Assembly (NCBI RefSeq): GCF_027889715.1
Contig: NZ_JAPJZH010000010.1
Span: forward strand, 1-64,000
DNA: 64,000 nt
Source: Allohoeflea poritis
Lineage (GTDB): Bacteria; Pseudomonadota; Alphaproteobacteria; Rhizobiales; Rhizobiaceae
Direction: 5' to 3'
Shown here: positions 1-64,000 of the stretch, piece after piece
Position numbering within the stretch: position 1 is the stretch's first letter
How the letters are laid out: every line of letters begins with the position of its first letter
The notes under the pieces: generated by a model
Told to the model about the DNA's origin: nothing
Database searches by the model: none
The model's input: the letters and a program-made list of their open reading frames with translations, nothing else
Made by a program: the position numbers and the translations under genes

Positions 1-61
1 ATGCACCGGAGACTGCGAGCATGGCCGCAGCGGAGCCGAGAAGAAGGCTCTTGATTTTCAT
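1..61 (-). CDS. Outer-membrane porin, 5' end only (rhizobial porin family)
   Basis: Reading leftward from an ATG at 61-59, the 20 visible codons give MKIKSLLLGSAAAMLAVSGA, a signal peptide of the kind that starts the abundant trimeric porins of Hyphomicrobiales. A strong ribosome binding site (GGAGG, 7 bases before the start) supports the start. The rest of the gene lies outside the window, so the family call rests on the signal peptide alone. The other possibility is an unrelated exported protein with a similar leader. Confidence 0.6.
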   Translation of the reverse strand, partial: MKIKSLLLGSAAAMLAVSGA

Positions 62-533
62 TTCTGACCTCCAGTCAATTTCCTTAAACGGTCTGGGCGT
101 TGGCTGCGAGGCAGCGTTCCCTGTCCCATCCCCAACTAAAAAGAAGATAAACGCCAATCCGTCCCTCTTCCGAGATTGAAGATACCGAACGGCTTACGCG
201 AAGCAACGGGGATTTTGGTTTCTGCGGGCCCCGCGGGGGAGGTTGGGGTGTTGCTGTTGCACAAAAGACACGATTTCGCTCACGAAGCCGCCCAAACCCT
301 TTACAGCCGTTAATAAATTTCACGGATTTCGGGCGAGAATCAACAGGAATCGCGGCCCTCAATCGCAACTGATCGACCGACGAATGGGCATTTTCTGAAA
401 TTGATTCGGGTTTGTGGACAGGCGCTTTGCTGTCCGCGCGGTTCGCTGTGTCATGAACAGGCGGGTGATTCACGCGCACACGCGCCCTGGCGTCCAGCAC
501 GTATCTGGGTAAACGGAAAATCCTGGCACGGGG
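62..533. other. Intergenic region between porin and tRNA-Ser
   Basis: About 470 bases without a convincing gene. It should hold the porin promoter and a long 5' leader, which is usual for abundant porins. A minus-strand open frame covering 84-500 has arginine- and proline-rich composition, no ribosome binding site and no recognisable domain, and is judged to be noise. I see no clear palindrome or terminator. Confidence 0.5.
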
Positions 534-623
534 TGGCGGAGAGGAAGGGATTCGAACCCTCGAGACGGTTTCCCGTCTACTCCCTTAGCAGGGGAGCGCC
601 TTCGACCACTCGGCCACCTCTCC
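534..623 (-). tRNA. tRNA-Ser(GCU)
   Basis: On the minus strand the 7-base acceptor arm GGAGAGG (623-617) pairs with CCTCTCC (544-538). The discriminator is G and CCA is genome-encoded at 536-534. The anticodon loop carries GCT, reading AGC/AGU serine codons. A long variable arm (pairing GACGG with CCGTC) and the T-loop GGTTCGAATCC identify a class II serine tRNA. Confidence 0.95.
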
Positions 624-669
624 GGCAAAGCCCGAATTAGCGATAGTTCCAATGCTGTGCAAGGATTTT

Positions 670-2457
670 TCATTTCCCTTGAGGATTTTTTGCCGGCAGC
701 ACAATCATATCCGCAGCCGAATCGTCGCTTGCATCGCCGGCAAGCGCCCGCATCGCCTGGTGCTGGCTCAGAAAGACCCGGCCGGTCAGTTGCTCCAGAA
801 AGTGCGACCGCTCCAGACGGTCCATGACCGGGCCCTTGATCTCGCTGAGGTTAAAAGTGACGCCGGTGTCATTCAGCCGTTCATTGATCGCTTCGAGCGA
901 TTCCAGCGCGCTCATGTCGATTTCGTTGACTGCCGGGCACATCAGGACGACATGTTCGAGATCCGGCCGCTGCGTCGCCTCGTCATAGATGCGGTCTTCC
1001 AGATAGCGCGCATTGGCGAAATAGAGGCTTTCATCAACGCGCAGCGTGAGGATACGCCTGTCGGTAATGACATCGTGGCGCAAAACGTTGCGATAATGCT
1101 CGGTACCCGGCACGCGTCCGACAATGGCCGTATGCGGCCTTGACGTGCGGTAGAGGTGAATGAGGATCGAGATCAGCACGCCAGCGGTCACGCCGAGTTC
1201 GACACCGAGGCCGAGCGTGATCAGGACCGTCGTGCAGACCGCGGCAAAATCAGCCTTCGAATATTTCCAGGCCTTCGGGAGAATCGAGAAGTCCACGAGC
1301 GACAATACCGCAACAATGATGGTCGCGCCGAGCGTCGCCTTGGGGAGAAAGAAAATCAGCGGCGTAAGGAAAAGTGCGGCGATTGCCAAACCGACGGCCG
1401 TATAGGCGCCGGCGGCCGGTGTTCGCGCGCCGGCGTCGAAATTGACGACCGACCGCGCGAACCCGCCGGTGACCGGATAGCCGCCTGAGAACGCCGCGCC
1501 GATATTGGCGGCGCCCAGTCCGATGAGTTCCTGGTCCGGATCAATCCGCTGACGCCGCTTGGCGGCCAGGGTCTGGGCGACGGAAACGGATTCGACGAAG
1601 CCGATCACCGAAATCAGGACGGCGGCCGCCGTGAGTTCGCCCCACAGCTGGGGCGAGAAGGATGGGAGTGTCAGCGGCGGAAGGCTTTGCGGGACACCGC
1701 CCACCGTTGCCACACCGCGATCCGCGAGACCGAAGGCCCAGACCGCCAGCGTGGACAACACAACGGCTGCGACCGGGCCGGCCTTGGCGATGACATCTGA
1801 CATGCGCGGTCCGAAACCGATACGCATCAGCAACGGTTTCAGACCTCTGCGTACCCAGAAAAGAAAAGCCGTTACGGTGAGGCCGATGGCCGCCGTGAAT
1901 ACATTGACCTGCGAAAGACTCTGCGCGATCGACACAAGCAGTTCGAATAGGTTGTGGCCCGACGCCTCGATGCCGAGAACGTGTTTGATCTGGCTGGCGG
2001 CGATGATGATGCCCGATGCGGTTATGAAACCGGCAATCACCGGATGCGACAGGAAATTGGCGAGAAACCCCAGCCGGAACACACCGAGCAGCAGCAGGAA
2101 GCCGCCGGACAGGAACGCCAGCGTCAGGGCGGCGGCGATGTATTGATCCGTTCCCGGCTCGGCGATCTGGCCGACGGCCGCGGCTGTCATCAGCGATACG
2201 ACGGCGACCGGCCCGACCGCCAGCGCACGGCTGGTACCGAAGACCGCGTAGAGGATAATCGGCGCGATCGAGGCGTAGATGCCCATCTGTGCAGGCAGGC
2301 CGGCGAGCAGCGCATAGGCGAGCGATTGCGGAATGAGCATGATCGTGACGACGACGGCGGCGACGAGGTCGTCCGCCAAGGCGTTCCGGTCGTAGGTACG
2401 ACCCCAGTCGAGAAGCGGGACATATCGCCGGATGCTTGAAGCGCTCGATCTTGCCAT
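670..2457 (-). CDS. SulP-family anion (sulfate/bicarbonate) permease with STAS domain
   Basis: 595-residue inner-membrane transporter. The N-terminal ~400 residues hold the SulP membrane core (for example the PQSLAYALLAGLPAQMGIYA stretch near the N-terminus), followed by a cytoplasmic STAS domain in the last ~150 residues. SulP proteins move sulfate, bicarbonate or related anions. ATG at 2457 is chosen because family members begin shortly before the RYVPLLDWGRTY segment; the frame stays open to 2511. It is the last gene of the minus-strand sulfide locus, 84 bases after the DUF442-SQR gene. A role in exporting or balancing the sulfite or sulfate produced by sulfide oxidation is inferred from context; bicarbonate transport is the alternative. 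Confidence 0.85.
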   Translation of the reverse strand: MARSSASSIRRYVPLLDWGRTYDRNALADDLVAAVVVTIMLIPQSLAYALLAGLPAQMGIYASIAPIILYAVFGTSRALAVGPVAVVSLMTAAAVGQIAEPGTDQYIAAALTLAFLSGGFLLLLGVFRLGFLANFLSHPVIAGFITASGIIIAASQIKHVLGIEASGHNLFELLVSIAQSLSQVNVFTAAIGLTVTAFLFWVRRGLKPLLMRIGFGPRMSDVIAKAGPVAAVVLSTLAVWAFGLADRGVATVGGVPQSLPPLTLPSFSPQLWGELTAAAVLISVIGFVESVSVAQTLAAKRRQRIDPDQELIGLGAANIGAAFSGGYPVTGGFARSVVNFDAGARTPAAGAYTAVGLAIAALFLTPLIFFLPKATLGATIIVAVLSLVDFSILPKAWKYSKADFAAVCTTVLITLGLGVELGVTAGVLISILIHLYRTSRPHTAIVGRVPGTEHYRNVLRHDVITDRRILTLRVDESLYFANARYLEDRIYDEATQRPDLEHVVLMCPAVNEIDMSALESLEAINERLNDTGVTFNLSEIKGPVMDRLERSHFLEQLTGRVFLSQHQAMRALAGDASDDSAADMIVLPAKNPQGK

Positions 2458-2541
2458 TCGATTTTCCACTGTCGCAAAACCGGCCCCACCGCCGCCGCCG
2501 GTTGGCGGCACCGGTCTCGTCCGGCGTCAATGGGCAGACGA

Positions 2542-4212
2542 TCAGCCGACCATTTCGGGCCTGGCCAGCCACTCCTTGCCGCGCAGCATTGCGCGCCAGT
2601 ACATTGGCGGCAGGATCTTTTCTTTCAGGAACCATGCCGCGCGGGTCGGCTTTTGCCCGTTGATCAGCCATGTCGGCATGCTTGGCAGCAGCTTGCCGCC
2701 GTAGCCGAACTCTGCAAGCACGATCTTGCCGCGTTCGACGGTGAGCGGGCAGGAGCCGTAGCCGTCATAGTGGGCCACGGAGCGGGCATGCCCCATATCG
2801 TGCAATATATTGTTGGCAACTGTCGGCGCCTGTTTGCGCGCCGCCGCGGCCGTTTTGGCGTTCGGCGCATTCATTACATCGCCGATCGACCAGATATTGT
2901 CGAAATGCTTGTGCCGCAGCGTGTTCTGGTCGACATCCACCCAGCCTGCGGCATCGGCGAGCGGGCTGACCCGAATGAAATCGGGTGCCGTCTGCGGCGG
3001 CACGACATGGATCATGTCGAATTCCAGCTCCTCCTGCCGCTCATTGCCGGTTTCGTCCGTGACCGCAAACCAGGCCTTTCGGGCAGGTCCGTCGATCCCG
3101 ACCAGCCGATGCCCGAACATCAGATCGGCGTGGTAGCGCTCCATGTAATCCATCAGCGCCGGTACATATTCCTTGACCCCGAACAGCACGTTGCCGGCGT
3201 TGCAGAACCTGATATCGATATTGTCGAGAACACCGGCGCGTCTCCAATGGTCCGCGGACAGATAAAGCGCCTTTTGCGGCGCACCGGCGCATTTGATCGG
3301 CATGGGCGGTTGGGTGAAAACGGCACGCCCGGCTTTCATTTCGCTGACCAGCTTCCACGTGTAGGGCGCAAGGTCGTAGCGGTAGTTCGAGGTCACGCCG
3401 TTCTTGCCGAGCGTCTCGACAAGGCCTTCGACCCCGTTCCAGTCAAGTTTGAGACCCGGCGCGACGATCAGCCGGCGGTATTTGACCACCCGGCAGCCGT
3501 CGAGGATGACGGCGTTGTTCTGCGGCTCGAAAGCCGAAACGGCGGCCTTGATCCAGTGAACATCGCGCGGGATCAGGGAAGCCATCGTCTTGGCGGTGGT
3601 CGAAGCATCGAAGATTCCGCCGCCGACCATTGTCCAGCCCGGCTGGTAGTAGTGGATGTCCGCCGGATCGATGATTGCGATATCGAGATCGCTGTCGCGG
3701 GCATGCAGGCTGGAAGCCACGGCAATGCCGGCGGCGCCGCCGCCGACGATGACGATGTCATGGCTCGCGTCGGCCGTATCGGTCGGTGTCCTGCCGCCAT
3801 TGGCGATCCTTCGGACAACGCCGGACATGTCGTATCCGGCCTTGCGGGTCGTCTCCAGTATTGAGGGCAGGGGCGTGCCGCGTGCACCCTGGTCGAGTGA
3901 CCACAGGGTCGCCGATCGGGTGCCCGTGCGGCAATAGGCCAGAGTCGGTTTCGGCAAGGACTGCATGGCTGCGCCGAAAGCCACGGCATCGCTGTCCTTC
4001 ACCCGGCCGGCCGTCACCGGGATATACTGGCACTCAAGGCCGGCCTTGGCCGCGGCATCGCTGATTTCCTTGAATGCCGGCTGGTCGGCGCCTTCGCCGT
4101 CCGGCCGATTGCAGATGATCGAGCGGAAACCCTGATTGGCGATGGCCGCAAGGTCGGCCGGGTGGATCTGTGGGCTGACCGCCAGGGTGGCGTTGATATT
4201 CTTGATGTCCAT
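2542..4212 (-). CDS. DUF442 (TIGR01244) phosphatase/rhodanese-like domain fused to sulfide:quinone oxidoreductase-like flavoprotein
   Basis: 556 residues in two parts. Residues ~1-110 are the DUF442/TIGR01244 domain with a P-loop C94-R-T-G-T-R99, a PTP/rhodanese-like thiol site. From ~residue 150 an FAD Rossmann fold (IVIVGGGAAGIAVASSL) begins an SQR-like flavoprotein that would oxidise sulfide to persulfide and pass electrons to quinone. The start follows AGGAGG at good spacing; an upstream ATG at 4248 lacks this. It lies 48 bases after the persulfide dioxygenase gene. The pairing of sulfide oxidation with a sulfur-transfer-like domain suggests it makes a persulfide acceptor for the dioxygenase. 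Family is clear; the function of the DUF442 part is inference. Confidence 0.88.
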   Translation of the reverse strand: MDIKNINATLAVSPQIHPADLAAIANQGFRSIICNRPDGEGADQPAFKEISDAAAKAGLECQYIPVTAGRVKDSDAVAFGAAMQSLPKPTLAYCRTGTRSATLWSLDQGARGTPLPSILETTRKAGYDMSGVVRRIANGGRTPTDTADASHDIVIVGGGAAGIAVASSLHARDSDLDIAIIDPADIHYYQPGWTMVGGGIFDASTTAKTMASLIPRDVHWIKAAVSAFEPQNNAVILDGCRVVKYRRLIVAPGLKLDWNGVEGLVETLGKNGVTSNYRYDLAPYTWKLVSEMKAGRAVFTQPPMPIKCAGAPQKALYLSADHWRRAGVLDNIDIRFCNAGNVLFGVKEYVPALMDYMERYHADLMFGHRLVGIDGPARKAWFAVTDETGNERQEELEFDMIHVVPPQTAPDFIRVSPLADAAGWVDVDQNTLRHKHFDNIWSIGDVMNAPNAKTAAAARKQAPTVANNILHDMGHARSVAHYDGYGSCPLTVERGKIVLAEFGYGGKLLPSMPTWLINGQKPTRAAWFLKEKILPPMYWRAMLRGKEWLARPEMVG

Positions 4213-4260
4213 TATGAATTCCTCCTGTGCCGCTGGCGGTCCGGGCATCTGCCGGACATG

Positions 4261-5142
4261 TCAGAGCGCGTTGACGGGCACTTTCAGCATCGGCCGGCCA
4301 TCATCGTCCTTTGGCACTTCGCCAGCGCGCATATTGACCTGCAACGACGGGATAATGAGTTTCGGCATGTCCAGCGTTGCATCGCGCTCGGTGCGGAACT
4401 TCACGAATTCCTCGCGGGACTTGCCGCCGCCGACATGGATATTGTTGGCCTTTTCCTCGCCCACGGTGGTCTCCCACTGGATATCCCGGCCGTTGGGTCC
4501 ATAGTCGTGGCACATGAACAGGCGTATTTCGTCCGGCAGGGCCAGGATCTTCTGGATCGATTCGTAAAGCGTTGCCGCATCGCCTCCGGGGAAGTCGGCG
4601 CGCGCCGAGCCGCCGTCCGGCATGAACAGCGTGTCGCCGACAAAGGCCGCATCGCCGATCACATGGGTCATGCAGGCGGGCGTATGGCCGGGCGTGTAGA
4701 TCGCGAAGGCACGCATCGTGCCGATGTCGTAGGAATCGCCATCCTTGAACAGCGCATCGAATTGTGAACCGTCGCGCTGGAATTCGGTTCCCTCGTTGAA
4801 AACTTTGCCGAAGGTGTTCTGCACCACCATGATCTGGTCGCCGATACCGATCTTACCGCCGAGTTTCTCCTGGATGTAGGGTGCGGCGGACAGATGGTCG
4901 GCATGCACATGCGACTCGATGATCCACTCCAATTGCAGGTCGTTCTGCCGGATATAGTCGATGATTTCGTCGGCATGCTCATAGGTGATGCGTCCGGCGG
5001 CGTAGTCGATGTCCATGACGGAATCGACAACCGCGCAGGACTTGCTGGCCGGATCCTTGACGATATAGCTGATCGTGTTGGTGGCGGGATCGAAGAAGGC
5101 CTTGACCTCCGGTTTGACCGACATGTTGACTTGGTAGGACAT
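4261..5142 (-). CDS. blh: MBL-fold persulfide dioxygenase (ETHE1/Blh type)
   Basis: 293 residues of metallo-beta-lactamase fold. The metal site H78-V-H80-A-D82-H83 and the later TPGHTPACMTHVIGD and FMCHDYGPNG stretches are those of ETHE1-like glutathione persulfide dioxygenases, which oxidise GSSH to sulfite and GSH with a mononuclear iron. The start at 5142 has an AGAGGAAG ribosome binding site; the frame upstream stays open only by chance over the transporter genes. It sits 41 bases after the transporter gene in the BigR locus. In Xylella and Agrobacterium the equivalent gene is called blh. Confidence 0.9.
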   Translation of the reverse strand: MSYQVNMSVKPEVKAFFDPATNTISYIVKDPASKSCAVVDSVMDIDYAAGRITYEHADEIIDYIRQNDLQLEWIIESHVHADHLSAAPYIQEKLGGKIGIGDQIMVVQNTFGKVFNEGTEFQRDGSQFDALFKDGDSYDIGTMRAFAIYTPGHTPACMTHVIGDAAFVGDTLFMPDGGSARADFPGGDAATLYESIQKILALPDEIRLFMCHDYGPNGRDIQWETTVGEEKANNIHVGGGKSREEFVKFRTERDATLDMPKLIIPSLQVNMRAGEVPKDDDGRPMLKVPVNAL

Positions 5143-5183
5143 GATATTCTTCCTCTTGCTGATGGACGGCCTGCGCTGGTGTC

Positions 5184-5618
5184 TCAGGCGCGTGCCGGCG
5201 GTGAAAGCGCATTCAGCGCAAAGCGGGTGAGGGCGATACCGGCGACCATTGCGCCGACGAACAGGACTGTGCTGCCATAACCAAGGCCAAGCGCCGGTAT
5301 GGCGCCGCCGGGGCAGAAGCCTGAAATGCCCCAGCCGATGCCGAAGATTGCCGAACCGGTGATCAGGCGCTGGTCGATCATCCGGTTGGCGGGCAGATAG
5401 TAGGCAGCTTCGAGCACGGGTTCGGCCCGAGCGCCGAATACCAGCCGGTAGCCGATCGCCGTGGTCACGAGCGCGCCGCCCATGACGAAGATGAGGCTGA
5501 GATCCCAGCTTCCTGCAAAATCGAAGAAATTGAGCACCTTGGCCGGGTTGGCCATTCCGGAAATTGCGATGCCGAGGCCGAAGATCATGCCGATCAGCAG
5601 TGCGATTGCGATACGCAT
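5184..5618 (-). CDS. pmpB: YeeE/YedE-type (DUF6691) sulfur-compound transporter, second half
   Basis: 144 residues with about four hydrophobic segments. Two YeeE/YedE signatures are present, SGMANPAKVLNFFD early and GFCPGGA late, the latter with the cysteine used to relay thiosulfate or sulfide-related species through YeeE-like channels. It starts 3 bases after the stop of the companion half-transporter, so translation is probably coupled. In bigR operons this pair is often named pmpA/pmpB. The direction and the exact substrate cannot be read from sequence. Confidence 0.85.
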   Translation of the reverse strand: MRIAIALLIGMIFGLGIAISGMANPAKVLNFFDFAGSWDLSLIFVMGGALVTTAIGYRLVFGARAEPVLEAAYYLPANRMIDQRLITGSAIFGIGWGISGFCPGGAIPALGLGYGSTVLFVGAMVAGIALTRFALNALSPPARA

Positions 5619-5621
5619 GAC

Positions 5622-6050
5622 TCAGATGCCTCCCAGGATGTGGCGGACGATGAAAACCGTGGCCGCTGTCGACGCCATGAAGACCAGCGTCGCAACGATC
5701 GAGCGCGGGGACAGACGCGCCATGCCACAAACGCCATGTCCGCTGGTGCAGCCCGAGCCCAGTGTGACGCCGATGCCGACGATCAGGCCGCCGGCAACCA
5801 AGGCCGTTGCCGATATCGGAACGGAAAAGGCGATATGTCCGCCGCTTGCCGTGAAGATCAGCGGCGCCAGAACAGAACCGGCGAGGAACGCAAGGCGCCA
5901 TCCCCAGTCCGCCGACAACGGCGGTATGATACCGGCCAGGATGCCCGTCATGCCGGCAATCCGGCCGTGAAAAGCCATCAGCAGGGTCGCGGCAAGCCCG
6001 ATAAGAATGCCGCCGGCCAGTGAAAGAAAGGGGGTGAACTCGGTTTCCAT
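5622..6050 (-). CDS. pmpA: YeeE/YedE-family sulfur-compound transporter, first half
   Basis: 142 residues, four or so membrane segments, with the YeeE/YedE signature ending GSGCTSGHGVCGMARLSPRS, whose cysteine is the conserved thiol of the family. ATG at 6050 is preceded by GGAGGG; an open frame runs on to 6155 but lacks a ribosome site. It is the first gene after the putative BigR operator and promoter at 6168-6210. It likely forms a two-chain channel with the next gene that handles sulfide or thiosulfate. Confidence 0.85.
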   Translation of the reverse strand: METEFTPFLSLAGGILIGLAATLLMAFHGRIAGMTGILAGIIPPLSADWGWRLAFLAGSVLAPLIFTASGGHIAFSVPISATALVAGGLIVGIGVTLGSGCTSGHGVCGMARLSPRSIVATLVFMASTAATVFIVRHILGGI

Positions 6051-6167
6051 TCTGTTTCCCTCCAGGAATTTTTGGGCCGCCCGGTTATTGGATGCTCCGG
6101 CCGGCCGTGCCCCGCCGGGCTGCGGTGATCGCGTAGATCGTGCCGGTTTTCCCACGGGGTTGGCTCT

Positions 6168-6196
6168 GATATATATGAGGGGAATCTAATATTCAA
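6168..6196 (-). promoter_or_regulatory. Candidate sigma70 promoter for pmpA-pmpB-blh-SQR-sulP
   Basis: On the minus strand TTGAAT (6196-6191) and TATATC (6173-6168) are separated by 17 bases, 4 of 6 consensus matches each. Transcription would start near 6160, about 110 bases before pmpA. The -35 box overlaps the right arm of the palindrome at 6187-6210, as expected for a repressed promoter. Confidence 0.5.
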
Positions 6197-6210
6197 TATT
6201 TAGAATATTA
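6187..6210. promoter_or_regulatory. Putative BigR operator (perfect AT-rich palindrome)
   Basis: TAATATTC (6187-6194) and GAATATTA (6203-6210) form a perfect 8-base inverted repeat with an 8-base spacer in a very AT-rich patch. BigR of Xylella and Agrobacterium is known to bind AT-rich palindromes in its own operon. Here the site lies between bigR and pmpA and covers the candidate -35 box. Assignment to BigR is inference from neighbourhood and composition. Confidence 0.65.
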
Positions 6211-6316
6211 AAATATGCAAAAATTACGCTGCATAACGCGGTGCCCTGACAGTCGCCCGGCCTTGGTCAATGAATTTAATGAAAACGCGACCTGCTGCGC
6301 CTGGGCGCGGCGTTGG

Positions 6317-6667
6317 TCAATCGATATTCTGTCGCACCGGTTTGCAAAACAGCTCGTACATTGTCTCGATAAGGGAAGACACTTCTTTATCAGCGATACT
6401 GTAATAGATCATCCTGCCGTCGCGCCGTGCCATTACAAGGCGATCGAATCGCAGCCGTGCAAGCTGCTGGGATACGGTGGCCTGCGGCATGGACAACATG
6501 CCTTCAAGGTCCGACACGGACTTTTCGCCTTCGGTCAGGATGCACAATATCAACAGGCGCGTTTCGTGGGACAGGGCCTTCAAGAGTTCACTTGCTTTGC
6601 GCGCCTGTTCCAGCAGCGTTTTCATTTCGTCCGGACTCATGTCCGGGTTCCATTTGGGAAGTGCCAT
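6317..6667 (-). CDS. bigR: BigR-like ArsR/SmtB-family persulfide-sensing repressor
   Basis: 116-residue winged-helix repressor of the ArsR family. With the start at 6667, its only two cysteines fall at positions 42 (ILC42ILTEG) and 108 (ELFC108KP), the same two positions that form the redox disulfide of Xylella BigR. The recognition helix region is SMPQATVSQQLARLR. Oxidation by sulfide-derived persulfide is known to release BigR from DNA and induce sulfide detoxification genes. It is the first gene of the locus and is separated from pmpA by 266 bases holding the palindrome. A longer open frame to 6868 is not used. Confidence 0.9.
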   Translation of the reverse strand: MALPKWNPDMSPDEMKTLLEQARKASELLKALSHETRLLILCILTEGEKSVSDLEGMLSMPQATVSQQLARLRFDRLVMARRDGRMIYYSIADKEVSSLIETMYELFCKPVRQNID

Positions 6668-6893
6668 GTCCCTGTCCGATTCAGCGCCTACGATCCGGCT
6701 CACATATATAGCATCGGATATGCTGAATCCAGACAACGGATATTCACGACAAGTCACGGAAAATACAGCTGTCCTTGTGGCGCGATCAGCCGCCCAAGGA
6801 ACGGGTGGCGACGCGGCGCGGCGAACCGGAGCGCCAGAACCGTTGATCGCGGCTGGAAGCTGCGCCATTTAATCCGCCAACCGGAGGAAGAAC

Positions 6894-7853
6894 ATGGGAT
6901 TGATGTTGAATGGCGCTTACCTGGCGCAGGATCCACAGCCCGATACCAGGGAAGACGGTGAGTTCCAGCGTACCAAAAGCACGATCCGCAACTGGATAAC
7001 CAGAAATGGCGCGGCGGGGCCGGCGGGTGAGGGCGGTTTTCGGCCTGAACCCGGACGTTATCATCTGTTTCTGGCTTGGAACTGCCCGTGGGCGCACAGG
7101 GCTTTGCTGGCGCGCCTTTTCAAGGGCCTGAACGACGACATCGGTGTCTCCTTTGCCGCACCGCGCCGCACCTCGGATGGCTGGGTCTTCGAGAAAGAAG
7201 GCGCGTTTGCCGAACCTCTGTTCGGCGCGGCGGCGCTCCATGAGATCTATGCCCGGGTTTCGCCGGCCTATACCGGCCGGGTGACCGTTCCGGTCCTGTG
7301 GGATCTCGAGCGCGGGGTGGCTGTCAGCAACGAGTCGGCCGATATCGTGCGTATGCTTGATCAGTCCTATGACAGCGGCATCCGTCTTTATCCGGATGAC
7401 CTTGCCGCCGAAATCGAGCGGTGGAACGAACGCATCTACAATACGGTCAATAACGGTGTCTATCGGGCCGGATTTGCCCGGACACAGGACGCCTATGGTC
7501 GTGCCGTTGTCGAAGTGTTCGACACCCTTGACGCGATCGAGCGGCAACTCGGCAAAACACGGTATCTGACAGGCGATATGTTCACCGAGGCGGACCTGCG
7601 CCTGTTTCCGACACTGGCGCGATTTGATGTGGCCTATCACTATGCCTTCAAATGCAATATCCGGCGCTTGCAGGACTATGGGAATCTCTGGGCCTATGCG
7701 CGCGAAATCTACCAGATGACGGGAGTTGCGGACACGGTCCGTTTTGATATCTACAAACAGGGGTACTTTTCGCCCAGTCCCCTGCGCAATCCGCTTGGTA
7801 TCGTCCCTGCCGGCCCTGAGGTCGATTGGTCAAGGCCTCACGGGCGAGGTTGA
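6894..7853 (+). CDS. Xi-class glutathione transferase (glutathionyl-hydroquinone reductase)
   Basis: 319 residues, typical of the YqjG/ECM4 family. The catalytic cysteine lies in AWNCPWAHRALL near residue 64, followed by an all-helical C-terminal domain. These enzymes use glutathione to strip glutathione from glutathionyl-hydroquinones in the cytoplasm. The start has GGAGGAAGA just upstream. It is transcribed away from bigR across a 226-base gap, so it may share regulation with the sulfide locus, which also handles glutathione persulfide; that link is inference. Confidence 0.9.
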   Translation: MGLMLNGAYLAQDPQPDTREDGEFQRTKSTIRNWITRNGAAGPAGEGGFRPEPGRYHLFLAWNCPWAHRALLARLFKGLNDDIGVSFAAPRRTSDGWVFEKEGAFAEPLFGAAALHEIYARVSPAYTGRVTVPVLWDLERGVAVSNESADIVRMLDQSYDSGIRLYPDDLAAEIERWNERIYNTVNNGVYRAGFARTQDAYGRAVVEVFDTLDAIERQLGKTRYLTGDMFTEADLRLFPTLARFDVAYHYAFKCNIRRLQDYGNLWAYAREIYQMTGVADTVRFDIYKQGYFSPSPLRNPLGIVPAGPEVDWSRPHGRG

Positions 7854-7938
7854 CGGTTGCCAACAGGCATGCCTCGTCTTGACTTCAAAGCAATGTGCCG
7901 TCACACCCTTGGGTTGGGGTTTCTAAATCGGGCGGTTG

Positions 7939-8676
7939 ATGCAGAAACGTGCATTCATCATTCATCTCGCGCGCGCCACCGGCAGGAGGCCGTTTGTGGA
8001 TGAACTCGTGCGGGCGTGTCCTGTCCAGGCAGAGATCGTCGACGGCGTCGACGGCAGCACCCTTGCGCAGGACCGGATAGACAATGTGTACAGCCCTCGG
8101 CTGCACCAACCGCACTATCCGTTCAGACTTCGTCCGGCCGAAATCGGTTGTTTCCTGAGTCATCGCAAATCCTGGCGAAGGATCGTCGATGAAGATCTCG
8201 ACTACGGCCTCATATTTGAGGACGATGCGGCGCTCGACGCCGCCATTGCCGAACCCGCGATCGCCTTCGCGGAAAACCACATCGCCAATGCCGGCTACAT
8301 ACAGATGCCTGTGAGAAGCTTGCCCGGAGAAGCGGAACTAAGCTCCGAAAGCGCTGGCTTCAGGCTCCTGTCTCCTCAGGTCACACCTCTGAGACTGTCG
8401 GGACAATTGATCAGCAAAGCCGCGGCGCGGCGGCTGCTCTATTTGACCGAGGTCTTCGACCGCCCGGTCGACACCTTGCTTCAGATGCACTGGATTACCG
8501 GTATCCGGCCGCTGGTGGTGACACCCTCCGGCCTGTCTGATCATACGCAGGCCGCCGGAGGCAGCACCATCGCGTCCGGCAAATCCGTTTTCGAAAGGGT
8601 GAGCCGGGAGATCAGGCGTTTCGCCTACCGCCGCAAGATCGAGCGGCTTTCGCGCAATCACAAAGCCCCTGCCTAG
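7939..8676 (+). CDS. Glycosyltransferase family 25 protein
   Basis: 245 residues. The N-terminal AFIIHLARATGRR, the GCFLSHRKSWRRI segment and the acidic FEDDA motif define the GT25 family of lipopolysaccharide sugar transferases such as LpsA/Lex2B. A TTG directly precedes the chosen ATG in frame. The likely role is to add a hexose to surface polysaccharide at the inner membrane face. It converges on the GT10 gene and the two genes overlap by 4 bases in their stop codons, so both probably serve the same surface glycan. Confidence 0.85.
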   Translation: MQKRAFIIHLARATGRRPFVDELVRACPVQAEIVDGVDGSTLAQDRIDNVYSPRLHQPHYPFRLRPAEIGCFLSHRKSWRRIVDEDLDYGLIFEDDAALDAAIAEPAIAFAENHIANAGYIQMPVRSLPGEAELSSESAGFRLLSPQVTPLRLSGQLISKAAARRLLYLTEVFDRPVDTLLQMHWITGIRPLVVTPSGLSDHTQAAGGSTIASGKSVFERVSREIRRFAYRRKIERLSRNHKAPA

Positions 8677-9524
8677 CGCGTGGTCTGTTTCAGCAAAGAC
8701 TGTGCGGCGTTCTTCTCATAGTCGGTAAAGGCAAGCGCGCGTTCGCGGTTGGCTTCGATCGCAGGCAGCCTGGCCGCGTATTGTTCAGCGGTCGCCGTCT
8801 CTATCGCGGACCTGATCTCTTCGGCGGAATGGCAGACCAGCATTCCATCGGTGTCGAAAAAGCGATCGATGTCCGGCGCGCCCCAGTAAATCGGCACAGT
8901 TCGGCAGAGCAGACAGTCCACCAGCTTTTCGGTAAAGTAGCCGTGCTCGCGGCTGTTCTCGATAACGATCGAATAACGATAGGGCGAGAGACCTTCTTCC
9001 TTTGTTTCGATCCGCCTGTAGGCAAGACCCAGCAGGTCGACCTCCCAGCCGCCGCTCGCGCACCAGTCGGCGATTTCATGCCTCAGAGCGTGTCCCTCCA
9101 GTTCCCGCTTTGCCGAGGCAATCAGCGACATGTGCCGGCTCTTGTCCCGACCCGTTTCGTTGGTCGGATCGACCCAGGCGCCGCCGAACGGCATGACCAG
9201 CGCATTGCGTGTCCAGCGCGTCATCGCCGGGCGGTGTGTGATGATGCGATGGAACCGCCCTTGCAGCGCGATCGCAGCCAGATAGTTGCGCCGGTGGACG
9301 GCAAAAGGTTCCGCGATCAGCATTGAGACCCGACACGTCACGCCCGGCCTTGGATCGAGGAAATACCGCGACCGCGGATAAAGAATGAGGTGGTCGTCGC
9401 GTTCGAGGTCGCCGACGGTGCCTGAAACAGGGGATGTGCCCAATGGCCATTTCAGCTGGTCGAGCCGCACGTCGGCCAGCCTGCCGCGCAGTTTGTGTTC
9501 ATAAGGCAGGATGCCGATCTTCAT
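8673..9524 (-). CDS. Glycosyltransferase family 10 (fucosyltransferase-like) protein
   Basis: 283 residues. The C-terminal half carries the GT10 signature: YRYSIVIENSREHGYFTEKL, followed by CRTVPIYWGAPDIDRFF, which binds the GDP-sugar donor. GT10 enzymes of bacteria transfer fucose or related sugars to lipopolysaccharide. The N-terminal acceptor domain is diverged, so donor and acceptor are unknown. It is convergent with the GT25 gene; both stops are read from the palindrome CTAG at 8673-8676. Confidence 0.85.
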   Translation of the reverse strand: MKIGILPYEHKLRGRLADVRLDQLKWPLGTSPVSGTVGDLERDDHLILYPRSRYFLDPRPGVTCRVSMLIAEPFAVHRRNYLAAIALQGRFHRIITHRPAMTRWTRNALVMPFGGAWVDPTNETGRDKSRHMSLIASAKRELEGHALRHEIADWCASGGWEVDLLGLAYRRIETKEEGLSPYRYSIVIENSREHGYFTEKLVDCLLCRTVPIYWGAPDIDRFFDTDGMLVCHSAEEIRSAIETATAEQYAARLPAIEANRERALAFTDYEKNAAQSLLKQTTR

Positions 9525-9638
9525 GCGGATAGTCTCTTCGCGCCCACGCGAAGGTTGTCATAACGGGAAATGCCGTGACTGCAAGGCCGTCGCCGCAACA
9601 AATTCGCCTGCGGTGTTCGGCGCCGGTTGTGTTTGAGG

Positions 9639-11051
9639 TCAACCGGCCAGCTCGCGGCTGTGACGGTTGTGCGCCGCAATGACCGGCTCCATGTCGAGCG
9701 TGGTGATGCGGCCATCCTCGACGACGGTTCTGCCGTTGATCACCGTGTGACGTGCATTTTGCGGTGCGCAGAACAGCACTGCCGCGACCGGATCGTGCAG
9801 GGCGCCGGCATAGTTGATGGTGTTGAGGTCCAGGGTAAAGAAATCCGCGCATTTTCCGGCCTCCAGTGCGCCGATATCATTGCGTCCGAGAACCGCCGCG
9901 CCGCCCAGTGTCGCCAGTTCCAGCGCCTGTCGCGCGGTCATCCATTCGTTGCTGCGCAACGGATGGGACTGAGACAAAAGGAAATGCTTGCGCGGACCCT
10001 CGGGCGGCAGCAGCCCCATCTGCAGGCGTGAAAGCAGCATGGCCTGGCGCGCTTCGAGAAGCATGTTGGACGAATCATTGCTGGCCGATCCATCGACGCC
10101 CAGGCCGACCTTGACGCCGGCGTGGAGGTATTTCTTGACCGGCGCGATTCCGGATGCGAGCCGCATGTTCGAACACGGGCAATGCGCGGCTCCGCATCCG
10201 TTTTGAGCGAATTTCGCGATTTCCTCGTCGTCGACATGGATCGCGTGGGCGAACCAGACATCATCGCCCAGCCATCCGAGATCCTCCATCCATTCGACCG
10301 GCCGCTTGCCGAAGCGCTCCAGCGTGTAGCGTTCCTCGTCGAGGGTTTCGCAAAGATGGGTGTGCAGCATCACCTTCTTGTCGCGCGCCAGCACCGCCGT
10401 CTCGCGCAACAGGTCTTCCGAGACCGAAAAGGGTGAGCAGGGGGCGAGCACGATGCGCGTCATCGCGCCGTGACCGGCATCGTGTTAGCGGTCGACGACC
10501 CGGATGCAGTCGGCGATAATGTCGTCCTCCTCTTCGACGCAATCGTCCGGCGGCAGGCCGCCCTTCGATTCGCCCAGCGACATCGAGCCGCGGCTCGCAT
10601 GGAAACGTACGCCGAGATCGGTCGCGGCCTCGATCAGGAAATCGACCTTGTTGCCGCTGCGGAACAGATAGGAGTGGTCGAAGACGGTGGTACAGCCGGA
10701 AAGGACCAGTTCGCCAAGGCCGACCAGGGCGCTGGTGCGGGATGCTTCCGGATGGGTCTTTGCCCAGATGCGGTAATGCGCCTGCAGCCAGGCAAACAGA
10801 TTGTTGTCCTGTGCGGCAGGCAGGTTGCGCGTCAGCGTCTGATTGAGATGGTGGTGGGTGTTGACGAAGCCGGGCAGCACGATTTGCCCGCATGCATCGA
10901 TGATGCGGTCCGCATCGGCTGGAAGCGTGTCGCTCGGGCCGACCGCCCTGATGATGCCGTCCTCCGCATAAAGGCCGCCCCCCGGCAGTTCCCGCCGGTC
11001 TTGGTCCATGGTCACCAGCATGTCGGCGTTCTTTACAAGCAGTGAGGCCAT
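9639..11051 (-). pseudogene. 8-oxoguanine deaminase-like amidohydrolase interrupted by an in-frame TAA
   Basis: Two adjoining pieces in the same frame make one complete amidohydrolase of ~470 codons. The first (11051-10488) has the start with GGAG upstream and the metal ligands in VNTHHHLNQT. The second (10484-9639) has HTHLCET, HAIHVDDEE and LGVDGSASND. A TAA at 10487-10485 separates them, and no frameshift is involved. Codons on both sides read as normal family sequence (RVVDR, stop, HDAGHGAMTRIVLAPCSPF), and one base change to TAC or TAT would restore tyrosine. The intact family deaminates 8-oxoguanine to urate or acts on similar cyclic amidines. Recent inactivation, a sequencing error, or reinitiation at a downstream ATG are all possible. 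Confidence 0.85.
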
Positions 11052-11255
11052 GGGTGTCTCCGTCCGGAAGGAGTGGAACGATGATTGCCATGCAATCCTA
11101 GCGGCTCGAACGGCCCGTTCCACCGCAATTGTCGCGAAACACTTTCAGTTCACTGGTTTCATTAAATGGGATCGTATCTCTTTATTCGAAATATTTGCTG
11201 GCACCGGAAATTCTGGATAGGTAAAGGAAGGCATGCAAACCCAATGGAGCGCGCA

Positions 11256-13058
11256 ATGAGCAATGGCGGCGAAGGTATGAAGCGAAGGTTGCGGTCACGC
11301 GAGTGGTTCGACAATCCCGACAATCCGGACATGACGGCGCTTTATCTGGAACGCTATCTTAATTACGGGCTGACACGCGAGGAACTGCAGTCCGGAAAAC
11401 CCATCATCGGCATCGCCCAGACCGGCTCGGATCTGTCGCCCTGCAACAGGCCGCATCTTGAGCTGGCAAAACGCGTGCGCGAGGGCATACGCGAAGCCGG
11501 AGGCATTGCCATCGAGTTTCCGGTTCATCCGATACAGGAGACGGGCAAGCGGCCGACCGCCTCGCTCGATCGCAATCTTGCCTATCTCGGCCTGGTCGAG
11601 GTGCTTTACGGTTATCCGCTGGACGGTGTCGTGCTGACCACGGGCTGCGACAAGACGACACCGGCCTGCCTGATGGCGGCGGCAACCGTCGATCTTCCGG
11701 CCATCGTGCTGACGGGCGGGCCGATGCTCAATGGCTGGTTCCACGGCGAGAGGGTCGGTTCGGGGACGGTTGTCTGGAAGGCGCGGGAACTGCTGTCGGA
11801 AGACAAGATCGACTACGACACCTTTATTGAGATGGTGTCCGATTCCGCGCCTTCGATCGGCTATTGCAACACCATGGGCACCGCGACGACGATGAATACG
11901 CTCGCCGAGGCGCTGGGCATGTCGCTGCCGGGTTGCGCGTCGATACCGGCCCCGTATCGCGAACGCGGCCAGATTGCCTATCGGACCGGAAAACGCATTG
12001 TCGACATGGTCCACGAGGACCTGAAACCGTCTGACATCATGACCCGTGAGGCGTTCGAGAACGTCATAACCGTCAACTCGGCGATCGGAGGATCGACGAA
12101 CGCTCCGATCCACATCAACGCCATTGCCCGGCATGTCGGCGTGCCGCTCTCCCTCGATGACTGGGAAAGCCGCGGGCTCGACGTGCCGCTCATCGTCAAT
12201 CTGCAGCCGGCCGGCGAATATCTCGGCGAGGACTTCCACCGCGCCGGCGGCGCACCCGCCGTAATTGGCGAACTGATGCGCCACGGTCTCATCCACGAAC
12301 GCGCGGTCACCGCCAACGGCAGGTCGATCGGCGACAATTGTCGCGACGTCGTGAGCGAGAATGGCGACGTCATTCGTGACTTTGACAGTGCCCTGAAAAA
12401 ACAGGCCGGTTTCAAGGTCATGCGCGGCAACATATTCGATGGCGCCGTCATGAAGCTGAGCGTGATCTCCGACGCTTTCCGGGAACGCTACCTGTCGGAC
12501 CCGGATCATCCCCAGCAATTCGAGGGCAGGGCGGTCGTGTTCGACGGGCCGGAGGACTACCATCACCGCATCGACGATCCCGCGCTGGGCATTGATGAGA
12601 ACTGCGTCCTGTTCATGCGCGGCGCCGGGCCGATCGGCTATCCGGGCGCCGCCGAGGTCGTCAACATGCGCGCGCCGGCTTATCTCCTGAAACGGGGCAT
12701 TCGCGAACTGCCTTGCATCGGCGACGGGCGCCAGTCGGGAACCTCGGGTTCTCCGTCCATTCTGAACGCTTCGCCGGAAGCTGCCGCCGGCGGCAATCTG
12801 GCGCTGTTGAAGACCGACGACCGTGTGCGCATCGACCTTTCGGCGGGCACGGTCGACATGCTGGTTGACGGCGCCGAGATCGAGCGCCGCCGTTCCGAAC
12901 TTCAGGATGCCGGCGGATATCAGTATCCGGCCTCCCAGACGCCGTGGCAGGAAATGCAACGCGGCGATGTCGACCAGTTGTCGGATGGAATGGTGCTCAA
13001 AAGCGCGGTGAAGTATCAGCGCATTGCCTCGAAGGGGCTGCCCCGCGACAACCATTGA
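11256..13058 (+). CDS. IlvD/Edd-family sugar-acid dehydratase
   Basis: 600 residues of the dihydroxy-acid/phosphogluconate dehydratase family. The iron-sulfur cysteines are seen in [23 protein letters not shown] and [10 protein letters not shown]. The sequence around [20 protein letters not shown] and the C-terminal [20 protein letters not shown] resemble the sugar-acid (arabonate or xylonate) dehydratases more than IlvD. The start at 11256 has GGAG six bases upstream; the frame is open from 11166. No sugar dehydrogenase or aldolase gene lies beside it, so the substrate is not determined. It is transcribed away from the broken deaminase gene. Confidence 0.85.
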
Positions 13059-13065
13059 CGCGTTT

Positions 13066-13980
13066 TCAGCCTTTCTCGGCGTCGCGCAGAAACGCCGAGA
13101 TGACCTTTGGAAGGTCGCCGACATGCAGCAGGGGCGCATGGCCCTGACCGGATGCGATGTAGCGCTGCATATCCGGGTTTCGGCTGGCCATTTCATCCAG
13201 CGTTTTTTGTGACAGGAGCGATGAGTTTTCACCGCGGATCGTCAGCAGCGGAATATTGCGCAGGCCGTCGAACTGCGGCCATAGGGTCGGCAAGGGCACG
13301 TTCAGGTCGATCGCGTGCAGCATGTCAATCAGCGCCGGATCGAACCGGCCGACGACCTTCCCGTCCTTTTCCTCGAAGCTGGCGGCAGCAAGGTCGCGCC
13401 AGTCCTGGTTGGACAGGGCGCTGAAACTGGCGCCTTGCAGCGTTTGCAGGGTCTCGGCCACGGCCAGTACGTTGGATGGTTGCTTGATGCGATCGTGATG
13501 GGCCATGATCTGCGCCAGTCCGGCTCCCTCCACCACCGGTCCGGCGTCGTTGAGGATGGCCGCAGACATGATGCCCGGCCGCATCGCGGCAAGCGCATGA
13601 ATGATCAGCGCCCCGCGGGAGGTTCCCACAAAGACTGCATGTTTGACGGCCAGCGCCGCACAGCCGGACAGAACATCGTCCGTCTCTGTCTGGATGTTGT
13701 AGTTGGATTTGTCCTTGTCCCAGTCGGACAGGCCGCGGCCGCGATAGTCGAAACTCACGACACGCCGCGGCGCCGCCTCGCTCCGCGACAATATCAGGGC
13801 CAGATCGTGAAAGTCGGCACTGTTGCGCGTAAGGCCAGGCAGGCACACGACCGTGGCGTGGTCATCCGCTCCGGCTTGTCCGCGCCCGTAGTCGCGCGCC
13901 GCAAGCCTTAGACCGTCGCTCGCGGAATAAAAGACCTGCTCGAAACCGGGTTCGGCACGTGTTGCAACGGTATCGTCCAT
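13066..13980 (-). CDS. Alpha/beta hydrolase
   Basis: 304 residues. The alpha/beta-hydrolase fold is shown by VVCLPGLTRNSADF (oxyanion loop), DYRGRGLSDWD, the nucleophile elbow VGTSRGALI with its serine, and a late histidine in SGQGHAPLLH. Start at 13980 follows GGAAGG. Such genes are generic esterases or ring-cleavage hydrolases; nothing nearby fixes the substrate. It converges on the dehydratase gene with a 7-base gap. Confidence 0.85.
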   Translation of the reverse strand: MDDTVATRAEPGFEQVFYSASDGLRLAARDYGRGQAGADDHATVVCLPGLTRNSADFHDLALILSRSEAAPRRVVSFDYRGRGLSDWDKDKSNYNIQTETDDVLSGCAALAVKHAVFVGTSRGALIIHALAAMRPGIMSAAILNDAGPVVEGAGLAQIMAHHDRIKQPSNVLAVAETLQTLQGASFSALSNQDWRDLAAASFEEKDGKVVGRFDPALIDMLHAIDLNVPLPTLWPQFDGLRNIPLLTIRGENSSLLSQKTLDEMASRNPDMQRYIASGQGHAPLLHVGDLPKVISAFLRDAEKG

Positions 13981-14128
13981 GACTGACCTTCCGGCATTAT
14001 CCCCCACCGGTGGTCAGATACGGCATCCGGACGGCAAAGCAAAGCCGTGGTGCTTCAATTACCGATACGCTTGGACATCGGCATTTAGCTGTAACGGGTG
14101 GATCGGAGGATCCGGAAAGCCGCCGCGG

Positions 14129-16204
14129 TCAGCGGCGGCCGTAACGCAGATCCGCAACGATATTGGCGTTCTGACCCAGCCTGACCTTGTAGACCTGATA
14201 ATTCTCCATCACCCGCTGCACGTAGTTGCGCGTCTCGGTAAAGGGGATGTTCTCCACCCAGTCGACGACAAAGTCGATCGACTTGCCGCGCGGGTCGCCA
14301 TATTTCTCGATCCACTGCCGCGAGCGGCTTGCGCCGGCATTGTAGGCGATGAAGGTCAGGACGTAGGAACCGTTGAAGTCCGAGATGTGCTGACCGAGAT
14401 AGTGAGCGCCCAGCGTTGCATTGTAGGCTGCGTCCCGGGTCAGCTTTGATTTGGAATAGGCGATGCCGTGTTTCCTTGCGACCGATTTTGCCGTGGTCGG
14501 CAAAAGCTGCAGCAGGCCCCTGGCATTGGCCTTCGAAACAGCCGCCTTGTCGAAGGCGCTTTCCTGCCGGGCGATCGCGTAGGCCAGTGCCTTGCCGGAT
14601 CCCGAGATGTTTGCGTTCTGTGGAATGACCCCGGTCGGGAAGGCCAGCGCCGCGACGTCGAGGCCGCGATGGTAAGCGATCTTTCCGACCTGCAGCGAAA
14701 GGCGGTGCTCGCCCTTCTTTTCGGCCATGGCCGCCAGGATGGCGAGTTCGCCCGGACTGGTCAGCTCTCGGGCAAGCGCGATATAGAGCGCCTTGGCGCG
14801 GTGCGCGTGGCCGGCTTCCGTCAGGCGGTGAATGGCGCGCACCGCATGGCGTCCGGCAAAGTGGGTGCGCTCCGTCGCGGTCGGCGACGGGTAGCGCACA
14901 TTGATTCCCTTCCTGTTGATCCGCGCGGCGGCCAGCTGCCCGTAATAAGTGGCGGAAAATCTCGCGGCCTGCGCGAAATAATCGGTCGCCTTTCCTGGGC
15001 CGCCGGCTTCCGCTGCGCGTCCGAGCCAGTAATAGCCGCGTGAAAGGGAGAGCGGCCGTGTCGCGGTCTTCAGCACCCGTTGAAAATGTGTCGCCGCCGT
15101 CTTGCCGTCATTGGAAAGCCGCAATGCGTACCAGCCTGCGTGCCACTCGGCCTCGATAATGTCCTTGGGCCGCGAGGAGGCATGGCGAGCCGCCAGCCGG
15201 TAGGCGGTCTTCAGGTCTCCTTCATCCGCGAGCGCCCTGGAGATGATGCGGGATTCGACCCACCATTCATGGGTGTTGACGAGGGCATCCGGATTGCGCG
15301 GCGCCTGCAGCAGCAGCTTGGCCGCGGTATCGTAATTCTTCTTGCGTCTGTGGTAGGAGATGCGCGCAAACAGGTAACCCGGATCCTTTTGCCAGCTTGG
15401 ATGCACGGCCTTGATCAGTTGCGCGGCCTTTGAACTTTTGCGGATGACGGCAGCGCGCGCCTTGAACAGCGATTGTGCATTGGCAAGCGCATCCACTCGG
15501 TCGGCCTGCGTGATGCGGTCGCGGTAAAGGAGCATGTCCATGCGGCGCTTGTGATCCGCACGCGTCAGCAGATCCGAAAACGCCTTGAGCACCTGGGATT
15601 CCAGCCGCTTGTCCAGAACCTGCTCGCGCCACACCGGTGCAATGACCGCCGCCGCCTTCGATTTCCGGCCGGTCGCCGACAGCGCCCGTGCCAGCGCAAT
15701 CGCGCCTTCGATCGTCTCGGGCTTCGTGGTGCCGAAAGCGGTGATCACCTGTTGCGGCGTTGCGCCTTCGCGCGACAGCGCCCGCTCCGATTTTTGCCGA
15801 AGAGCGCCGAGACCGGGCCAGTGGGAAAGTTCGCTGGCGGCAGCGGCGATTTCGGATGAGGGAACGCCGCGCGCTCCGGAGATCGCAATGGCCCAGGTCA
15901 GCACTTCCCGGTCGAGGGAGCCGCGCGGCAGGCTGTCGCGAATGGAGCGCGCCGTTTTGATTTCGTCGTCCGAGAGCGCATCGAGACCGCGCTTGAGCTG
16001 GCCGGATTTGACGGACGGGTTGTTGATCCGGTGAACGGAAGACGTCACGTCGCGCGGGGCAACGGTGTTGTTGGCGATTTGCTGCTGTCCGGGACGCCAC
16101 TTCGGCACAGGTACCTTGGACAGACTGATCTCCGCGCCGGCCGTGTGGGCCGCGCTGAAACACAAGGACGAAGCCAGCAGTGTCGTTAACGCCAGTCTGA
16201 TCAT
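14129..16204 (-). CDS. Soluble lytic murein transglycosylase (Slt70-like)
   Basis: 691 residues. A signal peptide (MIRLALTTLLASSLCFSAAH) is followed by a long alpha-helical superhelix and, near residue 530, a C-terminal SLT domain with the catalytic glutamate in AYAIARQESAFDKAAV and the motif ARGLLQLLPTTAKSVA. It cleaves peptidoglycan glycan strands in the periplasm, leaving 1,6-anhydro ends. It is transcribed away from dapA, which makes a peptidoglycan precursor. Length and domain order are normal for rhizobial Slt proteins. Confidence 0.93.
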   Translation of the reverse strand: MIRLALTTLLASSLCFSAAHTAGAEISLSKVPVPKWRPGQQQIANNTVAPRDVTSSVHRINNPSVKSGQLKRGLDALSDDEIKTARSIRDSLPRGSLDREVLTWAIAISGARGVPSSEIAAAASELSHWPGLGALRQKSERALSREGATPQQVITAFGTTKPETIEGAIALARALSATGRKSKAAAVIAPVWREQVLDKRLESQVLKAFSDLLTRADHKRRMDMLLYRDRITQADRVDALANAQSLFKARAAVIRKSSKAAQLIKAVHPSWQKDPGYLFARISYHRRKKNYDTAAKLLLQAPRNPDALVNTHEWWVESRIISRALADEGDLKTAYRLAARHASSRPKDIIEAEWHAGWYALRLSNDGKTAATHFQRVLKTATRPLSLSRGYYWLGRAAEAGGPGKATDYFAQAARFSATYYGQLAAARINRKGINVRYPSPTATERTHFAGRHAVRAIHRLTEAGHAHRAKALYIALARELTSPGELAILAAMAEKKGEHRLSLQVGKIAYHRGLDVAALAFPTGVIPQNANISGSGKALAYAIARQESAFDKAAVSKANARGLLQLLPTTAKSVARKHGIAYSKSKLTRDAAYNATLGAHYLGQHISDFNGSYVLTFIAYNAGASRSRQWIEKYGDPRGKSIDFVVDWVENIPFTETRNYVQRVMENYQVYKVRLGQNANIVADLRYGRR

Positions 16205-16506
16205 CAGAACATTATCCCTTCAATTTGGGCGGAAATCAGCCCGCATATCGTTTTCGTCACGCCTGCATGGCCGTCATTCAGAGTGACAAAGATCGGTGAA
16301 AAGAGCGTTAAGCGGAGGTTATTGCGGCCAATTGTAATAAAATGTGTCAGGACCGGCGCGGGCATGGAATTTGTCGCACAGCGGCGCTTGCGGCGAAGAT
16401 GCGCCGGGACTATGGTGCAGCGCTTTTTGCCGCCGGCGCAGTCGGTTATTCTGCGTGCGATGATATGTCAATGCGGGCCAGCGCGCTGGTCTTGTCAGGA
16501 GTTAGC
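16205..16506. other. Intergenic region between slt and dapA
   Basis: About 300 bases between divergently transcribed genes, which must hold both promoters. No ribosome site supports any small frame, and I see no clear palindrome or riboswitch-like structure. The dapA ribosome site AGGAG lies at its right end. Confidence 0.5.
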
Positions 16507-17388
16507 ATGTTCAAGGGGTCTCTTCCGGCGTTGGTGACACCGTTCAACGACGCCGGTGAATTCGACGAGCCGGCCTTCCGCAACTTTGTGGAATGGCAGA
16601 TTTCGGAAGGAAGCAATGGTCTGGTGCCGGTCGGCACGACCGGCGAATCCCCAACCCTTTCGCACGCCGAACACAAACGGGTTGTCGAGCTTTGCATCGA
16701 AACCGCCGACAGGCGGGTTCCGGTCATCGCCGGCGCGGGCTCCAACAATACCAGCGAAGCAATCGATCTGGCACGGCATGCGGAAAAGGCCGGTGCCGAT
16801 GCGGTGCTCGTTGTCACGCCCTATTACAACAAGCCCAACCAGCGCGGTCTGTATGCCCACTACGCGTCGATTGCAGCTGCGATTTCGTTGCCGGTCTTCA
16901 TCTACAACATTCCTGGGCGCTCAATAATCGACATGAGCGTCGAGACGATGGCGGCACTGGCCGGCGATTTCGACAACATCGTCGGCACGAAGGACGCAAC
17001 CGCCAAGCTGGACCGCGTATCCGAGCAGCGGCAGGCCTGCGGCGCTGATTTTATCCAGCTGTCGGGAGAGGACGGCACGGCGCTTGCTTTCAATGCCCAT
17101 GGCGGCGTCGGGTGCATTTCGGTGACGGCCAATGTCGCGCCGCGGCTTTGCGCCGAGTTCCAGGATGCCATGGCCCGCGGTGATTACGCGGTGGCACTGG
17201 AGTATCAGGACCGTTTGATGCCGCTTCACAAGGCGCTGTTTCTGGAACCCAATCCCGGGGGTGCGAAATACGCGCTCAGCAAGCTCGGCCAGATGACCGA
17301 GACCCAGCGGCTTCCGATGGTTCCGATCGAGGCGCAGACACGCTCCGCGATTGACGAAGCCATGCGCCACGCCGGCATCGTGAATTAG
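16507..17388 (+). CDS. dapA: 4-hydroxy-tetrahydrodipicolinate synthase
   Basis: 293 residues, full length. It condenses pyruvate with aspartate semialdehyde in lysine and diaminopimelate synthesis. The pyruvate-binding motif GTTGESPTL, the catalytic tyrosine in YNIPGRS and the Schiff-base lysine in [10 protein letters not shown] are all present. The start at 16507 has AGGAG eight bases upstream; an in-frame extension to 16342 is not typical of the family. smpB follows after 28 bases in the order dapA-smpB, common in Hyphomicrobiales. Confidence 0.97.
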
Positions 17389-17416
17389 GAAATGACGGCA
17401 GAAGCGGTTGAATATC

Positions 17417-17893
17417 ATGTCGAAGGCCGGTTCAAAGCCAGCAAGACGCACCGTTGCGGAAAACCGTAAGGCGCGTTTCAACTACGAGATCGTCGACACG
17501 TTCGAGGCAGGCCTCGTGCTGACCGGCACCGAGGTGAAATCCTTGCGCGAGGGCAAGGCCAATATCGCGGAGTCCTATGCCACCGAGGAAGGCGGCGAGA
17601 TCTGGCTGATCAACTCCTATCTGCCCGAATATCTTCAGGCCAACCGCTTCAATCATGAAACGCGCCGCAGGCGCAAGCTGCTGCTCAACAAGCGCGAGGT
17701 GCGCAAGCTGATCGGTGCCGTTCAGCGCGAGGGCATGTCGCTGGTGCCGTTGAAGATCTATTTCAACGACCGCGGCCGGGCGAAGCTCGAAATCGCACTG
17801 GCGAAAGGCAAGAAGCTGCACGACAAGCGCGAGACCGAGAAGAAGCGCGACTGGGAGCGCCAGAAGGCGCGTCTCATGCGCGAGAAGGGCTGA
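17417..17893 (+). CDS. smpB: SsrA-binding protein
   Basis: 158 residues with the SmpB core ([20 protein letters not shown], then [20 protein letters not shown]) and a basic C-terminal tail that enters the ribosomal mRNA channel. It carries tmRNA to stalled ribosomes. ATG at 17417 is preferred over the TTG nine bases before it. The tmRNA gene itself is not in the window. Confidence 0.97.
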
Positions 17894-17903
17894 CGGGCGT
17901 CGC

Positions 17904-18569
17904 CTATTTTTGTTTAAGAAAGTCCGCTACGTTCTTAAAAACACTCGTGAACATTTCTTCTGTCAACCGGCCTGTATTGGTGTTGTAGCGCGAGCAGTGA
18001 TAGCTGGAAAAAACGGTCAGTTCCCCGGCCTGTGTCATGCCGCCATGGCGGAACGGATGGGCGGCGACGCGTTCACCAAGGGTCCGTATCGTCGAATCAT
18101 GGGCGATCTTGCCAAGCGTGAGGACCGCGCGCAGGTTCGGCATGGCCGCGATGGACGCGGACAGAAACCGCCGGCAGGTATTGATCTCTGCGCCGACAGG
18201 TTTGTTTTCCGGCGGAACGCAGCGCACTGCATTGGTGATCGCCGTGTCGACCAGGGTGACGCCGTCATCGGGTCTGGCATCAAATGTGCCGCGCGAAAAT
18301 CCGTAACGTGAAAGCGTGCCATAGAGCAGGTCGCCGGCAAAATCGCCCGTGAATGGCCGGCCGGTTCTGTTTGCGCCGCGCAATCCGGGGGCAAGGCCGA
18401 CAATGAGGAACCGGACCGCGCCGGCGCCGTCTTGCGGGTAGAATGTATGAACAGGGGCGTTGTGCCAGTCCGCATGTGCTTCGCGCTGTGCGGCGATGAA
18501 GGCATGCAAACGCGGGCAAAGGGCGCAATCCCGCTCGGGCTCTGTCGGGTCGGTCATGCCGCCCGGCAT
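17904..18569 (-). CDS. Family 5 (UDGb-type) uracil-DNA glycosylase
   Basis: 221 residues or fewer. Motif 1, GLAPGLRGANRTGRPFTGD, and motif 2, SSYHCSRYNTNTGRLT, are those of family 5 glycosylases, which remove uracil and deaminated purines from DNA. The N-terminal cysteines CALCPRL and the later CRRF belong to the expected iron-sulfur cluster. An alternative ATG at 18557 is equally plausible; neither has a strong ribosome site. It converges with smpB and lies 12 bases after the NYN gene in the same direction. Confidence 0.88.
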   Translation of the reverse strand: MPGGMTDPTEPERDCALCPRLHAFIAAQREAHADWHNAPVHTFYPQDGAGAVRFLIVGLAPGLRGANRTGRPFTGDFAGDLLYGTLSRYGFSRGTFDARPDDGVTLVDTAITNAVRCVPPENKPVGAEINTCRRFLSASIAAMPNLRAVLTLGKIAHDSTIRTLGERVAAHPFRHGGMTQAGELTVFSSYHCSRYNTNTGRLTEEMFTSVFKNVADFLKQK

Positions 18570-18581
18570 ATACCAAAGCCA

Positions 18582-19172
18582 CTAATGATTGAAGTCGTAT
18601 TCCTCTTCTTCCTCCATGCGCGGCTGGCGCGCTTGCGGCTTGTCCGATTCGGCGCGTCCGATCTCCGACTTCAGCGATGCGAGATCAATAAAGTTGTCCG
18701 CCTGCCTGCGCAGGCAGTCGGCGATCATCGACGGCTGGGTCGCGAGCGTCGAGACGACAGATACTTTCCGGCCGCGGCGCTGCAGTGCCGCCACGAGGCT
18801 CTTGAAATCGCCGTCGCCCGAGAAAATCACCAGGTGATCGACGGTTTCGGACTGCTCCATCGCGTCGACGGCAAGCTCGATATCCATGTTGCCTTTGATC
18901 TTGCGCCGACCGCCGGAGTCGGTGAATTCCTTCGCCGGCTTGGTAACGACCCGGTATCCATTATAGTCCAGCCAGTCGATGAGCGGGCGGATCGATGAAT
19001 ATTCCTGATCCTCGATAAGGGCGGTATAGTAATACGCGCGCAGCAGGTAGCCGCGGCCCTGAAACGCTGTCAGTAGTTTCCGATAGTCGATATCAAACCC
19101 AAGACTCTTTGCTGTTGCATAGAGATTCGCACCATCTATGAACAAGGATATCTTTTCCCTCGGATCGAACAT
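18582..19172 (-). CDS. NYN-domain (LabA/DUF88) PIN-like protein
   Basis: 196 residues. The NYN fold is shown by acidic residues at the metal site: FIDGANLYATA near the start, KGNMDIELAVDAM in the middle and FSGDGDFKSLV, the set used by PIN-like nucleases. The C-terminus is charged and ends in an acidic run. These proteins are conserved in Hyphomicrobiales near rpoZ and rsh and are thought to act on RNA, but the role is unproven. It is transcribed away from rpoZ and probably together with the UDG gene. Confidence 0.88.
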   Translation of the reverse strand: MFDPREKISLFIDGANLYATAKSLGFDIDYRKLLTAFQGRGYLLRAYYYTALIEDQEYSSIRPLIDWLDYNGYRVVTKPAKEFTDSGGRRKIKGNMDIELAVDAMEQSETVDHLVIFSGDGDFKSLVAALQRRGRKVSVVSTLATQPSMIADCLRRQADNFIDLASLKSEIGRAESDKPQARQPRMEEEEEYDFNH

Positions 19173-19700
19173 TATTTCACCTATGGATTATTTGTTTATG
19201 CGGGCGCTACAAAGAAGGAATATAATACACGTATTAACCAATCATCACCGAACAAAATAGCTTTCCCATCGATGCAATTTTATTGCATACACTGAGTAAG
19301 TAAACAATGTAAATCGGTCTCAACAATGGCCGCACAACAAATTGTGAACCGTTTTATTTTTGCAGCCAGTACACAAGGGAAATTGAAAGAATTCGCGCCT
19401 GCCGTCACTTTGCCGAGTAACGGATTTCACGGATCATCCCGGCTTTGCGGCGATCAGGCGAACGGACAATGGCAAGTGGCGCTGACGCGCCGCAATATCC
19501 GATTGCAACCAGTGCCTGATGACCGCTGAACTTGGACGTGGCGTAGTGCGGCGGCCCTTCGCATAAGCTGCAGTCCAGCCATAAGATGATCCCGATCCGG
19601 CTCCTCACCGGCGAAAAACGCCATTTACGCTTGAATTGTTGTGCTTTTGGGGGTATCGCCAACCCAATCACGAAATTTTCGCGAATATAAAGGACAGGCC
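19173..19700. other. AT-rich divergent intergenic region (NYN/rpoZ) with inverted repeat
   Basis: 528 bases, clearly more AT-rich than its surroundings. It contains the inverted repeat ATGCAA (19272-19277), 5-base spacer, TTGCAT (19283-19288). A short plus-strand frame at 19326-19529 has no ribosome site and is not called. The right end holds the rpoZ ribosome site AAGGAC. Confidence 0.5.
19272..19288. promoter_or_regulatory. Palindrome of unknown regulator
   Basis: Perfect 6-base inverted repeat ATGCAA-N5-TTGCAT, about 100 bases upstream of the NYN gene start, in AT-rich DNA. The spacing suits a dimeric helix-turn-helix protein, but I cannot name one. Confidence 0.35.
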
Positions 19701-20117
19701 ATGGCCCGTGTCACAGTAGAAGATTGCATCGACAAGGTCGACAATAGGTTTGATTTGGTATTGCTCGCCAGCCACCGCGCGCGTCAGGTCTCGCAGGGTG
19801 CGATGATCACGGTCGATCGTGACAACGACAAGAACCCCGTGGTTGCGCTGCGCGAAATCGCTGACGAGACACTGTCGCCTGGCGATCTGAAGGAAGACCT
19901 CATCCACTCGCTGCAGAAGCATGTCGAGGTGGACGAGCCCGAACCCGATCCCGCGACCCTGCTTTCGGCCGAGCAGACCGAGGAAACCGTCATCGTTACC
20001 GGAGAGGTTCCGGCCGAGCCGGAAGGCGAGGGCGTCTCCTTCGACCGTATGTCCGAAGAAGAGCTGCTTGCCGGCATCGAAGGGCTGGTTCCGCCGGAAA
20101 AAAGCGACGATTATTGA
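19701..20117 (+). CDS. rpoZ: DNA-directed RNA polymerase omega subunit
   Basis: 138 residues. The conserved omega core is at the N-terminus ([20 protein letters not shown], then [12 protein letters not shown] and [11 protein letters not shown]), followed by an acidic alphaproteobacterial extension ending in SDDY. Omega helps fold the beta' subunit and forms part of a ppGpp site in proteobacteria. The start has AAGGAC upstream. A terminator follows, so it is separated from rsh. Confidence 0.97.
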
Positions 20118-20152
20118 GCGGCCGCAAAAGAACCAATACCGTTTCTGTCAGG

Positions 20153-20185
20153 ACGCGCCGGGTCGGATGGCCTGGCGCGTTTTTT
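20153..20185 (+). terminator. Intrinsic terminator after rpoZ
   Basis: ACGCGCC (20153-20159) pairs with GGCGCGT (20174-20180) around a 14-base loop, followed by a run of T. It lies 36 bases after the rpoZ stop. Confidence 0.75.
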
Positions 20186-20256
20186 GTTTTGACGAAAGAC
20201 TTTGACTGGCAGGATAATGTACCGAGGTCGGTCAAAGTCGAAGGAGTGAGTTTTAC

Positions 20257-22488
20257 ATGATGCGCCAGTACGAGCTCGTAGAGCACGTGCACAAATACAA
20301 GCCGGACGTCAACGAGGCCTTGCTGAACAAGGCCTATGTCTACGCCATGCAAAAACACGGCAAGCAGACGCGGGCCAATGGCGATCCCTATATCTCCCAT
20401 CCGCTGGAAGTGGCGGCCATCCTGACCGACATGCGGCTGGACGAGGCGACGATCGCGGTTGCGCTGCTGCACGACACGATCGAAGACACGTCGGCGACGC
20501 GAGATGAGATCGATGAGTTGTTCGGCGAGGAAATCGGCGGCCTCGTCGAGGGGCTGACCAAACTCAAGAAACTTGATCTCGTTTCCAAACGGGCCAAACA
20601 GGCGGAGAACCTGCGCAAGCTGCTGCTTGCGATTTCGGACGATGTGCGCGTTCTGCTCGTCAAGCTGGCGGACCGGCTGCACAATATGCGCACGCTCGAC
20701 TTCGTTCCGCCGGAAAAACGGGCGCGCATCGCTGAAGAAACGATGGAGATCTACGCGCCGCTGGCCGGCCGCATGGGTATGCAGGACATGCGCGACGAGC
20801 TCGAGGAGCTCTCTTTCCGGCACCTGAATGCGGAGGCCTATGAAACGGTCACCAACCGGCTGAAGGGGCTGTCGAAGAAAAACAGCGGCATCATTCGCAA
20901 GATCGAGACCGAGCTTGGCGACCTGTTCGAGGAGCACGGGCTGAACGCCACCGTGACGGGGCGGCAGAAAAAGCCCTATTCGGTGTTCCGGAAGATGCAG
21001 TCCAAATCGCTGTCATTCGAGCAGCTTTCGGACATTTACGGATTTCGCATCATCGTCAACAGCATCGGCGACTGCTATCGCGCCCTCGGCATCGTGCATA
21101 TGCGCTGGTCGGTGGTTCCGGGCCGCTTCAAGGACTACATCTCTACCCCGAAGCAGAACGATTACCGGTCCATCCACACGACGATCATCGGTCCGTCCCG
21201 CCAGCGTGTCGAGCTTCAGATCCGCACCCTTCGCATGCACGAAATCGCAGAATACGGTGTCGCCGCGCACGCCATCTACAAGGATGGCGGCGAAAGGGAA
21301 AACGGGATCCTGCCGCAGGATTCCAATGCCTATTCCTGGCTGCGCCGCACCATCGAGCAACTGGCGATGGGCGACAATCCGGAAGAGTTTCTGGAACACA
21401 CGAAACTCGAGCTCTTCCACGATCAGGTGTTCTGTTTCACGCCGAAGGGCCAGCTTATCGCGCTGCCGCGCGGTGCCACGCCCATCGATTTCGCCTATGC
21501 GGTGCACACGGATATCGGCGATACCTGCGTCGGCGCCAAGATCAACGGCCGGATCATGCCGCTCGTCACGCAACTCAACAATGGCGACGAGGTGGAAATC
21601 ATACGCTCCGGCGTCCAGGTGCCGCCGGCGGCGTGGGAGGAAATCGTCGTCACCGGCAAGGCGCGGGCGGCAATCCGGCGGGCCACCCGGGCTGCCGTGC
21701 GCAAGCAATATTCCGGTCTCGGCTATCGGATACTGGAGCGCGCCTTCAATCGCGCCGGCAAGAATTTCGGCCGCGACCAACTCGAACCGGTGCTTCATCG
21801 CCTGGGCTTCAAGGACATCGAGGACGCGATCGCCGCCGTGGGGCGCGGGGAACTGTCTTCAAAGGATGTTCTGACCGCCGTACATCCCGACCATCAGCAC
21901 GAGCGGGTGGCCGTCAAGCAGTCGACCGCCGACGAGGGCTGGTTCAATCTGCGCAGCGCCGCCGGCATGATCTTCCGCATACCCGGTCGTTCGAAACAGG
22001 CGAAGAACAGGCGCGAACAGAGATCCGTAAACGGTGCTGATGCGTTGCCGATCCGCGGAACGGGTGACGATATGCCGGTATCGTTCGGAACCGGCGGCGC
22101 CGTTCCGGGCGATCGTATCATCGGCATCATGGAGCCCGGAAAGGGCATCACGATCTATCCGATCCAGTCGCCCATGCTGACGCAGTTCGATGACGAGCCA
22201 GAGCGCTGGATCGATGTGCGCTGGGATATCGACGAGGCCGGCAGCAAGCGTTTCCATTCGCGCATATCGCTCAATGCCATCAACGAGCCGGGGACGCTGG
22301 CCGAGGTTGCCCAGACCATTGCCGCAAGCGATACGAATATCCAGACCCTCTCCATGGTCCGCGTCGCCGATGACTTCACCGAGATGGTGGTCGATCTTGA
22401 AGTCTGGGACCTGAAACACCTCAACAAGCTGATCGGCGCCCTCAAGAAACTGTCCTGCATCAGCACGGTATCGCGGCTTTACGAATAG
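20257..22488 (+). CDS. rsh: Bifunctional (p)ppGpp synthetase/hydrolase (RSH)
   Basis: 743 residues. The order is an HD hydrolase domain (SHPLEVAAILTDM, then ALLHDTIEDT), a RelA/SpoT synthetase domain (LSDIYGFRIIVNSIGDCYRA), a TGS domain (FCFTPKGQLIALPRGATPID), a helical segment and a C-terminal ACT domain from ~residue 665. Both catalytic halves look intact, as in the single RSH enzymes of alphaproteobacteria that govern the stringent response. AAGGAG lies about 12 bases before the start, a long spacing. It begins the chromosomal order rsh-DUF2062-acpS-lepB-rnc-era-recO. Confidence 0.96.
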   Translation: MMRQYELVEHVHKYKPDVNEALLNKAYVYAMQKHGKQTRANGDPYISHPLEVAAILTDMRLDEATIAVALLHDTIEDTSATRDEIDELFGEEIGGLVEGLTKLKKLDLVSKRAKQAENLRKLLLAISDDVRVLLVKLADRLHNMRTLDFVPPEKRARIAEETMEIYAPLAGRMGMQDMRDELEELSFRHLNAEAYETVTNRLKGLSKKNSGIIRKIETELGDLFEEHGLNATVTGRQKKPYSVFRKMQSKSLSFEQLSDIYGFRIIVNSIGDCYRALGIVHMRWSVVPGRFKDYISTPKQNDYRSIHTTIIGPSRQRVELQIRTLRMHEIAEYGVAAHAIYKDGGERENGILPQDSNAYSWLRRTIEQLAMGDNPEEFLEHTKLELFHDQVFCFTPKGQLIALPRGATPIDFAYAVHTDIGDTCVGAKINGRIMPLVTQLNNGDEVEIIRSGVQVPPAAWEEIVVTGKARAAIRRATRAAVRKQYSGLGYRILERAFNRAGKNFGRDQLEPVLHRLGFKDIEDAIAAVGRGELSSKDVLTAVHPDHQHERVAVKQSTADEGWFNLRSAAGMIFRIPGRSKQAKNRREQRSVNGADALPIRGTGDDMPVSFGTGGAVPGDRIIGIMEPGKGITIYPIQSPMLTQFDDEPERWIDVRWDIDEAGSKRFHSRISLNAINEPGTLAEVAQTIAASDTNIQTLSMVRVADDFTEMVVDLEVWDLKHLNKLIGALKKLSCISTVSRLYE

Positions 22489-22665
22489 GGTTGCGGCACC
22501 ATGGCAACCGCGCTCATTGCAAGTCACGATGCGATGGATGGAGCGGTGCGCTCACCATGGCAAACCGAAGCCATTGAAACTGTCGTCTGAAAAGTAATAT
22601 TTAACAACATCCGTTATATTGTGTGCGGATGAACTGTTTCGAAGAATGAAGAATAAAGGTCCCGC

Positions 22666-23262
22666 ATGCTCTTTCGTCGTCGCAAGCCAGCCGGATTTTT
22701 GGAAAAGATCCGGGTTTTCCTTTGGCCGCGACGGTCGTTTTCGCGATCGTTCCAGTATTTCGGCAAGCGCATCCTTCGTCTGACGGCGACCCCCCACGCG
22801 ATTGCCGCCGGTGTTGCTGCCGGCGTGATGGCCTCCTGGACACCGTTTATCGGGCTTCATTTCGTCATCGCGGCCGCGCTCGCCATGCTCCTGGCCGGAA
22901 ATGTCCTCGCTTCCGCGCTTGGAACGGCTTTCGGCAATCCGTTGACATTTCCCTTTATCTGGACAGCGACCTACAAGCTCGGCAAATACCTGACCATCGA
23001 TGATTTTGACGGCAGGGTTCCGCCAATCGACCTCAGCGGCTGCCTTGAGCGGCTTGGCTGGCACCAGGTGTGGGATGCGATTCAGAACCTCTGGGAGCCC
23101 ATACTCAAGCCGATGGCTATCGGCTGTATTCCGTTTATGCTGGTTTTCGGACTGCTTTTTTATGTCGTGACCTATTTCAGCGTGTCCACCTTTCAGAATC
23201 AGCGCCGCCGCAGGCTCATGAAGCGGCGCCGCGTCGACCTGAGCGGCGAGCAGACCGTCTGA
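22666..23262 (+). CDS. DUF2062 membrane protein
   Basis: 198 residues. The DUF2062 core ATPHAIAAGVAAGVMASWTP and GTAFGNPLTFPFIW is clear, with two or three membrane helices and a basic C-terminal tail. The family is conserved between rsh and acpS in Hyphomicrobiales. The function is unknown. Confidence 0.9.
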   Translation: MLFRRRKPAGFLEKIRVFLWPRRSFSRSFQYFGKRILRLTATPHAIAAGVAAGVMASWTPFIGLHFVIAAALAMLLAGNVLASALGTAFGNPLTFPFIWTATYKLGKYLTIDDFDGRVPPIDLSGCLERLGWHQVWDAIQNLWEPILKPMAIGCIPFMLVFGLLFYVVTYFSVSTFQNQRRRRLMKRRRVDLSGEQTV

Positions 23263-23289
23263 ACGCGGCCGACAGGGACAATTGGCGCG

Positions 23290-23694
23290 ATGATAATCGG
23301 AATTGGCAGCGACCTGATAGACATTACCCGTATCGAACGGTCCATCGACCGTTTCGGGGACCGCTTCACACACAGGATTTTTACCGACGTCGAACGGCAG
23401 AAGTCAGACGGTCGCACGGCGCGCGCCGCGAGCTATGCGAAGCGCTTTGCGGCGAAGGAAGCCTGTGCGAAAGCACTTGGAACCGGCGTGGCGCAAGGTG
23501 TCTTCTGGCGCGACATGGGCGTGGTCAACGATGCGGGCGGCAAACCCACCATGCAACTGACCGGAGGGGCCGGCGCGCGGCTTGACTCCATGGTGCCGGA
23601 AGGATACAGGCCGGCCATTCACCTGACCATAACGGACGATTTTCCGCTGGCGCAGGCATTCGTAGTCATTGAAGCACTGCCGGTTGACGCCTGA
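23290..23694 (+). CDS. acpS: Holo-[acyl-carrier-protein] synthase
   Basis: 134 residues. It transfers 4'-phosphopantetheine from CoA to the serine of acyl carrier protein. The magnesium and CoA site is visible in [15 protein letters not shown] and [16 protein letters not shown]. It lies 27 bases after the DUF2062 gene and before lepB. Confidence 0.95.
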
Positions 23695-23784
23695 TGCGGG
23701 TCCGCCATCTAATTGGGCGGTTCCACAAACGCTTCAAATACTCTAGTAAGCTGGGCTGATCGTCACACCAGGAAGGTTTCAAGC

Positions 23785-24531
23785 GTGTCCGAGAAGGTAG
23801 AAAAAAAAGAATCGACCTTTGGCGAAACTGTGAAGGTTATTGTCCAGGCACTGCTTCTGGCGCTGGTCATCCGCAGTTTCCTGTTCCAGCCGTTCTCAAT
23901 CCCCTCCGGTTCGATGATGCCGACACTGCTGGTCGGCGACTATCTGTTCGTTTCGAAGTATGCCTACGGCTATTCGCGCTATTCGTTTCCGTTCTCGCCG
24001 AACCTCTTCTCCGGGCGCATCTGGTCGGGCGAGCCCAAGCGCGGTGACATAGCCGTTTTCCGCCTGCCGAGCGATCCGAGGGTCGACTATATCAAGCGCG
24101 TCGTCGGTCTTCCCGGGGATCGCATCCAGATGATCAACAGCGTGCTCCACATCAATGGCGAGCCGGTCAAGCGCGAGCGCATAGGCACTTTCAGCGCGGA
24201 CGGCAATTACGAGACCAAGGTCAACAATGCACCCGTCTACCGCGAGACGCTGCCCAACGGTGTGACCTACGAAACGCTTGATGCGGTGCCGAATTCCGCC
24301 ACTGACAATACGCGCGTTTTCCAGGTTCCCGAGGGCCACTACTTCATGATGGGCGACAATCGGGACAACTCCGCCGACAGCCGGCTGAGCGTGGGCTATG
24401 TTCCGCTCGAGAATTTTGTCGGACGGGCCGAGATGATCTTCTTCTCGATCGGCGACAACACATCGCCGCTGGAAATCTGGAAATGGCCGAGCGAACTGCG
24501 CTTCGGGCGGCTGTTTGAGATGACTGAATGA
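23785..24531 (+). CDS. lepB: Signal peptidase I
   Basis: 248 residues from a GTG at 23785, with AGGAAGG about ten bases upstream. One membrane anchor (ALLLALVIRSFLFQPF) precedes the catalytic serine in PSGSMMPTL; the general-base lysine is in DYIKRVVGLPGD, and the later GDNRDNSADSR motif is present. It removes signal peptides from exported proteins at the outer face of the inner membrane. An open frame to 23713 is not used. Its stop overlaps the rnc start (ATGA). Confidence 0.95.
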   Translation: MSEKVEKKESTFGETVKVIVQALLLALVIRSFLFQPFSIPSGSMMPTLLVGDYLFVSKYAYGYSRYSFPFSPNLFSGRIWSGEPKRGDIAVFRLPSDPRVDYIKRVVGLPGDRIQMINSVLHINGEPVKRERIGTFSADGNYETKVNNAPVYRETLPNGVTYETLDAVPNSATDNTRVFQVPEGHYFMMGDNRDNSADSRLSVGYVPLENFVGRAEMIFFSIGDNTSPLEIWKWPSELRFGRLFEMTE

Positions 24532-25235
24532 AGCAGAAGAGTGCACTGTCCGAGGCGGATCACGCCCGTCTGGAAACAATTATCGGGCACTCTTTCACCA
24601 ACAAAAAGCGCCTTGAACGGGCCTTGACTCATTCCAGTGCCCACCGCAGCGGGCAGGGCAATTACGAGCGCCTGGAATTTCTCGGAGATCGTGTCTTGGG
24701 CCTTGTGGTCGCCGAACTGCTTTTCTCGCTTTTTCCGACCGCCAAGGAAGGCGATTTGTCGGTGCGTCTCAACCAGTTGGTCAGCGCGGAAACCTGCGCC
24801 GCGGTGGCCGACGAGTTGCAACTCCACAAGTTCATCCGGACCGGCACGGATATCAAGACGCTGACCGGCAAGCGCATGTTGAACGTGCGCGCCGATGTCA
24901 TGGAATCCCTGATTGCAGCCATCTATCTCGATGCCGGTCTGGAAGCGGCGCGCCGGTTCGTCCTGCAAAACTGGGAAGACCGGGCAAAGGCCTCGGCCGA
25001 GGCCAGGCGGGACGCAAAGACGGAACTGCAGGAATGGTCGCACAGCCGGACAGGCGAGGCGCCATCCTATGCCATCGTCGAGCGAACCGGTCCCGATCAC
25101 GATCCGCTGTTTACCGTCCGTGTCGTCGTCAAGGGCCACGGTGAGGAAGTCGGCAGCGGTCGCTCGCGTCGCGCCGCCGAACAAAGCGCCGCAACAAAAC
25201 TGCTCGAAAGCCAGGGCGTGTGGAGACCATCGTGA
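24528..25235 (+). CDS. rnc: Ribonuclease III
   Basis: 235 residues. The RNase III signature ERLEFLGDRVLGLVVAELLF lies near residue 45, a second acidic site near NVRADVMESLIAAIYLDAG, and a double-stranded-RNA-binding domain forms the last ~70 residues. It cuts double-stranded RNA, including rRNA precursors. It overlaps lepB by 4 bases and era by 4 bases, so the three are translationally coupled. Confidence 0.96.
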   Translation: MKQKSALSEADHARLETIIGHSFTNKKRLERALTHSSAHRSGQGNYERLEFLGDRVLGLVVAELLFSLFPTAKEGDLSVRLNQLVSAETCAAVADELQLHKFIRTGTDIKTLTGKRMLNVRADVMESLIAAIYLDAGLEAARRFVLQNWEDRAKASAEARRDAKTELQEWSHSRTGEAPSYAIVERTGPDHDPLFTVRVVVKGHGEEVGSGRSRRAAEQSAATKLLESQGVWRPS

Positions 25236-26155
25236 CGGAACATACCGAGCCCGATACCGGTACGGAAACGCGATCCGGATTTGTCGCCCTCATCGGTGCG
25301 CCCAATGCCGGCAAGTCGACACTGCTCAACCATCTGGTCGGCGCCAAGGTGTCGATTGTCAGTCACAAGGTCCAGACGACACGCGCGCTGGTGCGCGGGA
25401 TCGTCATTCACAAGCAGGCGCAGATCGTCTTCGTCGATACGCCCGGCATATTCAAGCCGCGCCGCCGCCTGGACAGGGCAATGGTCACATCCGCCTGGGG
25501 CGGTGCCCACGATGCCGATGTGATCTTCTTTCTCGTCGATGCAGAACGCGGCCTTGTCGGCGATGCCGAGAATATCCTGGATGGTCTCAAGGACGTCACC
25601 CGCAAGAAGGTGCTGCTGATCAACAAGGTCGACCGCGTCAAGCCTGAAACACTTCTGGCGCTCACCGCCAAGGCCAATGAGGCGGTCGAATTCGAGCGGA
25701 CCTTCATGATCTCGGCGCTCAAGGGATCCGGCTGCGACGACGTTCTGGATTACCTTGCCGAAACGTTGCCGAACGGGCCCTGGTATTATCCGGAAGATCA
25801 GATTTCCGATCTGCCGATGCGCCAGCTGGCCGCTGAAATCACCCGCGAGAAGCTCTATCTGCGCCTGCACCAGGAACTTCCCTACGCCTCCCACGTGGAG
25901 ACCGAGAAATGGGAGGAGCGCAAGGACGGCAGCGTTCGTATCGAACAGGTTATCTATGTCCAGCGCGACAGCCAGAAAAAGATCGTGCTCGGCAAGGGCG
26001 GTGAAACCATCAAGAACATCAGCCGCACGGCGCGCAAGGAACTGGCGCAGATCCTCGAGCAGCCCGTGCACCTGTTTCTCTTTGTCAAAGTGCGCGATAA
26101 TTGGGGCGACGATCCGGAACGTTATCGCGAGATCGGGCTCGATTTTCCCTCCTGA
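25232..26155 (+). CDS. era: Ribosome-assembly GTPase Era
   Basis: 307 residues from a GTG at 25232, chosen because it overlaps the rnc stop as GTGA and has GGAG six bases upstream. A GTG 12 bases earlier is less well placed. The GTPase domain has [15 protein letters not shown] and NKVD; a C-terminal KH domain includes [15 protein letters not shown]. It assists 16S rRNA maturation in the 30S subunit. Confidence 0.95.
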
Positions 26156-26172
26156 CGGATGAGATCGCCGGT

Positions 26173-26910
26173 ATGGAATGGCAGGATGAAGGCATAGTTC
26201 TGGGAGCACGCCGCCACGGAGAAAGCAGCGTCATCGCCGAAATCATGACAAGGCAACGCGGACGCCATCTCGGCCTTGTGCGCGGCGGCCGTTCGCGCCG
26301 CATGCAGCCGGTGCTGCAGCCGGGAAACAGCGTCCAGGTCACCTGGCGCGCCCGTCTGGACCAGCATCTGGGCACTTATCAGGTCGAGCCGACGGCCCTG
26401 AGGGCGGCCGCATTGATGGAATCGGCAACGGCGGTCTATGGCGTTCAGGCTCTGGCCGCGCTTCTTCGGCTGCTGCCGGAGCGCGATCCGCATCCGCATC
26501 TTTATGAAGCGCTCGGCATCATCCTGGAAAACCTCCAGGACCCGCAAAGTGCCGGTGAGCTGTTCATCCGCTTTGAACTCGCCATGCTGGAAGATCTCGG
26601 TTTCGGCCTCGATCTCACAAGCTGTGCTGCGACGGGCACCCGTGAAGAATTGTGTTACGTCTCGCCCAAATCAGGCCGCGCCGTCAGCCGCGAGGCAGGA
26701 CGCCCATGGGCCGACAAGATGTTGTCTTTGCCCGAGTTCCTTGCCGAAGGCAGCCGCAAATCGGCCGAGGGGGACAGCCTCTCGGCAGCCTTCGACCTGA
26801 CCGGCTTCTTCCTGCGGCGTCATGTTTACGAGCCGCGCGGCATGGAGGTTCCCGACGCGCGGTCCGGCTTTGTCAATGCAGCACTGAAAGCGCTCGCCGC
26901 AAATAACTGA
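26173..26910 (+). CDS. recO: DNA repair protein RecO
   Basis: 245 residues beginning [19 protein letters not shown], the OB-fold start typical of alphaproteobacterial RecO. It loads RecA at single-stranded gaps with RecR. It lies 17 bases after era, ending the rnc-era-recO operon. The frame is open upstream to 26101, but the chosen start matches the family. Confidence 0.93.
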
Positions 26911-26919
26911 TTTGTCTTT

Positions 26920-28146
26920 CTACGCCGCCGGTGCGGCGGCGGCACGGGGCACGGCCTGCTCGCGGATGGGCCAGTGCACGATGGCGGCGAAAAGGCCGAG
27001 CAGCACGCCAATCCACCAGACGGGATTGTAGGAGCCGAAGACATCGTACAGATAGCCGCCCATCCACACGCCGAGGAATGAGCCTATCTGGTGCGACAGG
27101 AACACGATGCCGCCCAGCATACCGAGATGGCGGGTGCCGAACATGACCGCGACCAGCGCATTGGTCGGCGGCACGGTCGAAAGCCACAGGAAACCCAGCG
27201 CGACCGAGAAGAGGATGACCGATGTGCCGGTCTGCGGCAAAATGAGAAACAGGGCGATCGCCACCGATCGGCACAGGTAAAGCACGACAAGAAACATCGG
27301 CTTGGAGTGGCGCTGTCCGATCACGCCGGCGGCCAGCGAGCCGATTATGTTGAGAAAACCGATCAGTGCGACACCGATGACCGCATATCGCGCCGCCACC
27401 CCGATGTCGCTCACATAGGCCGGGAAATGCGCTGCAACGAAGGCCACCTGAAAGCCGCAGACAAAAAAACCGGCGGTCAGCAGCAGATAGTCGCCATAGC
27501 CGAGAGCCTCGCGCAGGGCTTGCCGCGCCGTCTGGTCGATCTCGTTTGCCGATTGCGTGCCCGATTGCGCATTGCCGCGTAGGGAAACGGCAAGGACCGG
27601 TACGATCAGCATCGCGACCGCAAAATAGACCAGCGTGTCGGACCAGCCCACGGCATCGATCAGGCCCTGGGTTATCGGTGCGAAGATGAACATGCCGGCC
27701 GAACCCGCTGCCGTGCCGAGGCCGAAGGCGAAGGAGCGGCTGTCCGCGTCAACATTGCGGGCAAAGGCCGCCAGAATGATACCGAAAGAGCCGGCGGCAA
27801 CCCCGAGACCGACCAGAACACCGCCCCCGATGTGCAGCCAGATCGGCGCGTCCGCCACCGCCATCATATAGAGGCCGCCGGCGTAGAGCAGGGCGGAGAG
27901 CGCCAGAACGCGCCATGTCCCGTAGCGGTCGGCGATCGCGCCGAACACCGGCTGGCCGAGACCCCAGAAGAGATTCTGCAACGCCATTGCGAGACCGAAC
28001 GTCGTCCGGTCCCAGCCGGTATCGGCGAGCATCGGCAACTGGAAGAAGCCGATTGCCGAGCGCGGTCCGAATGTCAGCGCGGCAATGACGCACCCGCTGG
28101 CGATAATCAGCCACGGAAATCCGGCCCTGGCGGTACTGGTTGTCAT
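26920..28146 (-). CDS. Major facilitator superfamily transporter
   Basis: 408 residues, about twelve membrane helices. The loop GAIADRYGTWRVLAL matches the conserved MFS A-type motif between helices 2 and 3. It resembles the monocarboxylate/OFA-like MFS group annotated in many rhizobia, but the substrate cannot be read. It converges on recO with a 9-base gap and is divergent from nadA. Confidence 0.85.
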   Translation of the reverse strand: MTTSTARAGFPWLIIASGCVIAALTFGPRSAIGFFQLPMLADTGWDRTTFGLAMALQNLFWGLGQPVFGAIADRYGTWRVLALSALLYAGGLYMMAVADAPIWLHIGGGVLVGLGVAAGSFGIILAAFARNVDADSRSFAFGLGTAAGSAGMFIFAPITQGLIDAVGWSDTLVYFAVAMLIVPVLAVSLRGNAQSGTQSANEIDQTARQALREALGYGDYLLLTAGFFVCGFQVAFVAAHFPAYVSDIGVAARYAVIGVALIGFLNIIGSLAAGVIGQRHSKPMFLVVLYLCRSVAIALFLILPQTGTSVILFSVALGFLWLSTVPPTNALVAVMFGTRHLGMLGGIVFLSHQIGSFLGVWMGGYLYDVFGSYNPVWWIGVLLGLFAAIVHWPIREQAVPRAAAAPAA

Positions 28147-28438
28147 GGTCGCCCCTTTCGGATGTCAACTATAGGGCGCGGGAAACGCCTGGAAAGATTG
28201 CGGCTGGTGCTGTCGCGCTGCTTGACGGACATGCCGAAGATAGCGGGAATTTACGGAAGATCGGGACAGGCTGTCAAAGCAGCAATTTTGAGCAATTCAT
28301 CAAGAAAACTGATCAAACGGTCAAGTTGTATTCGCAAGCATTAATTGTCGCACCTGGCGCGATGCCGCTTGCAAATTCGGTTTCCGGGTCCTATGTAAGG
28401 ACTGTCCGGCGCTGCCGGGTTTTCTTTCGACCTGCTTA

Positions 28439-28453
28439 TGCTCATATTGAGCA
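28439..28453. promoter_or_regulatory. Putative NadQ operator upstream of nadABC
   Basis: TGCTCA (28439-28444), spacer TAT, TGAGCA (28448-28453) is a perfect palindrome 30 bases before the nadA start. The nadQ regulator gene ends at the far end of the same locus. A palindromic site before nad genes is expected for the alphaproteobacterial NadQ regulon described by comparative genomics. The remaining 28147-28438 region, between divergent genes, shows no other clear feature. Confidence 0.7.
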
Positions 28454-28482
28454 AAAGCAGGAAATGGCAGGGGAGAGGCGCG

Positions 28483-29562
28483 ATGAACATGCTCCAGACA
28501 GCCACCAACGATTGGAATGCACAGCCGGAAGCAGGGGCGCTTGAGCGCTTTGGTGCTGTCGATATGCCGGGCCTTGAATTCACGCCCGCAGTGGCGCGCG
28601 AAACCGAGCATCTATATGCACGGGTCAAGGATCATATCCCGGCCATCGAGTGGCCGGTCTTCGCACCCTATATCCACGCCATCAACCGGCTCAAGAAAGA
28701 GCGCGGCGCCGTTATCCTGGCGCATAATTATCAGACGCCGGAGATTTTCCACTGTGTGTCCGACATTGTCGGCGACAGCCTCCAGCTTGCCCGCGAGGCC
28801 GGCACGGTGGACGCCGAAATCATCGTCCAGTGCGGTGTGCATTTCATGGCCGAGACGTCCAAGCTGCTCAATCCGGACAAAACGGTTCTGATCCCCGATC
28901 TCAAGGCCGGGTGCTCATTGTCCGAATCGATCACCGGAGCCGACGTGCGCCGCCTCAAGGCCGCCAATCCCGGCGTTCCGGTGGTCACCTATGTCAACAC
29001 ATCGGCCGATGTGAAGGCGGAAACCGACATCTGCTGCACCTCGTCCAACGCACTCGCCATTGTCGAGAGTCTCGAAGAGGACACGGTGCTGTGCATTCCC
29101 GATGAATATCTGGCGATGAACATCGCCAGGCAGACATCGAAGAAGATCCTGACCTGGAAGGGCCATTGCGAGGTGCATGAGCGCTTCACCGCCGACGAAT
29201 TGCTCGCCTACAAGCAGACCGATCCGAACATTCAGATCATCGGCCACCCGGAATGCCATCCCGACGTCATCGCCGTGTGCGATTTCTCCGGCTCGACCTC
29301 CGGCATGATCAACTATGTCAAGGAAGAACGGCCGCAGAAAGTGCTGCTGGTGACGGAGTGCTCCATGGCGTCCAATGTCGAGGCCGAAACGCCCGGCGTT
29401 GAATTCGTCAAGCCGTGCAACCTTTGCCCGCACATGAAGCGCATCACGCTGCCGAAGATCCTCGACAGCCTCGTTTTCATGAAAGATGAGGTCACCATCG
29501 ATCCGCTGATCGCCGACCGCGCCCGCCTTGCGGTCGAGCGCATGGTCAATCTGGGAAAATGA
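28483..29562 (+). CDS. nadA: Quinolinate synthase A
   Basis: 359 residues. It condenses iminoaspartate with dihydroxyacetone phosphate to quinolinate, using a [4Fe-4S] cluster. Cluster cysteines lie in [18 protein letters not shown] or nearby TECSMASN, and CNLCPHM. ATG at 28483 has GGGGAGAGG upstream; an earlier ATG at 28438 falls inside the putative operator and is rejected. First gene of nadABC. Confidence 0.96.
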
Positions 29563-31160
29563 GCAGCACAACGGTCTTTTCTCCGCGTAGCTGGGCCGGC
29601 ATTGACGATGTGGTTATCGTCGGCGGTGGCCTGGCCGGCCTTTTCTGCGCGCTGAAGCTCGCGCCACGGCCGGTCTCCGTGCTGGCTGCGGCGCCGATCG
29701 GGCAGGGAGCATCCTCCGCCTGGGCACAGGCCGGCATCGCCGCCGCCATCAGCGAGGGCGACACGACCGAAAAGCACCTCCAGGACACCGTGGCGGCGGG
29801 TGCCGGCATTGTTGATGAGAAGATCGCCCGCGCCATGATTGACGAGGGCCCCGATCGCATCGACGATCTGCTGCGCTATGGCGTTCCCTTCGATCGCGAT
29901 CTGGAAGGCCGCCTGGCCGTATCCCGCGAGGCCGCGCATCGCGAGAGCCGCGTTGTCGGCGTGCGCGGCGACATGGCGGGCAAGGCCATCATGGAAGCGC
30001 TCATTGCCGAGGTCCGCAAAACGCCGTCAATCCGTCTGCTCGAGGGCTATGTGGTCGAAACGCTGATGACCGAAGGGCGCTATGTGACCGGGGTGGTGGC
30101 GCGCCCGGAGTGCGGCAAGTCGAAAACCCGCCTGGCGTTTCCGACCCGGGCGGTCGTCCTGTGTTCGGGCGGGATCGGTCATCTCTACGCGGCGACCACC
30201 AATCCCGGCCAGGCGAGCGGCGGCGGCACCGGCATGGCGGCACGGGCCGGTGCGGTGATCGCCGATCCGGAATTCGTCCAGTTTCACCCCACCTCGATCG
30301 ATGTCGGGCGCGACCCGGCGCCGCTTGCCACCGAGGCTTTGCGCGGTGACGGCGCGACGCTCATCAATGGTTTGGGCCACCGGTTCATGACCGATCTTCA
30401 CCAGGACGCGGAACTCGCTCCGCGCGATATCGTCGCGCGCGGCATCTATGCCGAGGTTCAGGCCGGGCGCGGCGCGTTTCTCGACTGCACGCGCGCGATC
30501 GGGGCACAATTCGCGGACCGGTTCCCCACGGTTCACGCCTATTGCCGCAAGGCCGGGATTGATCCGGTCCGGGAGCCGATCCCGGTTGTCCCGGCGGCCC
30601 ATTATCACATGGGCGGCGTTCTGGTGGATGCCGACGGGCGGACCTCGCTTGACGGTTTGTGGGCCGCCGGTGAAGTCACTTCCACGGGCGCCCATGGTGC
30701 AAACCGCCTTGCGTCCAATTCGCTGCTTGAGGCCGTCGTGTTCGCCGGGCGCATCGCCGAGGATATCCAGGGGTTGCTGCCTGCACCGAAATGCGACAAT
30801 TGGGCAAGCCCGGCCGACGAATCCGACGATATCGTTACGGAAAGCGATAGTCCGGAATTGCAGCTTCTGCGGCGCACGATGAGCGATTGCGCTGGCGTCA
30901 TCCGCGACCGGGACGGGCTGACGAGGGCGGCGCGCCTCATTGCAGAACTGGAAGCCAAAAATCGCAAGGCGCGTTTCGGAAACATGCTGATCACCGCGAA
31001 ATTAGTCGTGGCCGGTGCGCTGTTGCGAGAGGAAAGCCGCGGCGCGCATTTTCGCTCCGATAGACCCGCCCCAGATCCTCAGTGGAAAAAACGCACCTAT
31101 CTGACCCTCCCCGAGGCCGACGACATTGTCGGCAGCGCAGCCGAAATGGTCGCGGCATGA
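29559..31160 (+). CDS. nadB: L-aspartate oxidase
   Basis: 533 residues. The FAD-binding start [17 protein letters not shown], the active-site region [16 protein letters not shown] and [20 protein letters not shown] identify the succinate dehydrogenase/fumarate reductase flavoprotein family, subtype NadB. It oxidises aspartate to iminoaspartate for NadA. Its start overlaps the nadA stop by 4 bases. Confidence 0.95.
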
Positions 31161-32011
31161 CGGACCTTTCCGCCCTGTCACCCCTCCTTGTGGAACGGTG
31201 CGCCCGCGCCGCGCTTGAGGAGGATCTCGGCCGTGCCGGCGACATCACCAGCCAGGCAACGATCGGCGCCGACGCGACCGCCAGGGCTGTTATCGCCACC
31301 AGGCAGGACGGTGTGGTGGCCGGAATGCCGCTTGTGGCGAGCGCATTCCGGATTATCGATCCCGGCATGTCCGTCCGATGCGAGGTTGCGGATGGCGCGC
31401 ATTGCTCTGCCGGCGGCGTTCTTGCACGCGTCGAGGGCAACGCCCGAAGCATGTTGGCCGCCGAGCGCGTCGCGTTGAATTTCCTCATGCATCTGTCCGG
31501 CATCGCGACGCTGACCGCAGCCTATGCCGACAAGATCGCCCATACCGATGCACGGGTCTGCTGCACACGCAAGACCATCCCGGGCTTGCGCGTTCTTGAG
31601 AAATATGCGGTGCGCTGCGGCGGAGGCCGCAACCACCGTTTCGGCCTCGACGATGCCGTGCTCATCAAGGACAACCACATCGCCGTCTCCGGCGGCGTTG
31701 CGAAGGCCATCGAGGTGGCCCGTTCCCACTGCGGCCACATGGTCACGATCGAGGTCGAGGTGGATACGCTGGCGCAGTTGGAGGAGGCTCTGACCGCGTC
31801 GCCGGATGCCGTGCTGCTCGACAACATGTCGCCCGAAACGCTGACCGAGGCGGTTCGTGTCAATGCCGGGCGCGCGGTGCTGGAAGCATCGGGCAATATC
31901 GATCTGGCAACCATCGCCGCTGTGGCCGAGACCGGCGTCGACTACATCTCCACGTCGAAGATCACCATGGCGGCACCGCCGCTCGATGTCGGCCTTGACA
32001 TCTTTGTCTAA
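31157..32011 (+). CDS. nadC: Nicotinate-nucleotide pyrophosphorylase (carboxylating)
   Basis: 284 residues. The quinolinate and PRPP site is visible in [38 protein letters not shown] and the C-terminal [12 protein letters not shown]. It converts quinolinate to nicotinate mononucleotide. The start overlaps the nadB stop as ATGA. It converges on nadQ and the two stops overlap by 4 bases. Confidence 0.96.
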
Positions 32012-32988
32012 CGCCCGCCGACCTTGATGCCAGGCGCCGGGCGTTCCTCCAGAACCTCCCTGCGGAATCGGTAGAGTGCTGCGGGGCGCCCGCCCGTCGC
32101 CGTGCTGGTTGCGCCCGTGGTCTCGACCAGCTTGGCGCCTTCGACCAGCCGGCGGAAATTCTGCTTGTGCAGGTGGCGGCCGGAGATCGCTTCGACAGTC
32201 GATTGAAGCGCGGTGAGGGTGAATTCCGTTGGCATCAGTTCGAAGATGACGGGCCGGTATTTCAGCTTGCCGCGCAGCCGCGCCATGGCCGTTGCCAGGA
32301 TGCGCCGGTGATCGAGCCGCATCTGGCGTCCAAGCGGTGCCGGCAGGCCGGTCGATCCGGTTCGGCGGTCGGCCACGGCCTCATCGACGAGGCCTGCCTC
32401 GTAAAGAAGCTCGTAGCGTTCAAGCACCCGTTCCTCGTCCCACGGGAAATCATCGTCGCCAAAGGCAAGGCGCAACCGCGAGCGCCGGTTGGGCAGTTTG
32501 CCGTGGCTTTCCTCCAGCGGACGGTCGGCCCAGGCCTTGAGTGCCGGCAGGATCGTGTCGTCGAGGATACCGGGCCGCCCGGCGCGCCAGTCCTCCCATG
32601 GCAGGTACCCGTACCAGTTGCGCCATTGCGCACCGCTGCTTTGAAGCGCGCCCGTCTGCTCGCCGTCATTTCGGGTGAGCGCCAGATAGCCGACGGAAAC
32701 GATATGAAGATCGACATCGTCCGGCTGCTTGTGCCTGCCACGGTCACCGAATGTGTAGAGTTGTTCGACATAGCCGAGATGCAGTGCTGTCTGCTGTTCG
32801 ACAGAGGCGCGCAAGCCGGTTTCGAACGTACGGTGCGACAGCGGATCGAATGAACCCAGCGGCAACCCGTCCGGCACCGCCTTTCCGTCTTCGTCCCGCG
32901 TGACGACGAGGATTTTGGGATCATTGCCCTCGACTGAGACGATGGCGGCGTTGAGCCCGATTTCGACGGCTGTTGAATCAGAAGCCAT
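32008..32988 (-). CDS. nadQ: NadQ-type NAD-biosynthesis regulator (NUDIX-like sensor plus winged helix)
   Basis: 326 residues. The N-terminal half is NUDIX-like but its catalytic box is degenerate: the region GSFDPLSHRTFETGLRASVE lacks the REXXEE acids, so it should bind rather than hydrolyse a dinucleotide. The C-terminal ~130 residues resemble the NrtR-type winged helix. This is the arrangement of NadQ, the alphaproteobacterial repressor of nadABC. A palindrome before nadA is the likely target. ATG at 32988 is preferred; it overlaps the phosphatase gene by 11 bases. Confidence 0.87.
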   Translation of the reverse strand: MASDSTAVEIGLNAAIVSVEGNDPKILVVTRDEDGKAVPDGLPLGSFDPLSHRTFETGLRASVEQQTALHLGYVEQLYTFGDRGRHKQPDDVDLHIVSVGYLALTRNDGEQTGALQSSGAQWRNWYGYLPWEDWRAGRPGILDDTILPALKAWADRPLEESHGKLPNRRSRLRLAFGDDDFPWDEERVLERYELLYEAGLVDEAVADRRTGSTGLPAPLGRQMRLDHRRILATAMARLRGKLKYRPVIFELMPTEFTLTALQSTVEAISGRHLHKQNFRRLVEGAKLVETTGATSTATGGRPAALYRFRREVLEERPAPGIKVGGR

Positions 32989-33508
32989 CGGATCTGATCT
33001 CCAGTGGCAGGATAAAGGGTTTTCCCTCTGCGGCTTCCGCGCCACGCCCGATCCGGGCGATCGCTTCGATCATGCGTCCGTCCCGGCCGAGCGCCGCGTC
33101 CGCCAGCTGGATCAGGCGGGCATTGGGTGTCGCCGAGGGCGATCGCCGCCTGAGTTCCAGCGCAAGCTGCATCGCGTCCAGATCCGGATTGAGTGCCAGG
33201 GCGACGCTATAGGCCGCGGCGGTGGATCGCGAGATGCCCATCCAGCAGTGGATGAGAAGGGGGGCGGAACGGTCCCATTCCCGTGCGAAATCGATCAGAC
33301 GGGAAACATGGTGCCCTTCCGGCGGGCGCAAGCCTTCGATATTCGCGCTGATGTCATTCATGTCGAGGCGAAGATGGCGCTCCGCCAGGATGCCGGGAGG
33401 GCGTCGGACTTCGTGTTCGTTGGAGATCAGCGTGATCATCTCGCGCGCCTGATGCGCCCGGGCGGTGGCGGGAAGCTTCGAAAGCGAGCAGACGACAATA
33501 TGTGTCAT
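32978..33508 (-). CDS. Protein tyrosine phosphatase-like protein
   Basis: 176 residues. The P-loop HCWMGISRSTAAAY has the HCxxGxxRS form of cysteine-based phosphatases, with an upstream acid candidate in DMNDIS. Similar cyclin-like/dual-specificity phosphatases occur next to nadQ-like genes in rhizobia. The substrate is unknown. It lies 9 bases after the HD gene and overlaps nadQ, so the group ygfZ-HD-PTP-nadQ looks like one transcript. Confidence 0.85.
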   Translation of the reverse strand: MTHIVVCSLSKLPATARAHQAREMITLISNEHEVRRPPGILAERHLRLDMNDISANIEGLRPPEGHHVSRLIDFAREWDRSAPLLIHCWMGISRSTAAAYSVALALNPDLDAMQLALELRRRSPSATPNARLIQLADAALGRDGRMIEAIARIGRGAEAAEGKPFILPLEIRSDGF

Positions 33509-33517
33509 AGTGAAGAC

Positions 33518-34141
33518 TCAGGCGCGTTTCTTGTCGTGTCCGCGCAGTGCCTCTATTGCCTCGAAGCGCCGCACGAATTCCCCTTGCACGTGCGTGGCCG
33601 GCAGCGGATCGAGCGAGACCATATCACGGCTTACTCCGCGCGGTCGCCCGAAAAGCTTCTCAGCCTCGCTCTCGGAAAATCCCGCCAGCTCCGTCGCTTC
33701 GAAAAATGCGGATATGCGGTCGGCGCGCTTGATGAGTGCCTTCAACGCCTTGGGCATCGCGGGCGCAAGCCCGAACCTGAGATGCACCGCTTCCTCAAGT
33801 CTCTTTTCGACCTTCTTGTAGTCGCCGCCCATGATTGCCTTGAACGGCGAGATCATGTCGCCGATGACATATTCCGGCGCGTCGTGCAGCAGAGCGACCA
33901 GGCATTCGTCTGCGCTGGCGGACGGCCGCAGGCGCCGGAAAATCTCTTCCACGACCACAGAATGCTGCGCCACCGAAAAGGCGTGGTTACCGGTCGTCTG
34001 ACCGTTCCAGCGCGCAACACGGGCAAGACCATGGGCTATGTCGCCGATTTCGATATCCAGCGGCGAGGGATCGATGAGATCGAGCCGGCGGCCGGACAGC
34101 ATGCGCTGCCAGGCGCGCGGCGACGTGGAAGCTGCCGGCAT
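33518..34141 (-). CDS. HD-domain phosphohydrolase (YfbR-like)
   Basis: 207 residues. Metal ligands are visible as H in NHAFSVAQHS, the HD pair in ALLHDAPEYVIGDM and a later D in LIKRADRISAF, the pattern of YfbR-like 5'-nucleotidases. The likely role is dephosphorylation of nucleotides in the cytoplasm. It starts 3 bases after the ygfZ stop with TTGAGGA as ribosome site inside that gene. Confidence 0.88.
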   Translation of the reverse strand: MPAASTSPRAWQRMLSGRRLDLIDPSPLDIEIGDIAHGLARVARWNGQTTGNHAFSVAQHSVVVEEIFRRLRPSASADECLVALLHDAPEYVIGDMISPFKAIMGGDYKKVEKRLEEAVHLRFGLAPAMPKALKALIKRADRISAFFEATELAGFSESEAEKLFGRPRGVSRDMVSLDPLPATHVQGEFVRRFEAIEALRGHDKKRA

Positions 34142-34144
34142 TCC

Positions 34145-34993
34145 TCAAGCCTCGCCGGCAGCGTCAGCCGTGGGAAAGGAAAGGCCGGTCCAGGCCGGCA
34201 GAGTGGCCTCCACGGGAACGTCACCGGCAAGAAGCGGCGTGTTGCTGTCGCGTGCCGCCGCGACCTTGTCGATCCGGACAAGCGCCAGGCCGCGATTGCC
34301 CGCAACCGTCCCGAGCAATCCGACAGCGCGGCCGCCGGCGGTGAGCGAGGACCCGGTTTCGGGGAGGGGGGCTTGCCCCTCGACGATGACGACGCGCCGT
34401 CTTGCGGTGGAGCGGTGCTGCATCCGCGATACGACTTCCTGCCCGACAAAACAGCCCTTTTTGAACGAAACACCGCCGTTCAGATCGAACGAGATGTCGT
34501 GCGGGAAAGCATCGGACAGAGCATAGTCGGCGCCGGCTTCGGCAACCCCGTTCTCAACCCGAAGGTGATCATAATCCTCATGTGAGGCGGTTTGCGAGGG
34601 CGAGGCGCCGTAAATCCTGTAAACGTTGGCCTCGTTCCGGAAGCGGTCGTCCAGCAGCCAGCCATCCTGCTGCTCTCCACCCCACGCCGCGTGGACCGAA
34701 ACATCGTCGACGGGCGCAATCTCGGCCTTGGCGCGCAAGCGGTACATCATCATGCGTTGCACAAATCCCCCGACCTTCGCCCTGGGAAGATCCAAAAGAA
34801 AACGGTCCGCCCCGTCGCGTGATATCAGAAACTCAAACAGGATCTTGCCCTGGGGCGTCAGTAATGCACCCGGCCGCGCCACACCGTCGGGAAGATTTTC
34901 AACCTCGCAGGAGATCACATCCTGCAGCAGCATCTGCGCGTCGTCTCCGGAGATGCCGACCAGAGCCCGGTCGGTGAGTGCGGCACAGTGCAT
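34145..34993 (-). CDS. ygfZ: Folate-binding YgfZ/IbaG-type Fe-S assembly protein
   Basis: 282 residues. The family motif KKGCFVGQEVVSRMQHR holds the conserved cysteine of YgfZ, a folate-binding protein related to GcvT that helps maintain some iron-sulfur enzymes. NadA, an iron-sulfur enzyme, is encoded nearby, but a direct link is only a suggestion. It is the first gene of the minus-strand group that ends with nadQ. Confidence 0.9.
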   Translation of the reverse strand: MHCAALTDRALVGISGDDAQMLLQDVISCEVENLPDGVARPGALLTPQGKILFEFLISRDGADRFLLDLPRAKVGGFVQRMMMYRLRAKAEIAPVDDVSVHAAWGGEQQDGWLLDDRFRNEANVYRIYGASPSQTASHEDYDHLRVENGVAEAGADYALSDAFPHDISFDLNGGVSFKKGCFVGQEVVSRMQHRSTARRRVVIVEGQAPLPETGSSLTAGGRAVGLLGTVAGNRGLALVRIDKVAAARDSNTPLLAGDVPVEATLPAWTGLSFPTADAAGEA

Positions 34994-35064
34994 GATGACC
35001 CCATATTCCGATTGTTCAGCAGGACCTTAGGTAGTCTGCCAAACGTGAATGGACAAGAGGTCCG

Positions 35065-35835
35065 CTAGTCACCTGCCACGAAGAATTTCCAATCGCCCTC
35101 GGGTCCGATGCCGGTCCGGTAGAAGATATAGGCGCCAAACGCCTTCATGTCCTCATAGTCGCCCGCGGTGACAATACGGTAGAGTTCCACCATCTGGCGC
35201 TCGTCGAGGCCATCGAGTGGCAGGGCATAGAAATAGGGCCACAGATAGATCTCGGTGGGCTCGCCCGCGTCGAGATGCACATAACCTGAGCTGAAGATAT
35301 CGAGCAGGATGGCCAGCAGTTCCTGTCCTTCGCCGTCACCGGAGTTTTCCTTGAGATACTCGATCGGATCGCCCTCATAGCCGCTAATGGACAGCTGCGT
35401 TTGGGTGATGCCGGTGCCGAGAAGTGGCCGAAGCCCCTCCACGCGGCCCTTTGACGCCGCCTCGATGATCAGTTCGCGCATGCGCTGCACCGGCGCCGGC
35501 AGCCTGTCGATGTCATAGCGAACCACGACCGCTTCGCCGGGAACGGCAGGCGCTTCATCGATCGTCACATCGGTCTCAAACGTATCGCCCGGCTCTGTCT
35601 CTGTATCGATCGGGATACCCGGCCTGTCATCACCCGCCCTCGGCCCGTCCGCCGTATCCGCGTCGGAACTGCCGATTCCGCTCAGCGCCAGCGCATCGTT
35701 GACAATGACTGTGCGATCACTGTGATGGGTATCGGATTTCGCGGCCGACAGGGCGAGGCCCATCGAAAGCGGGTTCAACAACATGAATGCCGTGATCCCG
35801 CCGACAACGCATCCGGTTCCCCGCGTTTTCTGCAT
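35065..35835 (-). CDS. Hypothetical exported protein
   Basis: 256 residues. A hydrophobic N-terminus (GGITAFMLLNPLSMGLALSA) suggests export or a membrane anchor. It is followed by an acidic, disordered-looking segment to ~residue 95 and a folded C-terminal half (LPAPVQRMRELIIEAASKGR and later). It resembles conserved hypothetical proteins of rhizobia. I recognise no enzyme motif. The reading frame is supported by consistent third-position GC. Confidence 0.7.
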   Translation of the reverse strand: MQKTRGTGCVVGGITAFMLLNPLSMGLALSAAKSDTHHSDRTVIVNDALALSGIGSSDADTADGPRAGDDRPGIPIDTETEPGDTFETDVTIDEAPAVPGEAVVVRYDIDRLPAPVQRMRELIIEAASKGRVEGLRPLLGTGITQTQLSISGYEGDPIEYLKENSGDGEGQELLAILLDIFSSGYVHLDAGEPTEIYLWPYFYALPLDGLDERQMVELYRIVTAGDYEDMKAFGAYIFYRTGIGPEGDWKFFVAGD

Positions 35836-35874
35836 GCCTGCAGCCGCTCCCAGTGCACCGCCGTCCGGTCTGAA

Positions 35875-36135
35875 TTACTGTATCAGACGCTCCGGCGAAA
35901 ATTCTCCAGTCAGCATGCGCCGCTTCAGATCTTCGAGCATCGCCTCGGTGGCGTCCTCGCCGAATAGTTTGACCGTCTCGCGCATGACCGTCACAAAAGC
36001 GGCGTCTGCGATAATTTCCGGTTCGATTCCGTCCGCAACGCCCTCCGCCCAGGCCTCTGTCTGATGCTCAAGGGCGGTTTGCATTTTTTCGTAGACGATC
36101 ATTTCGTCTATTTCGGACAAACTTGTTTCTGTCAT
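35875..36135 (-). CDS. Small acidic hypothetical protein
   Basis: 86 residues from an ATG at 36135, with AGGTGG just upstream. It is helical and acidic (ALEHQTEAWAEGVADG, then FVTVMRETVKLFGED), with no signal peptide or membrane segment. It sits 39 bases before the exported hypothetical gene in the same direction. No function can be assigned. Confidence 0.6.
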   Translation of the reverse strand: MTETSLSEIDEMIVYEKMQTALEHQTEAWAEGVADGIEPEIIADAAFVTVMRETVKLFGEDATEAMLEDLKRRMLTGEFSPERLIQ

Positions 36136-36234
36136 ATCACCACCTGGAGACCAAATCTCCACTACTTCCCGACCTTAAGGTAACACGCAAATCACGGCAG
36201 AAACGGCGCAGTGAAAGATCAGGTTAACAAAGTA

Positions 36235-36621
36235 CTAATTTCCGTAGCGCGCTATGATCTCCGATGCAAGCTCAAGCCCCTGCTTGCGATAGAGTTCTTC
36301 CGCCTCAATGGCGACGCTGTTGCATTTTCGATGCACCGAGGCGAACGAACGGTACCCCTTGTTGAAGGCGGCGACAAAGCGCGCGCGCCGTGCCGGATCG
36401 GTTGCCTCGATGTCGATAAGGGCCTGCATCCTGTTGCGCCATCCTTCTTCGGAACCCAGGCACAGCTTGCGCAAATAGTGCACCGAGCCGACGATCTCGG
36501 AAAGCTGGATCAGTCTTTGCTCATAGGGCGGCTCAGCGTTCTGCGCCGCTGCTGGCGATACAGCGATCAGAGACAGCATTGTGGAGAGCGCGGCAGCGCG
36601 GCAAAAACGTTTCATGGCCAT
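36235..36621 (-). CDS. TIGR02301-family secreted protein
   Basis: 128 residues. A signal peptide (MLSLIAVSPAAAQ) leads to a small helical protein with VGSVHYLRKLC and YRSFASVHRKCNSVA, the pattern of the TIGR02301 family of alphaproteobacteria. Two cysteines could form a disulfide. The role is unknown. In related genomes this family often lies near a NUDIX gene, as it does here. Confidence 0.8.
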   Translation of the reverse strand: MAMKRFCRAAALSTMLSLIAVSPAAAQNAEPPYEQRLIQLSEIVGSVHYLRKLCLGSEEGWRNRMQALIDIEATDPARRARFVAAFNKGYRSFASVHRKCNSVAIEAEELYRKQGLELASEIIARYGN

Positions 36622-36712
36622 GATTTAGCATGGAAACGAAAAGCCGCGAAAGCGGCATTGTGCGATAAGCCTTAACGGCGTTTTGAGGCACGTTTCCGAG
36701 TGAGGAACGGGC

Positions 36713-37711
36713 CTATTCACTGGCCGCCTTCTCGATCTTCGTTTCCGGCATGAAGGCGTGGGCGACAAAGGCGAAAGTGATGTCATAGGGCACATCCTTG
36801 CCGTCGCGCTGCACAGTGATGTTTCCGACTTCGCGGCCATCGCCGATGTCGCCCGTGTCGAGCGCAGATGCCTGTCCTTCTTCCCAGGCGATGGTAAGGC
36901 CGCGCCGCTCGAGCGGACCTTCCTCGCGGACCTTGAGCATCGTCACGGCGATCGGATCGCCGCCGTCGCGCACCAGCACCACCCGTGCCATCGCCGGGAT
37001 ATCCTCGGGCAACTCGCCCCGGTAGAGGAACGGACGATCCCGCGTATCGTAGCGCTCATAGGGATTGCGGCCGTAGTCGCGCATGCCCGGATTGTTGGGA
37101 ACAAGCACCTTTCCGTCCGGGTGGCGGGTCTTGAAATTCTTCCAGGACTCCAGCCGCGAAGGAATGAGTTCCAGCTTCATGCCCGTCAGTTCTCCAGCAA
37201 TTGCCTCGCCGGTGAATTGCTGCCACCAGCTTTCGGTGCGCCGGTCATACATGACGAGATCGGAGTTCCGAAGCTTGCCGGTCGTACCGAACGTGTCGGC
37301 CGCGCCGCCGATCCGGCGATCAAAGACCAGTGCCGCATTGCAGAGGGGGCAATAGGTCACGGTAACGGGCAAGCCGCCGACCGTGTCGTTGACAATCTCG
37401 TGCCACATGAGGATGCGCAACGGATAAGCGCGCGCGTCGCCATTGATCTCCAGACCCATCACCGGTTCCCGGTCGATAAGGTCCTCCACCTCCGATACTG
37501 CCGTGAAGCTGGGATTATCGATTGATGGAATCCCGTCCTTCGGCGGCCCGCCGGACATGATTTCGCTGTATGCGATCGCGTGCCTGGAGAAATCGGTCGA
37601 CCAGCCCTCGCGCTCCCACCGGTCCGGATCGGACCATGCGGTGCCGGGTAGAAGCAGCATCCCCGCCAGCAGCAGGGCAGTGAGCCGGATGAGTGAATGC
37701 GCGCTGGCCAT
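36713..37711 (-). CDS. DUF3179 protein, exported
   Basis: 332 residues from an ATG at 37711, preceded by GGAG. A signal peptide (LTALLLAGMLLLPGTAWS) is followed by the DUF3179 domain with YPLRILMWHEIVND and the cysteine pair TYCPLCNAALVFDR. The two cysteines in a CxxC pattern suggest metal or redox chemistry, but no activity is established for the family. Confidence 0.88.
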   Translation of the reverse strand: MASAHSLIRLTALLLAGMLLLPGTAWSDPDRWEREGWSTDFSRHAIAYSEIMSGGPPKDGIPSIDNPSFTAVSEVEDLIDREPVMGLEINGDARAYPLRILMWHEIVNDTVGGLPVTVTYCPLCNAALVFDRRIGGAADTFGTTGKLRNSDLVMYDRRTESWWQQFTGEAIAGELTGMKLELIPSRLESWKNFKTRHPDGKVLVPNNPGMRDYGRNPYERYDTRDRPFLYRGELPEDIPAMARVVLVRDGGDPIAVTMLKVREEGPLERRGLTIAWEEGQASALDTGDIGDGREVGNITVQRDGKDVPYDITFAFVAHAFMPETKIEKAASE

Positions 37712-37796
37712 CGGTCGGTCTCCGGATTGTGTCAGGGGCAACCTAGCAAGCCCATCAAGCGTGCAGCCACTCAAGGGTCCTCACATTTTTTTGATG

Positions 37797-38246
37797 TCAG
37801 GCTTCCATCGACAGAACGCGCGGCTCCGGCTCATGGCCGTGCATGTCGATATACTCAACGCATTCCAGGACGCTTGGCGGCGTTGGCAGCGACCGGATTT
37901 CCTCGATCGTGAACCAGCCGGCATCCGCCGCATCGTCGGCGGCGACCGCCTCCTGGCCATCCGCTGCCTCAACAAGATGAACCGCCAGCACATAGTGGCT
38001 TTCCAGCACACCGTCATCGCCATGCGCAATCAGATCGTACAGCCGGAAAAACCGCGCATGATCGCCCCGTATCCCGGTTTCCTCACGAAGTTCGCGCAGG
38101 GCGGCGATGTCCAGCCGTTCGCCGGGCTCCACCTTGCCGCCCGGAAACGCGTACTGGCCCTGCGACTGGCCTTTGCCGCGCAGCACCAGGAGGTAGCGGT
38201 TCTCGCGCCGCAATATCGCGGACACAGCAATCCGGGGATAAGCCAT
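37797..38246 (-). CDS. NUDIX hydrolase
   Basis: 149 residues. The NUDIX box is intact: GGKVEPGERLDIAALRELRE followed by ETGI. Such small enzymes hydrolyse nucleoside diphosphates linked to other groups; the substrate is not determined. AAGGAAG precedes the start. It is divergent from the DUF2799 lipoprotein gene. Confidence 0.92.
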   Translation of the reverse strand: MAYPRIAVSAILRRENRYLLVLRGKGQSQGQYAFPGGKVEPGERLDIAALRELREETGIRGDHARFFRLYDLIAHGDDGVLESHYVLAVHLVEAADGQEAVAADDAADAGWFTIEEIRSLPTPPSVLECVEYIDMHGHEPEPRVLSMEA

Positions 38247-38353
38247 AATCGAAACTTCCTTGCCGTGTCTTCCTTGTTATCCTGCGGGCCGGTATTTCGC
38301 CGCGATTCATCCTATTGAATAATCGACAAGGAAAACAGCCAGACAGGACCGCC

Positions 38354-38905
38354 ATGCGCTCATCAAGACTGTCCGCAATGATCTGGATTCTCGCCGCGCC
38401 CCTGGTGTTGTCGGCCTGCGCCACGCTGAACGAGGCCGAGTGCCAGACCGCGAACTGGCGCGATCTGGGTCAGCGCAACGGCCAGGAGGGCAGGGCATCA
38501 TCCTATATCGTCGAGCATGAGAAGGCCTGTTCGCGTTACGGCACGCCGGTTGACGCGGCCTCCTGGCGCGCCGGCTGGGAAGTCGGCATCCGGCAGTATT
38601 GCCGACCGCAGAACGGCCTGATTGTCGGACGCGAGGGCAAATATTACGCGCAGTCGTGCCCGGCCGATGTCGCGCCCGGTTTCCTGAGAACCTACGCGAT
38701 CGGCAAGCGTGTCTATGATGCCCGTCAGGAGCGTGACCGGGTGCGCGGCGAAATCGACGATCTCACGAGCAAGATTGCGGAAGCCGGCGACGAAGGCGAA
38801 CGCGCGCGCCTGGCAACGCAGTTGTCGTTCAAACAGAACGATCTGTTCCGTGCCCAGGAGCGGCTGCGCGACGCCGAGATCGATGCGGATCGCGTCACCT
38901 TCTAG
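38354..38905 (+). CDS. DUF2799 lipoprotein
   Basis: 183 residues. A lipoprotein signal peptide ends with the lipobox LSAC, cysteine 22. The DUF2799 segment includes NWRDLGQRNGQEGR and ISRY-like repeats, and the C-terminus is a charged helix likely to form a coiled coil (ERDRVRGEIDDLTSKIAEAG). It is probably anchored in the outer or inner membrane; the role is unknown. It lies 12 bases before the SRAP gene. Confidence 0.85.
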   Translation: MRSSRLSAMIWILAAPLVLSACATLNEAECQTANWRDLGQRNGQEGRASSYIVEHEKACSRYGTPVDAASWRAGWEVGIRQYCRPQNGLIVGREGKYYAQSCPADVAPGFLRTYAIGKRVYDARQERDRVRGEIDDLTSKIAEAGDEGERARLATQLSFKQNDLFRAQERLRDAEIDADRVTF

Positions 38906-38917
38906 GAACGATTGCCT

Positions 38918-39682
38918 ATGTGCGGACGATTTTCCCTGACCCAGTCGGCGGACGCACTTGCGGCCTTCTTCGAATTGTCGGAAATCGAACGGCACGAGCC
39001 GCGTTACAATATTGCGCCCACACAGCCGATCCTGATGATTGCGGCCGGCGACGGCGCGGGCCGCCCGCCGGGCACCAATCTGCCGGACCGCCGCGCCTTT
39101 CTGGTGCGCTGGGGCCTTCTGCCCGCGTGGATCAAGGATCCGAAGGATTTCCCGCTGATCATCAACGGGCGCTCCGAAACGGTCCTGCAGAAGGCCTCCT
39201 TCCGCGGGCCGATGCGGCACTGGAGGACACTGGTTCCGGCGTCAGGGTTTTATGAGTGGCGGCGCCAGGGCAGGCGACGGCCCCAGGCCTATTGGGTGCG
39301 TCCGCGCGATGGCGGAATTGTTGCCTTCGCCGGAGTGATGGATTCGCTGCTCGCGGCCGACGGATCGGAGATCGACACCGGCGCGATCTTGACGACGACC
39401 GCAAACAAGACGCTGGAGCACATCCACCATCGCATGCCGGTCGTCATCCATCCCGAGGATTTCAGCCGCTGGCTCGACTGCAAGACGCAGGAGCCGCGCC
39501 ATGTGACCGATCTTCTCGTGCCGGCGAATGAGGATTTCTTCGAAGCCGTCCCTGTCTCGGACAAGGTCAACAAGGTCGCCAATATGGGACCGGACATACA
39601 GGAACCCGTTGACATCGCCGGCGAAACGCCTGAATTAGCGGCCGAAGATCCCGAAGACGGCAATCAATTGTCGCTCTTCTAG
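38918..39682 (+). CDS. SOS response-associated peptidase (SRAP, YedK/HMCES-like)
   Basis: 254 residues. The catalytic cysteine is residue 2 after the initiator (MCGRFSL), which fixes the start at 38918. The partner residues are in RYNIAPTQP, PASGFYEWRR and HHRMPVVI. SRAP proteins cross-link to abasic sites in single-stranded DNA and protect them. The C-terminus after ~residue 215 is an acidic extension. Confidence 0.95.
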   Translation: MCGRFSLTQSADALAAFFELSEIERHEPRYNIAPTQPILMIAAGDGAGRPPGTNLPDRRAFLVRWGLLPAWIKDPKDFPLIINGRSETVLQKASFRGPMRHWRTLVPASGFYEWRRQGRRRPQAYWVRPRDGGIVAFAGVMDSLLAADGSEIDTGAILTTTANKTLEHIHHRMPVVIHPEDFSRWLDCKTQEPRHVTDLLVPANEDFFEAVPVSDKVNKVANMGPDIQEPVDIAGETPELAAEDPEDGNQLSLF

Positions 39683-39715
39683 CGGGCAGCGCTTACACAA
39701 CGTCACGGGAGAAGA

Positions 39716-40345
39716 ATGTTCGACCATCCGATCACCGGAGCGGCGATGGCCGGATTTCTGCTTGGCGGCTCGCTGATCATCGCCATCGGCGCCCAGAATG
39801 CCTTCATCCTGCGTCAGGGCCTTGTGCGTTCGCATGTTTTCGTCGTCTGCCTGATTGCCGCGATTTCCGACGCCCTGCTGATTGCAGCGGGCGTCGCCGG
39901 TCTCGGAACCGTTGTCGCCCGCTCGCCCGTCCTCATCAGTGTCGTCACGCTTGGCGGCGCCCTGTTTTTGTTCGGCTATGCCGTGCTGGCCTTCAGGCGC
40001 GCACTGCACCCGCACGGCCTGGAAGCGTCCAGCAAAACCGCAGCGGGCTTCTGGGCGGCGGTCACCACCTGCTTGGCGCTGACTTTCCTCAATCCGCATG
40101 TCTATCTCGACACGGTCCTGCTGATCGGCGGCCTGTCCGGAGGCTATGAGGGCTCAGCCCGTCTTGCCTTCGGTATCGGCGCGGGCATCGCTTCCTTTGT
40201 GTGGTTCTTCGGCCTCGGATACGGAGCGCGGCTGCTTGCGCCGATCTTCGTGCGGCCCGTGGCCTGGCGCATTTTGGACATCATCATCGGGCTGATCATG
40301 GCTGGACTGGCCGTCGGCCTTTTGCTGCGATACGTCAATTCATGA
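39716..40345 (+). CDS. LysE/ArgO-family amino-acid exporter
   Basis: 209 residues with six membrane helices. The family start GGSLIIAIGAQNAFILRQGL and the later FLNPHVYLDTVLL are those of the LysE/ArgO group, which export basic amino acids such as arginine and lysine. GGGAG precedes the start. It lies directly before the cysS leader region, which has its own promoter. Confidence 0.9.
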   Translation: MFDHPITGAAMAGFLLGGSLIIAIGAQNAFILRQGLVRSHVFVVCLIAAISDALLIAAGVAGLGTVVARSPVLISVVTLGGALFLFGYAVLAFRRALHPHGLEASSKTAAGFWAAVTTCLALTFLNPHVYLDTVLLIGGLSGGYEGSARLAFGIGAGIASFVWFFGLGYGARLLAPIFVRPVAWRILDIIIGLIMAGLAVGLLLRYVNS

Positions 40346-40372
40346 TCGTTTAATGATCGCTGCAGGCATGAC

Positions 40373-40401
40373 TTGACGGCGCGCCCGCGAACGGCGATAA
40401 G
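40373..40401 (+). promoter_or_regulatory. Candidate promoter of the leader-cysS-cimA transcript
   Basis: TTGACG (40373-40378) and GATAAG (40396-40401) are 17 bases apart. The expected start of transcription is near 40408, almost on the A of the leader ATG at 40409, so the leader could be read as a leaderless message. Sequence match only. Confidence 0.55.
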
Positions 40402-40408
40402 TTGCGCC

Positions 40409-40465
40409 ATGAAAACGCTTCGCGGCTCCGCCGCAATTTGCATCATCTGCATCATTATCAGCTAG
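40409..40465 (+). CDS. Ile/Cys leader peptide (putative attenuator) upstream of cysS
   Basis: 18-codon frame, MKTLRGSAAICIICIIIS. Codons 10-17 are all isoleucine or cysteine: six Ile (ATT or ATC) and two Cys (both TGC). Cys is rare in proteins, so the run is unlikely to be chance. No ribosome binding site precedes the ATG, but the predicted start of transcription falls on it. The next genes are cysS (Cys-tRNA synthetase) and cimA (isoleucine precursor). A leader that stalls at low charged tRNA-Cys or tRNA-Ile is the natural reading. Too short for ordinary gene finding; entirely inferred. Confidence 0.6.
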   Translation: MKTLRGSAAICIICIIIS

Positions 40466-40525
40466 CCATCCGCTGGCCTGGCCGTTTTCGTCTCAAATCC
40501 GTGCAAAGACAAACGCCCTGGCCAG
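40437..40525 (+). promoter_or_regulatory. Candidate alternative RNA structures of the cysS leader
   Basis: GCTAGC (40461-40466, containing the leader stop) pairs with GCTGGC (40472-40477), loop 5, one G-U pair. TTTGCAT (40437-40443, within the Ile/Cys codons) can pair with GTGCAAA (40501-40507). CTGGCC (40473-40478) can pair with GGCCAG (40520-40525). The first and third exclude each other. No classic T-rich terminator is seen; TTTT at 40485-40488 follows the first hairpin by 7 bases. Control may act on transcription or on access to the cysS ribosome site AAGGGAG. Confidence 0.4.
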
Positions 40526-40546
40526 AGGCACAAGGGAGTTTGACCT

Positions 40547-41917
40547 ATGGGCGACCGACGCCTTCAACTGCACAACACGCTGACGCGCGAAAAGGAAGAT
40601 TTTGCCCCGATCGACCCGACGAATGTGCGTATGTATGTTTGCGGTCCGACGGTCTACGACTTCGCGCATATCGGCAATGCGCGCCCGGTCATCGTGTTCG
40701 ATCTCCTTTTCCGGCTGCTGCGGCACCATTTCGGCGCGGAAAACGTCACCTATGTGCGCAACATCACCGATGTCGACGACAAGATAAATGCCCGCGCCGC
40801 CCGGGATCATCCGGACAAGCCGCTCAACGATGCGATTGCGCTGGTAACGGCCAAGACGGCCGATCAGTTCCACGCCGATGTCGGACAGCTCGGTTGCCTC
40901 GAGCCGGATTTCGAACCGCGGGCGACGGACAACATCCCGCAGATGATCGAGATGATCGGCGTGCTTCTGGAGAAGGGCCACGCCTACGAGGCGGGCGGCG
41001 AGGTTCTTTTCGACGTCACATCGACACCGAAATATGGCGAACTTTCGCATCGCAAGCTGGAGGATCAGCAAGCCGGCGCACGCATAGCCGTTGAGGACCA
41101 CAAAAGGAATCCCGGCGACTTCGTCCTGTGGAAGCAGTCGGCGGAAGATGAGCCCGGCTGGCCTTCACCCTGGGGCGTTGGCCGCCCGGGCTGGCATATC
41201 GAGTGCTCGGCCATGAGCGAGCGCTATCTGGGAAAGGTCTTTGACATTCATGGCGGCGGCCTCGATCTGATTTTCCCGCACCATGAGAACGAGATCGCCC
41301 AGTCTTGCTGCGCCAATGGCACCGAGCGCATGGCGAATATCTGGATGCACAACGGCTTCCTCCAGGTGGAGGGTCAGAAGATGTCCAAGAGCCTTGGTAA
41401 CTTCGTCACCATCCACGAATTGCTGGCCGGCGACACATTCGGCGCACGAAGCTGGCCGGGCGAGGTGCTGCGGCTGGCTATGCTGATGACCCATTATCGC
41501 GAGCCGATCGACTTCTCGAAGCGCAAGCTCGAAGAGGCCGAGCGGCTTTTGGAGAAATTCGCCCGCCGCGCCGGGGATGCGGCCGACGACGGGCTGCCGG
41601 ACGCCGAAGTGATCGACGCGCTGTCCGACGATCTCAATTTTCCCGGTGTGCTGGCACGATTGAGCGCGCTCGACGGAGCGGCGCTGGCATCGACACTCAG
41701 GATGCTCGGCTTTTCCGCCTACAGGCAGGCGAAGACGACCGATGTCGATGAGGCGGTGATTGCGGAGCGCATCGCCACCCGGCTCGCCTTCATTCGCGAC
41801 AAGGACTGGGCGAGCGCCGATGCTATCCGCGATGAACTGGCCTCGAGCGGCATCCAGCTCAAGGACGGCAAGGATCCGGAGACCGGAGACCGCGTAACCA
41901 CATGGGAAGTGCTTTAG
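40547..41917 (+). CDS. cysS: Cysteinyl-tRNA synthetase
   Basis: 456 residues, class I synthetase. The HIGH-type motif is in [11 protein letters not shown], zinc-site residues lie in [11 protein letters not shown] and HIECSAMS, and KMSKSLGN is present near residue 277. It charges tRNA-Cys in the cytoplasm. AAGGGAG lies about eight bases before the ATG. It is preceded by the Ile/Cys leader and followed after 46 bases by cimA. Confidence 0.97.
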
Positions 41918-41963
41918 CGGCCGCCCGGAAGGCCGTCCGAACGATGAACAGGCGAACGAGACA

Positions 41964-43565
41964 ATGAGTCAGCGCGAGAAGATCTACCTATTCGACACCA
42001 CATTGCGGGACGGGCAGCAGACGCCCGGCATCGATTTCGGCGTCGAGGACAAGATTGCCATCGCCAAGCTGCTCGATGAGTTCGGCGTCGATTATGTGGA
42101 GGGCGGCTATCCGGGCGCCAATCCGACCGACACCGCCTTCTTCGAGAAGAACCGCATGAAGAGTGCCTCCTTTGTCGCCTTCGGCATGACAAAGCGGGCA
42201 GGCGTATCCGCCTCCAACGATCCGGGTGTATCGGCGCTGCTGCAGTCGCGGAGCGACGCCGTGTGTTTCGTGGCCAAGAGCTGGGACTACCATGTCGACG
42301 TAGCGCTTGGCATCACCAATGAGGAGAACCTCGAGGGGATCACGGCGTCCGTCGAGGCGACGGTTGCCGCCGGCAAGGAGGCAATGGTCGACTGCGAGCA
42401 TTTCTTCGACGGCTACAAGGCCAATGCCGACTATGCGCTGGCCTGCGCGCGGGCGGCCTATGATGCCGGCGCGCGCTGGGTGGTGCTTTGCGACACCAAT
42501 GGCGGCACGCAGCCGGCGGAAGTTGCGAAGATTGTCAGTGCGGTTATCGCTGCCGGCATCCCGGGGGATCATCTCGGCATTCACGCGCACAACGACACAG
42601 GGCAGGCCGTCGCCAATTCGCTGGCGGCCGTCGATGCCGGCGTACGTCAGGTGCAGGGAACGCTCAACGGCATCGGCGAGCGCTGCGGCAATGCCAATCT
42701 TGTGACTCTGATCCCGACGCTGGTGCTGAAGCCGCTTTGGAACAGCCGGTTCATGACCGAGATCGATGCGGACAAGCTCAAGCAGTTGACGCGCATCTCC
42801 CATGCCTTCGATGAACTGCTGAACCGGTCTCCCGAGCCGCAGTCTCCCTATGTCGGCGCTTCCTCCTTCGCCACCAAGGCCGGCATCCACGCCTCGGCGC
42901 TCCTGAAGGATCCGCGCACCTATGAGCATGTGGAGCCGGATGCCGTGGGCAACCAGCGCAAGGTCATGGTCTCCGACCAGGGCGGAAAGTCCAATTTCAT
43001 CAACGAGTTGAACCGGCGTGGCATCGAGGTCTCCAAGGACAATCCGCGCCTCGACCGGCTGATCTCCATCGTCAAGGAACACGAGGCCGCCGGCTATGCC
43101 TATGAGGGCGCCGATGCCAGTTTCGAACTGCTGGCGCGGCGCACGCTTGGCCGGGTGCCGGAGTTCTTCAAGGTGGACAGTTTCCGCGTCATGGTGGAGC
43201 GCCGTTTCGACGCCAACGGAAATCTGAAGACCATTTCGGAAGCCATCGTCAAGGTGGAGATCGACGGCGAGACCAAGATGTCCGTATCCGAGGGTCATGG
43301 TCCGGTCAACGCGCTCGATATCGCCCTGCGCAAGGATCTCGGCAAATACCAGGCCGAAATCGAGGATCTCGAACTGACGGACTACAAGGTGCGAATCCTC
43401 AATGGCGGCACGGAAGCGATCACACGGGTGCTTATCGAGTCGCGCGACCAGAGCGGCGAGCGCTGGTGGACCGTCGGCGTATCGCACAACATCATTGATG
43501 CGTCCTTCCAGGCGTTGATGGATTCGGTGACCTACAAACTGCTCAAAATGCGCAAGGATGGATGA
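41964..43565 (+). CDS. cimA: (R)-citramalate synthase
   Basis: 533 residues of the TIGR00977-type family. The DRE-TIM metallolyase start YLFDTTLRDGQQTPGIDF, the metal ligands HAHNDTGQAVANSL and a C-terminal LeuA dimer/regulatory domain are present. It condenses pyruvate and acetyl-CoA to citramalate, feeding 2-oxobutyrate and isoleucine. The last ~130 residues probably bind isoleucine as feedback inhibitor. The pair cysS-cimA with an Ile/Cys leader is discussed in the findings. Confidence 0.92.
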   Translation: MSQREKIYLFDTTLRDGQQTPGIDFGVEDKIAIAKLLDEFGVDYVEGGYPGANPTDTAFFEKNRMKSASFVAFGMTKRAGVSASNDPGVSALLQSRSDAVCFVAKSWDYHVDVALGITNEENLEGITASVEATVAAGKEAMVDCEHFFDGYKANADYALACARAAYDAGARWVVLCDTNGGTQPAEVAKIVSAVIAAGIPGDHLGIHAHNDTGQAVANSLAAVDAGVRQVQGTLNGIGERCGNANLVTLIPTLVLKPLWNSRFMTEIDADKLKQLTRISHAFDELLNRSPEPQSPYVGASSFATKAGIHASALLKDPRTYEHVEPDAVGNQRKVMVSDQGGKSNFINELNRRGIEVSKDNPRLDRLISIVKEHEAAGYAYEGADASFELLARRTLGRVPEFFKVDSFRVMVERRFDANGNLKTISEAIVKVEIDGETKMSVSEGHGPVNALDIALRKDLGKYQAEIEDLELTDYKVRILNGGTEAITRVLIESRDQSGERWWTVGVSHNIIDASFQALMDSVTYKLLKMRKDG

Positions 43566-43596
43566 ACCTGCTTGCCATTATTTTGTGCATGTGATT

Positions 43597-43627
43597 GCGT
43601 GATGCGCCGGCCTGGTGCCGGTCACGC
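43597..43627 (+). terminator. Hairpin after cimA
   Basis: GCGTGA (43597-43602) with TCACGC (43622-43627), and CCGGC (43607-43611) with GCCGG (43617-43621), give a strong stem with a 4-base bulge, 32 bases after the cimA stop. No T tract follows, so it may be a transcript-end stabiliser rather than an intrinsic terminator. Confidence 0.45.
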
Positions 43628-43706
43628 GATCATGGGGATATTCACGGCCGCTTGATTCATTTTATCCGCCTGATATTCCAAGCTTTTGAATCTGAATAGA
43701 AATGGC

Positions 43707-44642
43707 ATGGCCATGAACGGCACGGAGCCAGACAATACGGCAGCACGCGGATTTGCCTTCGGGATCAGCGCCTATCTGATGTGGGGCCTTCTGCCGTTCT
43801 ACATGAAGGCTGTCGATCACGTGCCGGCGATTGAGGTCGTTGCATACCGCATTCTGTGGTCAATCCCGGTCGCCGGTCTGATCATCCTTTGGATGGGCCG
43901 CACGGCCGATCTGAAACATGCCGTCAGGAACCCGAGAGTGCTGGCGATGGCCGGGCTGACGGCGACCCTGATCGCCATCAACTGGGGCATTTACACCTGG
44001 GCGGTCGCCAATGAGCGCACGGTTGAGACGGCCCTCGGCTATTACATCAATCCGATCGTCAGCATCATGCTCGGCGCGCTGTTCCTGGGCGAACGCTTCA
44101 CGAAGCCGCAACTGGCGGCCATCTTCCTGGCGGTCCTCGCGGTTGCCGTGTTGACCTATGATGCCGGCGGGCTCCCCTGGGTGTCGCTTTCCCTTGCGTT
44201 CAGCTTCGGTATCTACGGTTATTTCCGCAAGACGATGCCGATCGGGCCGTCCCAGGGCTTTTTCCTTGAAGTCGTGCTTTTGAGCCTGCCGTCGCTGTTC
44301 ATTCTGCTGGCGCTGGACATCGAGGGGATGGGTCATTTCATGGCGGGCAACACCTTTGACACGATGCTCATGATGTTTGCCGGTCCGGCCACGGCGCTGC
44401 CGCTGATCAGTTATGCGCTGGGCGCCAGGATGCTGCGGCTCTCCACCATGGGGCTGATGCAATATGTGGCGCCGACCCTTATTTTTCTCATTGCCGTCTT
44501 CGTCTTCCGCGAGCCGTTTTCATCATGGCAGCTGCTGGCCTTCGTGCTGATCTGGTCGGCGCTGGCGCTCTATAGCTGGTCGAGCATCCGCGATATCCGT
44601 GAACGGGCACGGACGGAAAAGGCGCATGCGGCAGGAGAGTAG
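43707..44642 (+). CDS. rarD: RarD-type EamA transporter
   Basis: 311 residues with about ten membrane helices (GISAYLMWGLLPFYMKAVDH at the start, then WGIYTWAVANERTVETALGY). This is the RarD group of the drug/metabolite exporter superfamily; E. coli RarD is linked to chloramphenicol sensitivity, substrate unknown. Starts at 43707 and 43713 are both possible, neither with a strong ribosome site. Confidence 0.88.
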   Translation: MAMNGTEPDNTAARGFAFGISAYLMWGLLPFYMKAVDHVPAIEVVAYRILWSIPVAGLIILWMGRTADLKHAVRNPRVLAMAGLTATLIAINWGIYTWAVANERTVETALGYYINPIVSIMLGALFLGERFTKPQLAAIFLAVLAVAVLTYDAGGLPWVSLSLAFSFGIYGYFRKTMPIGPSQGFFLEVVLLSLPSLFILLALDIEGMGHFMAGNTFDTMLMMFAGPATALPLISYALGARMLRLSTMGLMQYVAPTLIFLIAVFVFREPFSSWQLLAFVLIWSALALYSWSSIRDIRERARTEKAHAAGE

Positions 44643-44646
44643 GTCC

Positions 44647-45393
44647 ATGGCAAAGGTGGCGGTCATAACCGGGGCAGGGCGCGGCATTGGCGCAGCAACG
44701 GCGATCCTTGCCGCGCAACACGGTTACGATGTCTGCGTCAACTATGCCGCCAATGCCGAAGCGGCTGAGCAGACCGCTGACGCGTGCAGGAAACACGGTG
44801 CGAAGGCGATTGCCATGCGGGCAGATGTCGCGTCTCCGGAAGAAGTGACGCATTTGTTCGAGCGCTGCGACAGCGAACTCGGATCGCCGGCTTTGCTCGT
44901 CAACAATGCCGGGGTGATCGGTGGCGCGACGACGGTTGAAAATCTTGCCAGTGAGGTTCTGCGGCGCACCTTCGCCGTCAATGTCGAAGGCGCATTCTAC
45001 TGTGCGCGAGAAGCCTTAAGGCGCATGTCGAACCGGAACGGCGGCAGCGGCGGCGTTATCGTCAACATCTCCTCGATCGCCGCGACGCTCGGCAGTCCCG
45101 GCGAATATGTGCACTACGCGGCCTCGAAAGCGGCTCTCGACACAATGACCGTCGGTCTTGCCAAGGAGGTCGGGCCGCTCGGCATCCGGGTCAATGCGAT
45201 ACAGGCCGGTACGGTCGATACGGACATCCACAAGACCGGCGGCAATCCGGATAGGCCGGCAAATGTGGCCAGGGCATCGCCACTCGGCCGGGTTGCGACG
45301 CCCATGGATATCGCCGAGGCCGTTCTGTGGCTTGCCTCCGAAAAGGCTGGCTATGCGACCGGAACGATTCTGCGTCTCGGTGGAGGGCTTTAG
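44647..45393 (+). CDS. Short-chain dehydrogenase/reductase
   Basis: 248 residues. The NAD(P) fingerprint TGAGRGIGAATA, the serine in NISSIAATLGS and the catalytic YAASKAALDT lie in the usual order. GGAG lies upstream of the start at 44647, five bases after rarD. It is FabG-like, but no neighbour fixes the substrate. Confidence 0.92.
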   Translation: MAKVAVITGAGRGIGAATAILAAQHGYDVCVNYAANAEAAEQTADACRKHGAKAIAMRADVASPEEVTHLFERCDSELGSPALLVNNAGVIGGATTVENLASEVLRRTFAVNVEGAFYCAREALRRMSNRNGGSGGVIVNISSIAATLGSPGEYVHYAASKAALDTMTVGLAKEVGPLGIRVNAIQAGTVDTDIHKTGGNPDRPANVARASPLGRVATPMDIAEAVLWLASEKAGYATGTILRLGGGL

Positions 45394-45508
45394 GTCGCAG
45401 TGACAATTTCAACATTCGCTGTTCCCAATGAGGCACCTGCACAATCGCAGCGTGATCCGATATCTTCGGCGATCTCAAATTGGCAGCGGGTTCGAGGAGT
45501 ACAAAGCC

Positions 45509-46675
45509 ATGGAGACAAACCGGCCCGGAAGCATAAGGGAAAATCCCGGGCATAGCAGAACCTGCAGGTCCTGGATCGGTGTTGCGGCTTGCGTGTTTGT
45601 TTTTCTGCCGTTGTTCGGCGCTCCTGCGACGGCCAGCGACAGTGCAGCCGATACAAGCGAAAACAAGAAGGCCGAACTTCCGCGCGTTGCAATCGTGACA
45701 ACCGGCGGAACGATTGCCGAAAAGGTCGGATGCGGCTCCGCAGGCGCGGTGCCTGCGGTATCGGGAAGCGCACTTGTTCAATCGGTTCCGGGCCTCTCCG
45801 ATATTGCGCGTATCGAGGTAACGGACCTCATGAACGAAGATTCTTCGCAGATGAAGCCGTCGGACTGGCTGCATCTCCACTGCATCGTGAGGCACATATT
45901 GGACCGCGAGGAAATATCGGGTGTGGTCGTCACCCACGGCACGGATACGATGGCCGAGGCAGCCTTTCTGCTGGACGTGCTTTTGACATCGAACAAGCCG
46001 GTGGTCTTTACCGGCGCCATGCGCACCGCATCGGATGCCGGCTCGGACGGTCCCGGAAATCTGCTCAATGCCGTCCGTCAGGTCCTGTTGTCCTCTGACA
46101 GGAACTGGGGCGTCACCGTCACCTTGAACGGCTACATCAATGCCGCGCGCAGTGCGCGCAAGACGCAGACAACCAATGTTCAGACCTTCACATCCGGCGA
46201 AAAAGGCTATCTAGGCTATCTGTATGATGGCCAGCTTGTTCAGTTCAACCAGCCAGCCCAACGGGTGCAGGTGGAGCTGACCGGCAATCATTCGGCCACT
46301 CCGCCATATATTCCGATCCTGAAGGACTATTCCGGCTCGGACGGACGCTTTATCCGACACGCGCTCGAAACCGGAGCGCAGGGCATCGTGGTCGAAGGCG
46401 TCGGAGCCGGCAATGTCAATCGGGAGACCTACCAGGCCATGCTGGAGGCCAAAAAGCGCGGGCTGCCGGTTGTGATCGCGACCCGCGTGCCGAACGGTTC
46501 AGTGGAGCCCGTCTATGGTGACGAGGGCGGCGGCGCGGCACTCAAGAAGGCCGGTGTGATCCTGGCCGGCGATCTGCCGGCGGAAAAGGCGCGTCTGCTT
46601 CTGATGGTCGGCCTCATGCGATACGGGAACGATCCGGGTAAGCTGAACGCCCTTTTCGGGGAATTGTATCGATGA
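45509..46675 (+). CDS. Secreted type II-like L-asparaginase
   Basis: 388 residues from ATG 45509, with GAGGAG upstream. A signal peptide (WIGVAACVFVFLPLFGAPATA) leads to the asparaginase fold. The nucleophile loop is TTGGTIAEK and the second motif GVVVTHGTDTMAEAA. The usual TGGTIAG is altered to TGGTIAE. The enzyme hydrolyses asparagine, and possibly glutamine, in the periplasm. Confidence 0.9.
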   Translation: METNRPGSIRENPGHSRTCRSWIGVAACVFVFLPLFGAPATASDSAADTSENKKAELPRVAIVTTGGTIAEKVGCGSAGAVPAVSGSALVQSVPGLSDIARIEVTDLMNEDSSQMKPSDWLHLHCIVRHILDREEISGVVVTHGTDTMAEAAFLLDVLLTSNKPVVFTGAMRTASDAGSDGPGNLLNAVRQVLLSSDRNWGVTVTLNGYINAARSARKTQTTNVQTFTSGEKGYLGYLYDGQLVQFNQPAQRVQVELTGNHSATPPYIPILKDYSGSDGRFIRHALETGAQGIVVEGVGAGNVNRETYQAMLEAKKRGLPVVIATRVPNGSVEPVYGDEGGGAALKKAGVILAGDLPAEKARLLLMVGLMRYGNDPGKLNALFGELYR

Positions 46676-47162
46676 CTGCCCGCCGAAACAGGGCAGGCAA
46701 GCCGTGATGCAGAACATCGTGAAGCTTTGACTCTGTGTTCGATTTTCCGCAATTGAATCATAGTCTTTCGCCAGACACGCCTGCCCCGGACATCAAGCAT
46801 TCCTGACCCATATCGGAAAACGGACCTTGAGGCACAACGCGCGAACGGCCGGAGAGAGCCAATGCTGTAAGTTCGTTGAGAAGCAACGAATGGTGACTTT
46901 CGCCGAATTCGCCCAATCTGCTTGTCATCTTCGATGATAATCCCGCGCCCGCATCAATAAACGCGGCCAAGCGATGGTGTCGCGCTCTAAGACCGACCGC
47001 AATCGGGTCACCGCGCCGATCTTCCTGCTAGTCTCGCGGGTCAAACTGTCGAAGCGGCTAGATCTGGATCGCGATGCCGAACGTGCGCTAGACAGTGTAC
47101 CGAGGTTGATCGTGGCGAACTGGATGGAGGGGAAACTCAGTTAGGATCGGAATTGCCAAAGA
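46676..47162. other. Gene-poor region after the asparaginase gene
   Basis: 487 bases with no gene I can support. The least weak frame, 46974-47144 plus, encodes 56 residues (starting MVSRSKTDRNRVTAPIFLLV), has no ribosome site and no recognised family. A CTGCCC/GGGCAG hairpin lies at about 46677-46697, right after the asparaginase stop, without a T tract. The base composition is less GC-rich than the surrounding genes. Confidence 0.5.
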
Positions 47163-47714
47163 TCATCGCCGGTAAGTTGAAAGGTCCACAACTTTGTCAC
47201 ATCGTTCTCCGAACAGCTCAACGGCGTGATCGACAGCCGTATCGCTCGCCAAAACCTCGGCGTCTGAGAACACGTCAATGCATGTTTGAAGCCTTCTATC
47301 ATCTCTGGCACGTCCATCATCAAACAACTGGCGCTTCTTGGCTCCCATTCCAAACCCGAGAAAAAGCACAACGACAAACGCTCCTAAGAGAAATGGTGTG
47401 ATCTTTGCTGGCTGCCGTTCTAGGCCAAAAAAATACAAGACCGCACCGCTTAGAAAGGCGAGTACGGCTGGTATGACATCGCCAACCACCCCATCTCTGC
47501 TGTTGCCGCCTGCGTAGCCGGTGAGCCCACCAAGTAATGCGACCGCAAGTATCATCCAAAAAGCGACGAGCGCCTCGACCCTGTTGTTTGGCTTGTGGGA
47601 GATTGCGCACAAAATCCAAAAGACAATGCCCACTCCTAAAGAAACAATAAAGAAGTTGAAGAATACTCGAAAGGCAGACAGGTATATTTCGGAACCAAAG
47701 AAAATATCAGTCAT
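47163..47714 (-). CDS. Unknown four-helix membrane protein
   Basis: 183 residues. Four hydrophobic segments at ~12-37, 46-68, 75-97 and 104-122 form a membrane block, followed by a ~60-residue charged tail with two cysteines (LQTCIDVF, GERCDKVV) that likely lies in the cytoplasm. Its ATG overlaps the stop of the preceding secreted-protein gene (TGATG), which implies translational coupling and a joint function. I recognise no family. It lies in a less GC-rich patch, perhaps acquired. Confidence 0.65.
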   Translation of the reverse strand: MTDIFFGSEIYLSAFRVFFNFFIVSLGVGIVFWILCAISHKPNNRVEALVAFWMILAVALLGGLTGYAGGNSRDGVVGDVIPAVLAFLSGAVLYFFGLERQPAKITPFLLGAFVVVLFLGFGMGAKKRQLFDDGRARDDRRLQTCIDVFSDAEVLASDTAVDHAVELFGERCDKVVDLSTYRR

Positions 47715-48235
47715 CAGTGCCGATCAGACTCCCTGCGAAGATAGTAGTATACCAGATTGCCATTTGCGATTGCTCTTTCAATCCAGGGCTCACGCTGTGC
47801 CAAGTACCTCATGTCATCCGGCACGCCATAGGAGTAGTTGTCCTCTAACGACGGGATACGCCTGCGTTCACCGTAACCTCCGTAGTAATCATCGAGAATG
47901 TCCGCGTACTCCAGAATCCGTCTGATCTCGGACTCGTGATTGTCACTAAGTCGTGAGATTGAAACGCCCCATTCACCCATGGAGATAATTGCACTGAATG
48001 GCGGCGCTGGGAGCCATGTGGGATCATCATCGTCACAGCAATCGTCGCCCTCGCAATCGTCGGCCATAACGCCGGGGACACCATTTTGATTGAAGCTAAG
48101 GATTGCAGAGCAGATTCGTTCAACCGCCCTTTCTCCTTCAAAGCCGGAATAAATGATCGGGCAGCTCTGCGCATAAGCTTGAGTGGCCATAGCCGCTGTT
48201 GCGCAAGCGCTCAATAATAAAGCAAAGATACGCAT
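47714..48235 (-). CDS. Unknown secreted Cys/Asp-rich protein
   Basis: 173 residues from ATG 48235, with AGGGAG upstream. The signal peptide MRIFALLLSACATAAMATQA ends near AYAQ. Residues 59-71 read DDCEGDDCCDDDD, a dense cysteine/aspartate cluster that could bind metal. Five cysteines lie in the mature part. The C-terminus has several tyrosine-rich stretches (DDYYGGYGERRR, LVYYYLRR). It is coupled to the membrane protein downstream. No family recognised. Confidence 0.65.
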   Translation of the reverse strand: MRIFALLLSACATAAMATQAYAQSCPIIYSGFEGERAVERICSAILSFNQNGVPGVMADDCEGDDCCDDDDPTWLPAPPFSAIISMGEWGVSISRLSDNHESEIRRILEYADILDDYYGGYGERRRIPSLEDNYSYGVPDDMRYLAQREPWIERAIANGNLVYYYLRRESDRH

Positions 48236-48852
48236 GCAGTATCTCCCTAAACGTTGGCAGTTGCTTTGAAAGCGTAGCACAACCTTAAGAATATGGCGAT
48301 AACTCGCGAAACCACCGTCACCCACCTACGCGATGTGCTCCGGCTCGGTGCTCGATCAGCTGGTTTGGCAGATGCAGCGTTGGTAACCTTGGATCAGCTT
48401 TGTCACATCCCCGATAGCGGCCACTGGGGCTAGCGCAACAAAAGTCCACTTCGTCCGCACTCCAAACATTGAGGCAAAACGCGGCGGTGGCCGCTCTGGG
48501 TCAGTTTTGACGCAAAGGTCAAAGTTGTCTGACGTTCGACACGCGAAATGATCTCGCCGACTGAGTTTGAGTCCAACGGTCCGGACGCATCATGTTTCAG
48601 GTGCCTGTGAAATCGCTTCCTTTGACCGGTGGAATGGTTCTCATCGGTGGTTCGGTGCTGTGGGTGCTGATCACAGCCCTCAGGTCTTTGCGATGCGAAG
48701 CTGAGCGAGGAAATGATGCGGGATTTCGGCGATGCCGCGGCGTTGTCGCCGTACTTGGAAGGCGATGAGGCAGATCCGAAACAGGATTCGGATAGGGCTC
48801 GAGGTGGCCGGCTTGCCTAATTGGTTGGCCGCATGCACCATGTAAAGCGCGA
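48236..48852. other. Gene-poor region before the AraC-type regulator
   Basis: About 617 bases without a supportable gene. A minus-strand frame at 48597-48899 reads as arginine-, proline- and histidine-rich sequence unlike any protein and has no ribosome site. The region may be a decayed mobile fragment or lost gene, but I find no terminal repeats. The promoter of the AraC-type gene should lie at its right end. Confidence 0.45.
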
Positions 48853-49875
48853 ATGCAGCCATTGGCGTGTGACATTATGAGTGACCGACCGCTGACCAAT
48901 CTGGACTTTTTCGACGGTGGACCGGGTGCCGGCGCCTGTTTTCGCTCCGATCAGCCGGCGGTTGCGCAAAACATCATGAGCGAGCGCTACAAGGCGCATC
49001 ATCTGACCTGTCTTGCCGGCGAGCATGATTTCGATTTCTTCCATGTCGGGGCCGAAGTGCCGGTCGGATCGTTCAACGTCCTGCGCTACGGTTCCCATGT
49101 CGAGATCGAGCCGGGCGCCTTCAAGGACTTCTTCATGCTGGAGATGCCTGTCGCGGGCGGCGCGCGGGTGCAGCAGGGCGGCATGCATCTGGGTTCCAGC
49201 TACGATACGGCCCTGTTCCTTTCGCCGGACCAGCGCATTCACTCCGTATGGACCAGCGGCACAACCCAGCTCATGCTCAAGATCAAACGCTCGGAACTCA
49301 TTACCCGTTGGCAGAAACGGCTTGATGACCCGGTGGCGGAGTTGCCGGACGTGTCGCCCGAAATCGACCTGAACAGGCCCGCCGGATGGCGCATAAGGCG
49401 GTTGATGCATCTGCTCTATGAGGAGCTCGAACGAAGCCTCAGGTTCGAAGACGAGAGCGTGACGCAAACGCCCCTGGCGGCGGCCGTCATCGACAATGTG
49501 TTCGAATATTGGGCGCAAGCCCACAGCCACCTTCTCGAAGGCCCCACCTTCAGAATATTGCCGGTCCACATCAAGCGCAGCGTCGCCTATATCGACAGCC
49601 ACCTTTCGAAGGACCTGAAAGTGTCGACGCTTGCCCGCATCGGCAATGTCAGCGAGCGCGCCATCTATGACGGCTTCCTCAAATTTCTGAAGCGATCGCC
49701 CAAGCAGTATATTCTCGAGCGCCGTCTGCACTGCGCGCGCCAGGATCTGATAGCCGGAAAGGGCTCGGTCGCCGGCGTGGCCCGCAAATACGGCATCAAC
49801 CATCTCGGGCGTTTTTCCCAGTATTACCGGCTCAGATACGGCGAAAACCCCTCGGAGACCTTGCTCCAAGGGTAA
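48853..49875 (+). CDS. AraC-family transcriptional regulator
   Basis: 340 residues. An N-terminal ligand-binding cupin-like domain (type AraC_binding_2, roughly residues 30-210) is followed by a C-terminal double helix-turn-helix from ~240 (DLKVSTLARIGNVSERAIYD, later GVARKYGINHLGRFSQYYR). ATG at 48877 (MSDRPLTN) is an equally likely start. It lies 89 bases before the TrpA-like gene on the same strand and probably controls that sugar operon. Confidence 0.88.
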   Translation: MQPLACDIMSDRPLTNLDFFDGGPGAGACFRSDQPAVAQNIMSERYKAHHLTCLAGEHDFDFFHVGAEVPVGSFNVLRYGSHVEIEPGAFKDFFMLEMPVAGGARVQQGGMHLGSSYDTALFLSPDQRIHSVWTSGTTQLMLKIKRSELITRWQKRLDDPVAELPDVSPEIDLNRPAGWRIRRLMHLLYEELERSLRFEDESVTQTPLAAAVIDNVFEYWAQAHSHLLEGPTFRILPVHIKRSVAYIDSHLSKDLKVSTLARIGNVSERAIYDGFLKFLKRSPKQYILERRLHCARQDLIAGKGSVAGVARKYGINHLGRFSQYYRLRYGENPSETLLQG

Positions 49876-49964
49876 AGGTGCCCGGCGTCGGCTTTGCTGC
49901 AGTTTCCGGATAGTGATGCGCGCTGCGGAGTTGCGGGCAATTCGTACGCGTGCACACTGCTCCG

Positions 49965-50729
49965 ATGAACGGCGGCGGCACGGCACTTTTCGATCGCATG
50001 GCGAGCACTGGCACAAAGCTGCTGGCTGCGTATTTTCCGGTCGCCGATCCGCTGGTTCCTCTGGAGCTTCTCGATGTTTACGGCGATGAGCGGGTCGACC
50101 TGATCGAACTCGGCATCAGGGCACCGGATCCGCATCTGGAAGGCGATACGATCAGGCGATCCATGCTGCGTTCGACCGGGTCTGGACGTGTTGCCGATGC
50201 CGGCGAAGCACTGCAACGGATGGCCGGATTTTCGTCCGGTTCCCAAAGTGTGATCTTTGCCTATCCGCATCCTGAATTGGTGGCGGGCACCGAAGATTGG
50301 GATGGAGCGGATATCCTGCTCTGTGCGGGGCCTTATACGAGCACACGCGATCATATCGTTTCGGGCGCGAGGGCCGCGGATGTCTCGATCGCCGAGTTTG
50401 TTCCCTACCGGATCGAGGATGCCGACCTTGAACGGGCCTCCACCGCGTCATCTTATGTCATGCTGCAATACGCCCCCGGCAAAACCGGAATTCGGGACGG
50501 GTTCGACCGGTCGGCAAGGGCCCGATTACAGCAGCTTCGCCAGCACGGTATCGCCGCGCCCATTCTGCTCGGCGTGGGCATTTCAACGTCAGATCAGTGC
50601 AGGCATGCGCTGGATTGCGGTGCGGACGGCATTGTAGTCGGATCGAAAACGGTGATGATGGCGGAAAAGGGCAGGGCGGCTTTGACGGACTATCTTGGTG
50701 AAATCAGGCGGGTGATGGATGGACGGTGA
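49965..50729 (+). CDS. TrpA-like TIM-barrel protein (putative phospho-sugar aldolase)
   Basis: 254 residues with the overall layout of tryptophan synthase alpha. The catalytic glutamate region is kept as VDLIELG. The next loop, usually PFSDPxADG with the catalytic aspartate, here reads RAPDPHLEGDTI, with Glu in place of Asp. The phosphate-binding loops are kept (PGKTG, LGVGIST, VVGSKTV). No trpB is nearby. It overlaps the FGGY kinase gene by 11 bases. TrpA performs a retro-aldol cleavage of a sugar phosphate, so a role in cleaving the kinase product is plausible but unproven. A GTG at 49950 is an alternative start. Confidence 0.75.
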   Translation: MNGGGTALFDRMASTGTKLLAAYFPVADPLVPLELLDVYGDERVDLIELGIRAPDPHLEGDTIRRSMLRSTGSGRVADAGEALQRMAGFSSGSQSVIFAYPHPELVAGTEDWDGADILLCAGPYTSTRDHIVSGARAADVSIAEFVPYRIEDADLERASTASSYVMLQYAPGKTGIRDGFDRSARARLQQLRQHGIAAPILLGVGISTSDQCRHALDCGADGIVVGSKTVMMAEKGRAALTDYLGEIRRVMDGR

Positions 50730-52188
50730 CCTGGTCATTGGCATCGATGTCGGAACGACGGCAGTCAAGGCGGGCCTGTTGGATTCGGGCGGTACGCTCA
50801 TCGACGACTACGCCGCGCCGTATCCGACCAACCGTCCCGACAGCGCCCTCGTGGAGCAGGATCCGGAGAGCTGGGTTTCGCTGGTATCGGCTTCGCTGGA
50901 GCGGCTTGCGGCAAATGGCCTGCCGATTGCGGCCCTCGGCATCTGCTCGCAGGTCAACACCCACGTTTTCGTCGGTGCCGACGGCGCACCGCTTTTCCCG
51001 GCCATCGTCTGGCAGGATGGCAGGGCCAGTTCTGAGGCCGCCGAACTCGATGCGCGCGTGACCGACGAGCAGCGGATGGCGTGGTGGGGTGCGCCCCTGC
51101 CGATCGACGCCAGCAACGTGCTGGCCCGGATGCTGTGGATGGCGCGCCACAGGTCCGACATCTGGGAAGAGACAAAGCATGTGATGCTGCCCAAGGACTA
51201 CTGCATTTTCCGGCTGACGGGTGAATTGACCGCCGATCCCCTGTCGAATATCGGCCTTGTGGGGAAATCCCTGGATTATATCCCCGAAGTCCTGGATCTG
51301 GTGCCGGGCGCTGCCGAGCGCCTTGTTCCGCCAAGCGATATGAGATCAATTGTCGGCCGCGTGCGTCACGGGCCGGCGAGCGGCGTTCCGGTGGCGAACG
51401 GAACCATGGATGCCTGGACGGGACTGCTCGGTTGCGGAGGGCATGCGGACGGAACCACCGTCTATCTCAGCGGCACCAGCGAAATCCTCGGCATCACAAG
51501 CCGGACGGTGTCGGCGACCCCCGGCATCGTTGTCTTTCCCGAATATCAGGGTATTCGCCTGCATGCCGGGCCGACCCAGTCCGGCGGCGCGTCGCAGATG
51601 TGGTATTGCGGCTTGCAGGATTTGCGGCCGGAGCAGATGGCGGCTTTGGCGGCCCGTTCCGACTATGCGCGCCCGGCGCCGATTTTCCTGCCGCACCTGC
51701 ATGGCGAGCGGGCGCCGATCTGGAATGCGGATGCCCGCGCGCTCTTTCTAGGGATCGAGGAACGCACCTGCGCCGCCGACATGGCCCGGTCTGTCTATGA
51801 GGGGGTGGCCTTTTCCGCCAGGCACCTTTTGCAGAGCCTGGAAGCGTCTGCCGGTGTCCGAAACGACGTGATCAATTGCGGTGGCGGCGGTTTTCAGACG
51901 GATATCTGGAACCAGATCCGCGCCAATGTGCTGGCGCGCCAGTGCCGCCGGCTGGCCGTCAAGGATCCCGGCGTGCTCGGTGCCGCCGGGCTGGCGGGAT
52001 GGGCAATAGAAATGCACCCGGACCTTTCGGCGGTCTTCAGGCAGATCACCCGGTTCGACCGCACATACGAGCCGGATGCAAAGATGGTTGCGCTTTATGA
52101 ACAGCTCTTTCCGATCTATGTCGATGCCATTTCGGCCAATGCCGAGCTTTGCAGGGCATGGCTGAATGTGGATGCGAGACACCCTTGA
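50719..52188 (+). CDS. FGGY-family carbohydrate kinase (xylulokinase-like)
   Basis: 489 residues. The ATP-binding start DLVIGIDVGTTAVKAGLLD, the base region NGTMDAWTGLLGCG and the late DVINCGGGGFQTDIWNQIRA fit the FGGY family. It is nearest xylulokinase by pattern, but the sugar cannot be read. It phosphorylates a sugar or polyol taken up by the ABC importer encoded next. Overlap with the TrpA-like gene implies coupled expression. Confidence 0.9.
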   Translation: MDGDLVIGIDVGTTAVKAGLLDSGGTLIDDYAAPYPTNRPDSALVEQDPESWVSLVSASLERLAANGLPIAALGICSQVNTHVFVGADGAPLFPAIVWQDGRASSEAAELDARVTDEQRMAWWGAPLPIDASNVLARMLWMARHRSDIWEETKHVMLPKDYCIFRLTGELTADPLSNIGLVGKSLDYIPEVLDLVPGAAERLVPPSDMRSIVGRVRHGPASGVPVANGTMDAWTGLLGCGGHADGTTVYLSGTSEILGITSRTVSATPGIVVFPEYQGIRLHAGPTQSGGASQMWYCGLQDLRPEQMAALAARSDYARPAPIFLPHLHGERAPIWNADARALFLGIEERTCAADMARSVYEGVAFSARHLLQSLEASAGVRNDVINCGGGGFQTDIWNQIRANVLARQCRRLAVKDPGVLGAAGLAGWAIEMHPDLSAVFRQITRFDRTYEPDAKMVALYEQLFPIYVDAISANAELCRAWLNVDARHP

Positions 52189-52312
52189 TGCCATGCGATT
52201 ATCCAAAAACTGCGATATTCGACGGGAGCAGTACCCGACTCGACCGAAAACGGTTCTTCATCGCGGGGCGCGCGCCTATTCTTTCGCAAACACCTATAAA
52301 ACCGGGAGGGAA

Positions 52313-53233
52313 ATGATGTTTTTTGCTGGAACGATTGCAAGAGGACTTGCGGCGCTGCTCGTGCTCACCGGCGTGGCGATGGCGCAGAACGTCACCGTTG
52401 TCACACCTTATCTGGCGCAACCCGGAACGCAGATGTATCTCGAAGGTTTCGAGGCAGAGGCTGCCGGCAAAGGCTGGAATGTCAACGTCATTGACACGGC
52501 CGGAGATGTTGCCGCCGTCATCAGCCGCATCGAGGACGCTGTCACGCAGAAGGTCGACGCCATCGTCATCAATGTCGATCCGGCGCAGGTCGCGGCCGGC
52601 CTGGAGGCGGCTGCGGCGGCTTCGATCCCGGTGATCGGAATGGACAGCGGGGCCGATCCGCTCGTCGTCACCAACGTCACGTCGAACGGTTATGCGATGG
52701 CGGCCGAGACTTCCGTCTATGTCGCCAACCGCATCGAGGGCAAGGGCCGCATCGTCATGTTCGTGTTCGACGCTTTTCCGCCGGTGCAGATTCGCGGCGT
52801 GATCGCCGACGCGGTATTCGGCAACTATCCCGATATCGAGGTCATCGACCGCATCACGCCCGATGTGCAGGATGGCGGCATCGCGGACAGCCGCGCCAAG
52901 ATGGAGGCCCTGCTGGCCGCCAATCCGGAGAAGGGAAGCATATCGGCCGTCTGGGCGGCATGGGACCAGCCGGCCCTCGGAGCGCTGCAGGCGATCGAAG
53001 ATGCGGGACGCGCCGATGAGGGCATCGTCATCGTCGGAATCGACGCCAATCCGCAGGCGCGCGACGCCATCGCGGCAGGCGGCAATTTCGAAGCGTCGAT
53101 CGCACAGGATTTCATCGGCATTGGCAAGGCCACGGCGGATGCCGTGGCGCGGGCTATTTCCGGCGAGGAGATCCGGGAGAGGGTGACATACGTTCCGACG
53201 GTTCTGGTCACGAAGTCGAACGTGAACAACTAG
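52313..53233 (+). CDS. Sugar ABC transporter substrate-binding protein
   Basis: 306 residues. A signal peptide (GLAALLVLTGVAMA) precedes a periplasmic binding protein of the ribose/galactose type 1 fold (QNVTVVTPYLAQPGTQMYLE, then IVINVDPAQVAAGLEAAAAA). ATG at 52313 follows GGGAGGG. It delivers a sugar to the following ATPase and permease. The ~125-base gap from the kinase may hold a separate promoter. Confidence 0.9.
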   Translation: MMFFAGTIARGLAALLVLTGVAMAQNVTVVTPYLAQPGTQMYLEGFEAEAAGKGWNVNVIDTAGDVAAVISRIEDAVTQKVDAIVINVDPAQVAAGLEAAAAASIPVIGMDSGADPLVVTNVTSNGYAMAAETSVYVANRIEGKGRIVMFVFDAFPPVQIRGVIADAVFGNYPDIEVIDRITPDVQDGGIADSRAKMEALLAANPEKGSISAVWAAWDQPALGALQAIEDAGRADEGIVIVGIDANPQARDAIAAGGNFEASIAQDFIGIGKATADAVARAISGEEIRERVTYVPTVLVTKSNVNN

Positions 53234-53250
53234 TGGCCCGGCGGAAACCG

Positions 53251-53279
53251 GCAGGCCCCCGAACGGGGCCTGCAATTTT
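53251..53279 (+). terminator. Strong hairpin between binding-protein and ATPase genes
   Basis: GCAGGCCCC (53251-53259) pairs perfectly with GGGGCCTGC (53265-53273), 5-base loop, followed by AATTTTC. Such intercistronic hairpins after substrate-binding protein genes partially end transcription or protect the upstream message, giving more binding protein than transporter. Confidence 0.8.
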
Positions 53280-53293
53280 CTGAGAACCGGCGA

Positions 53294-54793
53294 ATGAACG
53301 CACTCTCCATCCGCAACCTGTCAAAATCCTTCGCCGGATCGCCCGCACTGTCTGACGTGGCTCTCGAACTGCGCGGCGGCGAGATCCATGCCCTGATGGG
53401 AGAAAACGGCGCTGGAAAGAGCACGCTGATCCGGATCCTGGCCGGCGTCGAGACAGCCGATGCGCTGGTGCTTGAGAAGGACGGCCGGGCCCTGCCGCTC
53501 AGCAATGCCCAGAACGCCCACGACGCCGGGTTCCGTTTCATTCACCAGGAACTCAACATCGTGCCGCAACTGTCAGCGGCGGAGAACATCTCGCTGGGCT
53601 TGCCTTATCCGCGCCGCCTCGGGCTTGCCGTTGACTGGAAGGAACTGAACAGCCGGGCAGGGATGGCGCTGTCGCGCCTCGGCGTCGATCACATCGATCC
53701 GGCAATGCAGGCGGCACGGTTCGATACCGGTGACCAGATGCTCATCAAGATCGCAAGCTGCCTGGTCGACGCCGAGGGAAGGACGGCCGATCTCTACGTC
53801 TTCGACGAGCCGACAGCGGCGCTGACCGGCGAGGAGTCGGAAAAGCTGTTTGCCGTGATTTCCGGATTGAAAGACAGCGGTGCGGCCGTTCTCTATGTCT
53901 CTCACCGCATGAACGAGGTGATGCGCCTGTGCGATCGCGTCACGGTGCTTCGCGACGGCCGCAATGTCCTGAGCGCTCCGATTTCCGAAACGAGCAAGGA
54001 GGAGATCATCACCGCGATGACGGGACGCTCGGTCGCCGAAATCTATCCGCCGCGCTCCAGCGACGTGGGCGAGGCCGTGGTTTATGCTGCCTCCGGCGTT
54101 TCGACGGACGAGGTCTCAAGGATCGAGTTCAAGTTGCGCGCCGGTGAGATACTTGGTGTTGCCGGTCTGGCCAATGCTGGCCAAAGCGGCGTCCTGCGCA
54201 TCGTCATGGGGCTGGCGGAGCCGGGGAAAGGACGGATCGAATTCGGATCAGAGCCTGCGCCGAAAACGCCGTCCGAAGCCTGGGCGCGGGGCATTGCCTA
54301 TATTCCACGGGAACGCCGCCGCGAAGGCCTGATGCTCCAGATGCCGGTGTGCGACAATGCCGTGCTGCCGCACCTCGATCGCTTGCGGCGGCTTCTATTC
54401 ATGGCGAACCGGCGCGGTGAACGCGCAATGGCGACACGCACGGCCGATGATGTGCGCCTCAAGGCCGCCGGACTTTCGCAGCCCGTCTATCAGCTTTCCG
54501 GCGGCAATCAGCAGAAGGTCCTGTTCGCGCGGGCCCTCGGCAGGCAACCGGCGATCCTGGTGCTCGACGAGCCGACGCGTGGTGTCGATATCGGCGCGAA
54601 ATACGACATCTATGCGCTGGTCCGGGAACTGAGCGAGGCGGGATGCCCGGTCATCATGACTTCGACCGATCTGTCGGAGACGCTGGGCATGTGCGATCGC
54701 GTATTGATCATGCGGGATGGCGCGCAGCAGGCAATCATCGATGCAGCGGGCCTGACACCGGCCGACCTTCTGAGCCGGATCTACGCGTCATGA
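53294..54793 (+). CDS. Sugar ABC transporter ATP-binding protein (RbsA-like, two domains)
   Basis: 499 residues with two nucleotide-binding domains. The first has Walker A GENGAGKST and Walker B LYVFDEPTAAL; its signature region is unusual (RFDTGDQ). The second has a degenerate Walker A (GLANAGQSG), a good signature LSGGNQQKV and Walker B ILVLDEPTRGVD. This asymmetry is typical of RbsA/MglA-type ATPases. It powers the importer at the inner face of the membrane. Confidence 0.93.
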   Translation: MNALSIRNLSKSFAGSPALSDVALELRGGEIHALMGENGAGKSTLIRILAGVETADALVLEKDGRALPLSNAQNAHDAGFRFIHQELNIVPQLSAAENISLGLPYPRRLGLAVDWKELNSRAGMALSRLGVDHIDPAMQAARFDTGDQMLIKIASCLVDAEGRTADLYVFDEPTAALTGEESEKLFAVISGLKDSGAAVLYVSHRMNEVMRLCDRVTVLRDGRNVLSAPISETSKEEIITAMTGRSVAEIYPPRSSDVGEAVVYAASGVSTDEVSRIEFKLRAGEILGVAGLANAGQSGVLRIVMGLAEPGKGRIEFGSEPAPKTPSEAWARGIAYIPRERRREGLMLQMPVCDNAVLPHLDRLRRLLFMANRRGERAMATRTADDVRLKAAGLSQPVYQLSGGNQQKVLFARALGRQPAILVLDEPTRGVDIGAKYDIYALVRELSEAGCPVIMTSTDLSETLGMCDRVLIMRDGAQQAIIDAAGLTPADLLSRIYAS

Positions 54794-54812
54794 GACGGGC
54801 GACGGGGGATTC

Positions 54813-55775
54813 ATGCTAAGAATACTCAGAATCTACGGCACCCTGATCGGCTTTGCGCTGATCGTCGTGCTCTTTTCGGTCCTCCTGCCGGGCACGTTTT
54901 TCACCTCCGGCAATCTCATCAATATCTCGCAGCAGATCAGCATGCTGGCCGTCGTCGCGTTCACCATGACGATCGTCATGGTCATGAACGATTTCGATCT
55001 CTCGGTCGGTTCCATGGCGAGCCTTGCCGGCGTGACGGCGGCGGTTCTGTTTTCGCTGGGATACCCGGTCTATGTCGGTGTCGGTGCTGCATTGCTGGTC
55101 GGCCTGCTGGGCGGTGTGTTCAACGGTGTTCTCGTTTCCCTTGTCGGTATCCTGCCATTCGTCGCGACGCTCGGAACGCTCACCATGTTCAGCGGACTGG
55201 CCTTCCTGGTCAGCGGCGGCCGGACCATATTCGGGCGCGATATTCCAAGCGAATTCTCAGGCTTCGCGCGCGGCGGCATCCCGCTTGATTTTATCGGTCT
55301 CGATGGGCAGAAGCTGCCCTTTCTCAGCCTTGTCGCGCTCCTTGTGCTCGCCGTCGTCTGGTTCGTCCTTGAACAGACGACCTATGGGCGGCGCCTCTAC
55401 GCGATCGGCGGCAACAAGGAGGCTGCCCGGCTGGCCGGCGTGCGGGTCAAGTCGCTGCGCCTGTCGGCCTTTGCCCTGACAGGACTTGGCGCAGCCATTG
55501 CCGGCCTGATGTATTCAAGCCGCGTGGCATCGGCGAATCCCACACAGGGAAGCGGTCTCATGCTCGACGCGATCGCGGCCGTCTTTCTGGGCATGACGAT
55601 GAGCGAGGAGGGCGAGCCGCGCGTGCTCTATACGCTGGTCGGGGTCTTGATCCTGGGCGTTTTGGACAACGGCCTCACCCAGCTCAGTGTCGACAGCTAC
55701 ATCCGCGAAATCATGGTCGGCGCCATCGTCGTCAGCGCCGTGGCGTTCTCCAGCATCACCAAGCAGAGCCGCTAG
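54813..55775 (+). CDS. Sugar ABC transporter permease (RbsC-like)
   Basis: 320 residues, eight to ten membrane helices. The family segment NDFDLSVGSMASLAGVTAAV and YAIGGNKEAARLAGVRVKSL identify the RbsC/MglC type. It forms the channel for the sugar bound by the preceding binding protein. It ends in convergence with the glycerophosphodiesterase gene 2 bases away. Confidence 0.93.
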   Translation: MLRILRIYGTLIGFALIVVLFSVLLPGTFFTSGNLINISQQISMLAVVAFTMTIVMVMNDFDLSVGSMASLAGVTAAVLFSLGYPVYVGVGAALLVGLLGGVFNGVLVSLVGILPFVATLGTLTMFSGLAFLVSGGRTIFGRDIPSEFSGFARGGIPLDFIGLDGQKLPFLSLVALLVLAVVWFVLEQTTYGRRLYAIGGNKEAARLAGVRVKSLRLSAFALTGLGAAIAGLMYSSRVASANPTQGSGLMLDAIAAVFLGMTMSEEGEPRVLYTLVGVLILGVLDNGLTQLSVDSYIREIMVGAIVVSAVAFSSITKQSR

Positions 55776-55777
55776 AT

Positions 55778-57019
55778 CTAGAGCCCCATGCAATTGGCGT
55801 AGAAGGTTGTCGTTGCCGGCCAGTCGGAAAAGACGCCGATGACGCCGACCTGCCGGGCCAGCACATCCAGAAGCACCAGCGTGTCACCGTCGTTTTTGGT
55901 GATGTCGCCGATGGTCTGGTGGTACCAGCCGCCGCCGGATGCGAGCGGGCCGGAGCGTTCAACCGTCCATGCAATGATGTCGAGACCGGCATCCTTTGCG
56001 GCCTTGGCGTAGGCGGATGGCACCGGTTTGCCGTTGTCGCCTGTCGTCACGAGGACCCAGAGCGGCGGCGCGATGATCCGGACGCCGCTTGCCTTCAGTT
56101 CTTCCATGGACGGTTTCCAGGTCTTCGCATCCTGCGGGTCGAAGCCCCCACGGCTGAACCGGCCCTCCAGCAATACGGCCTGCTTGCCGAATTCCGGCTC
56201 GTTCTTGATCCAGTAGGCGATATCCGCCGGATTGAAGGATTGTACGAAGACGTGGCTTGCCGGAACATTCGCCTGCTTGTAGGCATCGATCATCTTCTGG
56301 GCATATTGTTCCTGGGTGAAGTCGCCCTCATAGGGCATGTCCACTGCCGGCGATTTGAGTTCTGGCGTGTGTTTCAGGCCGAGTTCCTCGAAAAGCTCGA
56401 TCGAATCCGCCAGTGTCATCAACCGCCCGCCGGTTGAATAAAGATCCGTCCGCCAACTCGCCAGCCCGCCGACATAGTCCTCGACCGTTGTGGCGTTCTT
56501 GTCGGACGAATCCATCTTGCCCGTCAGTTGGCGGAACTGTTCGAGCGTGATGTCGGATGTGCAGCACTTGGCCTGCGCCGGCTTTCCGGCCGCGGAATCG
56601 GCAGGCGAGAACGGCACGGAGCAGCTTGCGGCGATTTCCGGCTTCAGCAATATGTCGGTGGTCGTATGCAGGTCGCATTGCGAATGGCGGCACACCAGTT
56701 CGCGGTCCTTGGTAAAGGTCACATCGCATTCCATGATACCGGCGCCCATTCGCGCTGCCGCACGGTAGGACTGTTCGGTATGTTCGGGAAACTGCAGCGG
56801 CGCACCGCGGTGACCGATGGAAAAATCGCTCTTGAAGAAGGGCCCTTTCTCGCAGGCCTTGAGCGCTTCCTTGAGTTCGCCGTCATTCAGGCTGTCGAGC
56901 AGGTAGAACGGGCGCGGGCCGAGTTGCACCGACTGATCGTCGGCGGCGGCGATCGTCGGCATGATGAACTGTATGAGCAGGGCGGACAGCAGTCCGGCGA
57001 ACATGGCGGGAATTTTCAT
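55778..57019 (-). CDS. Exported glycerophosphodiester phosphodiesterase
   Basis: 413 residues. A signal peptide ([20 protein letters not shown]) is followed by the GDPD fold with catalytic histidines and acids in [39 protein letters not shown]. It cleaves glycerophosphodiesters to glycerol 3-phosphate in the periplasm. ATG at 57019 has GAAGGA upstream; the frame is open further but without a start signal. Several cysteines suggest disulfides. Confidence 0.88.
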
Positions 57020-57122
57020 GGGCGGTCCTTCAGCGGATTTCGGACAATAGATACCGTCGGTGAATGTCTCTTCAATATCCACACTATGCACGCTTTGCGA
57101 CGGTTCGATAAAGACGGGCGGT

Positions 57123-58004
57123 TCAAGTCTTCCAGACGACCGAGTAAAGGTCGGGCCGGCGGTCGGAAAGGTTCCGGACAGAGCCCTCGCGCCGCGCCCA
57201 GTCGAGGGTTTCGAGATCCAGATCGGCGAAGATGACCGTCTCGATGTTCTCGCTTGCCTCGGCCGCAATGCCGTCACGCGCGAAGGGAAGGTCGCTGGGT
57301 GTCAGGATCGCCGATTTGGCGAAGGAACCGAATTGTTCCGGCACATTGACCATCTGCCCGGCCATACCCGCGGTCGCGACATAACACTGGTTCTCGATTG
57401 TCCGCGCCGCGCAGCAGTGCCGCACCCGCAGATGGCCGTGCACCGTGTCGGTCAGATAGGGCACGAAGAGCATCATGGCGCCCTGGTCGATCAGGTGCCT
57501 GGCAAGTTCGGGAAACTCGCTGTCATAACAGATCATGACGCCGATGGGCCCGCGATCCGTCTCGATCACGTCGGCGGAATAGCCGCCCTCGACCGCCCAG
57601 GCACCGGCCTCTGTCGGCGTCGGATGCAGCTTGTCGCGTGTGTGGACGGTTCCGTCGCGCAGGAACACGAAGGCCGTGTTGCGCGCTGTACCGCCGTCAT
57701 CGACCGTCAGGTGCGATCCGGCAATGATATTGATCCCGTGTTCGCGGGCCAGCTTTTGGCCGAATTCGCCGAATTCCCTTGTATGTGCGTGCGATCGTGC
57801 CGCGACGTCGCGCGGCTCGATCGGCTCCTCCGCCGAAAGCAGGCACAGCGTGAAAAGCTCGGGGAAGATCACGAAGTCCGATTGATAATCCGCCGCGGCG
57901 CGCACGTAGTATTCGAGGCGTGTATAGAATTGCGCCGGTTCGGCCGTGCCGTCGGCGCGCCACTGCACCGATGCGATCCGGACCTTGGCTGTATTTGCGC
58001 TCAT
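57123..58004 (-). CDS. Carbon-nitrogen hydrolase (nitrilase superfamily)
   Basis: 293 residues. The catalytic triad of the superfamily is visible: E in [12 protein letters not shown] in [10 protein letters not shown] and C in [12 protein letters not shown]. These enzymes hydrolyse amides or nitriles; the branch and substrate are not clear. It lies 28 bases after the LOG gene in the same direction. Confidence 0.9.
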
Positions 58005-58032
58005 ATCACTCGCTCCCCTCGGAAGGATGCGC

Positions 58033-58641
58033 TCACATCTTGTCGATGACCGCGCGGTCGCCGGCGTCCGTGCCGCCAGCTTCCCATTGGGCGGCGATCA
58101 GGGGAACGATTTCGGCCGCATCGGAAACCACCAACGGTTTGGCGAGGTGGGCCGAGTGCAGGAAACCTGACGTGCCCATATGGTTGAGCAGTTCCAGCAG
58201 CGGGTTCCAGAAACCGTCGATGTTGGCCAGCACCATCGGCCGGTTGTGTCGGCCGAGCTGCGACCATGTCATGATCTCGATGATCTCCTCCAGCGTGCCG
58301 ATACCGCCGGGCAGGGCGACGAAGGCACCCGATTTATCGAACATGGCGTGCTTTCGCTCGTGCATGTCACGGGTGACGATCAACTCGTCGAAGGCGAGCT
58401 GCTTTCCGTTTCCGGCCTCCCGGCTTTGCAGGAATTCCGGGATGATGCCCGTCACCTGTCCGCCGCCGTTGAGAACCGCCTCGGCGACCGCGCCCATGAT
58501 GCCGCCGGTGCCGCCGCCATAGACCAGCCGAATGCCGCTGTCGGCAATGGCTTTGCCGAGCACGCGTGCGGCGGCCTCGAATGCGGGATGATTGCCCGGT
58601 TGCGAGCCGCAATAGACGCAGATTGACCGATTCTCCACCAT
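58033..58641 (-). CDS. LOG-family protein (TIGR00730; nucleotide phosphoribohydrolase)
   Basis: 202 residues beginning MVENRSICVYCGSQPGNHPA. The family motif PGGIGTLEEIIEIMTW is intact, with an upstream YGGGTGGIMGAVAEA. LOG proteins cleave ribose 5-phosphate from AMP or cytokinin riboside monophosphates. It is followed by the nitrilase-like gene, perhaps in one transcript. Confidence 0.92.
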   Translation of the reverse strand: MVENRSICVYCGSQPGNHPAFEAAARVLGKAIADSGIRLVYGGGTGGIMGAVAEAVLNGGGQVTGIIPEFLQSREAGNGKQLAFDELIVTRDMHERKHAMFDKSGAFVALPGGIGTLEEIIEIMTWSQLGRHNRPMVLANIDGFWNPLLELLNHMGTSGFLHSAHLAKPLVVSDAAEIVPLIAAQWEAGGTDAGDRAVIDKM

Positions 58642-58918
58642 CTTGTCGAACAAGCATGGCCGGCCCGGACTGGTCAAGCCGTTGCCGCAAACGCACAGCT
58701 GGCGCTTTTTTGTCGATAACCGGTGCGATCTGGCCGCCAACGGCGCTCAAAACACCGCAAATGCTTGTTTGGGTCAGGCAAAAGTTCTAATTTGGCGGCG
58801 ATTTCCGGGAACCTGCGCTACGCACGTCGTGCACGTGGCAGGAAAACCGATATTGATGCGGAAGGGCGCGATCCGCAGGTGTGCTGCATGTTTTATGCTG
58901 CGCCGACTGGAGTATGAA

Positions 58919-60904
58919 ATGAAGAACAATAAGTCCCTGATATGGGCACTTGCCGGATTGCTGATCATCATCATCGTCGGGGTCTACGTCTACCAGACCG
59001 ACCCGTTTGCCGAACCGGACGCAACGGAGACGGCACAGCAGGGCGAGACCGGTTCCGAGCCTGCCGCAACGGGCGATGAAGAAAAGACGGCCGCGGCGCA
59101 ACCGGACAACAATGAAAGCGGCAGTGAATCCGCTTCCGGCGACGAGACTGAGGTCAGTGCGCCGACCTTCGATGTCGTGCGGGTCGAACCCGATGGCTCG
59201 ACGTTGATTGCCGGCCAGACGACGCCGGGAACACAGGTCGAAATCGTCAGCGGCGGGCAGGTCATCGCCAAGGCGGACGCCGGAGCCAGCGGCGATTTCG
59301 TCGCCGTCGTCGAAGAAGCGCTTAAGCCGGGTGACCACGAAATCGTGCTGCGCGCGGTCGGCGAGGGCAATGCCTCCACGCAATCCGAGGAGGTCGCGAC
59401 GATCAGCGTGCCGAAGGATGATCCTGCCGAACTGCTCGTCATGGTGACCAAGCCGGGCGAAGCCAGCCGCATACTGGCGAAGCCAGAAACGGACGCTGCC
59501 GGTCAGGAGACGGTCGTGGCCGCTGCCGAGAGTGAAAAGACGCAGCAGGATGGTGACGCCGGGACCGGTGTTGCCGAAAAGCCGGCGCAAAGTCAGTCGG
59601 AAACACAGGCTGCGTCCGAAGAGCCGAAGCAGGAGCCGGAAACCAAGACGGCGATGGCAGAGGAAACCGCAGATGCCGCGCCTGCCGGCGACGTGTCTGA
59701 GCAGGAGGGCGGCGAACAGAAGGTTCCCGCCGCGCAATCCGATGACGGTGCGGTGCAATCGGATGGAGAACAGACGGCCGTTGCTGCATCCGCCGAAGAC
59801 GGAAATGCCCAGACCGCAGCGTCCGCTGAGACCGGCGATGCGCCGAAGGCCGAACCCGAAACAGCTGCATCTGACAAGGCTGAGACCGAAGTCGCCATGG
59901 CGCCGGCCGAGGCCGCTGCCGATGAAAATGAAACGGAAAAGTCCGGCGCTGTTGCCGCCCTTCCGCAGACAACGCTGCGCATCGACGCGGTGGAGATCGA
60001 GGGCGGGCGGATTTTCGTCGCGGGCTCTTCGACGCCGGGTGGCGAGGTGCGTGTTTACGCAGACGGCGAACCGATCGGTTCGAGCACGGTCAGTGAATCC
60101 GGACGTTTCCTGGTCGAAGCCGACAAGGACCTTGCCGTGGGCGACCACATTATCGGCGCCGACCTGATCATGCAGGCGGGGGATGCGCCCTCCCTGCGTG
60201 TCGCCGTTCCTTTCACGCGGCCAGAAGGTCAGATGGTTGCCGCGGTAGCGTCCGAAGAGCCTGAGGAAAACACCAGCGCTGCCGGACAGGCTTCCGCTGC
60301 CACCGGGGAAGCGACCGACAGCGCGGCGGTTGAAGCCGCCGACACGCCGTCGGCTGCGCCAGCGGAAGAAACCGGATCGGCATCCGCAGATGAATCGGCG
60401 GAAAAGTCGAACAATCAGCAGGTTGCGGAGACAAGTTCAAGTTCGGATCAACAGGCTGAGACGGCAAATAATGCCACTACCGAAACCGAGGAAACCGTGG
60501 CGCAAGCCGAAGCGGCGCCCGCCACGGACACCGCACAGGCCGACGCGCAATCGCAGGTGATCGAACAGGGCTCGGCGGATGATTCCACGGCTGACGCCTC
60601 TGAAAGCACCGATCAGCCCACCGTCATTGCCAGCGCGGAGGCGCAGGATGATGCGGCGCCGACGGTCGTTCAGCCGGCTCTGGAGCCGCGTGACAGCTCG
60701 GTTATCATACGCCGCGGCGATACGCTCTGGCAGATTTCGCGGCGCATATACGGACGCGGCGTGCGGTACACGACAATCTATCTGGCCAATGCCGATCAGA
60801 TCCGCAATCCGGACAAGATCGAACCCGGGCAGATCTTCATGGTGCCGGACGAACCGCTGGAAAATTCCGAGGAACTGCACCGTCAGCGGATCCGGAGCAG
60901 GTAG
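58919..60904 (+). CDS. Membrane-anchored LysM protein with Ig-like domains
   Basis: 661 residues from ATG 58919, GGAG six bases upstream. One N-terminal membrane helix (SLIWALAGLLIIIIVGVYVY) is followed by an acidic, alanine- and glutamate-rich linker, an Ig-like domain near residues 80-165, a long low-complexity stretch, a second Ig-like domain near 350-430, another low-complexity stretch and a C-terminal LysM domain (GDTLWQISRRIYGRG, then NPDKIEPGQIFMVPD) that binds peptidoglycan. It likely spans the periplasm as a structural or scaffold protein. Similar proteins are conserved in rhizobia. Confidence 0.88.
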   Translation: MKNNKSLIWALAGLLIIIIVGVYVYQTDPFAEPDATETAQQGETGSEPAATGDEEKTAAAQPDNNESGSESASGDETEVSAPTFDVVRVEPDGSTLIAGQTTPGTQVEIVSGGQVIAKADAGASGDFVAVVEEALKPGDHEIVLRAVGEGNASTQSEEVATISVPKDDPAELLVMVTKPGEASRILAKPETDAAGQETVVAAAESEKTQQDGDAGTGVAEKPAQSQSETQAASEEPKQEPETKTAMAEETADAAPAGDVSEQEGGEQKVPAAQSDDGAVQSDGEQTAVAASAEDGNAQTAASAETGDAPKAEPETAASDKAETEVAMAPAEAAADENETEKSGAVAALPQTTLRIDAVEIEGGRIFVAGSSTPGGEVRVYADGEPIGSSTVSESGRFLVEADKDLAVGDHIIGADLIMQAGDAPSLRVAVPFTRPEGQMVAAVASEEPEENTSAAGQASAATGEATDSAAVEAADTPSAAPAEETGSASADESAEKSNNQQVAETSSSSDQQAETANNATTETEETVAQAEAAPATDTAQADAQSQVIEQGSADDSTADASESTDQPTVIASAEAQDDAAPTVVQPALEPRDSSVIIRRGDTLWQISRRIYGRGVRYTTIYLANADQIRNPDKIEPGQIFMVPDEPLENSEELHRQRIRSR

Positions 60905-60960
60905 GTCGATGCCGGCCACCGTTGCTTGACGGTGAAACTCTGGAACCTATCTAAACAATG

Positions 60961-60990
60961 GGCGGCGATCGCGGAACATCGCCGCCTTTT
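60961..60990 (+). terminator. Intrinsic terminator after the LysM gene
   Basis: GGCGGCGAT (60961-60969) pairs perfectly with ATCGCCGCC (60978-60986), 8-base loop, then TTTT. It separates the LysM gene from the ABC exporter and rules out translation of the latter from the ATG at 60958, which sits on the stem. Confidence 0.85.
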
Positions 60991-61050
60991 CCGTCGGAGA
61001 TACCGTCCGGCGCATGGGGGCGTTCCGAACACGCTTTAATAGGCATATTC

Positions 61051-62970
61051 TTGTCAGACCAGAACAAAACCGTCGCTTCCGACACCGCCAATCCGCTGCA
61101 TACGCTGCGCAATCTGTGGCCCTACATGTGGCCGTCGGACCGGGCGGACCTGAAACGGCGCGTCATGATTGCCGCGGCGTTCCTCGTTCTCGCAAAGCTG
61201 TCGCAGGTGGTGGTGCCCTATTTCTTCAAATGGGCGACGGACGCGCTGAACGGCAATCATGACGGGCTCGATTTCCTGCCGGCCTTGCTGATCGCGCCGA
61301 TCATGCTGGTCATCGCCTACAACGTCGCCCGGATCGTTCAACTCGGTTTCAACCAGCTCCGCGATGCGCTGTTTGCCAAGGTCGGACAGCACGCCGTCCA
61401 CCAGCTTGCCTATAAGACATTCGTTCACATGCATCGGCTGTCCCTGCGCTTTCATCTGGAGCGGCGCACGGGCGGGCTGTCGCGGATCATAGAGCGCGGC
61501 GTCAAGGGTATCGAGGCGATCGTGCGTTTCACGATCCTCAACACGCTGCCGACCCTGCTGGAATTCGCCCTGGTCGCGGTGATCTTCGGTTTCGCTTATG
61601 GCTGGTCCTACGTCGCGGTCACCGCCATTGTCATCTGGCTCTATATCTGGTTCACGGTGCGTGCCAGCGATTGGCGCATCGCCATCCGCCGGGACATGAA
61701 CGAATCCGATACCGATGCCAACACCAAGGCCATCGACTCGCTGCTCAATTTCGAAACCGTCAAATATTTCGGCAACGAGGACATGGAGGCCGCGCGCTAC
61801 GACCGTTCCATGGCGCGCTATGAGGTGGCGGCGACGCGTATCTGGACATCGCTCGGCTGGCTGAACCTGGGGCAGGGGCTGATCTTCGGCGCCGGCATGG
61901 CGGCGATGATGGTAATGTCGGCCATGGCCGTGCAACGGGGCGAGCAGACCATCGGCGACTTCGTCTTCATCAATGTCATGCTGATGCAGCTTTCAATCCC
62001 GCTCAATTTCATCGGCTTCGTCTATCGCGAAATTCGCCAGGGTCTGACCGACATCGAGAACATGTTCGACCTGCTCGATATCGATGAAGAGGTCGTCGAC
62101 AAGCCCGGCGCCAGGCCGCTGGAGCTGAAAAGCGGTGCCATACGCTTCGACGATGTGTATTTCCGCTACGAGCAGGACCGGCCGATCCTCAAGGGCATCT
62201 CATTCGAAGTGCCCGACGGCAAGACCGTTGCCGTTGTCGGGCCGTCCGGTGCAGGCAAGTCGACGCTCTCGCGTCTTCTCTTTCGCTTCTATGACGTTCA
62301 GGAAGGCGAGATCACCATCGATGGACAGGATATTCGCGGTGTGACCCAGAAATCGCTGCGCGAGGCGATCGGCATGGTTCCGCAGGACACGGTGCTTTTC
62401 AATGACACGCTCGCCTACAATATCCGCTACGGCCGGATCGAGGCGAGCGATGAGGAAGTCCGTCAGGCGGCCGACATGGCGCAGATCGGCGGCTTCATCG
62501 ACACGCTTCCGCAGGGCCTCGACACCATGGTCGGCGAGCGCGGGCTGAAGCTTTCCGGTGGCGAGAAGCAGCGCGTTGCCATTGCCCGCACGATCCTCAA
62601 GGCGCCGCCGATCCTCATACTCGACGAGGCGACATCGGCGCTTGATTCAGCCACCGAGCAGGAAATCCAGTCGGCGCTCGATTATGTCAGCCGCGGCCGC
62701 ACGACACTGGTGATTGCCCACCGCCTTTCGACCGTTATCGGCGCCGACGAGATCATCGTCCTTCAGGATGGCGTGATCGCCGAACGCGGCACGCACCAGC
62801 AGCTGCTGGAGCACAAGGGCCTTTACCTCGATATGTGGAACCGCCAGCTTGAGGCCCGGGAGACGGAGCAAAAGCTCAAGGATTTCCGCGAGCACGACGA
62901 ACTCGGTGTTATCGTGCGCAAGCGGCCTTACGATTACGTCGAGTCGGCAGACCCATTGCCTGAGGACTGA
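61051..62970 (+). CDS. Atm1/HMT1-type ABC exporter (ATPase-permease half transporter)
   Basis: 639 residues from a TTG at 61051, the first start codon after the terminator that leaves the conserved ANPLHTLRNLWPYMWPSDR region intact. Six membrane helices precede an ATPase domain with Walker A GPSGAGKST, signature LSGGEKQRVAIAR and Walker B ILILDEATSALD. It belongs to the ABCB7/Atm1 group that exports glutathione-linked sulfur or metal conjugates. Glutathione persulfide metabolism is encoded at the other end of the window, but no direct link is implied. Confidence 0.88.
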   Translation: MSDQNKTVASDTANPLHTLRNLWPYMWPSDRADLKRRVMIAAAFLVLAKLSQVVVPYFFKWATDALNGNHDGLDFLPALLIAPIMLVIAYNVARIVQLGFNQLRDALFAKVGQHAVHQLAYKTFVHMHRLSLRFHLERRTGGLSRIIERGVKGIEAIVRFTILNTLPTLLEFALVAVIFGFAYGWSYVAVTAIVIWLYIWFTVRASDWRIAIRRDMNESDTDANTKAIDSLLNFETVKYFGNEDMEAARYDRSMARYEVAATRIWTSLGWLNLGQGLIFGAGMAAMMVMSAMAVQRGEQTIGDFVFINVMLMQLSIPLNFIGFVYREIRQGLTDIENMFDLLDIDEEVVDKPGARPLELKSGAIRFDDVYFRYEQDRPILKGISFEVPDGKTVAVVGPSGAGKSTLSRLLFRFYDVQEGEITIDGQDIRGVTQKSLREAIGMVPQDTVLFNDTLAYNIRYGRIEASDEEVRQAADMAQIGGFIDTLPQGLDTMVGERGLKLSGGEKQRVAIARTILKAPPILILDEATSALDSATEQEIQSALDYVSRGRTTLVIAHRLSTVIGADEIIVLQDGVIAERGTHQQLLEHKGLYLDMWNRQLEARETEQKLKDFREHDELGVIVRKRPYDYVESADPLPED

Positions 62971-63063
62971 GTCAATCGGTTGTTCAAGTCCGGCGCCAAT
63001 CCGTCTATATAGGCGCGGTCCGTTTTCCGCAGGTCGCGGGCCGCACACGCCACGGAGTTGTCG

Positions 63064-63762
63064 ATGAGTCTCTACGATACGGTGACAAGCACATTGGTGC
63101 CGGTTCACAAGGAAGGCTACAAATTCGTGCTCGCCTTTCTGGCTGCCTCCCTGGTCCTCGGCTGGATCTGGGATCCTCTGTTCTGGATCGGCCTGCTGCT
63201 GACCGCCTGGTGCGCCTATTTCTTCCGCGATCCGGAGCGTGTGACGCCGCTTGACGACGATCTCGTCATCAGCCCCGCGGATGGACGCGTATCATCCATC
63301 GTGTCTGTCGCTCCGCCAAGGGAACTCGGCCTCGGCGAAGACGAAATGCTGCGCATCTCCGTCTTCATGAACGTTTTCAACTGCCACGTGAACCGCGCGC
63401 CGATGGCGGGCAGCGTCCGCGAAGTGGTCCACAAGCCCGGCCAGTTCCTGAACGCGGAACTGGACAAGGCCAGCGAGGAAAACGAGCGCAACGGTCTGGT
63501 CATCGATACGGCCAAGGGGCCCATCGGCGTCGTGCAGATCGCCGGGCTGGTGGCCCGCCGCATTGTCTGCTGGACATCGGCCAACGATCACCTTGACGCC
63601 GGAGAACGCTTCGGCCTGATCCGTTTCGGCTCGCGGCTCGACGTATTCCTGCCTGCAAACGCCACACCGCGCGTAACGGTCGGGCAGACGGCGATTGCCG
63701 GCGAGACCGTCCTCGCCGAATTCGACGCGGCCAAGGGTAAAACCGTCTCCCGCAAGGCTTAG
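63064..63762 (+). CDS. psd: Phosphatidylserine decarboxylase proenzyme
   Basis: 232 residues, the short form of the family. An N-terminal membrane segment ([20 protein letters not shown]) precedes [12 protein letters not shown] and the self-cleavage site in [11 protein letters not shown], where G-S cleavage makes the pyruvoyl group. It makes phosphatidylethanolamine. GGAG lies six bases before ATG 63064. pssA usually follows psd in rhizobia; here the next ~240 bases hold a repeat instead. Confidence 0.95.
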
Positions 63763-63789
63763 AGCGTGTCTGGCTTGGTTTGAAGCATT

Positions 63790-63895
63790 TGATGGTGGAA
63801 AATCGGTCCAGTCGGCTAGGCGCGTTGCGCAGCGCGATGTGGTGCATCGGGCAAGCGGCGCAACGACGCCGATGGGCCGATTTTCCCCACCCTTG
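63790..63895. repeat. Imperfect fold-back repeat after psd
   Basis: The left arm from 63794 (GGTGGAAAATCGGTCC) is nearly the reverse complement of the right arm ending at 63891 (bases 63874-63891), apart from a 2-base bulge and a G-U pair. Inner parts also pair: CGTTGCGC near 63823-63830 with GCGCAACG near 63858-63865. The whole forms a ~100-base hairpin, like a small repetitive or miniature mobile element. The DNA from 63909 on repeats some of the same words in degenerate form. Confidence 0.5.
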
Positions 63896-63907
63896 AAAGG
63901 AAAGAAG

Positions 63908-64000
63908 ATGTTAAAACGCACAGATGAATGGGCCGGGCGATTTTGGCCCCTGGCGTCGTTGGCTCGCGCTTGTGGTGGGGTGGCACCACGGCGCGCAACC
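63908..64000 (+). CDS. Possible start of a gene running off the window
   Basis: ATG at 63908 is preceded by AAAGGAAAG, a good ribosome site, and an open frame of 31 codons (MLKRTDEWAGRFWPLASLAR and on) continues to the window end. The DNA resembles the preceding fold-back repeat, so it may be repetitive, not coding. No family is recognised. Confidence 0.25.
   Translation, partial: MLKRTDEWAGRFWPLASLARACGGVAPRRAT

Follow-up and report, generated by a model that had tools for sequence, protein, structure and literature searches.

The window, that is, the whole 64,000-nucleotide stretch of DNA analysed here, carries a short reading frame upstream of genes for cysteine--tRNA ligase (cysS) and citramalate synthase (cimA). 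The main features of the locus are as follows.

40373 to 40401, + strand: predicted promoter, with the -35 box TTGACG (40373–40378), a 17-nt spacer and the -10 box GATAAG (40396–40401), from the sequence and its conserved spacing.
40409 to 40465, + strand: putative leader ORF MKTLRGSAAICIICIIIS, followed by a stop codon, from the sequence, comparison with near relatives and a codon-blind frame count.
40436 to 40459, + strand: candidate control codons I-C-I-I-C-I-I-I (leader codons 10–17), by translation.
40547 to 41917, + strand: cysS, cysteine--tRNA ligase, above the NCBIfam cut-off of TIGR00435.
41964 to 43565, + strand: cimA, citramalate synthase, above the NCBIfam cut-off of TIGR00977.

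The leader begins with ATG at 40409, ends with TAG at 40463–40465 and comprises 18 sense codons. Sequence and translation confirm the eight Ile or Cys codons in a row described in the original prediction, and the NCBIfam matches bear out its assignment of cysS and then cimA downstream. Across all six reading frames of the window (64 kb), no other Ile/Cys run reaches five codons. The gene located 5' of the leader (39716–40345) resembles a LysE-type amino acid exporter, with a score below the curated cut-off. In dinucleotide shuffles of the 330-nt regions upstream of cysS, an ATG frame of 8–25 codons with at least five Cys or Ile among its last ten arose in 0 to 0.5% of cases, depending on the locus group, and at least four were reached in 0–2.5%. 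The Rfam scan returned no match at the leader of the window above the gathering score, the only match in the window being a tRNA; among nine leader loci scanned likewise, none had a match at the leader, and one sub-threshold match lay elsewhere.

Alignment of the region upstream of cysS revealed a conserved Cys/Ile-rich frame at the equivalent place in 10/10 near genomes (eight of the window's genus and two of a second, neighbouring genus), as the original prediction implies. The leader is located 133–139 nt 5' of cysS; an exporter match precedes it, and cimA follows cysS, in some of these genomes after one intervening GFA-like gene. In G004 the exporter match is about 1.3 kb away, cut by the locus end. 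The peptide of the near relatives is MKTLRGAAAICICWIIIR with variants. TTGAC, GATAAG, the stop region and GTTTTCGTCTC are invariant in the alignment, and ATGAAAACG is almost invariant. The runs read ICICWIII (or WKII), ICICCIII or ICIFCIII, in contrast to the pure Ile/Cys run of the window. The strict form of the predicted run is thus present in the window but species-specific, and the shared pattern is one of Cys codons and then terminal Ile codons. A Trp codon occupies position 14 (40448–40450) within the run in seven of the ten near relatives (L085–L091, ICICWIII or ICICWKII). One genome of the neighbouring genus contains a second cysS-like gene (G127:C1:3331986-3333320), which is 53% identical.

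The -10 box is separated from the leader ATG by 7 nt, which places the predicted transcript start at the A of this ATG (40409). A set of 115 leaders was compared; like the leaders used for the pairing, stall and codon counts below, they were chosen by a rule requiring Cys and Ile. TTGAC is found 35–38 nt 5' of the leader ATG in 102/115 of them, A/T bases occur at -12 to -9, and the ATG is directly preceded by a C/G-rich stretch with no purine-rich ribosome site. Because the promoter box sits at a fixed distance from the ATG, transcription probably starts at the A of the start codon, and this spacing supports the predicted leaderless nature of the leader. A strict sigma-70 scan, which demands T at the last base of the -10 box, found no promoter in 40200–40700.

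Leader-type frames or matches to an RNA model occur in Rhizobium, Ensifer, Mesorhizobium, Martelella, Phyllobacterium, Devosia, Stappia, Bradyrhizobium and many Rhodobacterales (survey of 80 named loci). In Cohaesibacter (L019, around 2660–2789) the leader MKTVFAHLCCIIGQIIIH is located 273 nt 5' of cysS, more distant than usual. A position-blind rule (ATG frame of 8–25 codons within 330 nt, at least one Cys and at least two Ile in the last ten codons) was satisfied by 82/88 family loci with cimA vs. 4/27 without it (raw counts before curation). The corresponding counts for order loci were 28/31 with cimA linked, 1/7 without cimA and 2/4 with linkage unknown; for more distant class loci they were 2/6 with cimA linked and 0/6 without cimA. 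Of the loci whose cimA is distant from cysS, 0/5 satisfied the rule. With high counts in the order and low counts in the class, the leader appears typical of the order, not of the class at large. Four distant genomes (G190, G417, G192 and G281) have a cysS match with one in-frame TGA, for which an altered genetic code or an error in sequencing is possible.

A codon-blind rule, which accepts an ATG 35–38 nt after TTGAC and ignores codon content, is the fairer test, since the other leaders were selected for Cys and Ile. In the family sample, cysS was found in 150 and cimA in 123 of 151 genomes (E up to 1e-80). The 88 cimA-bearing loci represent 82 of these 123 genomes plus six more of the genus, and the 27 cimA-less loci represent 27/28 cimA-less genomes. 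The rule detected a frame in 79/88 loci with cimA vs. 4/27 without, which upholds by comparison the claimed tie between Ile/Cys content and the operon genes. Within the last ten codons, 78/79 frames of the cimA-bearing loci have at least two Ile and 78/79 have Cys. The four frames of the cimA-less loci are MKTMICCCC, MKLTICLCC and MNTSLANCCRC, all three Cys-rich and with no more than a single Ile, and MKTPTAISGICIIG of G095 (L171), where the contig stops inside pip, the gene preceding cimA in relatives. Among order loci with cimA linked, 26/31 have a frame, and all 26 contain Ile and Cys. For cimA-less order genomes (7 of the 16 with cysS were examined, those with listed coordinates) the count was 1/7, namely G726, which lacks cimA yet keeps MNGSLAICGICREIKS and is a clear counterexample as far as the assembly shows.

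On the tree set, the codon-based count after hand curation and with G095 left out was 81/88 family loci with cimA vs. 0/26 without; over all 163 rows a leader was scored in 107/124 with cimA vs. 1/39 without. Curation removed chance frames of L179 and L188 and set the L116 leader to MNTSLANCCRC, and L171 and L257 were omitted. No recognised leader was present in 7/88 cimA-bearing family loci and in 10/36 order and class rows. On the CysS tree cimA changes 12 times; over seven supported independent pairs the leader went with cimA in 5.8, against it in 0.1 and did not differ in 1.1 (median p 0.03, range 0.016–0.63). With an earlier CysS tree, the values for and against were 5.2 and 0.0 (median p 0.06). 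Wherever cimA lies in the stretch examined, it is co-oriented with cysS (45/45 loci). Long minus-strand ORFs listed between the two genes in relatives may be shadows. Seven loci without cimA and without the leader (L126, L127, L132, L140, L145, L163 and L164) retain cysS with a pip-like neighbour, and 5/7 also a GFA-like gene.

An RNA model was built from 71 leaders (the alignment took 71 of the 115). In whole family genomes it matched 110/123 with cimA vs. 4/28 without; among genomes outside the model the counts were 52/65 vs. 2/26, uncorrected for kinship, and many of these genomes have near relatives in the model. The matches in cimA-less genomes are G024 and G126 (Cys-rich), G095, and G032, whose contig begins within cysS. 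Each of the eight genomes of the window's genus, seven of which are in the model, has one strong match before cysS. A second site in G026 (contig C6, E 7e-5) follows another gene and looks like chance, and weaker second matches were obtained in G054 and G110. No separate leader rich in Ile and Cys was found before distant cimA genes (19 upstream stretches, 18 usable, because a contig end truncates that of G226); the frames picked up by a loose rule in two of these stretches, L285 and L286, are not rich in both amino acids.

Judged by how long and how similar its cimA matches are, family f25 is probably Rhodobacteraceae. There, cysS is present in 149/150 and cimA in 142/150 genomes. Frames were detected by content, because f25 does not follow the TTGAC rule. 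All 12 loci with linked cimA, hand-picked from the 142 cimA-bearing genomes, have a frame of at least two Ile and at least one Cys, and the one genome with cimA far from cysS has no leader. Among seven of the eight cimA-less genomes, those with listed coordinates, three have no leader, G818 has a Cys-rich one with one Ile, and three have a Cys and Ile frame, with cysS within about 0.7 kb of the contig end.

Folding of the region between the leader start and cysS suggests a set of alternative helices formed by the following elements.

40409 to 40419, + strand: strand 1, the leader start region AUGAAAACG(CU), predicted 5' arm of helix P1, from folding and covariation.
40461 to 40477, + strand: predicted hairpin P2, GCUAGC (containing the stop codon) with GCUGGC, 94.9% of cells paired.
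40473 to 40493, + strand: strand 2, CUGGCCUGGCCGUUUUCGUCU, from folding and pairing tests.
40507 to 40525, + strand: strand 3, AGACAAACGCCCUGGCCAG, predicted partner of strand 2 (P3) or of the ribosome-site region (P4), from folding.
40510 to 40542, + strand: predicted hairpin P4 over the cysS Shine-Dalgarno sequence AAGGGAG (40532–40538), -15.1 kcal/mol.

The segment CGUUUUCGU (40483–40491) within strand 2 could pair either with strand 1 (P1) or, together with the 3' arm of P2, with strand 3 (P3). A 92-nt fold of the window holding P1 and P2 has -27.6 kcal/mol (z -3.1); the whole 141-nt stretch up to the cysS start is no stabler than shuffles (z -1.3), and the same is true of two sub-folds of the leader. 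P1 is stronger with its own partner than with swapped ones (-12.1 vs. -9.3 kcal/mol), the own partner being better in 104/115 leaders and in 23/30 order and class loci; for the control pairing of strand 1 with strand 3 it was better in 55/115, which is no difference. The codon-4 pair of P1 changes in a compensatory manner (GC 27, UA 12, AU 6, CG 1). P1 and P2 together have 89.3% of 1345 cells paired and score above every one of 500 shuffles on four of the five measures, kinship among leaders being ignored in these statistics. For P3, 87.0% of cells are paired, with covariation barely beyond shuffles (33 of 500, family set), and the own partner was better in 63/115 leaders overall and in 25/30 order and class loci. 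The covariation of P1 and the pairing ability of P2 and P3 support the predicted helices linking the start codon, the stop codon and the cysS ribosome site. A P4-like fold is similar in many relatives, not all. In the window, the output looks translational, since a scan of 40200–40700 gave no + strand terminator at the switch and P4 hides the ribosome site; of two terminator matches in that interval, one falls within the exporter gene and the other is on the minus strand, and both were set aside. In some relatives the P4-like hairpin stands off the ribosome site and is followed by a U-rich stretch (by eye), so the output may differ there, and a terminator may be used instead of translational control.

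These elements are probably parts of a ribosome-mediated attenuator with a leaderless leader, which would sense the availability of charged tRNA-Cys and charged tRNA-Ile and control the cysS-(..)-cimA operon accordingly; this reading, based on comparative data, is considered likely. With both charged tRNAs plentiful, the leader would be translated through, and strand 1 and the stop region would pair with strand 2 (P1 and P2), leaving strand 3 free for P4 over the cysS ribosome site, with low expression. A ribosome stalled while waiting at a Cys or Ile codon would prevent pairing of strand 1, of the P2 arm or of both; strand 2 could then take strand 3 (P3), undoing P4 and permitting expression of cysS and the presumably co-transcribed genes behind it, including cimA. 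The direction of control, with shortage raising expression, and the translational mode in the window's genus belong to the same model. Dual sensing is probable because the Cys/Ile frame recurs and is mostly lost, or Cys-only, where cimA is missing.

In a stall model of the window, a ribosome at Cys codons 11 or 14 gave P3 of 0.00–0.01 and no switch, Ile codons 16–17 gave P3 of 0.56 with the ribosome site open at 0.39, from 0.24, and Ser 18 gave a partial response. In 109 leaders (six were omitted), strand 2–strand 3 pairs numbered 7.8 without a ribosome, 11–15 with a ribosome inside the leader and 6.8 with a ribosome at the stop codon. This reflects position, not amino acid, because other codons there act alike. 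The proposed two-amino-acid attenuator is favoured by a conserved leader whose codons follow the genes, but the window model switches with the late Ile codons and not with the two Cys codons; the Cys input of the window could act by ribosome queueing or kinetics. In short leaders, Cys codons are located where a paused ribosome covers the start region, and Ile codons where the P2 arm is covered. A two-input gate is tentatively possible, in which Cys codons near the start would guard P1, Ile codons beside the stop would guard P2, and the leaderless start codon would be part of strand 1; on loss of cimA the Ile input would be removed, and the Cys input kept in a few genomes.

The element could instead be a Cys-only attenuator of cysS, with the Ile codons serving as a weakly structured A/U-rich spacer without a sensing role. 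Such an arrangement would agree with the position of cysS next to the leader, with Cys in nearly all codon-blind frames of cimA-bearing family loci and with the survival of Cys-rich leaders in cimA-less G024, G126, G025 and G818, and a published Rhodobacterales prediction names Cys alone (PMC8632094, accessible part). The codon counts argue against a mere A/U-rich spacer. In codons -2 to -7 of 111 leaders (666 codons; L257 and three Cys-rich leaders omitted), chosen for Cys and Ile content, there are 360 Ile codons (ATT 253, ATC 107), 125 Cys codons and just 3 other all-A/T codons. Many leaders have one Cys and three or four Ile, and in the codon-blind comparison Ile drops to none or one in cimA-less lineages retaining the leader. 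The Cys-only explanation is therefore regarded as unlikely. Codon -3 (40454–40456 in the window) is ATT in 104/112 leaders although ATC is synonymous; this points to an extra base-level constraint at this codon and speaks against the dual reading, as does the fact that few lineages separate Ile from Cys, because most cimA-less genomes lost the whole leader.

This frequent loss (no leader found in 23/26 cimA-less family loci) could mean that the leader is mainly an Ile attenuator for cimA, lost together with it, and that Cys is a minor input. The residue composition agrees with this, codon-blind frames of cimA-bearing family loci having 345 Ile and 150 Cys among 1121 residues after Met, as does the response of the window model to Ile stalls only. 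Cys is a rare residue in proteins, yet it persists in 78/79 codon-blind frames, and Cys-rich versions of the leader persist without cimA, which makes a mainly Ile-reading device quite improbable. Action of the peptide or the released leader RNA in trans (cf. peTrpL/rnTrpL), or sequence-dependent ribosome arrest by the peptide, is suggested by the resemblance of a leaderless 14–18-aa leader to trpL (PMC7298713, accessible part), but it is highly improbable, as residues other than Cys and Ile vary and the common MKT start can be attributed to RNA pairing, the start region covarying with its P1 partner.

If the dual-sensing attenuator is real, it would be a widespread device coupling two metabolically distinct amino acids through an operon of a synthetase and a biosynthetic enzyme, and it would add a layout that uses a leaderless start codon as a strand of the switch itself. 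A natural control exists in the few cimA-less lineages with a surviving leader, where the Ile codons vanish, and two-amino-acid sensing becomes testable by simple codon swaps.

Leaders reading more than one amino acid are textbook knowledge for thr and ilv: thrL and ilvL of E. coli are of this kind, and pheM precedes synthetase genes. The amino acids of each of these leaders belong to one pathway, and none of them is known to couple a synthetase with the biosynthesis of a different amino acid. The original prediction, which knew of no described case, needs correcting on this point and for the Cys part. Searches of open-licence papers yielded no report that describes attenuation of cysS-cimA, a cysS leader in Rhizobiales or any input from Ile, and cysS is absent from the accessible main text of the S. 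meliloti small-proteome paper. The Cys part had already been predicted: uORFC-8-2, a putative Cys attenuator before cysS, was proposed from 145 Rhodobacterales examples (Brewer et al. 2021, PMC8632094). There too, a short frame starting with AUG and holding tandem Cys codons precedes cysS, and ribosome-mediated attenuation was suggested for it; uORFC-8-2 differs in being reported exclusively in Rhodobacterales, for Cys, and in having an intrinsic terminator with a U run. The accessible part of that account makes no mention of Ile, cimA, Rhizobiales or a start-codon helix. The f25 loci may be members of uORFC-8-2; the window agrees with it in position and gene, but its Cys codons are not in tandem and no terminator was found there.

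Another comparison is with trpL of Sinorhizobium meliloti, a leaderless leader of 14 aa that is transcribed from its own ATG and forms two mutually exclusive structures (PMC7298713). According to the accessible text, it resembles the present element in the leaderless start, predicted here, and in the two exclusive structures, and differs in reading Trp only, in serving a biosynthetic operon and in acting through a transcription terminator. Polycysteine leaderless sORFs with attenuation are known in mycobacteria (Canestrari et al. 2020, via PMC9031893; cited in PMC13236596); as far as these partial accounts go, they are alike in the leaderless start predicted here, in their Cys codons and in the proposed attenuation, and differ in involving Cys alone and in belonging to another phylum. 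Of the elements of a trp-type attenuator, the window has a short leader frame enriched in cognate codons (the putative leader, by its frame and codon content) and the exclusive helices 1:2, 2:3 and 3:4, as predicted P1/P2, P3 and P4, with the candidate control codons lying between strands 1 and 2; in place of a 3:4 terminator with a U run, which was not found in the window, P4 covers the ribosome site. The element thus looks like a trp-type attenuator with a translational output, and it is a conserved element whose Cys half was already predicted in another order, with a probable second, Ile input.
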